Assembly: GCA_037179385.1 (NCBI GenBank)
Contig: CM074179.1
Coordinates: 34,931,905 to 34,995,904, forward strand
Length of the DNA stretch: 64,000 bases
Source of the DNA: Holothuria scabra
Taxonomy: Eukaryota; Echinodermata; Holothuroidea; Aspidochirotida; Holothuriidae
Direction of reading: 5' to 3'
The position numbers and the translations under genes are program-made. Each line of letters starts with the position of its first letter. The stretch's first letter is position 1. This document shows, piece after piece, positions 1-64,000 of this stretch. The notes beneath the pieces were generated by a model. That model made no database searches. It was not told the origin of the DNA and saw only the letters and a program-made list of their open reading frames with translations.

Positions 1-64
1 ATTGCGTTTGAGAGGATATGAGAAAAACGTTTTTGTTATCTTTCTAATGCATTTCTTTACGAAG

Positions 65-332
65 GTTTTGCAGAGACGCATCCCAGACTCCACACGAGAC
101 TTCTATCTTTCTTGGAGTTCCTACAAACACGGATTTGGGGAATTGGACGAAGACTTTTGGCTTGGAAATGATAAAATTCACTACCTCACGAGTCAAAGAG
201 ACTATCAACTCCGTATTGATATGATTGACTCTGGTAACAGGCATTACAGAGCCGTGTATAACGGATTTCGTATCGGAAATGAAGGAACCAAGTATCGAAT
301 CACTGTACTTGGAAGTTACAGTGGAAATGCAG
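65..332 (+). CDS. Gene A, penultimate exon: FReD middle (B) subdomain
   Basis: Gene A is cut by the left window edge; only its last two coding exons are present. This exon follows an acceptor AG at 63-64 and ends at a GT donor (gttagt) at 333. It opens in phase 0 with Val-Leu-Gln-Arg-Arg, the equivalent of the canonical FReD WTVFQRR motif. It continues through the W..Y..GFG..FWLGN..I..LT block and the (Y/Q)LRIDM strand typical of fibrinogen C-terminal domains. Length is 268 nt, ending in phase 1, identical in length and phase to the matching exons of gene C (24529-24796) and gene D (63728-63995). No stop or frameshift is visible. Confidence 0.9.
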
Positions 333-2378
333 GTTAGTTTGAAACTCAGAGCTGATAAAATGCTAAAGATTATTTCAAGTAAATCGCTCCAAATTAAAAG
401 AAAAACCCTTTCTTTTGATGTTCGTCAAGTGAACGTTGAAGATGTTGTAGTAATTGTATCGACCAAAAATCAATTTTCAAAGCTTAAAGGCAAACTGGTA
501 ATGAAAACGGTTATTGAATTAGCATGAAGTATTAATAATTTTATTTAATGTATTTCACAATTGAAATATTTATATGAACATGAACTTCAATAATAAAAAG
601 GTTTCATTACCTAAAGTTTAAGAAGTTCCTACGAAATATGAAATTGACTGTTCAGTTGTGTTTTTTCACCCCAGTGAAAATATCATGACAGGAGTTACTC
701 TCAAAAAGGTATACGCAATTCGGTATTGGACCTGTCTTAATAAAAACATTGGCACCAGATCAACTAAGGCTTTAAGTTTAAAAAGTCTAAAAATGCTAAA
801 TATGTTTTTCTGTATTCCCTCTCACTGTCACCGGATATCATATTGTCATAGTCTTAATTTTACAATCTTATCTTAAATTCTCTCAGTTTCCTCTTTATCA
901 TGTCTATGATATTTCACAGATTGAAGTGCAACAAAAGGTAATTGAAGTAAGTTCGAATGAACGTACTTTAAAACGTGTGGTGGAACGTGCTAGAGACAAG
1001 CGACCAATAAAACTGTAAACAATAGGTCTGTCTTACTTAAATAATTGCATACCCTGTTGTTCAAATCATTGTTTTGGGGCAATTTAAGACTACGTTGCAG
1101 GTTATACACAGTGAAACATTACTACGATAGGCTAACAGTTTTGTTTCAATCCAAAATTAAAACACTTGATCTGGTTAAATTTCAAAACCAAGGCGCAATA
1201 AAGAGGGGTTATTCAAAAAATCGATGTAACTTTAAAAGAATAAGGCGCAATTTTTTTTTCCGCCTAGAGGCCGAGTTCTCCCAAGAGCCCCCTTTTCCAT
1301 ACCATGTCTCCCCTGAGTCTAAATTCATGGAAATATATAACTTTAAATATTAAAAAGATATTTTCTAATTTAAATTTGCTTATTTTCATAATGCACCAAA
1401 TCCCATTAAAATATCAGTGGGAAGAAAAACTTCTTATCTTTTCAATTCTACAGGAGATAGCTTCAAATGTTTGGGAACTACTCTTTTTAGAATTAAAAAC
1501 ACTTATTTGAAGGAAAAATTTATTTCTGCCTCCAAGTACATGCCTACAACCAAATAAATATTTACAAAGCCTACTAATAAATCGGATATCCATAATAATA
1601 AAACGGTTGTTTGCACTGAGTGCCTCTTTGCACAGATTTTTCCTCATTTGAAGGAAGAACATTATTCGTCCTGAATATATAAATACATTCAAAAGTTGAA
1701 GAAAAAATATATTTGCAGATATTTACAGGTATTAACAGTTCGTATGGATTAACAGCAAGGGATCCTTTCAATTGTTTTCTATTGGAGAAACAACTTAATT
1801 TTAATGCTGAACACATCAACACACACACACACACACACACAAAAAAAAACCCAAAGAAAATGTTAGAGATCTTCAGAAAAATAAATGTTTGGGATCCTCA
1901 GAAACTAAAATGTGAGGGTAATTGAATGATTCTTGAGGAACGGTGATCACCTCCACTGGGCCTCGAGCCCATACCGCCTGCTCTACGAGCAGATGCTTTT
2001 ACAGTATGGCTTTTAAGCCAGTCCTAGCTGTTCGACTTCCAGACAGGGGTCAATGTTTCGACGAGAGTGTGCTTTACAGAGCTGTAGACATCTATTCTTT
2101 TGAAACTCTGAAAGTCAGTTGACATGGATCACTTCAGTAAATGGACAGACAGACAGACAAAAAGATATAGATTGATTGCTAGATAGAGAGACATGTATGG
2201 ATATATAACGGGTGACTGAATATGTATGGTTGTCATTGCGCTAAGTAGTTTGAAAAAGTGAATTTCAGTCAAGGAAACTAAGCAAAACCCCTAATTTTTC
2301 TATACCCCTTCCTTTAACATATCTGTTATTCATACAAAATTTCATTTTCATATTCCATTCACTGATTACTTTCAACAG
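333..2378 (+). other. Gene A last intron (2,046 bp) with (CA)n
   Basis: GT-AG intron between the two FReD exons. It contains a (CA)n microsatellite at about 1819-1840 and a short GACA-type tract near 2142-2160. At 1935-2060 there is a stretch whose reverse strand has a weak tRNA B-box-like motif (GGGCTCGAGGCCC). No coding exon was recognised inside. Confidence 0.7.
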
Positions 2379-2785
2379 GCTACGACGCTATGAGACATCA
2401 CTTCAACCAACCGTTTAGTACGAGTGGTTCAGACAATGACGGCGGTGATGGTGTTGGGAAATATTGTTATTACTATTTGCATTATTATTGCTATTATGAC
2501 TATTATTACTACCATGGAGGTAACTGTGCTGCTGTACATGGAGGTGCCTGGTGGTACAAACACAGAGGGGAAAGTTCTTCGAGTCCATGTGACCATACCA
2601 CTTATATTGTTAGTAATTGTTATCAGGATAATTGCCGCAACACTGTTTCAGTTTCATACAGCTGCGCGTTTTCAAATTTGAACGGTAAACAAAGTGGACG
2701 TAAAGGACAAACTATTTTTTGGCACGGTCTTTCTGGAAATGTTTGTGGAATCAAATACACAGAAATGAAAGTGCGCCCTCTTTAA
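2379..2785 (+). CDS. Gene A, terminal exon: FReD P subdomain with Tyr-rich insertion
   Basis: The acceptor is ttcaacag at 2371-2378. The phase-1 junction rebuilds Gly (G|GC) and reads on as Tyr-Asp-Ala-Met-Arg-His-His. The exon ends with the FReD signature KYTEMKVRPL and a TAA at 2783-2785. Two insertions set it apart from an ordinary FReD. A Tyr-rich tract containing two Cys lies between the Asp-Asn-Asp calcium-site motif and the Asn-Cys-Ala of the last disulphide. A second stretch of about 35 residues with extra Cys lies between GAWWYK and SNLNG. The tract here is interrupted by Leu, His and Asp, so it is less pure than in gene C. The reading frame is intact. Lectin-like ligand binding is the family expectation, not shown here. 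Confidence 0.88.
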
Positions 2786-3429
2786 TGACTTGTATTAGCA
2801 TCACACGTTTTCAAAAAACGGGTAATGCTTTTTGGATTTTACCTGGGAAGGCGTTGACCAAAATTTGTATAGAGCCACAAATTCAATAGGAACCGTGGAT
2901 TAGAATAACAATGTTCAGCTCTTTCATATGTTTTAAAGAATATTGAAGCACATAAACGGTCGCAGGATGTTAATGCCAGCTGGATTGATACAGAGTAAAT
3001 TATAGAATTCAAAATTCGAAAATGTGTTTTTATTTATTTATTTTTGGCAACAATTAATCCAATACGGACACTACACGGCAGAAAAAGTTCGTCAAATTAG
3101 TTCCGCCTATTTTTTTCCCTTTCATATAGATCTAATAAACTCACATAACATTATAGTTGCAGATTAATCCCTTTGATAAACAAAGCTTTAAATTAATGAT
3201 GATTTGTAGCTTATTTCATCTTTTGTCAATAGAAATAAATCCCGGCATAGGAGGCACCATGGAAGACCATACTTTTTTATTTAATTGGTGAATAGTTCTG
3301 AAAATAAATCTCTGAACTATTAAAGCGTATACATGACCACTGGTCCATCGAAATGAAGCTTCGTTTCTAAAGACTGAACTACCCGGGAAACTTCAAAAGG
3401 GATATTAGTTTGATTTTTTTTCTACATGC
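2786..3429 (+). other. Gene A 3' flank, probable 3' UTR
   Basis: No gene is seen. The first AATAAA after the stop is at about 3134-3139, with further copies near 3234 and 3304. An ATTTATTTATTT run lies near 3030. Which poly(A) signal is used cannot be told from the sequence. Confidence 0.35.
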
Positions 3430-4186
3430 AGACTCAACGAAAAGGGGGGTATAAAAGGACATTTGCCGTTTGAGACACAAGTCAACTACGGTGCTTTTTT
3501 CTCAACTTTTCCTTAATTTCGAATTATTCCTAATAAAAGTTCCATGTTTGTATTTATTAGTTTTATACGTTAAAGCAAAATTTCGCTTCGAACGCTCTAA
3601 ATTGCAACCCTTAAAGCAGTAAGTGGTCAATCATAAGACAGTCAGAGGTAAACTCTTCCGAGCCTCTACAGTGCCGTTAACCTAATTTTTTTTTCAAATA
3701 TAAGCTTCTAATTTTTAAACATTTTGTCTTAAAAAGGCAACCAGGTTTCTTGAGCTTTTTGAATGTCGCCGAGAAGCCTCAATCCGCACTCCTTAGATAA
3801 CATTATGAAATTACAAGGCTCTTCAGTCGACATGCTCTCCAGAGATATGCAAATAGGAAACGCAGATTTTTTGATAGTGCCCAAAATATTCAAATTTCTT
3901 AACAGAAAGCCCTGAATCTGACATTTTTCTTTTAACACAAGCTCCATATTTACAAATGTGTAAATGGACCGTGCCTCGGAAATGTCGTCCCTATTACAGT
4001 AGTGTTCGCACTTCCAAAAAAAAAAAAAAACGGATTTCTTTTTTTTAAATTGTTCTTGCTCGTAGGAAAAAAGCGAGAAATTTAGCAATCATGAAAATGT
4101 ACCTTTTGGTCAAAGGGGTAGGGTGAGGCACATGATCCAAAATTGTCCCGCCCCCACCCACTTTCAAATTGCTTCCTACGCCACTG
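3430..4186 (-). mobile_element. hAT-like non-autonomous element, CAGTGGCGTAG end (reverse orientation)
   Basis: The right end reads tcctacgccactg, the reverse complement of the terminal motif shared by the other elements in this nest. The last 90 bp match 7213-7271 plus 9328-9400. The body (gccgagaagcctcaatccgcactccttag) is the reverse complement of part of the element at 11007-11707. The left boundary is approximate because no clear terminal repeat was found. Confidence 0.55.
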
Positions 4187-5749
4187 TTAATAACTAAAGA
4201 AAGAAGTGAACTTACAAACCACGCGCGTGCGATGACCAAGACAGCCCTAGTTAGTAGTGAGTTTTGATAGAGCGCCTACTGAAAGTGAAGCTAGCAAGCG
4301 TGATTGTGGATAAATTAGGGCTAGGGACGGCATTCGCTAAACGAAGGTGAGTGGCAGTAATTCCCCGAGCCGAAGGGTGTACTGGACTGGAAAGCATGGG
4401 CATACACTTACAATTTTGTCTACACAAGGGGTCCATTGTTCCCAGGTGGGGAGGGAGAAGGTCGTCAGATAGACCCACTCCTGCCGCTACCTCTAAAATG
4501 TGTATCTTTGGTGTTTTAGGGTGTAAGGCAGATTTATCTTGATGTAATTTCCCATGACTTAAACCCTCGGCTTATTTTCCTGCTAACATTACATAATTTG
4601 ACCTTTAACCCCATCTAATTTGCATATTAATGTGAATATTAATATTTCCCTGTATTTATCAGTTGATATCTTTTTACAGAATATAAGGTCCCAAATCTCA
4701 CATCAGTCAATGACTGGACCGTAAATATATGGAGAAAGAAGATTTTTGACATAAAGAGGGCGCCCTTCGAACTTAAAACGTAAAAACGGCGCAGAAAAGC
4801 CCCGATATCCCTTGATTTTCGGAATCATCGACCCAAAATTGACCAAATCCACTTAGTCTCATTACTTTCTCTTTCGGGTGACGATACCCAACCCCCCCCC
4901 CCCCGCCCCCCTCTCCGCCCGGTCTATAAATGTAACTGTTGACTTATGCTAAAGAAAAACAACTTTGATTTTTAATAGCTAATTTAGAAATGAAGTAACA
5001 CATATCAGCTTAAAAACATGACTTCAAATATTATCATTTTGTTTTATTTTATTTAGTTGTAGTTTCCATGTTAACAACAGCCGCAGCGGGATTGGCTTTT
5101 GATGTACTGTACTTGATTGTAACAAATGATCACTTTTTTCATTATTTAAAAAAGTTTAGTTGTAAAATATTTCTCATTTACTGTACATCATGGTAATTTA
5201 AATACAAATATTCATACTCTGTAACGTACTGAATCGGTAATTACGAAATGAAATTCATAGTCGAGTATTTTTAAGTATTTTTCGTGAAAATGTGCACGCA
5301 CAATTCAACTCAAAGGCGGATATAAGGAAATTTGTTTGGGGGGCAAACTTAACTTGCGACAAAGACGTCTCACACACAGTATCAGGAGATGTCGTGCAAA
5401 AATATATATATATATTTTTTGGAGGGGGCATGAGAAGTGGTGACTGACTGCCCGAAAGACTATCTAAGCGGAGCGCCACCAACAGTTAGCCCGGAGCGTA
5501 CAGAAAATTTTGAAAAATCACGACCTCTCATATAGCCGGAAATTGCATTTTCCAGGCTTGTAAGTAGGATTCAAGCAGTCGTTATTTTGTGCTGGGCCAT
5601 TGCAATGAAATCTTCATTATAATAAAAAGGAAATGATCAAATTGCAAAATGATCAGGATTGTACCAGATAAATTGTACTGGCTCCTTTACAGGACGATGT
5701 GACATTTTATCATTTTCTTTGTCGCAAAGTAGAATCTCCATTGAAAAGA

Positions 5750-6318
5750 ATAGACCAGAACCAAATTTTTGTTTAATATGTTAAAGACGACCATATTCTA
5801 AGCACTCTGGTGAAGTTTTCATTCATTGCTCATGTTCGGTTCTCGAGATAATAGCAATTGAAGTTGACACATTTTCTACAAAACTTAAACTTGAACGAAG
5901 CAGGCGCGATGTCATGTATTCATATTGATGGTCAATGTTTTGTTTTGTTTTTATATTTATTTATTATTCTGCTGTTTGACCTTCAATTGATTGGGGATGC
6001 TATCTTGCCCCTAAGGCAGATTAAGTTTTTAAACCTCATTGCTCGGGATGCACTTATGGTAACAACATACCCCAGTTAAGTTGTATAAATATGGTGCTAA
6101 ATTGTAGAGAAAAACAACTAAACATTGTCCATGAATGTGAACAAATGACATGACGCCTACTTGTAGCAAGTTCAGTCTTTGTAGAAAATATGTCAACTTC
6201 AATTCTAATATCTCGAGAACCAAACATGGGAAATGAGTAAAATTTTCACCAGTAAGCTATGCCTAGAATATGTTCCTCTGCAAAATATCAAACATAAATT
6301 TGGTTCTGGACTTTTTTG
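5750..6318. repeat. Foldback element: long inverted repeat
   Basis: The arm at about 5750-5955 and the arm at about 6105-6318 are diverged reverse complements. Landmarks in both are the strings near TTCTCGAGATA, GAAGTTGACA, ATTTTCTACAAA and GTCATGT. Translating either arm outward gives the same peptide-like string, which explains the two similar short ORFs as shadows of one repeat. The unpaired centre is about 150 bp. Confidence 0.7.
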
Positions 6319-6369
6319 TTTCAAGGCGCTGCACATCCGCCTGAAAGTAAATTGAAATCATGACTTTTC

Positions 6370-6444
6370 GCGTTGATAGCGCTACCAGCATAAATAACAG
6401 TACTGATTCAGTCCTGCTATTGGTGCTGGTAGCGCTATCAACGC
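6370..6444. repeat. Perfect 21-bp inverted repeat (hairpin, 33-nt loop)
   Basis: 6370-6390 and 6424-6444 are exact reverse complements; the arm begins GCGTTGATAGCGCTACCAGC. It lies just beyond the foldback element and is the longest perfect short-range hairpin noticed in this part of the window. Confidence 0.85.
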
Positions 6445-7271
6445 TTCTCTGCGGCCGGTACTGGGCTAAGATTTTGATACATTTACGAAATATATCCTTG
6501 ACAATTACGCATTAGTTTATACTTTATAAATAATATATGACATTTCTATGAGATAGAAGTCTAGGATAGTTTGCCTAGATGAAGAAAAAGGCTACTTTTT
6601 ATTCATGTCATATCGAATAACGTTATTTTTGGAAAATTGAAGACCATGCTTTGGAAACGTTTGGGGAGGGACTTGCCCCCCGTGCCCCTATGGGGATCCG
6701 CTTATGATTCAGCTCATGACCTAATTAATCTACAAGATTCAGCCTAACGTTTTTGGACTCTGGCTCATAGAAATCACTTCTGGGAATTAATTTTCCTTTT
6801 TTTCACGTGAAAGTATTAAAGACAAAATGTAGTCACCTCAACATAAAGTAGTATATTAGACTGTCCGGTGTCATGATTGGAATTTTGAGAGTCATGAAAC
6901 AATATTTTTCTCCTCAGATGTGATATTTGCTAGTTGCTACTGCTTGGCTTACCTTGAAATAAGTAACTTTGAAGTTTTAGATATGATGAAAGCTACTTTG
7001 AAGAGAAGTAAGAAGAAAATTGTGAGATTTAGCTGTTGTTTCGAAAAAGTTTGGGGCAACTGCCCTTTCCCTTTAAGTATTTCTCCTTTTTTTACATATT
7101 TGTACAAACTATAGCATAAATACACATGCATCACATTATAACGTCTAAATTTTGTAGCAGTAACTTAAAAGTTTCGTGATGTTTCTTGTTCACCACAATA
7201 TAGCACAACATGCAGCGGCGTAGGAAGCAATATGAAAGTGGGAGGGAGGGACCGAACAATTTTGGACTATG

Positions 7272-9319
7272 CAGGGGCGTAGCTAGGGTTTGTGGCGCCC
7301 GGGGCAAGAAACGAAATTGGCGCCCCTACCCCCATCTTCGGGGGTATCTTATGAATACTTACACCACTCGAGATCTTAAATAGAACAAATTTTAAAGCAG
7401 TGGCGTAGCCAAGATGGAATTTTTAGGGGGCTGGGTAACAAGTGGGGGGGGGGGGGTTTGGTACCTCCGAGTGCCAGGCGCGGCAAGACTATCTAAGGGG
7501 AGCGCCACCATCGTTCGGCGCGGAGCGTACAAGAAAATTTTGGGTTTTACAAACCCTCCAGATGGCTTGAAACGACACTTCCCACGTGTTTTGAGTTGGA
7601 TAAACCCAGCCTTGAAAATATGAATCTCACATCTGCCACTTCTCAAATAGTGAGAATAAAAATTCAAGTTATGAAAAATGATAATACATACACTTTTTAG
7701 GGACCCAAAATCTGGGCATTTCTGATCTGTGGCCTGGGGGATGAGACTAAAGGGAACCGGTATCTCCCTTTCCCTTGGGAAAAATTGTGAACTTCAGGAG
7801 AACGTAGATCGCAAATGCGGCAATATTTGAATGGATTTCAGCTTTATTAGGAAAACCAAAATTAGTTGTGTCCCCCTCTAAGAAACTTTCTCTGCGTTAG
7901 ATTTGCTAGATGCAAAATGGTGCTATGTTTGGCAAAACTTTGAACTGATTACAGGCCTATGCTTTAGGATTTTGCTATTTGGGGAGCTTGAAAAGTTTCA
8001 AAATACTCATTTTTAGTCTTTGTAGAGATTTTACAAGTGACATACGTACTACCAAAGAAACAATGTTTTCTGGTTTTCGGTGGTGTCTAGATACAAAATG
8101 GTGTAGTATTTGTTCAGTCATCGGTACATTATGTAGTCAAATTAAAGTTCTGCGAGTTAATCTCTCAAAATATTTAAACCGCAAAGCAGAAGTGTGGATC
8201 ATGCGGGAAACACATAAAATCCGGACCTTGTGGAAATTTTTCAAATCCGCGAGGTTGCCAATGCCACTTAATAAAAAGAGAACTTGTCGAAAAAATCGTT
8301 CCACAGTGGCACTTGTCATGGGAAGGAGTGAGGCACGACATAGGCCTACTTGTTAGGGATGGAAGAGAAGAATTATTCGAAGGCAGTACCTTACCATTAA
8401 GGCATATTTTGTGTATGATAAAGTATAGGAATGGTCGTGTAAGAATGGTCTCCAGTGTATGATTGCCTTGTTTTCAGTAAATCAACCAGCTATCCGAAAG
8501 GCAGAAAGGGTTTTAACCTAACAAAGTCACATTCGAGTTTGTCGTCGAGACGTTCGTTTCATCTTCGAAGTGAAATGCAATAAATGACAGTGCAGATTAT
8601 ATACGGTATCTAATTTAGTGAAAGTAGGCATTTTGAAGTAATTACTTGATTTCATACCTACGTGCACACAAAATGTGTTTTACACTCATTCATGCATGTT
8701 TTCTTAATTGTTACACATTTTATTTCTTTACTGCTTTAGAAGGAAATACTTCAAAGTTTTTTTTTATTTTTTATTTTTTTTTATTTCCGTTCAAACATTT
8801 TATTTTTTTCTTAATTTCTCTACCAGGAGGCAAAAAATCAGGGGGGGGGGGGGGGGGGAGGCAGGCCATCATCAAAATATAATGTATTGGTTTCCTCAAA
8901 CTCGATGCTGAGGAGTGCCAGTGCAATTAGTCTTGGCTGTCCCATGGTAGCTCTGAAATGAGGGAGAATAAGTGTTAACTTGCTGAAAGACCGTTCACAA
9001 CTGGCTATGGAAATAGCCACAGTGAGCATAATCTGAATAGCAACTATAGTTGTTATTCTGAATAACAACTATGTATGGTTAGCCAGCGAGAATTCTCGCA
9101 ACACTTGATGGATTGTTGCCGATTTATGCGTTTTCTCTAGTTTACATTGAGATTTTATTGTGTCAATATTAATAAATTATTTTATTAAAAAAATGCTATA
9201 TCAATGCAAATGGTAGGCCTAACATTTTTTTAGTGATCTCGATTTGGCGCCCCCCTAGAGGTGGCGTCCGGGCAACTTGCCCCCCCCCCCTTGCCCCCTA
9301 GGTACTAGCTACGCCACTG
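7272..9319. mobile_element. hAT-family element, 2,048 bp, perfect 8-bp TSD
   Basis: The left end is CAGGGGCGTAGCTAGG and the right end is CTAGCTACGCCACTG. The 8-bp duplication GGACTATG occurs at 7264-7271 and again at 9320-9327 with no mismatch, the length expected for hAT transposition. The element contains a remnant of the hAT transposase C-terminus on the minus strand. A further CAGTGGCGTAGC end at about 7401 suggests another insertion inside it. Poly-G runs at about 7443-7456 and 8841-8858 lie within. Confidence 0.85.
8845..9068 (-). pseudogene. hAT transposase C-terminal dimerisation domain fragment
   Basis: The minus-strand peptide reads LTVAISIASCERSFSKL, then LILPHFRATMGQPRL and ALALLSIE. 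This is the conserved hAT dimerisation block (V..ASxERSFSxLxxIxxxxRxxMxxxRLxxLxxLxIE). It runs into a Pro stretch encoded by the poly-G/C tract. No N-terminal or catalytic (DDE) part fits between 9068 and the element end at 9319. The element is therefore a deleted copy that could not make its own transposase. Confidence 0.75.
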
Positions 9320-9477
9320 GGACTATGCACCTCACCCAACCCCATTGACGAAAAGTTACATTTTTCATGCTAAAACTTTAGCTTTCTTCTACAAGAAAAA
9401 AAAATAATGCTGTTACTCATTTTCTCAAATGAAACTGTGCACTGGAAAAGGTGAAATTATTCGTTTTTGGCCGGCCA

Positions 9478-10954
9478 CAGTGGCTTAGCTACTGGAGGGG
9501 GAGGGGCAGGGGGGAAAGTTGCCCCTTGGAAAATAATTTGGGGAAATTTGAGGAAATTGAGGAAATTCGATGAATTTTCCTATTCTAACAAAAGTTTCTC
9601 AAAATTTTTGTTAGAATAAGAAATTGTGAGACATTTCTCATATATAATTTGTATTTTCATGCAACAAATTTACCCAGATTTCGTCAGTGTCGCATGATCC
9701 GGTCGACTCGCGTTCCACAGAAATGTTCTCGCCGTGCAGCAGATTGAATGTTCCATTGTATAAGCGAGGGTAGTTTGATCACTGCATCCTAGTGCACAAG
9801 AAGCTGTTATTCAGGAATTGAATTACAGCTGATACAGTACAACTAACACTGCAAGGTTGTAAACACCTTGATCACCTTTTACAAACTCCCTGCGTTGTAC
9901 ACTTTGGGAATTCAGTGAAAGGATGTGAAAACTGACAAGTCACTAACGTAGACCCCCGAGGTTTTATTGTCCTAAAAGGTAGCAGTGGGAGGGGTTTAAA
10001 CTATACCAATTTTACTCTGTGTACAAAACCATGGATAAGGGGTCTGATTTTTCGAAATTTTCTCTACACTCCTCACCAACCAATGGTGGCACTTCGCTCA
10101 GTTTTTTGGGGCAAAATTACATTTTGGGGGTCGAAGTAGCTCTTAACTCTCTGATGACATTGCAGTTTGTGAACATATTTTGAAGTAAGCGAGTTGCAAA
10201 CGACAATAGAAGATAGCAACTCCTTAGATTCTTCGTATAAGTCTGGAAAATGCTGTTTCCGGCCATCTGAGGGGTCTGATTTTTCGAAATTTTCTCAACG
10301 CTCCGCGCCAACCAATGGTGGCACTCCGCTTAGATAATCTTTATGACAAAATAACGTTTTGTGGAGAGGAAAACCGCAAATCCTAAACCGACCAATGCTC
10401 TTTTATTTTGACTACTAGAAGTATGCAAATTTAATGACAAGTTTTACTTCGTAAGGTAGCTTAAATGGCCTAAGAATGCATGTAAAGACACGAACGTTTC
10501 AGTTTTATCCTCATTACCCACAAAGATTCAACTTTTAACACTTTTACTGTCAATCTCGAAAATCTTGCACCATTTTGCATCTAGGTACCTTGAAAACGTC
10601 AAAAATTTCAAAGGAGAGGGACACCCATCCCCTTAGACCCCTCCTCTAGGCTGGCGATCACTTTACATACTGCATCCCCCTTCAGAGAATTCCTGCGTAC
10701 GCCACTGCGTTAGTACATACAAATAAACCAGATGTTGTTGACCAAAATAAATATACTAAGAGTTGTTATTTCCAAATTGCTCTATGTTTTACATTAAGAT
10801 TAAAGTACAGGTAATATTACATAATGACAAGGTAAAGTTGTTTAACTTGTAAATTTGCATATATTACATAAAATATATACACTTTGACCGGGAAAAGTTT
10901 TGGGGAAATTCCATACCTTTGCCCCCTCTGGAAAATATCCTAGCTACGCCACTG
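9478..10954. mobile_element. hAT-like element, 1,477 bp, 8-bp TSD with one mismatch
   Basis: It starts CAGTGGCTTAGCTACTGG and ends CCTAGCTACGCCACTG. The flanking 8-mers are GCCGGCCA (9470-9477) and GCCAGCCA (10955-10962). It contains two internal direct copies of ctgatttttcgaaattttct followed by a ccaaccaatggtggcact string (near 10050 and 10270), and another TIR-like end near 10705, so it is itself composite. No intact ORF. Confidence 0.75.
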
Positions 10955-11006
10955 GCCAGCCATGCTACACTAGACAGCAATTCCAGTATATAAATGCCCT
11001 CTGCTA

Positions 11007-11707
11007 CAGTGGCGTAGCTAAAAAAATTTTCCAGGGGGGCAAGCACCCAGATTTTCTGATTTTTTCTTAAGTGTGAACACTATTGTATTTTGAACTTAAT
11101 TTGCCGCGCGTGCAGCTCGCCGAATATTTGGGTTCTTTTAGACATTTGTAAATATGGAGCTTGTATTGGAGAAAATAGTTTAGGTCCAGGGTTTCCTTTA
11201 AGGAAATTTGAATATTTTAGAACCCAGGCAAGAATCTACGTTTCTTATTAGCATATGTCTGAGATGGCATGACGACTGAAAATCGTTGTTGTTACGTAAT
11301 GTTGTCTAAGGAGTGCGGATTGAGCCTTCTTGGCGACATTCAAAAAGCTCCTGAAACTTGCCTTTTTAGACCAAATATGTAAAAATTAAGAAACTATATT
11401 GAAGAAAATTTCAGGGAAGCGGCACTGTAGCGGATCGGGAGAGTTTGCTACTGACTGTTTTATGAGTCACCACTAACTGCATTAGAGGTTGCAAATTAGG
11501 GCTCGCAAAGCGCGCGGAAAATTGGCTTTTTAAACCAAATATGACAAATATGGAGCTTTTATTGGGAAGAATTCGGAATTTTATGAATAAAAAGTTGGAA
11601 AAACCGCACTTTTGTTGATCGGTGTCCCAAATGGCATTTTTCCGAATTTTCCACTTTATCGAGCCAGGGGGACAATCGGCCCCCTGCCCCCTGTAGCTAC
11701 GTCACTG
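11007..11707 (+). mobile_element. hAT-like MITE, 701 bp, 8-bp TSD with one mismatch
   Basis: Ends are CAGTGGCGTAGCTA and TAGCTACGTCACTG. Flanking 8-mers are CTCTGCTA (10999-11006) and CTCTGCAA (11708-11715). It shares its body with the element at 32380-32945 (for example the string around gaattcggaatttnatgaa) and with the reverse copy at 3430-4186. No coding capacity. Confidence 0.78.
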
Positions 11708-11799
11708 CTCTGCAACATCATGAACATTGATAACATAATGTCACTTCAATAACTACAACATCCATCTACAGGGACTACTAAACTGAAAGGTATCTGATG

Positions 11800-12330
11800 A
11801 AAGGTGGATGAGAGAACATTTGAGTACGGTAGGGCAATGGTTCCCTGCCTGGAATATGAAGTCTTGCTCGAAAGACTTTCTTCAGTTGGCGCGGAGCGTA
11901 CAGAAAATTTTGAAAAATCGCGACCCCTCAGACAGCCGGAAATGGCATGCCTCGGGCTTGTAAGTTTTCCGATTGTTTCTTTCAAGTGTAAACATCACTG
12001 TATCAGGGATGAAATTTTTGCCTCCTTCAACAAATTTATGTAGATATGTAGTTTGTATTGCAGAAAGCTTAGAACCTGGGTTTCCTGTAGGGAAATTTAA
12101 AGAGTTGGGGATTACTGAAGAATCTGCACTCCCTCCATATACTGGTGGAAAATCCGAGAATGATTGCACGACTACTGAATCGTTGTTGCTACATAATGCT
12201 ATCTAAGGCCTACGAACTGAAAATCTCCGATGACATTTCAACAGTTTCTCATTTTTTCCCTTTTTAGACAAAACATTTCAAAATCAAGAGCTTTCATTGG
12301 AGAGAGTTTGGAATTCTATGACCGATAGTT
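11800..12330. repeat. Interspersed repeat with GCGGAGCGTACAGAAAATTT core
   Basis: The core at 11889 recurs at 5494, at 7520 as a variant, and in reverse near 10290. This is a dispersed non-coding family. Short ORFs on both strands here overlap the repeat and are not supported as genes. Boundaries are approximate. Confidence 0.5.
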
Positions 12331-14459
12331 TATAAAAATAGCAATATAGCTGTTTAAAATTTAAACCGGTTAAAGGGTTGTCATAAATCATTTTTGTGGC
12401 TGGTTATTGGTTATTACGAAACAAATGAAGGCCACACCCTGAAAAAATAAAAAAAAAACTACATTCTGGTTGGTAAACTAAGAAGATCCATTACAAGATC
12501 TCTTAGAGATTTTTGATTTGCATACTGTTTGACGCTATTCTTAAACACCAGCTGATTATATCGTTACCGTATGAAGTTTTAGGACACGCGGTAGGATTCA
12601 AAACTTTCGGAGACGTTTTGGAGGAGCGGGAGCACTTGTTTATCCTGGCGATTTGGAGGATGGGCGGATGTGCATCCTCCAAATCTCCGAGATATTACTC
12701 AACTTGCTTTAATTGCTTAGTTGAGAATGGACAAAAAGAAAAAAAAAAGAAGAAATTCCCCAAAAAGGAAAAAGCGCCCGAAAGAAAGTGTAAAACTGTC
12801 CAAATTGTCACACCGTTAAAAAGAAGTGTGACTTTATGGGCTCATTTTGATTTTTCATAACAATGTGTTCTAGACTCTTCTACAGATTAGCTTTTTGTCA
12901 TTTTTTTTTTTGTATTTTCTTATGTATCGTGGAAATCACTTCGTCATAGTTTAAAGGGATCTGAATCTTTTCAATTTTGAAATTTCCTGTAAGTTTGTTG
13001 TGTAGAATTAAGTCAGTAGCGTGAGCAGGGTTGTCCTGAAGGGTGGTAACTTTGAAAGGGCTGAATATTTTCGTAGGGGTGCATGGGTTTTTGACGCGCC
13101 GGGCCACTTTGTGCCACGTCAAAAGTTTCGACCCTCAGAAAGCCGAAAATGACAATCAGTCACTGGTCTGTAAGTAGAAACTAGCAATCATTATTTTTAT
13201 GTTTCACTTACAATAAAATGTTAAAAATTAATGTTAACTTCAGTTATAAAAGATAACTATATAACGAATTGTAAAATGATTAAAATTACCACCGACGGTT
13301 AATGTACAAACTACCATTTTCATGGCAAATGTCTGGGCACTATGTACGCTGTACATTTGCCAATGTTATCAGGTAATTGAAAATATCCCCGAACGTTTTG
13401 CTGCTTTTGTCTAAACTGAATATTTAACCATGTCGAACAAAGTATTGCGGGGACTATGGCAAGAGGCTTAAGACTTTTTAAAGTTCCCCGGATTTGTAGT
13501 TAATTTTTGTGACTGATTTTTTCATTGAAATTTTAGCACAACTTTTTGTTTTTGTAGCACTGCATCTCTAGATTGCAAGTAAGGAAACACTGGAACTCGA
13601 ATAATTCTGCATTTATAAAGCTCTGGTATTGAGATGTTGAGAACTTGAAATTGAAAAGTTTCATTGCTAAAGAGAAAAAAAAAATACTCTGCAAAACATG
13701 TAAGAACCTGACGTGCACCGATGAAGCACATCACCATATTCTTCAGATGACACTTCCACACAATAATTATCACCATTGATTGTCCAATGAAATTAAGCTG
13801 AGGTCATCCTCATTGATCATGCTACCATAGTTCCGAAGTTTCAAGATTAAAGCAAGATTTGTGTCCACTTGTTACATGCCCGTTAATGGACTTTCGGCTT
13901 GGAAAGGCTTTTAAAAAGTTGGGGAGAGTGTGTCTACATTCTTTTCCGGAATTGTTTCTATTATAGACGTGTGGACTCACAAAATGGCAACACATTCATA
14001 GAAAATTAGTCAACACAAATATTTAAGTCAACTTCATAATATCAGCAATGATAAGCTACTCTCAAACTCCCAAAATTGAAACCTTTTCAAAATAATGATA
14101 GCTAATCATAAAATTTGAACTGAAAGGCTTTGGGATTATTGAAGAAATATTCCTGTTGGCAAAGCCGAAATTACATGGCAATTGAAAATCATAAAAAAGT
14201 TTTTTTTTTTTTTTTTTTAGACTACATGCAGTTACCAGTTTGTTGCGCCTATTAAGCGTTGCTACATGTGGTTTACAAATCTGATGTATACAAATTTGAT
14301 TTGGGCTACACTTGATGGACGGTCGAAAAAGTGGGAATAAATCCGAACCGCACACGAAAATCGAGCACGTCCGAATTGGTGCAAAACAGAGCTTCAGAGG
14401 GGAAAATAAGGTTCAATAAGGGTAGAAAGGGACAAATGGGGATGAAAATTACGCAAGGT
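12331..14459. other. No gene recognised
   Basis: Poly-A/poly-T tracts are present (12447-12460, 14201-14219), with a related repeat fragment at 13090-13175 and a small inverted repeat (GGCAAATGT ... ACATTTGCC) near 13325-13372. The short ORFs show no recognisable domain. Confidence 0.5.
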
Positions 14460-15470
14460 CAATCGTTACATTAACGTCGGATGGGGAGACGGTTTCGAAC
14501 CTGATGACTTAGGCGGTCACGCTCAGAGCCTCCACACATTACGGCTGCCATAACGGTTAAATATTTTATTGAACAAGATGAAATGAGCAGCCACCGGGTA
14601 TCCTTGGAGTTTTTGTTTGATGGGTCTTAGGTGTTCGGTGACTGGATCCGCGAGGCGACGCTTGGTCTCTCCCACAAACGGCGAGTTACAACTCCAAAGC
14701 TAAAATGTAAACTACATTAGAGGAAATGCAGGAAAAGCCTTGGTTGACAGTAAAGCTATTAACGATAGGGCCTAAAATGTTGACGACATTGTCTTTGCCA
14801 ACAAATGCGGATGTATTACACATGGGACTTTTATAGGGAAAGGTACTAGGGGTGTCGTTTGAGGGAGTGTGTGTGTGTGGGGGGGGGGGGGGGGGCCCGA
14901 AACAAATACTTTGATAAATTTTTCTCCACTCTAAAGGCAGTAATGGAGGGTTACGGGAAAACGTCACGGGTCGAATGGTCCTGTCGGAGTGACTCTTAAT
15001 TTTTGTAAATAGCGCGAATAGGGCGTACCGGTGGGTGATTAAATAACCAAAGGAATGCGTAGATTGGTAGAAGATTTTTTCTTCTTTCCAAAGCTTCCGC
15101 AGGCTCTGTTAGTTCATTGAATTTTGCGTACGGCACTAGTGAGGATTTGGACGGGGTACAAGTGTTTTTCAAAGAAAGATGAACTTTGTTCAGAGGCGGT
15201 GCAAAAGTCAGAACCCTCCATACATATCCGTCTGGCTCGCAATAGCTGGGAATAAGGGATAGATTTAGTGCAAGATTTTGCATATTAGGAAGGGTACAAC
15301 AGGTAGTTAATTGAGTCGGTGGGTTGGAGGTGGTGGTTAGATGAAATGTTGTGGTTGGCAATGATCGAGGAAAACAGCAGATGAGTCCGAGATACAATGG
15401 GTCAATTTCATAAAGGAGCAGAAGAAATGAACAAAAATCGATGGATTAACTTAAGCTTCTAAATCACGGC
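14460..15470 (-). pseudogene. Penelope-like retroelement remnant: RT tail plus GIY-YIG endonuclease
   Basis: Reading the minus strand from about 15470, frames jump between ISDSSAVFLD, PYSQLLRARRICMEGSDF, FFEKHLYP, LRIPLV, then CISSNVVYIL and FVGETKRRLADP.TEHLR...PVAAHF. This is the order found in metazoan RT proteins fused to a GIY-YIG nuclease: the region after the RT core, a Cys-containing linker, then NVxY (GIY) and the (Y/F)VGET.RRL block. At least two frameshifts, an in-frame stop and a poly-C run near 14880-14895 break it. The RT catalytic core is absent, so this is a 5'-truncated dead copy. Assignment to Penelope-like elements is from family knowledge; the exact clade is not resolved. 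Confidence 0.72.
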
Positions 15471-17535
15471 GGGATCCAGAGCGCCAGACAAAATTTTGTT
15501 TGCTGATAACCATTTGTTTTCGAACATAAAATAGTATACTATAAACTTGGTCGACGACACCACTCAACCTGTCAACCTAGCGATACAGAAATCAAACTTA
15601 AAGATTAAAGACTTTTCAATTGGGAGATTGAGGGAAATTGGAAATTGATGGGAACGCGCAATCATTCCCAATGTATATGAGACCGAGAAGATGGAGTGTT
15701 AACAGTGACAATTGCCTGCGAACGGGGACGAAGTTTGGCAATAGAATCCGCTACCTTTGAAAACTCTAAATGCTGTTGAGATGGGTTTTAATTAATTAAA
15801 AAAAACAATAAGAAAAGATTGCTTTCATCAAATGAAACTTTCGCAAATTATTTGTTCCAGAAACGAGTACGTCACCAAACTTCCGACAGACATGATGGAA
15901 ATATTTTCCTTTTAAAACAGTCTGATACAAAATGCGAACCGTCACGAATTGGATTACACTTTAAAATTTTGTATTTAGCAAGGGCGTCGATCCTGGGGAG
16001 AAGAAGGCAATTGCCACCACAATTAAAAAATTGGTGGGGCAAACACATCGTTCTGTTCCCCCAGATAACTCACACAAATAAAAAATAAAATAAAAAATAA
16101 AAAAGATAGAATGATGAACAACATATCAAACTGCGGAATACATATTACTTTAGGGCTTCGAGAGAACGTCAATTTGAGATTATATACGTGTGAATGTGAG
16201 TGCGCATGTGCGTGTACGTATGAACTGGTGTTCGTACGGATGGACGGTTCCTTTTGGAAATTCTTTGCCCACCCCCAATTCAAATACTAGGTCGACCAGA
16301 CCAGATCGACGTCGCTGGTATTAAAAATCCTTTATGGCAGACCGGACGCATAGTCATCTAGCAAAAAAATCTACTGCTTGAGCATCTTCTATTTTTAACT
16401 TCAAAACGAGGATGACAAAAAAAATCCCCTTTTGCTGTATGCTTTACTGTTGCACTCCACCATACCAAAATCTACAAGCCTATGTTCTCAAGCAACAAAC
16501 TAATCAGGTCAATGACTAATGTGAATATACTTGAGATGCTACGGATAGCAAAAGAATCGATGAGACTAGATGGCGCTGGGAATGGTGGTGTGGCGGTAAA
16601 GTGGCAGAGTGGCGGTGAAGATGGGGCCATGCACTGAGCAAAGTAAACGTGAGTGATGAAACACGCAAACGACAATGGCTTGAGAAAGATACTGTCAGGA
16701 TGTGACACGGACATGGTAAAACTAAAATTATACTGTTTTCTGTGTTTAAAATAAGGGGTCGGTGGGTGATTACATGGCTCATACCACTAGTCAAATGATG
16801 AGAGAGGGATGTACCTCTCTTCCCCTGGGAATCACGCCAATTGAAATAGTAGATGCATTTTCTTCTATTGCATGATAAGACCATAAGTGGTCTGTGCCAA
16901 AAAAAAAAAAAAAAAAACTTATTTCAAACTAGAAATTTCTTAGCAGAGCTTTGTTTTATTTGCGTAGGTATAGATCCTTCTACCGATAAAAAAGAGAAGA
17001 AAAGAAAAAAAAAAAATGATTTCGGAACCAATTGCAATTTACGTTACATTAAACAAGCTATTTATTATAGGAGAGCGTAATCTTGTACATTGTAGTTCGT
17101 TTTTACTTTTATTTTGAAACTGAGTTTAGAAAGGTGCTTGAACTGTAACTTCAAGCGCTCTTCGAGTTTATGAGATCTACATAAAACGAACGACGTTCTT
17201 ATTCTCGAAATGTTGACATAAAGATAAACAACGGAAGAAAATCCACGTTTTCATATTTTGAAATCTTTATATTACACTGACGGTAGAAACCTATATAATA
17301 GAAATATTTCGAATTTAACTGTATTCCAAGATTGTGTGCGATCAATTTGTCTGATAACGGTAGTCATACAAGAGAATCAATAACGTGTTCAAAACGGCAA
17401 ATAACCCAAATGCATTACTCGAGTAGATTGAAGGCTTAATCTTTCATTTCTTTCAATTAGTGCATTTGAAAAGTCATTATCCGTAAATTAGAAAAAAAAG
17501 TAAGGATGGTGATCAACGTCATTTGATTTAGGTCT
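15471..17535. other. No gene recognised
   Basis: AT-rich sequence with poly-A tracts at about 16081-16105 and 16898-16917. The longest ORFs (about 80-120 codons on the minus strand near 16.5-16.9 kb) are low-complexity and show no domain or splice context. Confidence 0.45.
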
Positions 17536-17928
17536 CTAAAGAGGGCGTACTTTCATTTATGTGTATTTGATCACGCAATCGTTTCCGGAAAGACCGTGCC
17601 AAAATATTGTTTCACCTTTATTGTCATTTCGTTTACCGCAAGGTTCAAATTTGAGTATTCACAGTTGTATGAATGGTACGGCAGTTGTTGCAGTTACTAT
17701 CCTGGCAGCACTTATAACTACATGTTTAATGGTCGCATTGACTCGAATTACCTTCGCCTCTGTGTTTGTACCACCATGCACCTTCATGCACACAAGCACA
17801 GTTAAAACCATAGTAATAATAATAGCAATAATTTTAATAATTAGGACAGTAAATTCCATCACCGCCGTCATTGTCCTCGTCACTCGTGCTAAACGGCTGG
17901 TTGTAGTGATGTCTCATAGCGTTGTAGC
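17536..17928 (-). pseudogene. Copy B: dead orphan terminal FReD exon (Tyr-tract type)
   Basis: This is homologous to the terminal exons of genes A and C from the acceptor (tttcaacag|GCTAC) through NAMRHHYNQPFST, the Asp-rich calcium motif, the Tyr tract, HEGAWWYKHRGE and VRPL. In-frame TAA codons occur at 17836-17834 (inside the Tyr tract), 17728-17726 (after CDH) and where the Glu of TEMK should be. A shift also disrupts the SNLNG region. No matching middle FReD exon exists upstream, although the intron is preserved to its expected edge. The overlapping open frame that reads Ile-rich is the wrong frame of the (TAT)n repeat. Confidence 0.88.
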
Positions 17929-19120
17929 CTGTTGAAAGCTAAGAGTGAATAGATCAATATATATGTGGAGTCTACTTGATAAAGAGTTGACGATTTGGCC
18001 TAAGTTTTCTTGACTAGTTGGATTCAGCACGATCTTCTTTTAAGCTATTCAATGACAACTAATTCAGCAATATTTAAAAATATATTTAAATCAGCGTCCT
18101 ATCAACAACATACTTCACTTCCAGTACAATTGCATTCAATCCATTTCCAATCTGCATGATTTACATATACATATATAAATGTATATTATATAATTTCACT
18201 CTTTGTGTCTCGAATAGAATACACTAATATGCTTCACTGAGGGTTATGTACATTTCGTAACCTTTTCCTATGTTGTATTCGTCGTACATTAAGATGCAAA
18301 ATGTGCCTTACTTTGGGTTTTTTTTTTACATCAATAAATTTTAATGTTACACCGTGTGTTTTTAAATTCTAGTTTTGTGCTTCGCATAACATTTGGCATC
18401 AAGCCGTTAGTTGTTTTACTTTTCAGCATTCAATATTCAATTATGGAAGTATTTTTTTTTTAATTTATGTACACTTGTATGTAAGCGGAAGTTGCACAAC
18501 GAAGATTGGTGTTCTTAGGGAAGACCCACTGTAATGGCGCTTGTTCATGATTTGTGATCATGCATGTATTAAATAGATATCTTTGTGAAGACTATAAGGC
18601 TACAGTAGTAAAGTTTCACTGGACATCAGTACTAAAGGTCTACGAGTTTTACAGGTAGATATTTATCTGCACAACTTCTCATCATAAATAATAATGCGTT
18701 CATTACGATTAAGTAAAATTATTTAACTCAGCACATTCCTTTAAAAACGAACGTATTTATCTTATTATGTGCCAGGCATATCTCAAAAGAGGGGCCCCAT
18801 TCTATGTAGTTACACGACAAATCAGTACACAGTACAAATCGAAACTGAAGATATTGGGGATGAAATTGGTTATATTCTTCCACGGTTTCTATTTCTCAAG
18901 TCACTGAAATATAATTGGCCATTGGGAAACAAGTTCGTTAACTTACCGGCAAAAGTTTCACGAACTAAAGCCAAGGACTACAAAGCAATTATTTTACCAA
19001 GATTGGTTTATTACTCGTAGAATACTTCACATTTCTTTCTCTCTGAGAGCTACCAGACGTGGAATTGTCTAAAGAATATACTAAATTTTCAAAGAGTTAA
19101 TCTGAGTAAACCCGATAAGA
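17929..19120 (-). other. Copy B intron relic, homologous to gene C intron 8
   Basis: Several blocks align with 23090-24520 in the same order: aatcagcgtcctatcaaca, gaagttttgtgcttngnat, the cacaacgaagatnggt-ttcttagggaag block and a 200-bp block ending in ttggtttattac. Homology runs to about 19120, exactly where exon 8 would begin, and then stops. The open frame at 18769-19020 is intronic. Confidence 0.75.
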
Positions 19121-21567
19121 TTAGCCCACGAAAAATGAAAATATGGATAGCAGTTGGATTTTGTTCATAGGGTGACTAGCTTCTGAAAGGCAAAAACGAA
19201 GCTACCAATACATGTCTTTGCTACGGTAAAGGTTAAACCAAAGATTTGCTTGCCATATCTATCTAATCCGCATCAGAGAGATAGCGACCCGAATAGGAGT
19301 TATTTCCAGTGCCTAGATGTTTAAGAATGATCCAATCTGGATCGAATGTAAGATCCAGGGTTTCCAGCCAAATGTATTTATTTTACAAAGTTTTCTTGTA
19401 AACAGCCCGAAATCTTTTGCATTGACTATAACAGTTGTACCTGGTAAAATATTTACACTTAGACGGAAATGATAGCCTACTAAGCCTGTGCTTGTGCTTC
19501 CAGTTCCAGTGCTATCACCGAGTCTAGGTATGACTGAACAAACAGCTCCACAGGTTAATTGCATGTCACGACCATCAGTATAAACTATGCTAATCAATAA
19601 CTTGGTTTTCATCATCTCGTAAACTTTAAATACATCGTGTGTAATCATTTATCCCAAGCATATAGACATTAGATAAGGATGAGAATAGGATAAATTAACA
19701 TTAATTTCCACACTGCCTACGGTTAAATTTCATTTAACAGAAACCATTTGAAAACAAGTTACGTTCTAAATGGTTTAGACTGTGTTTGGGGGCAATTTTA
19801 TTCAAAACCATGCCTTACCATTATAACCAGTTAGAAAATCAGTTGAGATTACCATTTGCATATTTATGACCAATTGCACCATTCATATGCCACTTGAAAC
19901 CATTCAAGATCATAAGAGTTTCCTATATTTTTGCAAATGGTCCCTAATGGATTTTAACCATGATTGCAGTTATTTGAGATTTCAATACATGTAAGGTGTG
20001 CACGTGTTTTATTTAAAATATTGAAAAATATATAAAAAATGTTTCAATCGTAATAACGATGTACAAGAAAAGATATTATCTCATACTTCATTTTTTCTTT
20101 CTTTGTGTAGTTAAAGAAAGTCGCAGACAGTATTGACACCCCAAGCAAGTTTGGGGAATCGTGATTCACTGAAAGATCTTATCGATTAGCACCAGTAATA
20201 AAATCAACTGTTTCAAAGAAGATCTGCAAATTACAGCCCTTGATCAAATATTGTGTGGTTTTCCGAAGGGTACCATTTGAAACCCTTTCGGTGTGTTCTA
20301 GAGGGAATTTTCAGCTGGGATTGACTAGATTTAACCAATATCGTCATCACAGATTAACCAACTTTTTTCTGATTAAAATAACCGGGTATACGGGTCAAAA
20401 TTGGTTAAATTGATGACTTTTTTTAAAGTGGGGTCAAATATTAGCAGTTTTGTGGTAACTTTTAACCAGTCTTCCTCGGTTACTTTACCCAGGAAATGGT
20501 TGATTTAATTTGATACCACAATACTGGCTTAATCTAACAAAGCTGTTTTTAGTGTGAAGTTAGAAAGGAATGTTTCTGGAAGAGCTAACAGCCTTGGAAG
20601 CTTTCCTGGAGAAAGAAGAGATACAACTTTCCTCAAACTCCATATAAAATCATCTTTTTCCTCCGTCTCCTAATCCTTCTTCTCAAACCCTTTTTTGTAA
20701 TTAATATTGAGATTTCACTCTATCATGCTTTTAAATTAAGTAGTGTATACAACAAATGGTGTTGCTTTCTAAATTGAGAGTGATCGCGTTATTTTCTGAA
20801 TACAGCATTTATTGGCATGGGGCAATGCACTAGTTGAGTAAAGACGTCTTGAGAGAAATGAATATTGTTGCAATTTTTGAGAAAAGAAATTGTAAGCATT
20901 GCCCTTTGCACATAAATTCGTTATCATGATGCCACTGGAATAAGGGGCGGACCCAGGATGTTTATCCAAGAGGGTCTGAGGTCTGTTCGCCGTACTGTGG
21001 GAGAGGTATGAAGAAGTTTCGGTGCAGTAACAGTGTGCCTCTGGTACCCTTGCCTCATACGCTTATGGTTTTGAGCTTTTATATCGCCCATTTCAATTTT
21101 ATCTGAAAATATGAAACAATGTACTATGAAATAATGTTTTTTTTTTTATTAAACAATTTAAGACTGCACAACATGATGTACAAACGAAAATGCAAAATGT
21201 CCCTTGAACGAATTAAATTATGAGCCCTGTAGATTTTTTCTTCTTTTTTGGTGGGGGGGGGGGTGGGGGCTGGTGTGCTCCCCCTCTTAATCCACTCTGC
21301 ACCTTGTGTTGCAAATGTTGTAAATTATCTGAAAGCTTTTAGGTTTGTAAATTGTAAAGTATTGTTCTTTATAGAAGTGTAGCTCCCTGGGGAGCTACAC
21401 TTCTCCAGTAAATGCTGGTTTAGGGAGTTGGAGAGACCTTAGAAAAAATTAAACGTCTTTTTCCTCTTCATATTTAATAGAAAAATCTTATGGTTTCTGG
21501 AGAAATTAGTTGAGAACAGGGACATATAGTACTTCTTTTATTACGAAGTAAAGTTAAATTGGTAAAA
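19121..21567. other. No recognised gene; self-complementary TTAACCA-type repeats
   Basis: A 111-codon minus-strand ORF at 19313-19648 has no domain I recognise. From about 19740 to 20550 the sequence is rich in (A)CCATTT/AAATGGT and GGTTAA/TTAACC motifs on both strands. It ends near TTTTTAGTGTGA, resembling a degenerate TIR element. A poly-G run lies at about 21251-21259. Confidence 0.4.
21373..21404. repeat. Near-perfect palindrome, 15-bp arms, 2-bp centre
   Basis: AGAAGTGTAGCTCCC at 21373-21387 is followed by TG and then its exact reverse complement at 21390-21404. The arm contains AGCTCCC, also seen in the palindromes at about 38717 and 45854. Confidence 0.85.
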
Positions 21568-22053
21568 TAAGGTGTTTGTACACTTGATGCGGATCTGATC
21601 CCCCGTGTTTGGCTTGATCCTGGTGTATTTACACTTGTCTCGTACTCTGATGCTCCTGTTGCTTCATCGGAAGTGGTTCTAAATGAACTACGTAATACAA
21701 GCACACTCGCGTGTGCATCAATCTTTAACCAACATAACCAACAAAATCAAAACCAAAACAACAACAACAACAACATCAAAATATTGAGAATTCAAAGCAA
21801 ATGTGTGGACTTCTGCCATTCTCTCTCTCCAGACAGGAAGTCGATAAAAGGACACCGTTGATCTCGGGTCACCGATGATTCGGGGAGCATTTACACTACA
21901 AATTTGATCGTCTGCGCGGGGTCCCATCCTTACTAGGATCAGATCGGGAGATCAGATGCGGATCTGATATGAATTCATACTACAAATTTGATCTCGAGCA
22001 GTGGATCAGACCCCGCTCAGGCGATCAGATCCGGATCTAGTGAAAAGGCACCC
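21568..22053. mobile_element. TIR DNA element, about 486 bp
   Basis: The left end aaggtgtttgtacacttgat-gcGGATCTGATC is an inverted, diverged match of the right end GATCAGATCCGGATCtagtg-aaaaggcaccctt. Sub-terminal GATCAGATC/GATCTGATC motifs repeat inside, near 21930-22035. An (AAC)n tract sits near 21735-21775. No transposase is encoded. Superfamily and target duplication are not resolved. Confidence 0.65.
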
Positions 22054-22402
22054 TTAGATTACACTCCAACTAATAAAAAGGAAAAAACTTATATTTTGGG
22101 ACCAGCTTCTGTATATGTGGTAGCTAAAATAATTTATAAATGAGGAAAGTTTAAACCTTTAAATTGCAATTCGTTTGTATTGTAATTTTTACGCTGTAGT
22201 AGCACTTATGGTGCTTGATTTGAGTCACATGAGTTTACAAAATCTATAAAAAGGAACTAACCCTGTCTCCATAAGGGAAACCATAGAACTGAATGAAACT
22301 AATTTGACAAAATTTGTATGAGTGTAGTTTTCTTGGATTTTATTGTTGCTATGAAAATGTACAACCGAAATAAAAACACTTTTACCAAGTTTAAATATTT
22401 TC

Positions 22403-22408
22403 TTTATT
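22403..22408 (-). terminator. Candidate poly(A) signal of gene C
   Basis: The minus strand reads AATAAAG about 257 nt beyond the gene C stop codon. It is a plausible polyadenylation signal by position, with no other support. Confidence 0.3.
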
Positions 22409-22664
22409 CTACATCAACTCACACGCTGGAAAAACATCGAATTCTAAATGTGCTGTTCCTATCCAATCGTCTGAGAGTAATACTTTTAGAGTCAATAACG
22501 TTTTTAAAACAGTAAATGGCTTACTCTAGTTCTTGGCTCAAAATCAAGAGAATGCTTATACAACCCACATTTTTCCTAGGTCCAATACTGTCGAAAAACG
22601 AATCACACAAAAGTTAAGAAAAATGTTTATCATAAAGATACTGATCCGCCACACTGGGTTTAAC

Positions 22665-23089
22665 TCATGAAAGAGGGCGCACTTTCATTTCCGTGTACTT
22701 GATCCCGCAATCGTTTCCGGAAAGACCGTGCCAAAATATAGTTTGCCCTTTAGTACCACTTCGTTTACCGTTTAAATTTGAGTATGCGCAACTGTATGAA
22801 ATGGTGCGACAGTCAGTGCAATAACTAAAAGTGCTATATCCCTCGCAACATCTATAACTATATGTGTAATGGTCGCATGGACTCGATGAACTTTCGCCTC
22901 TGTGTTTGTACCACCAGGCACCTTCATGTACAGCAGCACAGTCACCTCCATAGTAATAATAATAATAATAATAATAGTAATAATAACAATAATAATAATA
23001 ATAACGGCAGTAAACCCCATTACCACCGTCATTGTCTGTACTACTTGTACTAAACGGTTGGTTGTAGTGATGTCTCATAGCGTCGTAGC
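22665..23089 (-). CDS. Gene C exon 9: FReD-2 P subdomain with polytyrosine tract
   Basis: The exon follows ctcaacag and ends VRPLS plus TGA. Order: YDAMRHHYNQPFST, a TDNDGGNG calcium-type motif, a Tyr tract (5 Tyr, Cys, then 12 Tyr), then GGDCAAVHEGAWWYK. A roughly 40-residue insertion with five extra Cys follows, then SCAYSNLNG, IFWHGLSGNDCG and KYTEMKVRPL. The tract is coded by TAT with a few TAC and one TGT, that is, a nearly pure trinucleotide repeat (about 22952-23012 on the plus strand). The other two frames of the repeat would read poly-Ile or stops and are not the gene. Normal FReDs have only a few residues at both insertion sites. Confidence 0.9.
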
Positions 23090-23160
23090 CTGTTGAGTAA
23101 AAAGATCAAGGGATATCTGAAATCTTACGCTACTGCAGATTAAGAGGTAAATATTTGGCC

Positions 23161-23194
<34 letters not shown>

Positions 23195-26100
23195 GGACAT
23201 ATTTCAGCACAATCTTGTATTTGTCTTTTTAATGTCACCTATATTAAGCAATATTTAAACATATTTTTAAATCAGCGTCCTATCAACAGACGTCATTGCC
23301 ACTCCTGGTTGTCACAGTACTAATTAATGGGAAGAGAAAAGTATGTACCTCGGGAGGGCATGTGATCCCTACACCTGTGTGATGAGTCGGTAGAATCCCA
23401 TTCAAATATCAACTTCCAGGTAAGTCTCATTTAATTTTTGGATTATATAGTTTCACTAGTTGTGTCTAGAATAGGATACCTATTGCTACATTCAGCGTAA
23501 TGTAGATTTTGTTTCCTTTTGATATTGTAATAGTCGCTCCTAAAGATGCAACTTGTTTTGCGAAACATGTCGCAATTTGGAATTTTTTTCATGATTAAAT
23601 ATTGTGTCATTTCGTGTGTTTGTAAATTGAAGTTTTGTGCTTGGTAGACCATTTGACATCAACCCGTCGCTCTAAAGTTGTTTCAACTATCACATTTAAT
23701 TACGGAAGTATTTTGCAATAAATTATGTAGACTTCCGTGTAAGCGGACGTTCCACAACGAAGATAGGTATTCTTAGGGAAGTAACTCTGTAAAGACTCGT
23801 AACCCACTATTTGCCTACAGTAAGTTGTAAAGTTTCACTGGGCATCAAGTTATACGGTGGTCATTAAATAGTAGTACAAAAACGGCGTGGAAGTTATGAC
23901 TCAAGTACTAAAGAACTACTTCGTACAAGATTTAAAAGAAGATATTTGTCTTTAAAATTTCTCATCAAAAATCAAAATGCGCTCATCACGATTTATGACA
24001 ACTCCCTATTTTAGTACATCATTTACACTTAAGTTATTTATACGACAAATCAGTTTAAGGCAAAATTGTAGAAATTAGAGATAAAATTTGGTTATTGCTC
24101 CATGGTTTCTTTGTCTCAAGTCATTGCGATATAATTGACCAGTGGGAAAACAAATTCTTTTATTTATCGTCACAAGTTTTACAAGCTAAAGCCAAGGATT
24201 GAATAGCAATGTTTTACTAAGGTTGGTTTATTACATGAACAATAACATGTACAATATTATTTTAAGAGAGAACTTCAACTGCAATGATATTGCGTTGGAA
24301 AAGCTGATAAAATGTTTTAATCATACCAATTTTATTGTTGCCAAATTCATATGAAAAGAAAATTCCCTGTGTGCCCTTGTTCGTTTACAGTTTGGACTTG
24401 AAAATAGTGAAAAGGCCAGTAAAGTTAGTAATTCATCCACACTGTGAGTAAACCTATATGGAATGATCTAAAGAATGTATTTCTTGAAAGAATCAATTTA
24501 AACGTAATAAGGTTAATTTCCGACTAACCTGCATTTCCACTGTAACTTCCAAGTACAGTCATTCGATACTTGGTTCCTTCATTTCCGATACGAAATCCGT
24601 TGTACACGGCTCTGTAATGCCTGTTACCAGAGTCAATCATATCAATGCGGAGTTGATAGTTTCTCTGGCTGGTAAGGTAATGAATTTTATCATTTCCAAG
24701 CCAAAAGTCTTCATCTAATTCACCAAATCCTTGTTTGTAAGAACTCCAAGAAAGATCAAAGTCTCGGGTGGAATCTGGAATGCGTCTCTGCAAAACCTTC
24801 GCAAAGAAAATAAAATAATCAAGAAAATGGGGAAAACTATTTTCTTATATCTTTTCAATGACAATGACTACACCCAAATTAGCCGTAACAAACCGTGGCG
24901 GGGTATCTAATTTCACGCCTTTTACGTTGCATCAGTTACATGCTCACCGACAGAGTAAGATAAAAGCTGTTACTCAGTATTGACAAAGTTGGGTGCAAAG
25001 TCAAATACCTAGGGATTACCTTTCTTCCTGTAACAAATGTTGTTGAACCACTATTTACACCATCCAAGGCGGAACTGGAAATGAACGTATAGCAATAGGT
25101 GTGTATCTTTTTCACTTAAGTCAAAAGCTTTCGTAGGTTTAAAACAGTGCAATAACAATAAATAATATAACAATAACATAAATCACACTTTAAAGGTCAA
25201 GAGCAGTTCCCCAAACTTATTTTGAAGCAACAGCTGAATCACACAATTTTCTTCCAATTTCTCTTCAAAGTATCTTTCATGATATTTTATAAACTTGAAT
25301 ATTGCATATCCAAGGTTGACCAAGCAGTTATTTCCAGTAAATTCCACATTTGAAGAGAAAATTGTTGTCACATGAATCTCAACAGCCAATCACATTAAAC
25401 AGCATAGTCTACTACACTACTTCAAGTTGGGGTGACTGCTCTAGATTCTAAAATACATGTGTGTAGTATTATAGTAACTTTAATATACACATTGCATACC
25501 GTCCATCGTCCTTCTGATATGTTGCAATAAACCTGAAACTCCTGCCAATTGGATGGTAAGATGTAATACAACCCGCTACCGCTATAACCTTTAGTTGATG
25601 GAACTTCATCACAGTCTCTCGGTCGTCGACATCTCGATCCGTCAACTAAGTAGCCTCTTCTATTGCAGTCACAGTTTTCACCATTACCAGCAAAGCCCGA
25701 ATTACAAGAACAACTCCCTCCACCCGCTGTACTTGTACATCTTGCGTTTTGATCACATGCATAACTAGTACATGACAAACCGTTGCTATTACAAGAACAC
25801 CTCTGTGAACACTGGTTGTTTATGTAGGATTCTCCAACCTGTGATAAATAAAATAACACGAAAATAATTTGACATGGGAATATATATTTTTCCTGAAACG
25901 GTTAAAAGTTTATTCACTGTCAACATTAATCGCAATGCCATTAACTCTGCTCTTAAGGTACCTTTCTTAGTAAATCAAACATGGGTCGATTTTACTGCTC
26001 ATTCCAGGCGCCTCAACCGACTAATACGTTTATATTATACTTACGATATAAAAGCATTAGTCGTTTAAGTAACTTTACGATTCATACATAAAACATTTCT

Positions 26101-29100
26101 CCAATAGTTACATTTTTGTATATGCTAATAATAAGGATGAGTTTTGCGGTGAAGTTTTAAACACCCTGCTACTCAAAGCGAGAAAAGTCAAAATTTACCT
26201 TGCTCAAGAGTAAAAATTGAATGAAACTGCTATTTATCTATTTACTACTTACCAAAATGACTTTGCCAGCTTCGGAAGAGTAGCACGGGCATTCTTCAAG
26301 TGGAACGCAGTGACTTCCTTTTAAAAAGAATCCATTAGGACAAACACATCTACTTGCTTCTTGACATATATTCTGACAGGTAGTTGGAACTCCACAAGTC
26401 ATTTCGCATGAGCAATTTGTAAATATCATGTTCGTAGGACATAGAGGGGTACAACGGTCTCGCCCATCACCGATGAAGCCATTATTACAAGTACAGCGCC
26501 CTCCCTCGCTGGAACTTATACACCTTGCGTTAGGATTACAACTGTAGCTACTACATGTAAAGCCGCTTTCACTACAAGTACATTGCGTTGAACATTGGTC
26601 GTTGACTACGGATCCGCCCATCTATAAAACGAAGGAACGGAGACATTTTTTCAAGTAAAATGAAATGCTATACTTAAAATATGTGAGGTTATTTCTGAAA
26701 TTTGATGGAACGTACCCGAAAGATGTTAGTTTTATTAATATAATCTAAAAAGAAATTACAAGTAGTTAATCTTTATTTTTTACCTTAACATCAAAACATT
26801 GAGGACAGAATGCGGTAAAATTTTATAGGAAACATTAACTTTACTGTTCAGAATTCATAAATGAGCCCCATCAATTTGTATTTCTTTTTGAAGCTTTAAG
26901 TCCACGGTCCTTCAAGGAACTGAGATACTTTTAAAGTGGGATGATTAGAATTGTTTATTTAGCATAAGTAGGAAGATGAAGCAATCAAACACTGCTTAAC
27001 CAGTATTTACGTATTTACCGGAATGACTTTATTAGCCGTTGTATAATAGCACTGACATTCTTCAGGAGTAACACAGTCACTTCCTTTCAAGAAGAAACCA
27101 TCCGGACAGGTACATTTTTCTACTTCCTCGCAGTTATTCTGACAGATAGTTGGAGCTTCACAAGTCCTTTCGCATGTACAGTTTGTGTATATCATGTTGA
27201 TTGGACAAGATACTGGAAATATACCTGAAGGAGACAAAGCACTGACTTTCAATTTTACCATCTCGTCCCTTTTATCGTACCATAGTAATTTCCTCACTGG
27301 ACAAACATTTGCTAGTGCATTAGGCTTAAACGTTTTAAGCACCTTTGTTGGCATCCATTATAACTACTTCACAAGATATTTGTGTGAATAAGCCTTTAAG
27401 AAGCAATAAAAACATACCGGATATTAGTTCAGCTTCTCCCAATGAAGCCAATGAATAGTTTCCCCATTCATCGCTGATCCGGAAGTAACTGTACTTCATA
27501 AATCCTGTTGATCCGTTAGAAATCGTAATATCCATACGAAGCTGGTACCTTTGCTGGTTTGTCAGATAGGAGAGTTTTTCATTTCCGAGGAAAAACTCAC
27601 TACTTAAAAATCCGAAACCTCTCTTGTAGTCAACCCAATTACGTGTAAAAAGAAGTGAACCGTCAAGACGACGCATAAAAACCTGTAGAGAGAAAGAAAA
27701 GCGAACCCAGATATTTTCATACAACAAACGCTCCATTATGGTTACGTTATTCTTGTTGAAAAATCCGTGGGAGGATATAAAAAGACTTTTAGTGGTTATT
27801 TAAATTAGAATACCTAGTGATCATTCAATATAGTTAACTAATCCAGTTACTAAGAGTACCTCCTTCTCGACTTAGAGCATTTCCTAAAATTAAATTACAC
27901 ATGCCTCCACTTTGTACAATTTATTATAACTTATTTTCTTTTAATATGGAGGATAAGTTAGAATATCTGTTTAATTAATATTTTGTCTATGTACCATAAT
28001 TACTACAGTCGTTTAAAATTAAGCGGACATACAGATATGCGATTTGAGAAGAAATCATGTAAACTAATAGTAACCTTAAACCTATTACGGTACCCCTCTA
28101 TAAACGCTGTGGTCAACTATGCACCAACTCAAACTATGGTCAGATTGTTGACCTAAGCTTTGGTCCAAAGTTTCCAATTAATAGTCAGATTTCACCACAA
28201 ATTGGTAACTTTTGACCATAGTTTGGTTCAACAATATATAAATATATCACATCAAATAAAAATTGTTAACTCACTGTCCAACCCCATGGGTCGAAACTGT
28301 TGTCACAGTAAACTTCAAATGGATATGGGAACCCATCTGGTTTTATTACATAGACTCCACTCGAATTTTTCCCCGAACATTGTTCAAGTACTTCCTTGCA
28401 GTCACGTGGGTATGTTGGATGTTGGTAGAAGAAATAGGCTATATCCCGTCACAGAGAAAATAAATAACGTCAGTTTTCCGTTAAATTTTAAACTTTTAAA
28501 CACAAATCAATTCAAATCACGTTTTAAGAAAATCGAATTTGGAGAAAAGGCTATTAGTGAGCTTTTCCATTCCGGCTTTGTAAATATACTTCTGTAAAAA
28601 TACGAGAGTGGCTTCACTTATCGATATCTGTTATGTATGAAATATTTATCTTTTTTCAAATCATTTCAGTCATAACAACTGCAGTTATCCCATTTTAAGT
28701 TGCATACAATACAAAATCACTCGGTAACACAATTATTGTGAATGATTAGGTAAGTTTGTTATAAAAAATTGGTATTATTTTCTAACACTATTATTTTTTT
28801 CTTACGCTGTAAATAATGATTACCCAACCTGGTCAAAAGATTATTCAACCCATCGTTCCATATGCCATCTGACCGGAAGTGGGTAAAAACTGCCCAACTT
28901 AGTTGGTTAAGCGTTTACTCATTAGTTGTGCAAAAGAAATTGTCCAACCATTTCACCCAAATAGTTTTGCCTAACAAATGGCTAAATTTGCACCCAACAC
29001 ATTTGCTCAACGGCTAGACTGTTGAGTGCTTGTTTGAATTTCCATTTAACAGTATAATCAGATATGTAATTTAATATCATTTGGAAAAAACAGAGGTTTA

Positions 29101-32100
29101 ACAAAGTACCCTAGAACTTACACCGTTTGCCCCCAAGAATGACTGGGGCACCAGTGACATGGACTTAGTTAATATACAGTGAAGTGCGTAGTTTGAAGTA
29201 GTAATCCCAAGCGTGTACTTTATATTTCTTGTCCCATTGATTACGTAGTAGTGAAAACTTTTTTCTTTACGACCATTGCTCTCTAAGCAATTTTGTCCAG
29301 ATTTTTACTGAACCTCTAACTGTTTATTTACTAAATCCAATCTTATTCAACCACTTATATTCAAATGATTATCTTTAAAAATTAACTGATTTTTCTCCAA
29401 TCATCTAATTTGTCAATTACATTTTACCCAAATGTTGGGTACTTGAAAACTTTCCCAACACCTTTTACCAAAACTTGGATTTTACCTAAACTTAATTTAC
29501 ACAACAAATGTCGGTAGATTGCTCACCTATTTCTTCGTCAACATGTTGAGCACTTTGTATTTTGCCTTTTTAACTAACTGCTTTTAGCGTGACTACTCCT
29601 CCAAGAAGGTAATTTTAAGGAATTACACTCGGACTGAAATATTAGCTTTCGACTTTTTACGCATATATTTTTTTTCTTTTTTCGACTGTGGTATGTACTA
29701 GCGTTCACTTAGAAATATACATACATATAATTCCCCTTGCATTATCAAAATAATAAAGGTGTTTTTCTTTTTGAAAAATAAAAAAATATATACTTTTATG
29801 TGTTTATGTATATAAAAACGAAAAATACTTCAAAATGTTTCTTGAATATAATCGGCTAGGGTATTTGCAGATTTATAACAGTGTACTCACTTTTTCCCTT
29901 CGTTACACTTGTTGAACCGGTATTGCCTTCCTGCATTAAGAAGAAGAGGTAGAAGATTAAAGAGAAAGTGAACGACACTTTTTCAAATAGTATCTCCATT
30001 TTAGTAGTGTCTTTAAGAGTTTTTGAGTTCCAACTGAAGTAAGTTTAAATCGTATTTGAATACAAATTGAAGAACATTTGAACTTTGGTTTTTCAACAAA
30101 CTGTCACCCTCATACTACATGGGTGTTGTTGTGTCGTTAGGCCCCATTTAACTTCACTACATAAAATTACGGCAAATTTAAAAAACAACGAAACAAAGAG
30201 ATAATTTAAATAAAGATTACAGAAAAGTTCTGGTCGGAAACTTATAACCAGAATTTTTCTGAAATCATCATGCTTGTCTTTACTTTTGTTCTGTAAATTT
30301 GCAAAACCACTTTTTACAATGTAACCAAATAACTTACTTGCCTACATCGCGATTAACGGCTAACGATAATGACTAAATGTACAAAAAAAGGAACTATTTA
30401 ATTCAACGTTATCACTTTACAGAGACCAATAATATCTATTGCTCAGTGAAATGTAAAATGATCTCTCGAGACTATGTTTAAGTGGCTGTCAAACTCTACC
30501 ACTGCAATGTTGAAGTAGATGGTTATCACATATCGACTGTAAATGACGTCCTTAGACCTGTAGAGTGTAGACTATTTGATTAGATTAGATAGGAGTTTAC
30601 TAAGCCTTAGCCTAAAGTCATATCGACTGTAAATGAAGTTCTTAGATCATTTGATTAGATTACATAGGAGTTTTACGCCTCAAATTATAATCTTCTTGTT
30701 TAATCTATCGGTGGTCATGGCCTTTTTTCCACTTGTGAGGCACTGAAATTGTCTCTGCTGCAGTCAGTTCCATTTTCAAAGTCTTTGGTATAACCCGGCC
30801 TCAGAATCGAAATTTAATTAGTTCCGGGAAGTTTCATTGGGATGAAGATAGCTCGACGAAGCTTCCTTTGTAGCGAGGCTCGTATATTCAAGGATTCCAC
30901 TAACAGGTTAGTTATGTAACTCTTGATTTTTCGTATTACATTAAACTGGAGTAGAATGCTACTACAAAGACTTTTGTCGTCTGCTGCATCTTTGTAGATT
31001 TCTTTTAGATTTTATCTATTTCCATGGTTTTGTCAGTCGTCTTAAAATTAAGTGTATCTTCTCTTTTGTGGTGACTGATAATTCGGATGATACCGCAATG
31101 GTCTAAATTTATGTGCAATCGTAAACATTGATCTATTTTTTCTTATTTCTATAAATCATTCACAGAGGTCTGAAATATTAGCCTTTTACTTGCTTAGCTA
31201 TTTTGCAAGCACTCCCTTTTTATGTAATGGGCCAGTTGTATGACAATGTATTTAAATTAAAAAGATGCTTAGAGTTTTGTAACACCCGCCGAAAAAGGGC
31301 TAATATTAAAAACCTTTCTCTTAATTTATTGTTTCGCATAAATTTTTTGGTTTAGGGATTAATTGGCTTGATTGATGTTTTATTGGTGAATGCAATCAAA
31401 TAAAGGAACAAAAAAAAAAAAAAAACCCCTTTGTCCAATTAAAAAAACTATCTTTATTTGATTGGTTCGTCTTAAAGTATTAACATGAATTGAAATTTCC
31501 GGGTTCTTTCAATACAAAGTACAGCTCTTTTATTGGAAAATGGATATTTCAATTTATTCTTTCTTTAACTACGTTAGATAATTACTGTATCTGCAATGTG
31601 GGTCAAGCAAAGAACTGGGAAAGAAAGAGGTGATTAATTTTTAAGCTTAAAGTACAATTCTTCCGTCGGTAGGCGATCATGAAACACTAGTAGTACAAGT
31701 AATTTCGCAATGCGACAAATGCCGACAGTAATGAAACAATGTCGACATGTTCTAAGGTATAAGCTTTGATCAACTGGTTAATCAACTGGTTTAAATGAAT
31801 TGCGTTCCTTGTAGAATCAATAATTTATAACATTTTCGACCACAGTTTGGTTGAAAATTATTGAGAAATTAATAAGGATATCAGGTTATTGAAAGCAAAA
31901 AATATTAAAGTCATATCTGGTATTCCGACTGAAATTAGAGCAGTGTAAGCTATCGTTCTGTTACCAGTTATTTTTTCTGTTTTGTAGCCTGCACTCAAAG
32001 TTAATAACAATTTGTATCTTTTTAAAATGTTCGTGTGACAGTATCCCCTGAGAGGATCTGTTCAAATTGAAGAGAATTTTCTCAGAGGGACACTCAATAA

Positions 32101-35100
32101 GAAATCTCTTATTAACTGTTTTTCAAATGAAACAACGTTACGTAGCGAAGCATTTGACGTAAATAAGGAGGTTTTTGTGCCATAATAGAGGTGAAACATT
32201 TTTAAATCATTTCCATAAGTTTCCAGTGATTGCATTGCGTCAACTGAAACTTTAATTGACCACACGCAACTTACACTTTAATTCATTACACTCTCTTTAC
32301 TTTCTTCCCTTTGGTTAAGGAATGAAGGAAGAGGTTTGTTCATTCACGATACCGACGGCATAATTCGGTTATATGACAGCAGTGGCGTAGCTAGACATCT
32401 CCCCAGAGGTCAAGCACCCAAATTTTCCTTCTTTTGTTTTAATTGCGACCCCCATTTCTCCGTAGAAGCGCGAAGAAATATTTAAGTACAGTTTTGTAGT
32501 AGGAAAAGATCAGGAATTAATGAAGAATCTGTATTTCTAATGGCAAGTCCAAATATGGTTGTTTCTACACAATTGTATCTAACGCTTTCAAATCGAGGCT
32601 CTACGACGACATTTTAAAAATCACGGGCTTATTGGAAAAAGGTTGGATTTTGTGATGATCTGGTGATTTCTTCACCAATTTGATTTAAAGTGAACACTAC
32701 TGCATTAGTAACTGCAAATTGCCTCCTGCAAAACCCGAGGAAAATTGTGCATTTTGGAATAAATACAAAAGTGGAGGTTTTACTGGAGAGAATTCGGAAT
32801 TTCATGAAAAAAGATTTGGGAAAACCAGACTGTGGTTAACTGGTGTCACGATTGCAAAATTACGGAATGTTCACATTTCAGAGCCGGGGGTGGGGGGGGT
32901 GGGGGTGGGGGGTGCCCCGGGCTCGAAACGGTAACCACGCCACTGTGTGACAGTGCTCAGGGAGGTCTTCACAGATGTACAAAAATTCTTTAAGATGGCC
33001 AATTCGTAAGTTAGCTAAGCACTCTTCTGAATATTTACTTCTTCAGAAATGATTCTTCTTTACTTTTAACTCAGAGACGTATAGAGTATTTTTCAAATCC
33101 AAAACAGCGACGTTTGACTGAACCTAGATGAAGTGAATAACCTGTCATAAATTCACAATTTTTCAATTGTTGAAAAACATATAGATTCTACTAAATATGA
33201 TAAAACTCCCAGTGCCCCTTATGGATGAAAAATGAACAATTGTTACAGTCTACAAATGACATAGCGCATTAGGAGAGCCTTAAGTTTACTGAAGTACTAA
33301 TGTAGTACTCGTATCCTTAAAGACGCTTTTGTTCAATTTGAAGTGAAAGTTCCTTTGGGACTTTTGAACATAAAGTTAACTGGGAGTAAATAAGCTAGTA
33401 ACAAACATTGAACAAGTCAAGTCAAGAAAAAAAATGCCACAAAAAACATTTACCAGTATTTGGTATTTTTCATTAAGTGCTTGCAAATTTCTTATTTAAT
33501 TTTGTTAAAAATTGTCCCTGTTGTATCAGAAAGCTGACAATCAAGTGAAAAGCCTCACTCTTCAAATGTTTACGTTCGAAATTGTGTTGTTTGGCACATG
33601 ATATGATACTGCAATATTTTATTGGCAATGTAGTATTGCTCTTTATTAAGCTTAGATTATGATTTGTTTCAAAATTATTTTAACCAGTGAAAGTAAACGT
33701 CTTTCGTTTTGTGAAATATTTATGTTTTGGCACAAGGTTTTGACTTTTGTTCGTCTTTCAGGGATGGGGTTTATTTGCTCTGGTGAGAGTCAAAAAGAAT
33801 TCTGTCAGCCGTTTTGCGTTAGTTGTTTGTCTATATTTATTATCTCTTCTTGACTTTGAAGTTCCGCTCTTCTGTGCCCATTATGAGTTATATCTATCAT
33901 ACAAATCAGGTATCACGCATGACCTGTGTTTTGGATGTTCTTCAGACAAAGACACATTAAACCAGATAATGTTGAACAGGAAAACAATTATGTTCATTGC
34001 CTGCCAAGTACCAAGGTTAATAATTAATATTAGAAGGACGTTTGTAGTGAAACATGTTTTTCAATGGGGTTAAAAGGAAGTGTTTTGACTGAATAAAGTC
34101 TTTGTTTGAATGTTTTGAGAATTTCCTATACTGCTATATTAGTTAGAAGTTACGTTGTGGTGCATATGTGTTAATTCTATGGTCTGTAAAAACTTTGAAA
34201 AAAAAGGGAGCGATGCGCACTGTTTAACAAAAAAATTCTTAACTGGTTAACGATAACGATAACTTTAATCCCTAACCTAGTCCCTAACCCGAACAAAGAA
34301 TACAATCGAAACAATACAATAGCAACAGCCAATCAAGAAACACCTTTTAAAACAGTGCGCATCTACCCAAAAAGCAATGTTAAATGTTTTCACTGGTAGG
34401 ATCTTGAGACTTAATTAGGTGACAGGTTGAAGAGTTAGTTAACTTAGTTAGATAGTTACCGTAGTTAGTCAGTTAGATAGAGTTTAACGGCCGAGTTTCC
34501 AACCTATTGGTTCAAGTCGAGTCGGCCACGGCCTTTTTTCCAGTTGTGGCTCACTTGCTTGTTTTCCTTACTCCATTGCTTATGCGGAGCATCACGCACA
34601 ACGGTAGAAGGTTCCATTTTTAGAGTCTTTGGTATGACTCGTCCTGGAAGACGCTGACGAGAGGCGCACATCTTCAGGGGAATTACATGGAAATAATCGC
34701 GAAGTATGATCGATGATATCGGGCCTCTCCTTAAAAAAAATCAAGGTTCACCGACTAAGGCTAACATCAGATAGTGTACCGCCTACTCTTATATACTTTT
34801 CCAGATACATGACTTGCTATTAGATCTTAAGTTTGTCCTTATGGCGACTTCGCGCCTCCTATAAACGGAGCAATTAACTTGCAGAATCTAGGGGATTTTT
34901 CTTTCACTTCTGAACGGCATAACAAAAAACCTCACTCTGGACAAGTTCATTGAGTTGTTTAACTGTCATTTCCGGTTTACAAAGACTAATATAACCTACA
35001 AAATAGTCTATTAAAGGCATGTTCTGCTAAGTTTTCGCCTCTGTTTTGTAACAAAAACAAAAACATTCCACACCATGTCCATCAAAACCTATCACAATAC

Positions 35101-37332
35101 CTTTTTCCTTACTCAAGATATCTCACTTTACAGATTGGTTATTAAAAATACCCCTGTTTTTCAACAAAGCCACAAAAAGTTATGTAATGCGGGCACATTG
35201 CCTCAAATCCCTTTTGTTTTTCTTTATAATTGAAGGTCCTGTTTGTCCTTAAAATTTGATACTGTTGGAATGTTTGAATATCTTTTCCTGTAGATCTAGC
35301 ATTACATTTCACCATACATAGAGTACAACCAACAACATTGCTTAATATCGCCTGCAGCGGCATCATAATTATAAATAAATTGGACGCAATGTTAAATTAA
35401 TGTGCCACGATGACATCACAGATTTCCCATGATGCATCAAATCCAAAGAAAACTTTGCATTTCTAAAAAAAAATTGTATCTTCCGGACTCTATAAGCTAT
35501 CGAGATGCTGTTTTCACCTTTTGAAAGAGAAACCTTTTCTTCTTATTTTGAAATTAACCAATTTTGTCTCCAGAATATGCCTTTAAACTGTAGACGCATG
35601 TTCACCCGATTTTTAAAGTTATTTGGAGAACATGCAAAGATCTCATAGTTCGCAAAGGAAAGAGTTTACTATACGGAGTCTTTTTAAACGCCCATAACCA
35701 TAACGGCGAAAAATCCCCCCCCCCCCCAACTTGTACACTAAAAACCTCTGTGATAGACAACTATCAAATGAGATAATTGTGTGACGTAAAGGATCACGGC
35801 ATGTAAAACAACTCCACGAAACACTCGAGTACTGACACTTCCACCTCTCCAAAAATATTTAAAGTGAGAAATCGCTAAGCAACTTGAAATGCAAGTGTTT
35901 TACTCGACTGTTTATGAGCAATAACTCATGTAGGGAAAAGATCGTTGTCACAGACTGCATGAATTGCGCTATCAATACAACGAACCCTCTTTACTGAGCT
36001 GCTTAAATCATTGCATGTGCTGTCAAGACTGTTCTACAAATATTGGTTTGATTTTCCCGACAACCTCTCATTGCCTACAAAAAGGTTGCAATCTTTTCGA
36101 TTGCCTTGTACTATCATACAGGATTCAAGAGCTACGGGTTAAAAGGGCTTGCATAACAACCTCCGAGATACACTGTACGTAGCTAAATCTTCCCATCCAG
36201 AAAAAGGATAACGAAGGAATAAAATTTCGCCACTAACTGCAAAATTAAAAGCATTGAATCTCATTTAACTGCGAATGAGTTGCACTCAACACTCACGCGG
36301 AGAAAACAACAGCGTCACTATCTCTGTTTCCCATGCTGAAAAGTAGCTCTCCTCACCCAAGTGACTCAGAGTGCCGTTTGCTAATAACACGGGCCTGCTC
36401 CTGTCTTCACTCTTTTTCCGACAATCTTACCCGCCAACGAAAAGGCATAAATCTAAAAGATGTCCTTGTAAAATCAAGGTTTTAGAGTACGGAACATAAA
36501 ATGGTACAATGATACTTTTCTTATTGCTCTATTTAAAGCAGTACTGTTTAAACCCAAGCCGCGAATGACAGGCTTGCTACTGATAAAGCTGCGCCATTCA
36601 AAGCGAATGATCAAGACAGCAGAAACCGCTCTAGCTTGGTCGTAAGAACCAACTTAAAAATATTCCCACCGGGGATAAAATTTAAAGCCAATAAATCTTT
36701 CGCATGAGGTTTTGAGTAATGATCTCGGGCCTTTCCTAAGAAAATATTCAGGTTCACCGACTAAGGGTAACGTCAGATAGCGTAACTCCTACTCTATTTA
36801 CTAGGGTGTCTATTTCTTGAAGCATATTTTGCCACAAAGACTAACTGCTTGTATTCACTTCTTTTAAAACAATTCAGTAATCATGGTAAAGTTGTAATGC
36901 TTTATTCATTACATGTTTTATTGTTTGATTATGAATGCACATTACAAAGAACATTTAAAGAAAATTAGTTTTGCTTTCAAATGAGAATTTTGTCCAGTTG
37001 CGAGATTAAATAATACCCCAGCAAGAGAGTCATGTTATGATTTTTTAATTCATTCCTTCAATTAACTTTAAAAAACTTAAATGTTTCCAGAATTGCTTTA
37101 GTATAAGTGAGTAAGTTATCATTTATAAACATTTTATAATTTCTGTGATATCCAATCGCTTTGGATGACGACTTTCTCCTGCAGAGTTTTGCTATATTTT
37201 CTTTCAAACGAGGTATAAAATTAAAACTTTCATAACTGGAATAAAACTTTAACTTACCGTTTGTTGCAAGAGAGCAAGGAATCCAGTCAGAACACAAAAT
37301 GAGTAAAAGCAGAAACGCATTTCACCTAACAT
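22665..37332 (-). CDS. Gene C: secreted double-FReD / TIL / EGF-like protein (9 exons, 716 aa predicted)
   Basis: Nine exons (75, 40, 164, 265, 206, 369, 339, 268 and 425 nt) sum to 2,151 nt. They join with matching phases at every junction and no internal stop. Predicted residues: signal peptide 1 to about 25; linker 26-38; FReD-1 A and B subdomains about 48-181 (no P subdomain); TIL-1 about 187-240; TILa/EGF-like about 255-310; TIL-2 about 313-367; TILa/EGF-like about 377-430; FReD-2 about 440-716. FReD-2 contains a run of 12 Tyr at 611-622. The family role is extracellular recognition, often innate immunity; function here is inferred. The same design in gene D supports the exon chain. Start choice: an upstream in-frame ATG (37332) is conserved in D, and the next ATG (37320) is possible. 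The link across the 7.3-kb intron 1 rests on phase and on synteny with D, not on transcripts. Confidence 0.85.
23090..24528 (-). other. Gene C intron 8, with 29-base T tract
   Basis: GT-AG intron of 1,439 bp with block homology to copy B (17929-19120). A plus-strand run of 29 T at 23163-23191 is prone to length change. Confidence 0.75.
24529..24796 (-). CDS. Gene C exon 8: FReD-2 B subdomain
   Basis: Encodes VLQRRIPDSTRDFDLSWSSY, GFGELDEDFWLGNDKI, YQLRIDM and YNGFRIGNEGTKYRM, then VLGSYSGNAG. It runs 268 nt, phase 0 to 1, flanked by cgaag| and |gttagt. It is nearly identical in protein to the gene A and gene D copies. Confidence 0.92.
25500..25838 (-). CDS. Gene C exon 7: TILa/EGF-like 2 plus FReD-2 A subdomain
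   Basis: Begins VGESYINNQCSQRCSC, then an EGF-like module (CDQNARC, CSCNSGFAGNGENC). A linker (CNRRGYLVDGSRC) leads into the second fibrinogen domain (PRDCDEVP, SGLYYILPSN, FQVYCNIS, GRWT). It runs 339 nt in phase 0-0; donor is ACG|gtatgc. Fusion of an EGF module and the FReD start in one exon is shared with gene D. Confidence 0.9.
26253..26621 (-). CDS. Gene C exon 6: TILa/EGF-like plus TIL domain 2
   Basis: Begins MGGSVVNDQCSTQCTC, a TILa-like start continuing from KVIP of the previous exon. Then an EGF-like module (CNPNARC, CTCNNGFIGDGRDRC) and TIL-2 (CPTNMIFTNCSCEMTC ... CVCPNGFFLKGSHC) follow. It runs 369 nt in phase 0-0. The initial ATG is not a start codon; the exon follows a ttttatag acceptor. 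In gene D the equivalent exon is one codon shorter and has a TGA at the EGF/TIL boundary. Confidence 0.9.
27019..27224 (-). CDS. Gene C exon 5: TIL domain 1
   Basis: Encodes CPINMIYTNCTCERTCEAP, then CQNNCEE, CTCPDGFFLKGSDCV and EECQCYY. The CP...C.C...C...C...C.C..G......C....C.C spacing is that of trypsin-inhibitor-like Cys-rich domains, found next to TILa in zonadhesin/SCO-spondin-type proteins. Enters in phase 1 (G|GT), ends in phase 0. Intron 4 upstream (27225-27417) is 193 bp, the same length as in gene D. Inhibitor activity is not implied; TIL modules are often structural. Confidence 0.9.
27418..27682 (-). CDS. Gene C exon 4: FReD-1 B subdomain
   Basis: Encodes VFMRRLDGSLLFTRNW, GFGFLSSEFFLGNEKL, YQLRMDI and FRISDEWGNYSL, then LGEAELIS. 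It starts in phase 0 after ctctctacag and ends in phase 1 (G|gtatgt). That is the same phase as the FReD-2 middle exon, but here the next exon is TIL, not the FReD P subdomain. FReD-1 therefore stops where the calcium- and ligand-binding third should begin. Confidence 0.9.
28275..28438 (-). CDS. Gene C exon 3: FReD-1 A subdomain
   Basis: Encodes YPRDCKEVLEQC, then SGVYVIKPDG, PFEVYCDN and WGWT. This is the canonical fibrinogen-domain start, with the first disulphide pair (DC ... VYC) and one extra Cys. It enters in phase 1 (A|CC) and ends in phase 0 at ACA|gtgagt. The acceptor is gatatag. A plus-strand ORF over the same bases is a shadow. Confidence 0.9.
28439..29890 (-). other. Gene C intron 2 with inserted TTGGG/CCCAA repeat element
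   Basis: About 28803-29592 is rich in CCCAAC/GTTGGG-type motifs and is bounded by ACGCTgtAAA and TTTtAGCGT. It resembles the 45.55-46.80 kb element. The gene D intron 2 (1,035 bp against 1,452 bp) lacks it, so it inserted after the duplication. Confidence 0.55.
29891..29930 (-). CDS. Gene C exon 2: 13-residue linker
   Basis: Forty nt, phase 0 to phase 1, encoding EGNTGSTSVTKGK, a Ser/Thr/Gly linker right after the signal peptide. The acceptor is a long pyrimidine tract ending in aatgcag; the donor is gtgagt. The gene D counterpart (58892-58931) has the same 40-nt length and phases (EGNVGRTGLTTGK). The pyrimidine tract happens to be open and reads like a signal peptide in C but not in D, so it is taken as intron. 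Confidence 0.72.
30531..30675. repeat. Two-unit direct repeat
   Basis: The string tatcgactgtaaatga-gt-cttaga ... tttgattagatta-ataggagttt occurs at about 30531-30595 and again at 30622-30675. Confidence 0.7.
30690..30870 (-). repeat. SINE-like repeat in gene C intron 1
   Basis: The minus strand carries GGGTTATACCAAAGACTTT, AAAATGGAAC and AAAAAAGGCCATGACC. It shares these with 34490-34700 (minus) and in part with 58180-58330 (plus). The position in C and D introns is syntenic, so this copy predates the inverted duplication. Confidence 0.55.
32380..32945 (+). mobile_element. hAT-like MITE, 566 bp, 8-bp TSD with one mismatch
   Basis: Starts CAGTGGCGTAGCTAGAC and ends ACCACGCCACTG. Flanks are TATGACAG (32372-32379) and TGTGACAG (32946-32953). 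Same family as 11007-11707. The 71-codon ORF at 32719-32934 ends in its G-rich subterminal repeat and is not a gene. Confidence 0.78.
34205..34370. mobile_element. Small TIR element, about 160 bp
   Basis: GATGCGCACTGTTT at 34212-34225 is mirrored exactly by AAACAGTGCGCATC at 34350-34363. The interior has CCCTAACC/GTCCCTAACCC telomere-like strings. No coding capacity. Confidence 0.6.
34490..34700 (-). repeat. SINE-like repeat, second copy in intron 1
   Basis: The minus strand contains GAGTCATACCAAAGACTCT, AAAAATGGAACC and AAAAAAGGCCGTGGCC. The following segment (gatatcgggcctctcctt ... gttcaccgactaagg, 34713-34790) recurs at 36720-36800. Confidence 0.55.
37258..37332 (-). CDS. Gene C exon 1: signal peptide
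   Basis: Encodes MLGEMRFCFYSFCVLTGFLA followed by LLQQT, a hydrophobic secretion signal, and ends at ACG|gtaagt in phase 0. The gene D counterpart (53962-54036) differs at only a few residues and keeps both in-frame ATGs and the donor. Cleavage near LLQQT/EGN is likely but not determinable here. Confidence 0.82.
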
Positions 37333-37490
37333 ATCAAATGCAATAATTAACACCGATTTTTGAACCGAACAACAATTCGAGTTACGTGCGACTGTAAAAA
37401 GTAATGCTCAGCTGACTGCCTCAGTGTAATGTTGCTTCATGATTATGCTATAACACTGGTTAAAGTAAGGAAGCTCAGTGCATAAGACAA
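37333..37490 (-). promoter_or_regulatory. Conserved 5' region of gene C
   Basis: Reading the minus strand, GAGCTTCCTTACT, a block around GAAGCAACAT, CGTAACTCGAA and GGTTCAAAAATCGGT occur in the same order and spacing as upstream of gene D (53810-53961). Conservation outside coding sequence after the arms have diverged suggests promoter or 5' UTR function. No convincing TATA box was seen. Confidence 0.5.
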
Positions 37491-38716
37491 CAGTTGTTGT
37501 AAATATCCGTTGTAAGGGTAAAATGTGTACCTAGTCTTTTTTGTGTATTATATTGCAAGGATCCCTTATGGTCATCCTTACCAGGACATACTCTGGAACG
37601 AAACAGTGTCAAAACGTCAGCATCTCTTCGTCATGTCAATTGTTAATCTGTCATTACTACTGGAGGGATGTGTTATTTCACACAAAATCAAGCATTTGAT
37701 TTTATTATTATTAGTTTTATCAAAAGCAATAGCGTAAACAATTTGACATACGAGTCTAGCGTGATGGCAGTATTGTTTACTTTGAACTCCAGCTAATGTT
37801 AGAGGCAAAAGAAACGTTGCCTTTTCAGCTTAAAATGTGTATTTATCGAAAACACAGAATTTCTGACAATGACCAGAATAATCGATTCCATCACCAGGTA
37901 GGAGCAGCGCGTTCCAATGTAAAAGTTTAAGTTAATGTGCTTGGTGGGTACATAATAATTGCAAAGAAACTAACTACAAAATCATTTTTTAACATGTTGT
38001 GGTTGCCCTTTAAAGGTTTATTTCAATTAAATAAACAACAACGGCCCAATTTTGTCATACCTCGGAGCTTACATGAAGCATTACGCTTGACTGAGATATA
38101 TACAACCAGGGAGAGGTATCACGTCAAAGCCAAATTGTTACCAATTTATGAGAAGTATTAAAAATGTAAACTGTTCAGAATATTTGCCAATGATGGCACA
38201 GTTAAATAAATCTTTCTCATATGACTGGATTTATCCCTTGACTTAGGAGACCTGCATAACTCACTTTCAGACTCGACTTCAGAGTAACCTGAACCATCAG
38301 GAATCGAAGAAGGACTCCACTTCGTTTTGAATATTGTTAAAGAAATGGACACTTTGAACTTGTGAGTTGTGAGTTGGCATTACTTCGTGTCATTTCACAG
38401 GTTTTTTTTTTTCTTTTTTTTTTTTCTTTCTTTTTGTAATCACAGTTGTTTTCTTTCCTTTATTCAATGACACGTGTAAAGGCCCCCATATGATGATCCC
38501 ACAGGAACGTTCGAGTAGTACGCCAAACATTGAAAAGGCAACAGTAAAGGTGTATATCTACCAATTGAAAGGTTGATAACTTACTTAGGGTTTCTAAGGC
38601 AATTCCGTCGCAATGCTTCTTATTAGACTAAGTAGTCAGGTTTCATATCCAGGCTCTACAAAATGTTGAATGCATTTGTATCCTGGCTATTTACAGTTAA
38701 GGGAATGCTCTGAACA

Positions 38717-38753
38717 GGGAGCTGTTATTTGGGTAAATAACAGCTTCCTGCTC
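38717..38753. repeat. Palindrome with CAGGGAGCTG arm
   Basis: CAGGGAGCTGTTATTT, a short centre, then AAATAACAGCTTCCTG: one mismatch between the arms. The outer motif matches the palindrome at about 45854. Confidence 0.75.
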
Positions 38754-39840
38754 TAAAAAAAATGAAATGAAAGGACCGAAATTTGAAAACCGAATTAAAT
38801 CGTTAGGTATACTCACTCATGAAACATGAATTTGTACATACGATTTGAGGATTGTTTAAGTGTGAAAAGGGTATGTAAACGTAAAAGTTACAGATGTGAA
38901 AGATGGTGACTATCACAAATCAGCTCAATATACCGCTATCATGGCCATTGTCAGGATGTCTTGACTATAGATGTTGTTATGTATATCTGCAGAAGTTACA
39001 TATGACCTCACCGTATAGGAACTGTGGCAAAATTGAGGTTAGCGACGGATGCTTGACTTTAAAAAAAATTGGGACGCCCAGAGGTATTTTTCAACCGTAA
39101 AAACAGCTAATGTTTCCTACATACTTCAAATAAGAAAATAAACTGAGTAATCCATTATGATAACTTCAAAACCTTGGTAAAAAGGTAGCATCATTTGCAC
39201 CTGCATATGCCAACACTGTTCGTTTTCTGAGAGGAGGTCAGAAATCCATTTCCCCGTCACTCCAACTTCAAGCCCCATCTCTTTACGAATTTTCTAACTT
39301 AAAGTTATCTTCGAAGGATTGCAACATCATCAACTATGGCGCCCAGGTGGATCATCATTCCCTCCTCCGATAGTTTAATCGCTGTTGCAATAAATAGCGC
39401 CTTCCCATCTCCTACAATTAAACGTAAACGTCACTTCTAGAAGAATGGGAGGGTTCTCCATTCTTTGATGCTACCAGATGCTAATTAAATAACTCTTGGC
39501 AAGTTGAAGCTCAAAGGAAAATACCCACTTATTACTTTAATTATCGCCTTTCTGTTTTTGGCCGTTCCCGGGCAGGGCTTTTTTTTAACCTTGCTATGTG
39601 GGTATGTAAGAACAAAAATCTAAGAAATAATGCTTTGCATTTCGAAACGAATTTGAAAAAATTGTCTCAAACCACCCATCACGTAAATTTCAATAGATCG
39701 ATTTCTTGCTAGAAGCCTTCAGTTATCGAAATGGTTTCATTACCGGTAACTTTAGACAATAATTGACCAAATTGTTATTTGAACTAGCGTAGGTTTTTTC
39801 GTTTATTCTTAATGTGCACCATAGAAAATAAGAAGCTATC

Positions 39841-39946
39841 TTAAAACTGAGTCAATTTGTCCCCATAGTGACTCACTTTATTCACTAAATATAAACAGGC
39901 CATATTTAAAGTGAGTCATTATGAGGACAAATGGACTCTGTTTTAG
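39841..39946. repeat. Inverted repeat, 40-nt arms
   Basis: 39841-39880 and 39907-39946 are reverse complements with about five mismatches, around GACTCACTTTA and TTTGTCC. The spacer is 26 nt. Confidence 0.8.
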
Positions 39947-41000
39947 GAAAGTGAGTCGCTCTTTATTTTCTAAGCATATTCAGCCGCCACTTTTAAATCT
40001 TTCACTGTTTTCGGACGTTCTCGGGCAGGGTCTTCTTTTTGTGCCTTCGTTTTTACGAGCGAATGCGAAGTATAGCAGTCGCTTTATGGACTTGTTACGG
40101 TGTTTTCATTCTGTGCCTTGTTGGTTTTGTTACTTTGTAAGAGTTTGTAAATTAAAGCAGCTCATTGAGTTGGTTCATGAAATTCAACAATTTTTTCCAA
40201 ACCTGTTAAGTTTTCTCCACATACTAATGGCAAATGGTAAAACTTAGACAATCCCCATATACAGATATAAACTACGTACAAATAACTGTGTTATGAGTGA
40301 GTAATTAACGGTTCAAGTACGTTTTCAAAAATTCGTGACCAGACACTTTTTCAAATTATGTACAAAACCTTTACAAGTCAGGACACTAGAAAATTCAAAA
40401 TTTAACGTTTTCTGTGACTTTTGAACTTGAAACGTGACTTGCTATGCTAACTTTAAGCATTGCTATGTGGTAGTGACCATTGGAGACTCTTATTACGTTA
40501 TCGATATCAACTCAATGAGCCTCTTTAAAAGGTGTTAACCATGAAAACAGATAACTTAGTTAAGGATGTCTCTGGTTTCATTACACGTTGAGGCATATTA
40601 CTTCAGGGATATTTCAATTACATGGTTCTTGGAACACCGACTTTATGGGGTTCTCAGAAGCCCTTTCTATAGTTTTTGTCAACTGCCGTTCTTTATGACA
40701 TCGTTACCCTTCTTTTCTTACAGTTTGACACATCCGAGCAATCTGTTCACGTAAAAATTTAGGCGTTGTTATAAGAAAAACATTGAGCGGGTGATTTCTT
40801 TTCTTAATCAAGCAATTTATAACTGTAACAAGAGCGACAAAACAAAGGTATGATATTTTATTTTGTTCAGAACGTCACAGAGGGTTAGGAATAGAGAACG
40901 GATAAGATAACGTAGTCTCCCGGATGCGAAAATTACGCAATACTAACTGCGTCATTTTCTTCTGACCTAGACGTTTCAACTGAAACTTGAATCTTCCTTA

Positions 41001-44000
41001 CTAATAGGCGCTTGCTTTGCCGGTTGCCACATGATCAACCGAACGCCATATGCTACAGTTCCTTATATCAAGTGCTACCGTGGCTTTAAAAAGCCATTTT
41101 GAGATTTTGATGTGTTTCAGAGGAAAGTCTAATATGAGCCATGCGCAGGGCTATATATGCTTAACCGCATCTAAATAACTTAGTTAACCTCACCCCAAGT
41201 TTTTTTTTTTTTTTTTTTTTTTTTTGTTATGCATTTTGTAAATATTCTCACATTAGATTTTTTCTCATTTGTGGCTGTACTTGACGTCATGGCATAATTA
41301 GACTTAGCAAAGGCTTGTAAGACAAATTTAAAAAGATTCCTTTGAGCAACCGTACTGTAAGGGAGAAGACCTTCTAGCTGCGCACTTATCCAACCAAAGA
41401 AAGAGGGGGTGGGTGAGAAATTTTATACTGTTTACTTTGTTGACAATTAATCGAAGCAGCTTCGATTATTGGATTTGCTCAGTTTGTTAAATGAACTCGT
41501 GCCTTCTTTCTTGGCTCGGCGTATGAATATCTTCAATGTGATGCCTCTCTATTTACACACGAACAATACTAACGTTACACAGCATTCCATCTGTCGCGCA
41601 GTTATTTTGACTTTTTCATGAAGTGGAAATTTCGACTACTTCCCCGATGTCACCGACTTGACTGTGTTCCATAGAATAATCAGCCTACTGGAAGCAAGTA
41701 GGAAGTCTTCTTTTCGAAGGACGATAAGTTGTTACGCAGTTCTATTGACTTTCTTTATATTCTTGATTTGATCACTCATAAAACAGTCCCAGACTTGAAC
41801 GCCGCTACGCAGACTAACGCTGGTACTAACTCCGCGACCACACCATCGAAAATCCCCGCTTGTTTAACACGCTTGTCAACCGCTTAAAGTCCGTTGGCAA
41901 GTCTCAGCTTAATCTGCGCATGTGCAGAAGCCCGAATCTGAGGTGTAAACATTTTACAGCCATCTGTTGCCTGCGTGAAAGGTACGTTCCTGACACAGCG
42001 GTTAAAGTTGTGTTGGCGGCAGAACATTTCTCTCTGAGATGGTGAGCATGGTAGGCCGTTTGCTCATTTTTTGTACAGCACTTATAATATTTATTCGATC
42101 GAGGCTTGGAATCAAGTGGCGCAATTTTGGGCTTTTCCGTTTCGTTTCATACCATTTTCAGTGGCTTCGATTAGTACTCCTGCAAATGCAAACCGTCTAT
42201 TTATAGTAGAAATGGGAAGAGAGATCTCTAACGAGGGAGTAGCAAAATAAAAGACTGCGTAGTCATCTCTCTCTACTCTTAAACCTCATTAGCCAAGATG
42301 ATAGCTAAGTTACATCTCTCTTGATCTGGAAGTTTATGCTTGCTTTGTTGGTGATCATGCGATGCATTCACATACAGGTGATCCGGTTGAACTGCCGAAC
42401 CGTAATAAGCACTGCCATCGAACAATACTGAGAACACTAAGGAAGTTAAAAAACATACACTAGCTGTTTTGTTTAGTTAACATCATATATACTTATCACT
42501 CATATATACTTTTCCGAAACTCGAGATTGCAGTATAAACATTTCCTTTTTCCTCACCTCCCATCACTAATGCTTCACCTGTATAAATTTTCAACACTGAT
42601 GTCCTTTTCTGAAATTCGCAAACCTCTTCATCATAACAAATTCACCATGTACTACCTGTTACTCGTACCAACTAGTTGCTAGAACCGTTAGACTGCCCCC
42701 ATTCGCGAGTATGGGTGCCTTGCATTCTGGTTAACCTTGCTGCGAGGGTGTGCTTAAACGAAGTTGTCTGAAACGAAGATATAAGACCCGACTAAGGTTT
42801 CGTTCATGATTTTTCGTTTTGTGAAACAACCGAGAATTCTAACTTGATATAATTGATTCCAGGCACCATGGAGACAGGGGAGGGGCGGGGAGGGGGCTGG
42901 GGCTTTAGCCCTGCGCCTTTTTTTAGTCCTGGCCCCTACACATGAGTCCCGACTCGACTCCCGGGGCTAATTTGAAACAGTATTGATCGACATTTAAAAA
43001 ATATATTACACAAATTTAAAAGGAATCATAAGATAAACGATCCTGTACTTAATTTTTTTGTCAATAACCATTCCCTCTGTTTTATAGTAAAATATGTCCC
43101 CTATAGCGTATTTATGGCTAGATTTGTTGTATGTTCGAAATGAGGAAAGGGGCGCATGTTAAGTCGAGTACTACCTCTTCAGCTAAAAGCGTCAGGGTAC
43201 CAGACCTTGTCTACGATTGTTTAGCGTACGCGAACGTACTGCTTACGTACGTGTACGCCCTGCCGGCATACTCACACCAATGACATCACCATATGCACAC
43301 TGCACGTAACCTAATACATTCATTATGGACGTCAAAAACAAAAGAGTGGGGCCGAAAAGGCAAGTATAAGGATATTTACTCTCAAAGGTTAAACCCACAG
43401 CACCCTTAAAAAGAGATAAAATTAGTCAGCACATGACTTGGGTACAAGTTCCTTCGGTAACCCTACTTCTTTTGCTAAAAGCATTACGGCCGTTAGAAGT
43501 TTAATTCGAGAAACAGGATACTGAATCAAGAATTCCTCCCACAAAACGTATTAGACTTCGCGAGCCCCTAAAAGGGGCGGAGAAACTTCGTGCAATTTCG
43601 TAAAAGTTTCGAATTAAGTGTACAGCCTTAAAGGTCGAGTTAAAAGTGCCAAATTTTGTCTGAAGGCGGAAAAACCGAGCACTTTATCAAAAATCTCTCC
43701 GACATATCTCGATCGGATAAAAAATAGCCCTATAGGTAGGGCTGTCAGTTTATAGCTACCCGCTTTTGAATCAGAATATCAAGCCTCATAGGCCTCAAAG
43801 GACCATTTAAAACAATGAGGATACGATATACTCTGTACAATAACCAAAGAGCTAAAACAAAACCTGCAGTGCTAAGACACTGGCACTTAATATCGGATTA
43901 TCAGAATCTGTGTCACATTTTCCGACAGCACCGGTCATACCCTTTGATAGAGCACCCAAAATAGATAATACCTAGTTAATTCAAGGCTTAAAAGCTACGG

Positions 44001-45552
44001 TAAACTGGAAACAACTCAAGAGGAGAATGAAGTTGCTCCATCGATTCTCTCATCTAGGAGCTGTAACAGAGCAAATATTCTATCGTATTAAGACCAAAAC
44101 AAACTAAAAAGCCCAACTACTGATGAAGCTAAACATCTAAAATTCAAGAGAAGAAACATGTCCACTTAAAGGTGTTAGAAACATAATAGATCAGCACTTG
44201 AAAGTATCTGCGGTCTTTAATCCCATCCCACATCACAGAGATGCTAACTGTCTAATTACAAGACAACACCTTAAAATTCAAAATTGAAACAAGGGACCGC
44301 AAACGTAATAACAGATAATGCCACTGCCTACCTACTTCCATTCATTTAAAATAAGTCCCTACGTAACTAATGGATGAAACAACTTTTATCACTGGTTTTC
44401 TGGTCTTAATAGTCAAAGTGTAACTGAAACTTCAGATTTGGGTAGGCTCATCAAAGATGTACAACAGTTCATGGCACCGTACGGTCGTAGAAAGGAATAT
44501 ACCGCGATCCATATTGCTGACGGGCCTCTAAGTTGTCAGCTCCCAGCGTCCAAAATTCGCTCGGCGGTCCCTGGATTCGTTTACCTAATCGTTCGATTCT
44601 CCAAAAATTATTGCTTATACGTAGCCGGCAGAGAAGAAAAATAATTACGTAAGCAGCCTTACGCCTGCATGCTTTGTGCTTCGAGAAATGCTGCAAGAGT
44701 GGTTGCAGCTCGGGGTCTGAGGGAGATCGGAAAACTAAGAGACTTATTGCATGCAGTCTCCTGGTTAGACAATGGTTGGTGCGCACTTCAGTATTGGATA
44801 TTGAAGAATATCACGATCTCAGTTGACCAACCAGGCACACCAAAGGTTACCTTGACGACGGTAACAAAATGTTGGAAAATTTGAACCGGTGGTTGAGGGG
44901 GGCAGATAGACTTGCCCCAAGTCTCTCGAAATGTTCCCTCTCAGCTGTAAGGGTTCTTCTCTGTCACTATACCCTCCCTACGTCTCACCACTTTGACCTC
45001 CTCCAAAACACCTTTGCAGACAAACCAGCTTCGTACACTTTCCTCTTTCCACTTCAAATCGTTACAACGCCAACACACAGTGTGCAAACCAACACACCTG
45101 GAACGGTAATGCACGCTTACAAGTTTTTACACTCACCGCTTTGAACGTTGTTACTCTGAGACATTGTAAGGATCTTGCGTAGCAGATTCTTGTTTATAAG
45201 CTGTGAAAATATCAACAAGCGGAGATCTAGCTTACTCGAGAGTCTTGTAGCTTTTGCAACTGGTGACGTAACATTTTGGGAGGTCCGGTTTTTAATCACT
45301 AATCCCTGTAGCCAATGAAAAGCTATTTGTAAACAGACAATGAATATCGAGCAAAAGTCGCAAAATGCCGAAGCTGATTGGATAATACAGTAAACTATCT
45401 TGAAATATATTCATCTAGATTCTTAGATGAATAAAACAGTATAGAATTTAAAGATGATGACGTAAACAGTTGCAAAAGATACAAGTCTCTCGCGCAAGCT
45501 GCAAGTTTGAACTGACCGCTCAGCAGGCTCGTGTGCGTGAGCTGTATATATA
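41001..45552. other. No gene recognised
   Basis: A T tract at about 41201-41225 and a small palindrome TAATCGAAG-cag-CTTCGATTA near 41447 are present. ORFs of 60-105 codons (for example near 44.4-45.1 kb on both strands) show no domain, no family and no splice support. Confidence 0.5.
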
Positions 45553-46794
45553 CACTCTTAAAAAAATTGGGCAAATTTTGCCCAACTTTTTGACCAACAC
45601 TGGGCATCTATTCAACAACCTAAACAGTTGGGCAAAACTTTAACCAACCAAATTTGGTAAAGTTTGAACCCAACTGTTGGGCAGGAGATTACCCAGCTGT
45701 TTGGTAAATCAGCATTTTAAAACATACCCACTTGTTGGGCACTTCTTTTATTAAGCTGTTGGGCAAATGCATTAACCAAATGTTGGTTATATGTTAATCA
45801 TCTTTTCCTTAAACGTTGGTGCTTTCTTTACATGTTAGGTTGTAGGTTATAGCAGGGAGCTGGCACTGCAGCTCCCTGGTTATGGCAACCCATCGGTCCC
45901 GATTAAAAAACCCTGGCTTAATAACCTATTTGGTTTGTCACTGAGTTTCGTATAGGTACGTCCAAAACTATCATTCTTAAAAGGCACTATATTTTTAAAA
46001 GGCACTGTAAAATGATGTGTGTTAATGATGTGAAGTCTTGTAGTTTCATCAATGCATAAATGTGAACACAAGGGCAGCATGAGAATTAGCTGGTCCGTAG
46101 CTCTCATACACTGTTATCATGGTTATGAGACAGGCTTCTTGGTATGCCGAAATGTTTCAAATAATAATATATAAATGTTCATTCGGACGTGAAAGAAATT
46201 ATCCCAGATCCTGACCTCTCATTGGATAGCAGTTTTGCGCCAAATACGAATAATGGAATCTCATACAAATGTGTTCTAGTTCGTAGTACTGTTTAAAGAA
46301 TTTTATGGAAATAGAGATCGATTTCATGGTCTAAAGTAATGTACGAGTTTAGCTGTTTGGCCAATATAAAAGGTGCCAAAGAGAATTTTCAGATTCTGGT
46401 ACCATGGTCTGATTATGAGAAGAATTGTGAAACAAATCGGGTCAAATGCACTGTTGTTTGGTGACAACACTGCAACCAACAATATACCCAACAAATTGGC
46501 AAAAAGTTACCCAACAAGTGGGTAAAGGGAAAATATGCTCAACTGTAGAATAAAATCTTATCGTCATTTTGACCAGTCAGTTGGGTATAACAGTATACGC
46601 GTGCATGGAAGGGGAAATTTAACCATTATGTGAGCAAAGATTGACCAACACTTAAGCAATTACTTTTACTCAACAAAAACTTTGCCCAGCGTTTAAACAT
46701 TGCACCAATTAGCCCCAAAGTTGGGCAAAGTTTAACCAACACATTTCATAAACTTTTTTAACCAACGGATATTTTACCCAACGTTTTAAGAGTG
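45553..46794. mobile_element. TIR element with TTGGGCAAA/TTTGCCCAA internal repeats, TA flanks
   Basis: TACACTCTTAAAA at 45551-45563 mirrors TTTTAAGAGTGTA at 46784-46796, with TA as a possible target duplication. Both subterminal regions (45570-45800 and 46470-46780) are built of many GTTGGGCAAA / TTAACCAAC variants on both strands. The centre (45840-46440) is unrelated unique-looking sequence that includes a palindrome. No transposase. Confidence 0.65.
45854..45879. repeat. Palindrome CAGGGAGCTG-gcactg-CAGCTCCCTG
   Basis: Perfect 10-bp arms and a 6-bp centre inside the 45.55-46.80 kb element. The arm motif is shared with the palindrome at 38717. Confidence 0.75.
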
Positions 46795-46796
46795 TA

Positions 46797-47790
46797 CAGT
46801 CTTCGCGCACCGTTGTAAACAGGTTTTACACAGCACTCGCTTGTGGAAGTTGCAGCAACGGGGCAATGAATCACCTTAAAGAATATGAACAGAAATAACA
46901 TGAAAGGTGGATGGAAGGAATACGTGAGAGACTTAGGGCAAGTCTAAGGGGCAGAGGGAGTTGTGACGTACACATCGAACACGTGACGTAAACCAGGAAG
47001 GAAGCTGAAAGGGCAAGCCCAGGGGGAAAATCAAAGGAATCAAAAATATAAAGGTATGCGTGGCGTGCTAATATTTGAAATGACCAGTTAAGGATAGGAT
47101 AACCAGTTAAGGATAGGCTAACCAGTAAAATGCGACAGTGTTCATACAATAACTAGGAGACGTTCTTTGAGGCGTAGAGTGATATATACTGAAAAAAAAA
47201 CATGAAGGGAAAGGAAATTTTAAAACTAGGAACGAAAGTTCTTCAAAGGGAAGGAAGTATGTCAATTGTTTCTTCTTTTAGGTTTATAGCTACACATGTA
47301 TACCGTTTAACATATTTCTTCCAAACCAAAAACTCAGGATTGTCTTTGAAACACTTTGGTAGAAGTTTGTTGGTTCTCAACCAGTTGAGAAACACTTTCC
47401 CAGTTCCTCTGTGTATTATGGTTGGCCTACACTATGGAATGATGTCACAGTGAATGCAAAATGACACTACCAAAAAATTCAACAGCATGATAGAAATATA
47501 CAGAGATTTATTTCCAGCAAGGGGAGTAAGTTCTCTGTTCATTGTGTACTTATTACAGTGTGTGGATTGCTGCTTTTAACCATTCATTTCTCTTAGTGAT
47601 CACAATAAACTAAAGGCTATTCTAAAGAATATTCAGGAAAAGTTAATTATGACATTGTAAATACAAAATAAAACTGTAATTAAATGTTATGTGAAGTTTA
47701 GCACCTGTATGTCTTTGAGCATATGAGAGTATATCCATTATTTCTTTTTTTGCCTCATAGACCTTCACCAATCCTTCCGGTGCCAGCCTG
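46797..47790. other. No gene recognised
   Basis: One short tandem (ccagttaaggatagg-taa) at 47085-47125. The ORFs on both strands lack domains. Confidence 0.45.
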
Positions 47791-47794
47791 GGAA

Positions 47795-48600
47795 AAGACG
47801 TTTACATGGACCACCAGATCACATTTATCTAAGCTTTGGCCGAAAAGTGTCCAATAGGATATCATTCTTGGCAGGGATATGGGATGCATATTTGTTGGTT
47901 CATGGACTTAACAACAGAAGTGAACATCTAAGTGCAGCTTCAGTATGAGTGCAGATCGAACAATCTGGCATAACATAATACCAGTTTGTCAAGTGCAGGG
48001 GAAGAAGGGATTTCCATGTACCACCAGATGACATTTGCTTAAATGCCTTTGCCCGAGATTGAGAAATAGGACGTCATTCTTGGTAGGTGTAAGGATGCAT
48101 GTATCAGACTTCATTGTATCACAGGGGCAGCCCATCCGCCCCTCTTCAGTTTCACAATGCCCCCCTCATGTGAGGGTCTTCCCGCACCCTACACCCTGCC
48201 TCTTTCTCCCCCACTCTGTCTCTTTTCAATTCCTCCAGCTGGGTGTGCATCATAAATTAGTGGACAGACCCTTCCAATGTGTGCCATTCCAATGAGTGCT
48301 AACACTTGCATGGACTCTAATGCAGTCATCTGTGTGTTAAGTGGCAGGCTAACATCTCAGTATGTAACATCTTAGTATACGTCAATATATCATACAGTTA
48401 AAACATGGAACTTTGGAGTGTTTTTATTGGCAGATGGTGCACAGCCCTTGCACGCACAGTGGGTTCTACACCTGTACTTTCCCCTCCCCCTTTTCGCTGA
48501 AGCTAGGAGTCTGCATATATATTTGTTGGTTCCAGGGTTCCTGGACTAAACAACAACAGTGAAACTGAAACATCTGAGTTCAGCAATGAGTGTGGATAAA
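47795..48600. repeat. Direct repeats, three partial units
   Basis: A block with atg-accaccagat-acattt and taggangtcattcttgg occurs at 47795-47880 and 48005-48090. A following block (atatttgttggtt ... ggact-aacaacaacagtgaa) occurs at about 47890-47955 and 48518-48590. Non-coding. Confidence 0.65.
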
Positions 48601-50685
48601 AAACTTTAAATAGCCTCATTGTCATAATTGACAACAACGGCATACCCAAGCGTCACTTCAGTGTGTATTGCTATAATTAATCATTGAAATTTAATATTTC
48701 CTTTAGCTTTAGCCTTTTTTGCGTTTTGTTGTGAGTACAAACTGAAAGTTGGCATGCAACATTCCATTACTTTGCCTTGGCTTTGAGGTACTTCCCCGCA
48801 AGTTCAAAATTGCCAGTCAGACCAAAGTGATAAGACCTCACACATCCTTATCAGACCACTTTTGATTTCAATTTCATTTGTAACAACTTCAATTTGTCAA
48901 ACGAACGGAGTAGAGTGTTCACAATAACAATACACCCTCTTACTTTTCGCACTACAACTATAGTTGTTCTAGTATTTAGTCTGGTATTGTAGCAGCTCTA
49001 TCGAGAAGTCCACTTTCGGAGACCGCCCTCTATTTCCCAGCGACATTTCTTGGAAAAAGAGATGGGCCATATTTTAGCGAATCTCTTTGTTTCACCCACT
49101 GCATCACCAGTGAGACTTTGATTGCATGTGCAGGGTGGAACAAAGGATTTAGTGGGCACTCGCTCCTCTACTTGAACAACTAGGCATTAGCCTCCGTCTT
49201 ATTTGAGATTTATATTATAATAATTATTGACCCCAATAGTTATTCGACTTTTCCCCGAAGTCCGAACACTCAAGTCATCGTTCACAAATATTACTTTTAG
49301 TATTGCTGAGCGAAACCATCCTACGACTTCACGGAGAACTCGCTTTTATCTCTACCTTAGCAAAGGTATGTGGTTCGCGACAGAAGAGTTGAAAGTCACT
49401 TATCAACTTATTTCGTTGGAATTAGAAACATTCGTCGCATTTCATACTATTTGGATATCGACCCGGACTGGAAGACTTGATTACGGATTTAGCCAGATCA
49501 ATTATTTACACGGACTTCAGATTTGATTTTGGGTGAGTACATTTCTGATTTCTTGCATCTATCTGTGTGTGTAGTTGGCGCCCCCAGTCATCCTAAAGTA
49601 TGAAGAATGTGCGGACGAGGGGTTTTAGACTTGCAAAAGTGTACAAAAGTGTAATTGCATTAAATGGCTTTGTAAGAATCTTTTGAAATTAAAAAAAAAA
49701 ATGATTAAAAAGGCGGTGACGTCATGTCTCGAACAAACGTTATCCAATCTGAAGAAAATTTGAATCACTAAATCAATTAAAATAAAGTAATCAAAACACG
49801 GACCCTTATACAAAAAAGAAAGTAGACGAATGAAAGATAAGAAATCAGAAGAAATGAAGACATCGCAATCATTTGTACAATTACAAACAAATTGAAACAT
49901 AAAAAAATTTAACATCTGACCTTTTGATTGATAACAAGGTCTCTGCTGAAAATGTTTCCTTTTTTTTAATTAAAACTTACCTCAAAGTAAGTGCCAGCAT
50001 TCTAAATTATTAAATCTGAATTATCATATCAATAATTGGTGTTCCTTTACTACCAGATGGGGGTGGTACCTTGCAAAGTCCTTTTAGAAGAATGTCTTAA
50101 ACATTTTTGTCTGTAATTGAAGAGAATTTACAAGTTTTGGAATCCCAGTTGTACAGTTGAAATTACTATACCGCATGCTTTCTCTGTACCGGGTTATTGT
50201 GTTTTGTTGTAAGTTTTTAAGGGTTAATCATAAGAGCACATTTTTATAAAGAGAGATTGATGTGCAATTATACTCTGCACGTTTATGTGACCTATTAGTG
50301 TAACTTACTTTTTTATCGTTTGAGAAGAAGAAAAAAAACACAGGAACATATGAAACTTAGTTGTAAAACAAATGCCGGGGGTACTTGCCTTTGATTGATC
50401 GTAGTCATAATGTTAAACAACCGACAAAAATCATGGTATCGTGCTTTGAAATCTTTATTTGATTCTGTTTCATCAAGTTGTCTTAAAGTCACACATTGAT
50501 ATCCTATCAGACTTGACAACCATAGTGTTTTCCAGCAGTTGCATGAGTAGAATGCCTTACTCATATGTAAAAGTCACCTTTATTTAATCTTGCATATCTT
50601 GAATCAATGAAGTTAATCGCATCGCCAATTAAGTAACGATAATTATTAGGTGAAGAGATACCAAACCTTGTTAAAAGTTTGGCAC
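48601..50685. other. No gene recognised
   Basis: A 99-codon ORF at 49227-49526 has no domain. Nothing else was found. Confidence 0.45.
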
Positions 50686-50890
50686 GATGAAAGAGGGCGC
50701 ACTTTCATTTCTTTTAACTTGATCCCACAATCGTTTCCGGATAGGCCGTGCCAAAATACCGTATGATTTCACCCTTATAACCACTCTGTTCACCATTCAA
50801 ATGTGAAAATGCGCAAGGCTGTATGACTTGGAGCGGCAGTTGCTGCAATTGCTTTCTTCGCAACATTTAAAATTTCTATACCTGTAATAG
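50686..50890 (-). pseudogene. Copy E: 3' remnant of a terminal FReD exon
   Basis: The minus strand from about 50890 matches the second half of the A/B/C terminal exon: TGTTGCGA, TCATACAGC, the SNLNG region, TTTTGGCACGG, CCGGAAACGATTG and AAATGAAAGTGCGCCCTCTT. A one-base insertion before the SNLNG region shifts the frame and exposes a TGA; the terminal stop is lost. The Tyr tract and everything upstream are absent. It is the most decayed copy in the window. Confidence 0.8.
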
Positions 50891-51294
50891 TCGAGCGTCG
50901 ACAGAAATCGATGTATTTTAATTGACGCACATACTTTCGGATGAATTGGGTTAATTTTGTATTAAATTCCTTTCGCAATGCCAGGTTTTTGTTCTCCGGT
51001 CTTTGTGTCTACACAGTGTTCAAATCGAAGACACAAAAACAAAGACACTGCCCGGAGTACGTTTAAACACACTGTGAGCATTTTGAGAAAATTCGTCTCT
51101 TGAAATTGGGCGTCTTGACTTGGCCGAGAGCATTATGACTCGGCAGATTTTTCAACGATGGAAAACCGCAAATAATAAGCTAACCTTAAAATTTCTATCA
51201 GGTGGATGTCCAGTATGTTAACTGCAAAAATACCTTACCGGCTGCTAGATTCGGAAATCACCCTTACTCAAAATTTATCTCTGGCTTATACCTG

Positions 51295-51690
51295 GAAATA
51301 TCTGGCTGTAATTAAGTTTCATATGGCCATATGAAGCCAGGTATAAAACCCTAGATAGGAATCTTGATACATCAAATCAAGTTTTATATGGCCATATCAA
51401 ACAAGATATAACTTTTAGTTGATGAAATGTCTTTCCAGATATGTAAAGAAAGTTTTATATGGCCATATCAAGCCAGATCTAACTTGATGAAATGTCTTTC
51501 CAGATATGTATATCAAGTTATATGTGACCATATCAAGCCAGGTAAAACTTGATGAAAAGCCTTTCCAGATATGTTAAGTAAAGTTTTATAAGGCCGTATC
51601 AAGCCAGATATAACTTGATGAAATGGCAGTCCAGGTATGTTAATAACGTTTTATATGGCCACATCAAGCCAGATATAACTGTTTAAAATA
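51295..51690. repeat. Tandem repeat, six units of 63-71 bp with ATATGGCCATAT palindrome
   Basis: The core (variants of ATATGGCCATAT) starts at 51321, 51386, 51457, 51520, 51588 and 51653. Each later core is followed by CAAGCCAGATATAACTTGAT and GAAATGTCTTTCCAGATATG variants. The 52205-52400 stretch has further atatgg/ccatat palindromes. Confidence 0.82.
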
Positions 51691-53809
51691 CCATGCCAGA
51701 ATTACATAAAAGCTTTCATATAATCATATTAATTTTTTCCGTTAAATTTAGTTTACCTGTCCTACATAAAGGCCTTCTACGGAGGTTGAATAAGTATCAT
51801 CAAACCAAAATCGTAACAATAAAAACCATATTCAGCCACATTATATTAACATATGCAAATGACTCTCCAATGTGGGCGTGGTCAGGAATATAGAGCCCTG
51901 ATTTTCTTTTTTATGATTAAGGAAGTTAAACGTGAAAAATCATAAATCTTCAACATACTGTAATCCATGTTGGGATATTGCTCCACACGGTAATTTTAAC
52001 CAACAATGCAGTGTTGACATTTAAAAGTTGGAATTTCAAAGCAGTGTTGTTTTTACTTGTAAGTTATTTAACACCTTCAATTACTTCAGTCAATGTGTGA
52101 CAATGGACATTAAACTTTCTACAGATGTTCAGATAGTCCTTAATATTATCCTGGCTCAGAAGTATTTCGATAGGCTTTACACAAAGGTAATGCGCCAACA
52201 AATATTGGTGCAGACATGCAGGGTCCAGATATGGCCTGGATATAAATCCATATATGGACCATTTGTGTCCCATTTAAAATTAAAGGCATAACAAATTTTA
52301 TATCGGCAATATATTCCTTTATGTTATATGAAGTTATCTCTCCAATTTTTGTTAAAGCCAGATACACATTCCATATCTGGACCAGATTTAGATTTTCATA
52401 TACGGCCCATATGTGGATTTTGAGTAGGAGCAAGACCAAAATATAAATCTTCACGGTTCAAGAGGTGGAATTCTTTAATATAATTAAGTAATAATACTGG
52501 ACGTTTCACTTTAGGCTTCAGCTTCCCAAGACTCACTTTAAAAGTTGCAATCTGGCCTCGGTCAAAAATGAGGAGCGATGCTGCAATCCCAAGAAGAAAA
52601 GCCTCAACAATTTTGTTAAGAGTTGTGATCTGAGTTTGTGGGGGTTTGGGGGTTTTGAGGGGTAATAGATATCTCCCTTCCTTTCAGAAAGTGACCAATG
52701 GTGGCATAGATGCAAAGGGTGCTACATTTTTTGCAACATTTTGAAATTATCATAAATTCCGTCATACATGGCAGCAGTTGTAGACAGGAAATCGTATTAC
52801 TGGCTTTGAAGGTGGCATGTTCAATTAATTCGGGATAATCAAAATCCATGCAGACTTGAAACGTTTCCTTTTAGACTAAGCTCATTTTAATCCTTAAAAA
52901 CCTTATCTACAAATCCATGTTTCATTAGTGAATAATTATCGATTAAGTTCATCTTTTAAATTTTATAAGCTGACATTCTACAAAGTATTCGTTAATCTGT
53001 CTGTAACCACGATACAAAACATTCAACTCCCAATTTGGTTTTTACGTGACACCTCTTGCTGGTTTGTTTGTATTTGTGCTTGTTAAGCTAGAGGTATTAC
53101 GCAATTAGCAGGGTTGTGGCCAAGTGGGAGGTGACTGACTCCTGGCATAATTATTTTTTAGACTTGATAGAGAATTTTGCCTTTGACTAAATACGTTTGT
53201 GCACATTTTTTTACCTCTCGGTGACAAATCGCACGTGGAAAGGTTACAACCCTTTGGTACCTTGTCTGGCTACGGACCCGAGAACTGGGCCGTACGATGC
53301 TAGTTACTGAAACTGAAATAAAATCTAGAGAGGAGTAAACTTCTTGTAGTTACCCCTTCGGACTTATTATGAACCCACTTTGATCATTTATATAATTACC
53401 TTGACAGATAAAAGTGGAGACTCTGTTCCTACTTGGTGATGAACAACATTGTCAGAAATTATATATTTTAGAGAAATTCACATTTTTCAGAGCACAAAAT
53501 GTTTACTTTCCTCAGCATCAGCTGGAGTTCAAAATACGTTTTTAACGATGGGCTAGAATGTCAATACGTTTACATCATTGCTTTGTTTAAACTAATAATA
53601 ATGAAACTAAATGTTTAATTTGTTCACAACTCATAAAAATAACACATCTTCCCATCAGTATGACGGTTTAATAATCGTCATAACAACGACATACTGATTT
53701 TTGACACTGATTAGTACCATAGTATGTCCTGGTACGGATGGCCCTAAGGGATGCTCAGAGTGCAACAAACACGAAGACTAGAAATGGACATTTAACTGTT
53801 TGTATTATG
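51691..53809. other. No gene recognised
   Basis: Palindromic atatgg/ccatat sequence continues to about 52400, and overlapping ORFs on both strands there are by-products of it. Beyond this nothing is recognised up to the conserved region before gene D. Confidence 0.45.
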
Positions 53810-53961
53810 TGCGGAGCTTCCTTACTCTGGTCAATGTGATGGAGTAAAATGGAGCAACATCACGAAGACTGCGCTCAGCAGTACTTCTTACACCACTTTC
53901 TAGGCGTACGTAACTCGAAGCATATCTGGCTCAAAAATCGGTTTCGATCACAGTATTTAGT
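53810..53961 (+). promoter_or_regulatory. Conserved 5' region of gene D
   Basis: Carries GAGCTTCCTTACT, ATGGAGCAACAT, CGTAACTCGAA and CTCAAAAATCGGTTT in the same order as upstream of gene C. This supports an inverted duplication that included the promoter. Confidence 0.5.
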
Positions 53962-54036
53962 ATGCTTAGTGAGATGGGTTTCTGTTTTTACTCATTTTGT
54001 GTTCTGACTGGATTCCTTGCATTCTTACAACAAACG
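53962..54036 (+). CDS. Gene D exon 1: signal peptide
   Basis: Encodes MLSEMGFCFYSFCVLTGFLA followed by FLQQT, ending at ACG|gtaagt in phase 0. Start at the first of two in-frame ATGs, as in gene C. Confidence 0.82.
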
Positions 54037-57000
54037 GTAAGTTGAAGTTTCAATCTAATTTAGAACGTTTTTAAGGTACGAATCCGTCCTTTGGAAAGTA
54101 AGTAAAAAGTAAAAAAGCATTAATAATTTGCGATTGGGGGAAAAATATTTTTTTAAATGAAAATTAATTTGTAGTGAAGCCATATTGGTAAAGTTTCTTC
54201 ATTCTGAACAAATGAGATTTGTTTTTCGATTAGTTTCCTACAGAGAAATTCAAACATAAACCTAACATCTATCCTTCTTGCACTTATAACAGGCACATTC
54301 AAATAATAGTTTGTCCAAATGTCAGTTCGCGTGTATCTCATATCTTCATGCCTTTTTTTGATCTGATCGTAAGACTGCGCTTCAAAGTGTGTATCTTGCC
54401 TCGGATATTTTCTTCCGCGGCTAACACGGGTGTTAAGAAAATGCGCTGAAAAGAGTGAAAACTGCCTCCAATACTACTAGGTAAAAAAAATAATAAACTA
54501 TAAAATCTACTACCAAATGAAATAGCACAATTATCAAAACTCTTAAAGATGTATGCTACCATGAAAATATTGTACATCTATTGTAAACTTAGACATCACA
54601 CAAGAGTGTGGTCCAAAAGTTAAAGACTAGTCATCCGTTTACAGGATAAACTCCACTTAATGTCAATGGCTTCAATAAGACTATTGATCTGTGCTGCGAT
54701 TTCTTAGCGAACGCTCCAGAAACTGTCGTGTAGAGAGATATGGCAGAGAATTTTATGAAAATATTCTTGGATTAACCAGCTACGGCTGATTGTAATACTA
54801 GTTCATGATATGCAAGTTTTTGATAATAGGGAGATCACAGGACTCCAAAAATGTGTTAAGTGACTAGGAATGTCTTTGGAACTTCATACAAGCACTCTAC
54901 AATTTTTACAAAATAAGTCTTTAACAAAGAGAAACAGATCGTGCTTTCCCCTAATTTGGAGAGTAGATTTTTTTTTACTGGAAATTTTGACAAAAACCTC
55001 CTGTCAGGTGCCCAAACCAGTTTTCTTCAAATTGGTAACTAAACCTGTAGTCACACAAAGACAGCTCAGTTAATGTTAAATTACTTATTAAGCCCAAAAG
55101 TGACGTATTTGAATGTGCCGTGACAAGATTGTTCAAAATTCACTTTTTAAGATGATTCATTACGTACTCATTTTTAATTTATATTCTGCACTTTGAAATT
55201 ATTATGTGTTCTAATAGGTGAAGCAACTGTAAGTCTTTGACGCTACGTATGTAGAGTAAAATGACATAGGAAATTCCATTGTATTATAAAAAAAAAATAA
55301 GACGGCTGTAAAATAGACAAACGTTTTCAGCCACAAATGTTCATTGGCAAGAAAGATCAAGCAGAAGTGCTACAGCACAGAGTAAAAGGTTGCATCTTAC
55401 ATTCAAGCTTACAGAAATATTCAGAATACCTCATGTATCATAAACTGTATAAGTATGCCAAATAATTTGCTTCTGAACCATATCAAAGAGTGTTGATCAC
55501 ACAAAAATGTTAATTTAAACTTGAAACACCTAGTACTCAAATTCAAAAATCTATATCTTTGGGCAATCAAAGATCTTCAAATTTTTAAAGAACATAAATT
55601 TGCAACAATGCGAAACTAGATGAATGCATAATTATATTTGTTTGACTTTAGTGAAATTGAAAAAAAAATAGTTCTTCTCCTTTCATATGGATGGATTGAA
55701 ACAACGGGAAGAACATGTTGATCGTCATAATTATCATGGTGAGAAGTGTGCTATTGATGATTACACTGAATGATAACCATTTCGCGTTATTTTCAAAAAA
55801 GGGGTTTTATTGCAAATAAAAATTTGAGCGGTGCAACATGATAATTGAAATAGAAATATTCTGTATTGTCTTAGAATCCTTCGGCACTTCAAACGTATCT
55901 GTAATATTTATTATCCACCATGGTACTTGGCAGTCAATTGAGCGTTTAATTATTTTCCTGTGCAACATTATCTGGTTTAATGTGTCTTTGTCTAAAAAAC
56001 ATTCAAGCCAAGTGTTATGTGTGATACGTGTTTATTTAAGGTAAATCACAACAGGAGAGAAGACCAAACCTACGGCTTTACAACATTGTCAACAGAAATT
56101 CCATAAACCAATTTTAAGCAAAACAAAGGAAGCAATTCTTTTTAAATTTCACCGGAGCAAATCTCTCAAGTGCAAAGGAAACATCTCTAAGCATTGTATT
56201 GTAGGCGTACAAAAAAGTGAAAAAGTTGTTCCAAAACGAAAGTATGAAAATTAACACAAAACCTGTAATGTTAGTGGTTGAAAATCACATTTTGTAAGTT
56301 GCAAGAATTAACCGTAAAGCGTAATCAGGGCAGTGAGCCAGTTATCACGAGCAACACTAAAAAGGACGAGACCGGCCCGACAGAGACTAATCGATCGGAA
56401 ACAGAACCGTAAAACTCCATCTAACCGACTACGTCACTATATATTATTCAACACTACATCAGAATTCTAATCGCGCCGTACCGGGATGGGGGGGGGGGGT
56501 GATTGTATTGTCTGTTTTCTGACAATACCAGACCTTTTAAGGCAGGAGGAAATAAGTTATTTACTGTTACGTAAATAAAAAACCAAGTACTGCTGAACTT
56601 TTCCTATCATAGCGTGACTTACTTACTCTTTCTTAATGGTTCAGGTACTTCCAGTTAATATGTGTTAATGCTCAAAATTGCGCAAACAGATTTCGAAAAT
56701 GCTTCAAATTTTAATGAAAGAGTCTTTAATTTAACTTGGTCTGCTTCAGTAAAGATTCTACAATTACTTGTATGATTTTATTTCTTGACAAAAGCGATGA
56801 TATTCAATTTAGCCATTTAGACTTTTGGTTATTTCTTATCTGGCATCATTTATAGAAGAATTGAAATATTGTAATATGTATGACAGGTTATGCACTTAAA
56901 AAGGGGGCGGGATTGGAAATCGGTTTAAAAATTGATGTTCAGCAACGATGTGAACCAAGTTTATCACTTCTGTAACATTTTTAATGTCCCTCTAAAAGAT

Positions 57001-60000
57001 TCTACTAATATCTGAGAAGATCTTGTTTTGTTCGTTACGTCACATGATCGCGACAAGTATAACAAATCATTAACATTTCTTCCCTATTCGTCCTCTAAAC
57101 ATAGGCAAGCATAAAGATCATATATCATATGAAAAGAGTGGGCAATTAAATTTTAAGTTGAAGCAATTCTCCCAAAGGAACTTCGGAGAGGTGATTTAGA
57201 TATAACGCAGAAAACGTTGCACGCTTGGCTGTGTAATGTTGTTTTGAAAGAAATTTCAATTCAGATTTCTTATTTATTGTCCCCCATCCAGTTAAATTTT
57301 CTTCGCATCTTCACTAATTCATTCAGAGAGTATGGGCACGTGACAGCTTCAAATTCGTTAATCATGAGATCATTCTTTAGTCTGGTAAATTGTTACTAAC
57401 TCTGTCCAAGGATCTTCCATCTCCGTTCTCTGTTGCAGTATAAAAGAAAGAAAGGCTCAAAACAGAAGGATAGCTTACATTGAGATAATAATCACGTATA
57501 ATAACAGATATTAATTATTATTTATTGTTCCTAAGTGAATGATGTCTTTATCAATTTGTCAATTTTGGGAACCAAAGTCTGGTAGAAAATGTGACCAAAT
57601 TACGGTTTCAAAAGAAACAAAATTATGTGCAAATGAAAGTTTGTCAGAGCAGCGAGTTGGAAGAGAAGCTCCCTGCCACCTTTCATAAAACTAATATTCT
57701 AGGACATGTCGACATTGTGTTTTGTAACTGTCGGCCTTTTTGTTGCACTGTCAAATCAAGTTACGTATATTTTTAAAAAAAACCCGCCGGCGGATGTATT
57801 AACCCTTTGATCTTTAATTTTGAAGAATATAAATTTATGTTTACAATTACATACAAATTGAAGCCACTGTTACATCATTTGTGATACCAATCGGCCGCAG
57901 AGAGAAATTCCACTTATTTTCCTGGCCAAACCATGAAAACAGATAAAATCGCTACCGTTGTACTACAGATGCAGCAGACGACGAAATTCTTTGTAGTAAC
58001 GTTCTTATCCAGATTAAATCTATGTAGAGTCTCAATAGCTATGTAACTGAAATTTTATCGAAATTTATTTCGAGACCTTGAAATCACATCCTTTGGTGCA
58101 AAGGAAGCTCCGTCGAGCTATGTCTATCGAAACTATGGCGCCACGCTCTAATTAAATGGACCGAGTGTGTAATCTAACTCGTAAAATATCCGACTCTCAG
58201 TCGAAATGTCTGGGGTTCAAATCCCAGGTTGGGTCATACCAAAGACACTTAAACTGGACAGTCACTGTCCCAAAAACCCAGCTCCCCAAACTTCTTGGCC
58301 GCAGATAGATCAAAGGAGAAGGTTGCAAGTTGAGACGTAAAAACCTTATCTAACCTAATCCAACAAGTGGTTTAAAAACGTCATTTATAATCGTAATGTG
58401 ATATACCACGAATTCAACATTTCACTGGTAGAGTGTGGCAAGAACGTTGCTTCACCGTACACTGAGCAACACAATAGATATAATTGGTTCCTGCAAAGTT
58501 TAATAACGTATCCGAGTATATATCTTTAGCCTCTAATCGCCCTGTGATCAAGTACGTTACCTCGTTAGATGAGATTTTAACGACAAAGCAACACGAATAG
58601 GTATGCAGTGTCGGATGGATAAACTTGAGCTCAGATGTTGTTAAGGTTCTAGTTCGGTTTCAAATGTGATTTAAATTCCTTCTACTCCCCCTTGATCGCA
58701 TCGGGTTGGTAGCACCGTGTGTATATACCACAACTCCCATACGAGGTTAGGCAAGCGAATTATTGTCCCCTGCAGACATCACCGCTAGATTAAGTTTTAT
58801 GTGTAATTAAACTCGCAAAGACACCATGGGCAGTTTAACCAATATTTCAAAACGGTATGTCTACCACTCTTTCTTTTCTCCCAAAATGCAGGAAGGTAAT
58901 GTCGGTCGAACAGGTTTAACAACGGGAAAAAGTAAGTTAACTTTAATAACCCTGTTGACACCACAGAAGAGCCGCTTTGAATCAGACTTACATCTGAAGA
59001 CATGAAATAAATTTTTAACTAACGATTGTGATAATATAGTTCAATTAAAATTTACATTGTAAAAGTTCGTTTTACCAAACATAGCCATTATCATTTTTGA
59101 TAACGCAAGGGTAAAGAGTTGCGCTTCAAATGGGAGGTCAACGCAACGAATCGTATGTTCGCATGCGAACGCTAGTACTAACACCACGGATATTAAAATA
59201 GAAGTATGTGTATATACTTAAAGAAAAATAAAATTTTAGTTCGAGTATTTCTCACCCAGCAAGGTTCGTTGAGTTCCGTAATTTAAGGGATATTAAACAT
59301 TTAAACAATTTACCTTGCATCATCATACAAAAAACTGAGTTGCCGAGCAATGCTATATTGTTTAACAATATAGAGGGAAGTATTGCATTTGTTTTGCAAG
59401 CAAAATTCATATTTTAAAAACTAGTATTTATTGACACAGTGTGACAGATTATCAAAAATAAAGCAGTATGGTAGTCTTCTTTTCAAAAAATAAGTTTCCC
59501 ACAAATAGAAATAAAGTTGTTTGTTGCTCAAGAGTAATTAGTTCACCCAAACTTTCAACATTTCAAATGATGCAACGTCTATTGCCCTTCTAGCATTTTG
59601 AGTAGATGTAGCTATTGTTGGGCTTCATAATTAAGACTGAGTTGTTGGACAGTGTCTGAACCATTTTCTTTGTACTTTTTGTTGGAACATTTTAAACACA
59701 ATAATATGAGTCAACTGCAGTTAGAATGTCCAAAATGTGTTAAAATATAACACGATTTTCCGTAATAAGTAGATATTGATTGATTAAGTCACTTCAGTGT
59801 AAGGTCTCTTAGAAAAGTGCTTACTGAATCTAATTCTTTAGTTTCGATTTAAAAAGAAAAAAACCCCGTAATTTTAAAAAGTTTTGATAATTTTGCTTTT
59901 AAAAGAAATCAAACTTTAAATTTGGAAGAAAAACGAATTATTTATTTTCTATTTTGCCTGACATAGCCTATTTCTTTTATCAACATCCAACATACCCACG

Positions 60001-63000
60001 TGACTGCAAGGAAGTCCTTCATCAATGTTCGGGTAAAAATTCCAGTGGAGTCTATGTAATAAAACCAGATGGGTTCCCATACCCATTTGAAGTTTACTGC
60101 GACAACAGTCTCGACTCTTGGGGTTGGACAGTGAGTTAATTGTTTTCATATGTTGTTTAACAAATTAAAAATGCTTTTCGGGAGGTAGTTTTTGCGAGAT
60201 GGTCTGGTTTCTCTAAAAATCTCATCCTCCTCGCTTAATTGTAAATGATTACAACAATTGTGCTGCAAAGACGACAGTATTTATTATAGATGTTTTGCCG
60301 TTTGCTATGCTTTTTCTGTGTTTCATCCTAGACTTTCATAAGATTCCAGTGCTTAGAGTCACGTTTCTTTTTATTGTAATTTATTTGTTATGTATGTTCA
60401 TATTATCTATGTACAAAGGAATAGCGACAATCATTACCACCAAAGCAAAGTTCTGTGGGAAAAAAGGATAGGCACACTGTTAATTGACTCAAGCTTAGTG
60501 CAAATATACAGTAAAGAGAGGACATGAAGATTACAGAAAAGGTTCTAGTAATAAATTTTCAAAGTTTTTGTGTAGTCTTTACTTATCTCGTAATACTTGT
60601 GTTCTGCAAATGTGCCGATTTTTAAGCATTGTACAACATATTAATACCGAGAGTTAGGTATGACCTTTCGAGCAAAATATTGTTAGCATGTTTCCTTTTT
60701 GTTTTTCGTTTTGTTTCAAAATAGAACTTGCGTTTTCGATCTTTGTAGAAATAAGGGTTGGTAGGAAAGCCTGTTAAAATGTAATGAAGAAAACTCGGTG
60801 AAATTTTATAAGGAACAACATGGACAAATTATCGGTTGCTTGAGAGTGTTTACGATCCATTGACAAAGGAGCTACTCGTAGGAGTTGTCTAAATATTATC
60901 AATCGTCATAATGTATTTAGTAATTTGAATCATTTACATAACTATTTGTTTACCCTGCCTATATAAGGGTTTTGCAAAAAAAAAAGTAACATAATCGCTA
61001 TTGTTCACTGAATGTATAAAAATTCCTACTTTGTTTTTCCTACAGGTTTTTATGCGTCGTCTTGACGGTTCACTTCTTTTTACACGTAACTGGATCAATT
61101 ACAAGGAGGGTTTTGGATTTTTAAGTAGTGAGTTTTTTCTTGGTAATGAAAAACTTGCCTATCTGACAAACCAACAAAGGTACCAGCTTCGTATAGATAT
61201 TACGATTTCTAACGGATCAACAGGATTTCTGAAGTACAGTTACTTCCGAATCAGCGATGAATGGGGAAACTATTCATTGGCTTCATTGGGGGAAGCAGAA
61301 ATAACATCTGGTATGTTTTTTATTATATCTCTAAGTCTAATTCATATAAATATCTTGCGAGGTAGTTAGAATGGTTTCTGAAAAAGTTACGGCAAATAAT
61401 TAGCCTTAATCCACAGGGAACGTTTATTCAATTGGAAAATAACTCTAGTTAGATACAAGGACAGAGCTGTTAAAATTGAAAATCAGTGCTTTGTCTCATT
61501 CAGATATAATTCCAGTATCTTGTCCAAGCAACATGATATACACAAACTGTTCATGCGAAAAGACTTGTGAAGCTCCAACGAGCTGTCAGAATAATTGTCA
61601 GGAAGAAGAAAGATGCACCTGTCCCGATGGTTTCGTTTTGAAAGGAAGTGATTGCGTTACTCATGAAGAATGTCAATGCTATCATACAGCCGCTAACAAA
61701 GTCATTCCGGTAAATACGTTACTACTGATTAAACATTATTTAGCCATTTAGCTAGTTTATCTTTCTACTTATGCATAAGTATGTAGATTTTTAATCATCC
61801 GGCATTTTAACGTTAACAGCAATGAAATGAAAATGGTTTTTAATTTTGTTAAGGACTAAATCTTTAAAAAGAAATCAAAATTGACGTGATATCATTCATA
61901 AAATCTCAGAAAATGTTTCCATTAAAGTTCTTGGCCTATTTTGTCTTACATGGACATTTATTATAGAGATAAAATTGGAAGCTGAATTCTTTGTTAGATG
62001 AGAATGGTTGTAAATTACTTCACTCGGATGAACATCTTTCGAGTACATTCCATCAAATTTCAGAAACAACTTCACCTGATTTACGTATCACATTTATCCT
62101 GTACATATTTCTCCGTCGTTCCTGCCTTTTATAGAAGAGCGGATCCGTCGTTAACGACCAATGTTCAACGCAATGCACTTGTAGTGAAAGTGGCTTGACA
62201 TGTAGTAGTTACAGCTGTCATGCTGACGCAAGGTGTATAAGTTCCAGCGAGGGAGGGCGCTGTGTTTGTAATACTGGCTTCATTGGTGATGGGAGAGACT
62301 GAAGGCCTTTATGTCCTACCAACATGATATATACAAATTGCACATGTGAAAGGACTTGTGAAGCTCCATCGAACTGTCAGAATAATTGTCAAGAAACAAG
62401 TAGATGTGTCTGTCCTAATGGGTTCTTTTTGAGAGGGAGTGACTGCGTTCATCTTGAAGAATGTCCTTGTTACTCTTCCGCAGCTGGCGAAGTTATTCTG
62501 GTAAATAGTAATTACCGAAATTACAAGCTATTTATTTTTAACGCTTGAGTAAGGTTTTGTAGGTCTTCACTTTTCATTCACCTTGTCATACAAAGCAGAA
62601 TGTTTAAAAATTCACCCCAAAACTCATGTTTTTATAGGTACACACAAAAATATAACTACTGGAGTAATGTTTTGTGTGTCATCGTAACAATCACTTCAGC
62701 CCGCTAATAGCTTTGTACCTTAAGCATCATGTAAGAGCCATCGAAGCGTCTGGCGTTAGCAGTATGTCCAGTCGACTATTGCTTGATTTACTACACACCT
62801 TAAGGGCAGAGTTACTGACATAATAATTAAAATAGACACACACACAAAAATACTAATTTAAAGTTTCAGGAAGAGAATACCGTCCGTATGCCAAAGGATC
62901 TCCTTGTTGTTTTATTTACCGTAGGTTGGAGAATCATACATAAACAGCCAGTGTTCACAGAGGTGTTCTTGTAGTAGTAACGGTCTCACTTGCGCTAATT

Positions 63001-64000
63001 ACGCATGTGATCAAAACGCAAGATGTACAAGTACAGTCGACGGAGGGCGCTGTTCTTGCAATACAAGCTTTGTTGGTAATGGAGAAACCTGTGGCTGTAA
63101 TCGAGGCTACTTAGTTGACGGATCAAGATGTCGACGGCCAATGGACTGTGATGAAGTTCCATCAACTGAAGGATATAGCGGTAGCGGGTTGTACTACATC
63201 TTACCTTCCAATTGGCAAGAGTTTCGCGTTTATTGCAACATATCAGAAGGACGATGGACGGTATGCAATGTATATATTTAAGTTAACCACGGTACTACGA
63301 CCTGTATTTTAGTGAAAACTGAAGTTTACTTCAATTGTTCGGGGTGTTTTAGAGCTGCTAAAATTTTGATTTAAGGTGACAGGGTACACGAACGTATCGC
63401 TTTCATGTATGCATCTTTAGTTCTGTTGTCCATTTGAACAAATATTAGCTCAAAATCACATATTTAAGGGAATTTTAAGTGAATGGAATTAGTCCTACGT
63501 GGGCCTTTTCATGATAAACAGTTCTTTGGACTTGGGATTCAATTTCTCAGTTAATAATGTATGAACGTTTTCCTTTTCCTCTATCATTGAACATATATGA
63601 AACACATCCGTACAAACAACAAGCCTCTGGCTGTATGGTGGTTCGTCATGACGACTTTGGGGTAAGTCATGGCGTTTGAAAGAAGAGAACAGTTTTTGCC
63701 TATTTTTTAATGCATTTCTTTACGAAGGTTTTGCAGAGACGTATCCCAGATTCTACCCAAAACTTCTATCTTTCTTGGAGTTCTTACAAACGCGGATTTG
63801 GGGAATTGGATGAAGATTTTTGGCTTGGAAATGATAAAATTCACCACCTCACCAGTCAAAGAAACTATCAACTCCGTATTGATATGATTGACTCTGGCAA
63901 CAGGCATTACAGAGCCGTGTACAACGGATTTCGTATCGGCAATGAAGACAACAAGTATCGAATGACTGTACTTGGAAGTTACAGTGGAAATGCAGGTTAG
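53962..64000 (+). CDS. Gene D: double-FReD / TIL / EGF-like gene, exon 9 off the window, in-frame TGA in exon 6
   Basis: Exons 1-8 (75, 40, 164, 265, 206, 366, 336 and 268 nt) copy the gene C design with the same phases, on the opposite strand. The terminal P-subdomain exon should lie just past base 64000. The frame is open from the signal peptide to codon 305. A TGA at 62300-62302 then interrupts exon 6, at or next to a conserved Cys of the EGF-like module; one codon is also missing there. All other exons and splice sites look intact, so this is either a recent pseudogene, a truncated secreted protein (signal peptide, FReD-1, TIL-1, part EGF), or an assembly error. Confidence 0.8.
54037..58891 (+). 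other. Gene D intron 1 (4.9 kb)
   Basis: No exon was recognised. A poly-G run lies near 56488. 57965-58005 matches gene C intron 1 near 30955-31000 in reverse, and a tRNA-like SINE lies at 58180-58330. Confidence 0.6.
58180..58330 (+). repeat. tRNA-derived SINE-like repeat
   Basis: Contains a good B-box-like string GGTTCAAATCCCAG (about 58214-58227), then GGGTCATACCAAAGACACTTA, shortened here to the shared core ATACCAAAGAC found in the 30.7- and 34.5-kb copies. No tRNA cloverleaf is claimed. Confidence 0.5.
58892..58931 (+). CDS. Gene D exon 2: 13-residue linker
   Basis: EGNVGRTGLTTGK, 40 nt, phase 0 to 1, acceptor ctcccaaaatgcag, donor gtaagt. Same length as in gene C. Confidence 0.72.
59967..60130 (+). 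CDS. Gene D exon 3: FReD-1 A subdomain
   Basis: 164 nt, acceptor gacatag, donor gtgagt. Encodes YPRDCKEVLHQC, SGVYVIKPDGFPYPFEVYC, then WGWT. Almost the same protein as gene C exon 3. Confidence 0.9.
61046..61310 (+). CDS. Gene D exon 4: FReD-1 B subdomain
   Basis: 265 nt, acceptor cctacag, donor gtatgt in phase 1. Encodes VFMRRLDGSLLFTRNW through ISDEWGNYSLASLGEAE. As in gene C, no P-subdomain exon follows; the next intron is 193 bp and leads to TIL. Confidence 0.9.
61504..61709 (+). CDS. Gene D exon 5: TIL domain 1
   Basis: 206 nt, acceptor cattcag, donor gtaaat. Encodes CPSNMIYTNCSCEKTCEAP, then CTCPDGFVLKGSDC and EECQC. Cys spacing is as in gene C. Confidence 0.9.
62135..62500 (+). CDS. 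Gene D exon 6: TILa/EGF-like plus TIL 2, with TGA at codon 56
   Basis: 366 nt between ttttatag and gtaaat, frame set by both splice phases. SGSVVNDQCSTQCTC and the EGF-like module are clear up to GDGRD. There, TGA (62300-62302) and AGG replace the Arg-Cys-Thr codons of gene C. After it TIL-2 (CPTNMIYTNCTCERTC ... CVCPNGFFLRGSDC) is fully open. A single nonsense codon in an otherwise well-kept exon suggests a young lesion. Confidence 0.85.
62925..63260 (+). CDS. Gene D exon 7: TILa/EGF-like 2 plus FReD-2 A subdomain
   Basis: 336 nt, acceptor taccgtag, donor gtatgc. VGESYINSQCSQRCSC, then an EGF-like module, CNRGYLVDGSRC, MDCDEVPST, SGLYYILPSN and FRVYCNIS. One codon shorter than gene C; frame open. 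Confidence 0.9.
63728..63995 (+). CDS. Gene D exon 8: FReD-2 B subdomain
   Basis: 268 nt, acceptor cgaag, donor gttag at the window edge, phase 1. VLQRRIPDSTQNFYLSWSSY through VLGSYSGNAG. Very close to gene A exon at 65-332, including the intron bases before the acceptor. Confidence 0.92.

Follow-up and report, generated by a model that had tools for sequence, protein, structure and literature searches.

A polytyrosine tract as the probable crown of a hypervariable, cysteine-framed loop in sea cucumber fibrinogen-related domains

Why should a run of tyrosines lie in the last exon of a fibrinogen-type gene, and is it an accident of a microsatellite or part of a working surface? The run in question, Y5-C-Y12 (17 Tyr and 1 Cys; 18 codons), is encoded by (TAT/TAC)n at positions 22950-23003 on the minus strand of the window, by which we mean the whole 64,000-nucleotide stretch of Holothuria scabra DNA that was analysed. 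The initial annotation gave the coordinates, residue counts and flanking motifs of the tract correctly, as the minus-strand reading of 22665-23089 confirms: exon E3 of this gene, here called gene C, reads DND (23036-23028), GGNGVYCR, Y5-C-Y12 (23003-22950) and then GGDCAAVHEGAWWYK, with an additional Tyr and Cys (those of VYC) directly before the tract. TRF reports a tandem array at 22950-23004 (period 3, 88% matches), and the Tyr codons of loop 1, that of VYC included, are 15 TAT and 3 TAC. There is also a 29-base T run (an A run on the sense strand) at 23163-23191, approximately 70 bases before the acceptor of E3. The features of the exon are as follows:

22665-23089, minus strand: last exon of gene C (E3), which encodes the P subdomain of FReD-2 and contains the stop (spliced model)
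23028-23036, minus strand: DND, the calcium-site motif
22941-23027, minus strand: loop 1, GGNGVYCRYYYYYCYYYYYYYYYYYYGGD, 29 residues that separate DND from the first S1 half-cystine
22950-23003, minus strand: polytyrosine tract, Y5-C-Y12, 18 codons (sequence, TRF)
22938-22940, minus strand: Cys aligned with FIBCD1 Cys401 (putative equivalence, from motif)
22791-22904, minus strand: second insert, 38 residues, from WWYK to the next half-cystine
22797-22868, minus strand: loop 2, the hypervariable core of the second insert
22788-22790, minus strand: Cys aligned with FIBCD1 Cys414 (putative equivalence, from motif)

The six 3′ exons of gene C, spanning 27682 to the stop at 22665, splice through GT-AG borders into one 623-aa frame. 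This open frame bears out the earlier claim that the reading frame is held on both sides of the tract, and it rules out a chance run in a non-coding stretch. Upstream of E3, the exons are:

24529-24796, minus strand: exon E2, FReD-2
25500-25838, minus strand: exon E1, TILa/EGF and start of FReD-2
26253-26621, minus strand: EGF/TIL exon
27019-27224, minus strand: TIL-like exon
27418-27682, minus strand: middle of FReD-1, joined in the model straight to the TIL exon
about 28275-28403, minus strand: start of FReD-1, outside the joined model, 5′ border approximate (tblastn)

Pfam finds two Fibrinogen_C stretches together with TIL, TILa and EGF domains in the spliced 623-aa model, which scores 203.3 bits against Fibrinogen_C (PF00147; curated cut-off 22); E3 alone gives no Fibrinogen_C match at E 0.001. 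Judged by these profile matches, the gene C product is a Fibrinogen_C protein, and it is probably secreted; a signal-peptide exon of gene C was not found. FReD-1 lacks a P-subdomain exon and is followed by a TIL exon both in gene C (27418-28403, minus strand) and in gene D (60002-61297, plus strand), so the modelled protein contains one complete fibrinogen domain, FReD-2, and one partial domain.

FReD-2 shares with the FReDs of ficolins, FIBCD1 and tachylectin-5A its Fibrinogen_C sequence, the DND calcium motif and the S1 Cys pair, but differs from them in spacing. Relative to tenascin-R, DND-(4)-NC becomes DND, 28 residues and DC, and WWYK-N-C (1 residue) becomes WWYK, 38 residues and C-AYSNLNG. 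In FIBCD1 (PMC3908420), the calcium ligands are Asp393, Asp395 and the carbonyl groups of Ser397 and Asn399, S1 is shaped by a cis peptide between Asn413 and Cys414, and the disulfide Cys401-Cys414 joins the calcium site to this acetyl site S1. By alignment, both inserts appear to sit at the disulfide equivalent to this link, which supports the earlier statement that the tract adjoins the ligand pocket of known FReDs. By motif, loop 1 would replace the carbonyl-ligand stretch and loop 2 the cis-peptide stretch, and because both are replaced, the S1 pocket is likely rebuilt rather than merely decorated. The Asp pair of the calcium site is retained, with DND present in 29 of 30 copies (DND being itself one of the anchors by which copies were placed, which failed for L053); protein P0001 has DNE at this position. 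The residue before the second Cys is Ser in gene C rather than the Asn of the FIBCD1 cis peptide, and this Ser-Cys, following a 38-residue insert, stands where the known S1 site has Asn/Arg-Cys. On this sequence, acetyl binding of the canonical type should not be assumed for gene C.

Gene C is not alone in carrying the loop. The genome (1.19 Gb, 31 contigs) contains at least 153 Fibrinogen_C matches (150 of 2372 candidates scored), and E3 as query finds at least 133 matches (150 of 777 candidates scored). The close copies of E3 form an array on contig C1 at 34.70-35.48 Mb, and more distant copies lie on C13 and C5. Within and just beyond the window, the other members are:

2379-2785, plus strand: gene A E3, a paralogous exon, loop 1 = GGDGVGKYCYYYLHYYCYYDYYYYHGGN
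17539-17938, minus strand: psB, an E3 copy interrupted by a frameshift and several stops, one of them in loop 1
60002-63997, plus strand: gene D, exons up to E2
L009 3039-3449, past the window end: gene D E3, loop 1 = GGDGVRKYYYYYYYYCYYYYYYCYYYYGGN / KYYYYYYYYCYYYYYYCYYYYGGN

No upstream exons for psB matched between psB and gene C. The loops of gene A and gene D differ from that of gene C, and further versions of loop 1 are found in C3 (RCYYYYYYYCYYYYYYGGD), L043 (DCLYYYYYNYCHHWYNHSLYGGN) and P1 (RCPYCYYYYYYCYYYYYYYCYSHYYYYNCGYYCYYDFGGN). Self-comparison of 278 kb reveals many duplications of 80-98% identity (matches longer than 1.5 kb), including a tandem duplication of about 98% identity and more than 50 kb (C1 34953765-35007242 to 35026282-35078570). 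This last block (C1 34953765-35078570) could be a false haplotype duplication, an explanation that is unlikely for the more diverged ones. The gene pairs C/C2 and D/D2 are duplicates at this 98% level. Other repeats and fragments in the region include a 65-base tandem repeat (4.6 copies, window 51374-51680) and degenerate, mostly frame-split E3-like fragments at window 50688-50901 (minus strand) and at window-relative 72.9k, 77.0k, 122k, 144k, -10.8k and -47k.

A Tyr-rich, Cys-punctuated loop 1 occurs in all 22 counted C1 copies, is 23-47 residues long and has 21 distinct sequences; loop 2 of the same copies is 19-27 residues long with 19 distinct sequences, and the stretch between the two loops has a single length in all 22. 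These counts leave out psB and the six C13/C5 copies, and keep three copies with a stop in loop 1 (L035, L036 and L041) and one with a frameshift upstream of it (L039). The longest Tyr run per copy ranges from 3 to 12, that of gene C being the longest, and Tyr makes up 48% of loop 1 and Cys 8%, compared with 6% and 5% of the framework. The repeat described in the initial annotation is real, but it does not stand as an insertion peculiar to gene C: among a family of Tyr/Cys loops, it is the one closest to a pure homopolymer. From the alignment and this copy-to-copy pattern, we favour as probable the reading that the tract is the crown of a Cys-pinned, Tyr-rich hypervariable recognition loop on FReD-2, with presumed expression and a putative function. 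What is observed in its favour is that every one of the 22 counted copies has an insert at this position, framed by cysteines and glycines, written in TAT-repeat codons and changing by whole codons in length and sequence from copy to copy, and that a second fast-changing, Cys-rich loop precedes the paired half-cystine. Since loop 1 is variable in nearly every copy and lies beside the ligand site of related proteins, the family may build many binding surfaces.

The principal alternative is that the loop is an unconstrained, exposed insert in which a TAT repeat has grown by slippage with no recognition role, the repeat being tolerated because the frame is kept. We consider this neutral account unlikely, and the evidence bearing on it is mixed. 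The TAT:TAC ratio of Tyr codons is 276:41 in loop 1, whereas the E3 framework, whose sites are few and copied, gives 7:92 (Fisher P 2e-50). In gene C it is 15:3 in loop 1 versus 14:22 elsewhere in the partial CDS (by subtraction), and this excess of TAT codons speaks for the neutral account. Gene C and its near copy L031, with eight framework differences, have loop 1 lengths of 29 and 24 residues, i.e. five codons apart; the whole-codon length change that had been anticipated is therefore seen between gene copies, and together with the TAT excess it fits slippage. In each of the 29 copies that have both anchors (30 tested, L053 having no anchor; L046, whose 5′ part is missing, and L054-L058 fall outside this set), the length from DND to WW is divisible by three, a frame keeping that is expected anyway from period-3 slippage. 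In-frame stops inside loop 1 occur in three of the 22 copies (L035, L036 and L041) and also in psB. Those three are the only in-frame stops among the codons sampled from the 22 (P 0.012 for all of them lying in loop 1), again as a neutral insert would allow. Against it stands the distribution of the repeat. All ten perfect AAT-class runs of at least five units in the 278,095 bp around the tract lie inside copies of E3, which total 3,753 bp (1.35% of this sequence), although the ten runs do not represent ten independent events, since E3 copies have a common origin and those of D and D2 do not differ at all in this part. With no such run outside E3 copies, a common genomic microsatellite is unsupported within these 278 kb. 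The framing cysteines are also mostly retained, and Tyr-rich, Cys-spaced loops recur in other species and at a second position (see below).

The cysteines of the loops provide a further observation against the neutral account. The number of Cys in the sampled exon codons is even in 19 of the 22 copies, and in 16 of the 18 that have neither stop nor frameshift; the two odd copies among these 18 are D and D2, whose loops are identical. In three copies a gain in loop 1 is offset elsewhere: C2 and L035, each with an additional loop-1 Cys, lack one in loop 2, and L037 pairs its additional loop-1 Cys with a further one in the framework. This parity, which was spotted post hoc, suggests that cysteines may pair between loops. 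Both S1 half-cystines are invariant across the 22 rows of alignment A3, and they would form the predicted disulfide.

The rate of change in loop 2 can be read in favour of either account. Over 11 disjoint nearest pairs, nonsynonymous change per site is about fourfold higher in loop 2 (0.150) than in the framework (0.035), with approximately 86 nonsynonymous and 22 synonymous differences in loop 2 versus 74 and 78 in the framework (pN/pS 0.90 versus 0.23; Fisher P 4e-7); loop 1 was excluded from this comparison, as it permits no codon-by-codon alignment. Omitting the pair that contains the frameshifted L039 gives 73/17 and 48/57 with P again 4e-7, and a six-copy set (15 non-independent pairs) gives pN/pS of 0.92 for loop 2 and 0.12 for the framework. 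Loop 2 therefore shows freedom or diversification. Strong positive selection on it is not shown by a pN/pS of 0.90, which is not above 1; relaxed constraint fits equally, and a value near 1 is what a neutral insert would give. Divergence specific to the loops was ruled out for the pair C and C2, in which the 3′ flank has diverged as much as the exon.

More distant relatives bear on the order in which the loop arose. L047-L049 (on C13) and protein P0001 carry loops of the Cys...Cys form in which Tyr is sparse or dispersed, loop 1 of L050 (on C5) holds only one Cys, which counts against a Cys-pinned loop, and the protein database holds P0002, with insert 2 but no insert 1, and P0003, with neither. 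Since Cys-bounded loops occur in these distant copies without long Tyr runs, and P0002 and P0003 show the other states, the Cys-bounded insert is probably older, and the TAT repeats would have grown on it afterwards. L051 and L052 (C13, 2.18 and 2.26 Mb) are a very similar pair whose differences lie mainly within a Cys/Tyr-rich loop 1 of almost 80 residues. Inserts with Cys are also present where loop 2 lies in four other FReD exons of the genome (L055-L058), and insert 2 therefore extends beyond the array.

Ten named proteins of other species match, four from H. leucospilota (42-61% identity) and six from A. japonicus (35-41%). The initial annotation had proposed searching related species for FReDs with Tyr runs, and such runs are indeed present, in loop 1 of P0004 and in loop 2 of P0009-P0013. 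The C-terminal region of the gene C protein is 61% identical to H. leucospilota P0004, whose loop 1 has the only long Tyr run at that position among the ten matches (CRYYYYYYYCYYFYYSLGNC / DCRYYYYYYYCYYFYYSLGNC); loop 1 of P0006 from the same species is short (YYYYSCSSYGHC / NNYYYYSCSSYGHC), and loop 1 is absent from H. leucospilota P0007 and from all six A. japonicus matches, a scarcity that counts against the recognition reading. Five of these six (P0009-P0013) have Tyr runs of the type RYYYYYYGSYCRRDYYCRYYPDGSYCRYCG in loop 2, P0012 and P0013 not being independent because they have the loop-2 part in common, and the sixth, P0008, has scattered Tyr only at loop 2. Tyr runs thus occur across species at both positions around one predicted disulfide, and the A. 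japonicus sequences favour the idea that Tyr may be wanted near the S1 site. A one-off insertion is ruled out by the tandem array and the other species.

The H. leucospilota proteins also bear on whether the tract reaches the protein. An alternative 3′ splice site, TATGGAG|GTGACTG, lies right after the tract, and its AG|G is in phase with the previous exon; the H. leucospilota model P0005, which reads SGNAG|GNCASMHEGAWWY and is missing everything between the beginning of E3 and the last residue of loop 1, has the form that its use would produce. The missing stretch may represent an alternative splice or an annotation artefact of the gene model. Splicing out the tract would take the DND calcium motif with it, all eight copies compared have the AACAG|G acceptor ahead of E3, and P0004 and P0006 retain the stretch; we therefore regard splicing out as very improbable.

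The domain order of gene C (partial FReD, TIL/EGF, full FReD) and the tandem clustering are shared with the holothurian FREP/fibrinogen-like protein A family. In A. japonicus, expansion of the FREP family and a 21-gene tandem cluster have already been reported (PMC5638244), and FREPs are reported to be up-regulated there at the mRNA and protein levels in visceral regeneration; the Tyr/Cys loops and their variability between copies were not found in the available portion of that report. Literature searches for polytyrosine in fibrinogen-related proteins or microsatellites and for tyrosine-rich fibrinogen-like insertions found no paper, those for polytyrosine homopolymers gave polymer and synthetic chemistry among the matches listed, and those for hypervariable sea cucumber FREPs returned none on Tyr/Cys loops, as judged by title. 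A different use for the loops, in place of specific recognition, would be cross-linking or adhesion, with dityrosine or DOPA serving clotting, body-wall or wound repair. Tyr richness itself and the fibrinogen-like domain agree with such a role, as does the up-regulation of A. japonicus FREPs, which may extend to these members (PMC5638244). Cross-linking requires neither diversity from copy to copy nor framing cysteines, however, and seems to us improbable.

A FREP in the strict sense, as in Biomphalaria, combines an immunoglobulin domain with a FReD. No immunoglobulin domain was found in the 623-aa partial model (5′ end incomplete), P0004, P0006 or P0009, and on the sequence of the part seen, the gene C product would not be a FREP in this sense. 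Like gene C, the Biomphalaria FREPs are multigene FReD proteins with variable copies (PMC12074976), but the variability of the gene C family lies in two FReD loops. By analogy, the nearest functional parallel of these loops may be bovine antibodies, whose scaffold is unrelated to the FReD: both have a long loop, changing cysteines, and the Tyr codon TAT near the Cys codon TGT. In bovine ultralong CDR H3, the codons TAT, GGT and AGT are one base from TGT (PMC7366855). The gene C loops, for their part, are not known to undergo recombination or somatic mutation.

Under the recognition reading, each gene copy would display a disulfide-tied, Tyr-rich loop over a rebuilt S1 face of FReD-2, with loops 1 and 2 placed over the pocket and possibly cross-tied by disulfides, and the resulting Tyr-rich contact surfaces would recognize different ligands in different copies. 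Tyr could contact many ligands, Cys changes would alter loop shape and TAT slippage would alter length. Diversity would come from gene duplication, from gain and loss of TAT codons through slippage, and from single-base changes that can convert TAT to codons for Cys, His, Asn, Asp, Phe or Ser. More tentatively, we entertain the possibility that the TAT codon microsatellite, held in frame between cysteines, is itself a generator of diversity for Tyr/Cys loops that bind over the FReD pocket. Such loops would vary from one gene copy to another, probably among individuals and possibly even among the cells of one animal, and would have been reached separately in loop 1 (H. scabra and H. leucospilota) and loop 2 (Apostichopus). 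If true, this generator would parallel the Tyr-rich, Cys-rich loops of antibodies.

In invertebrate FReD proteins, which are suspected immune receptors, the place where specificity could vary can seldom be seen this clearly. In this family, variation falls in two defined loops, one at each end of a single predicted disulfide, and the TAT repeats would constitute a mutational engine that predicts which residues appear in them. Two questions thereby become testable: whether receptors in nature rely on the chemistry familiar from antibodies, rich in Tyr and varied through disulfides, and whether a microsatellite in coding sequence can be retained for the useful variation that it supplies.
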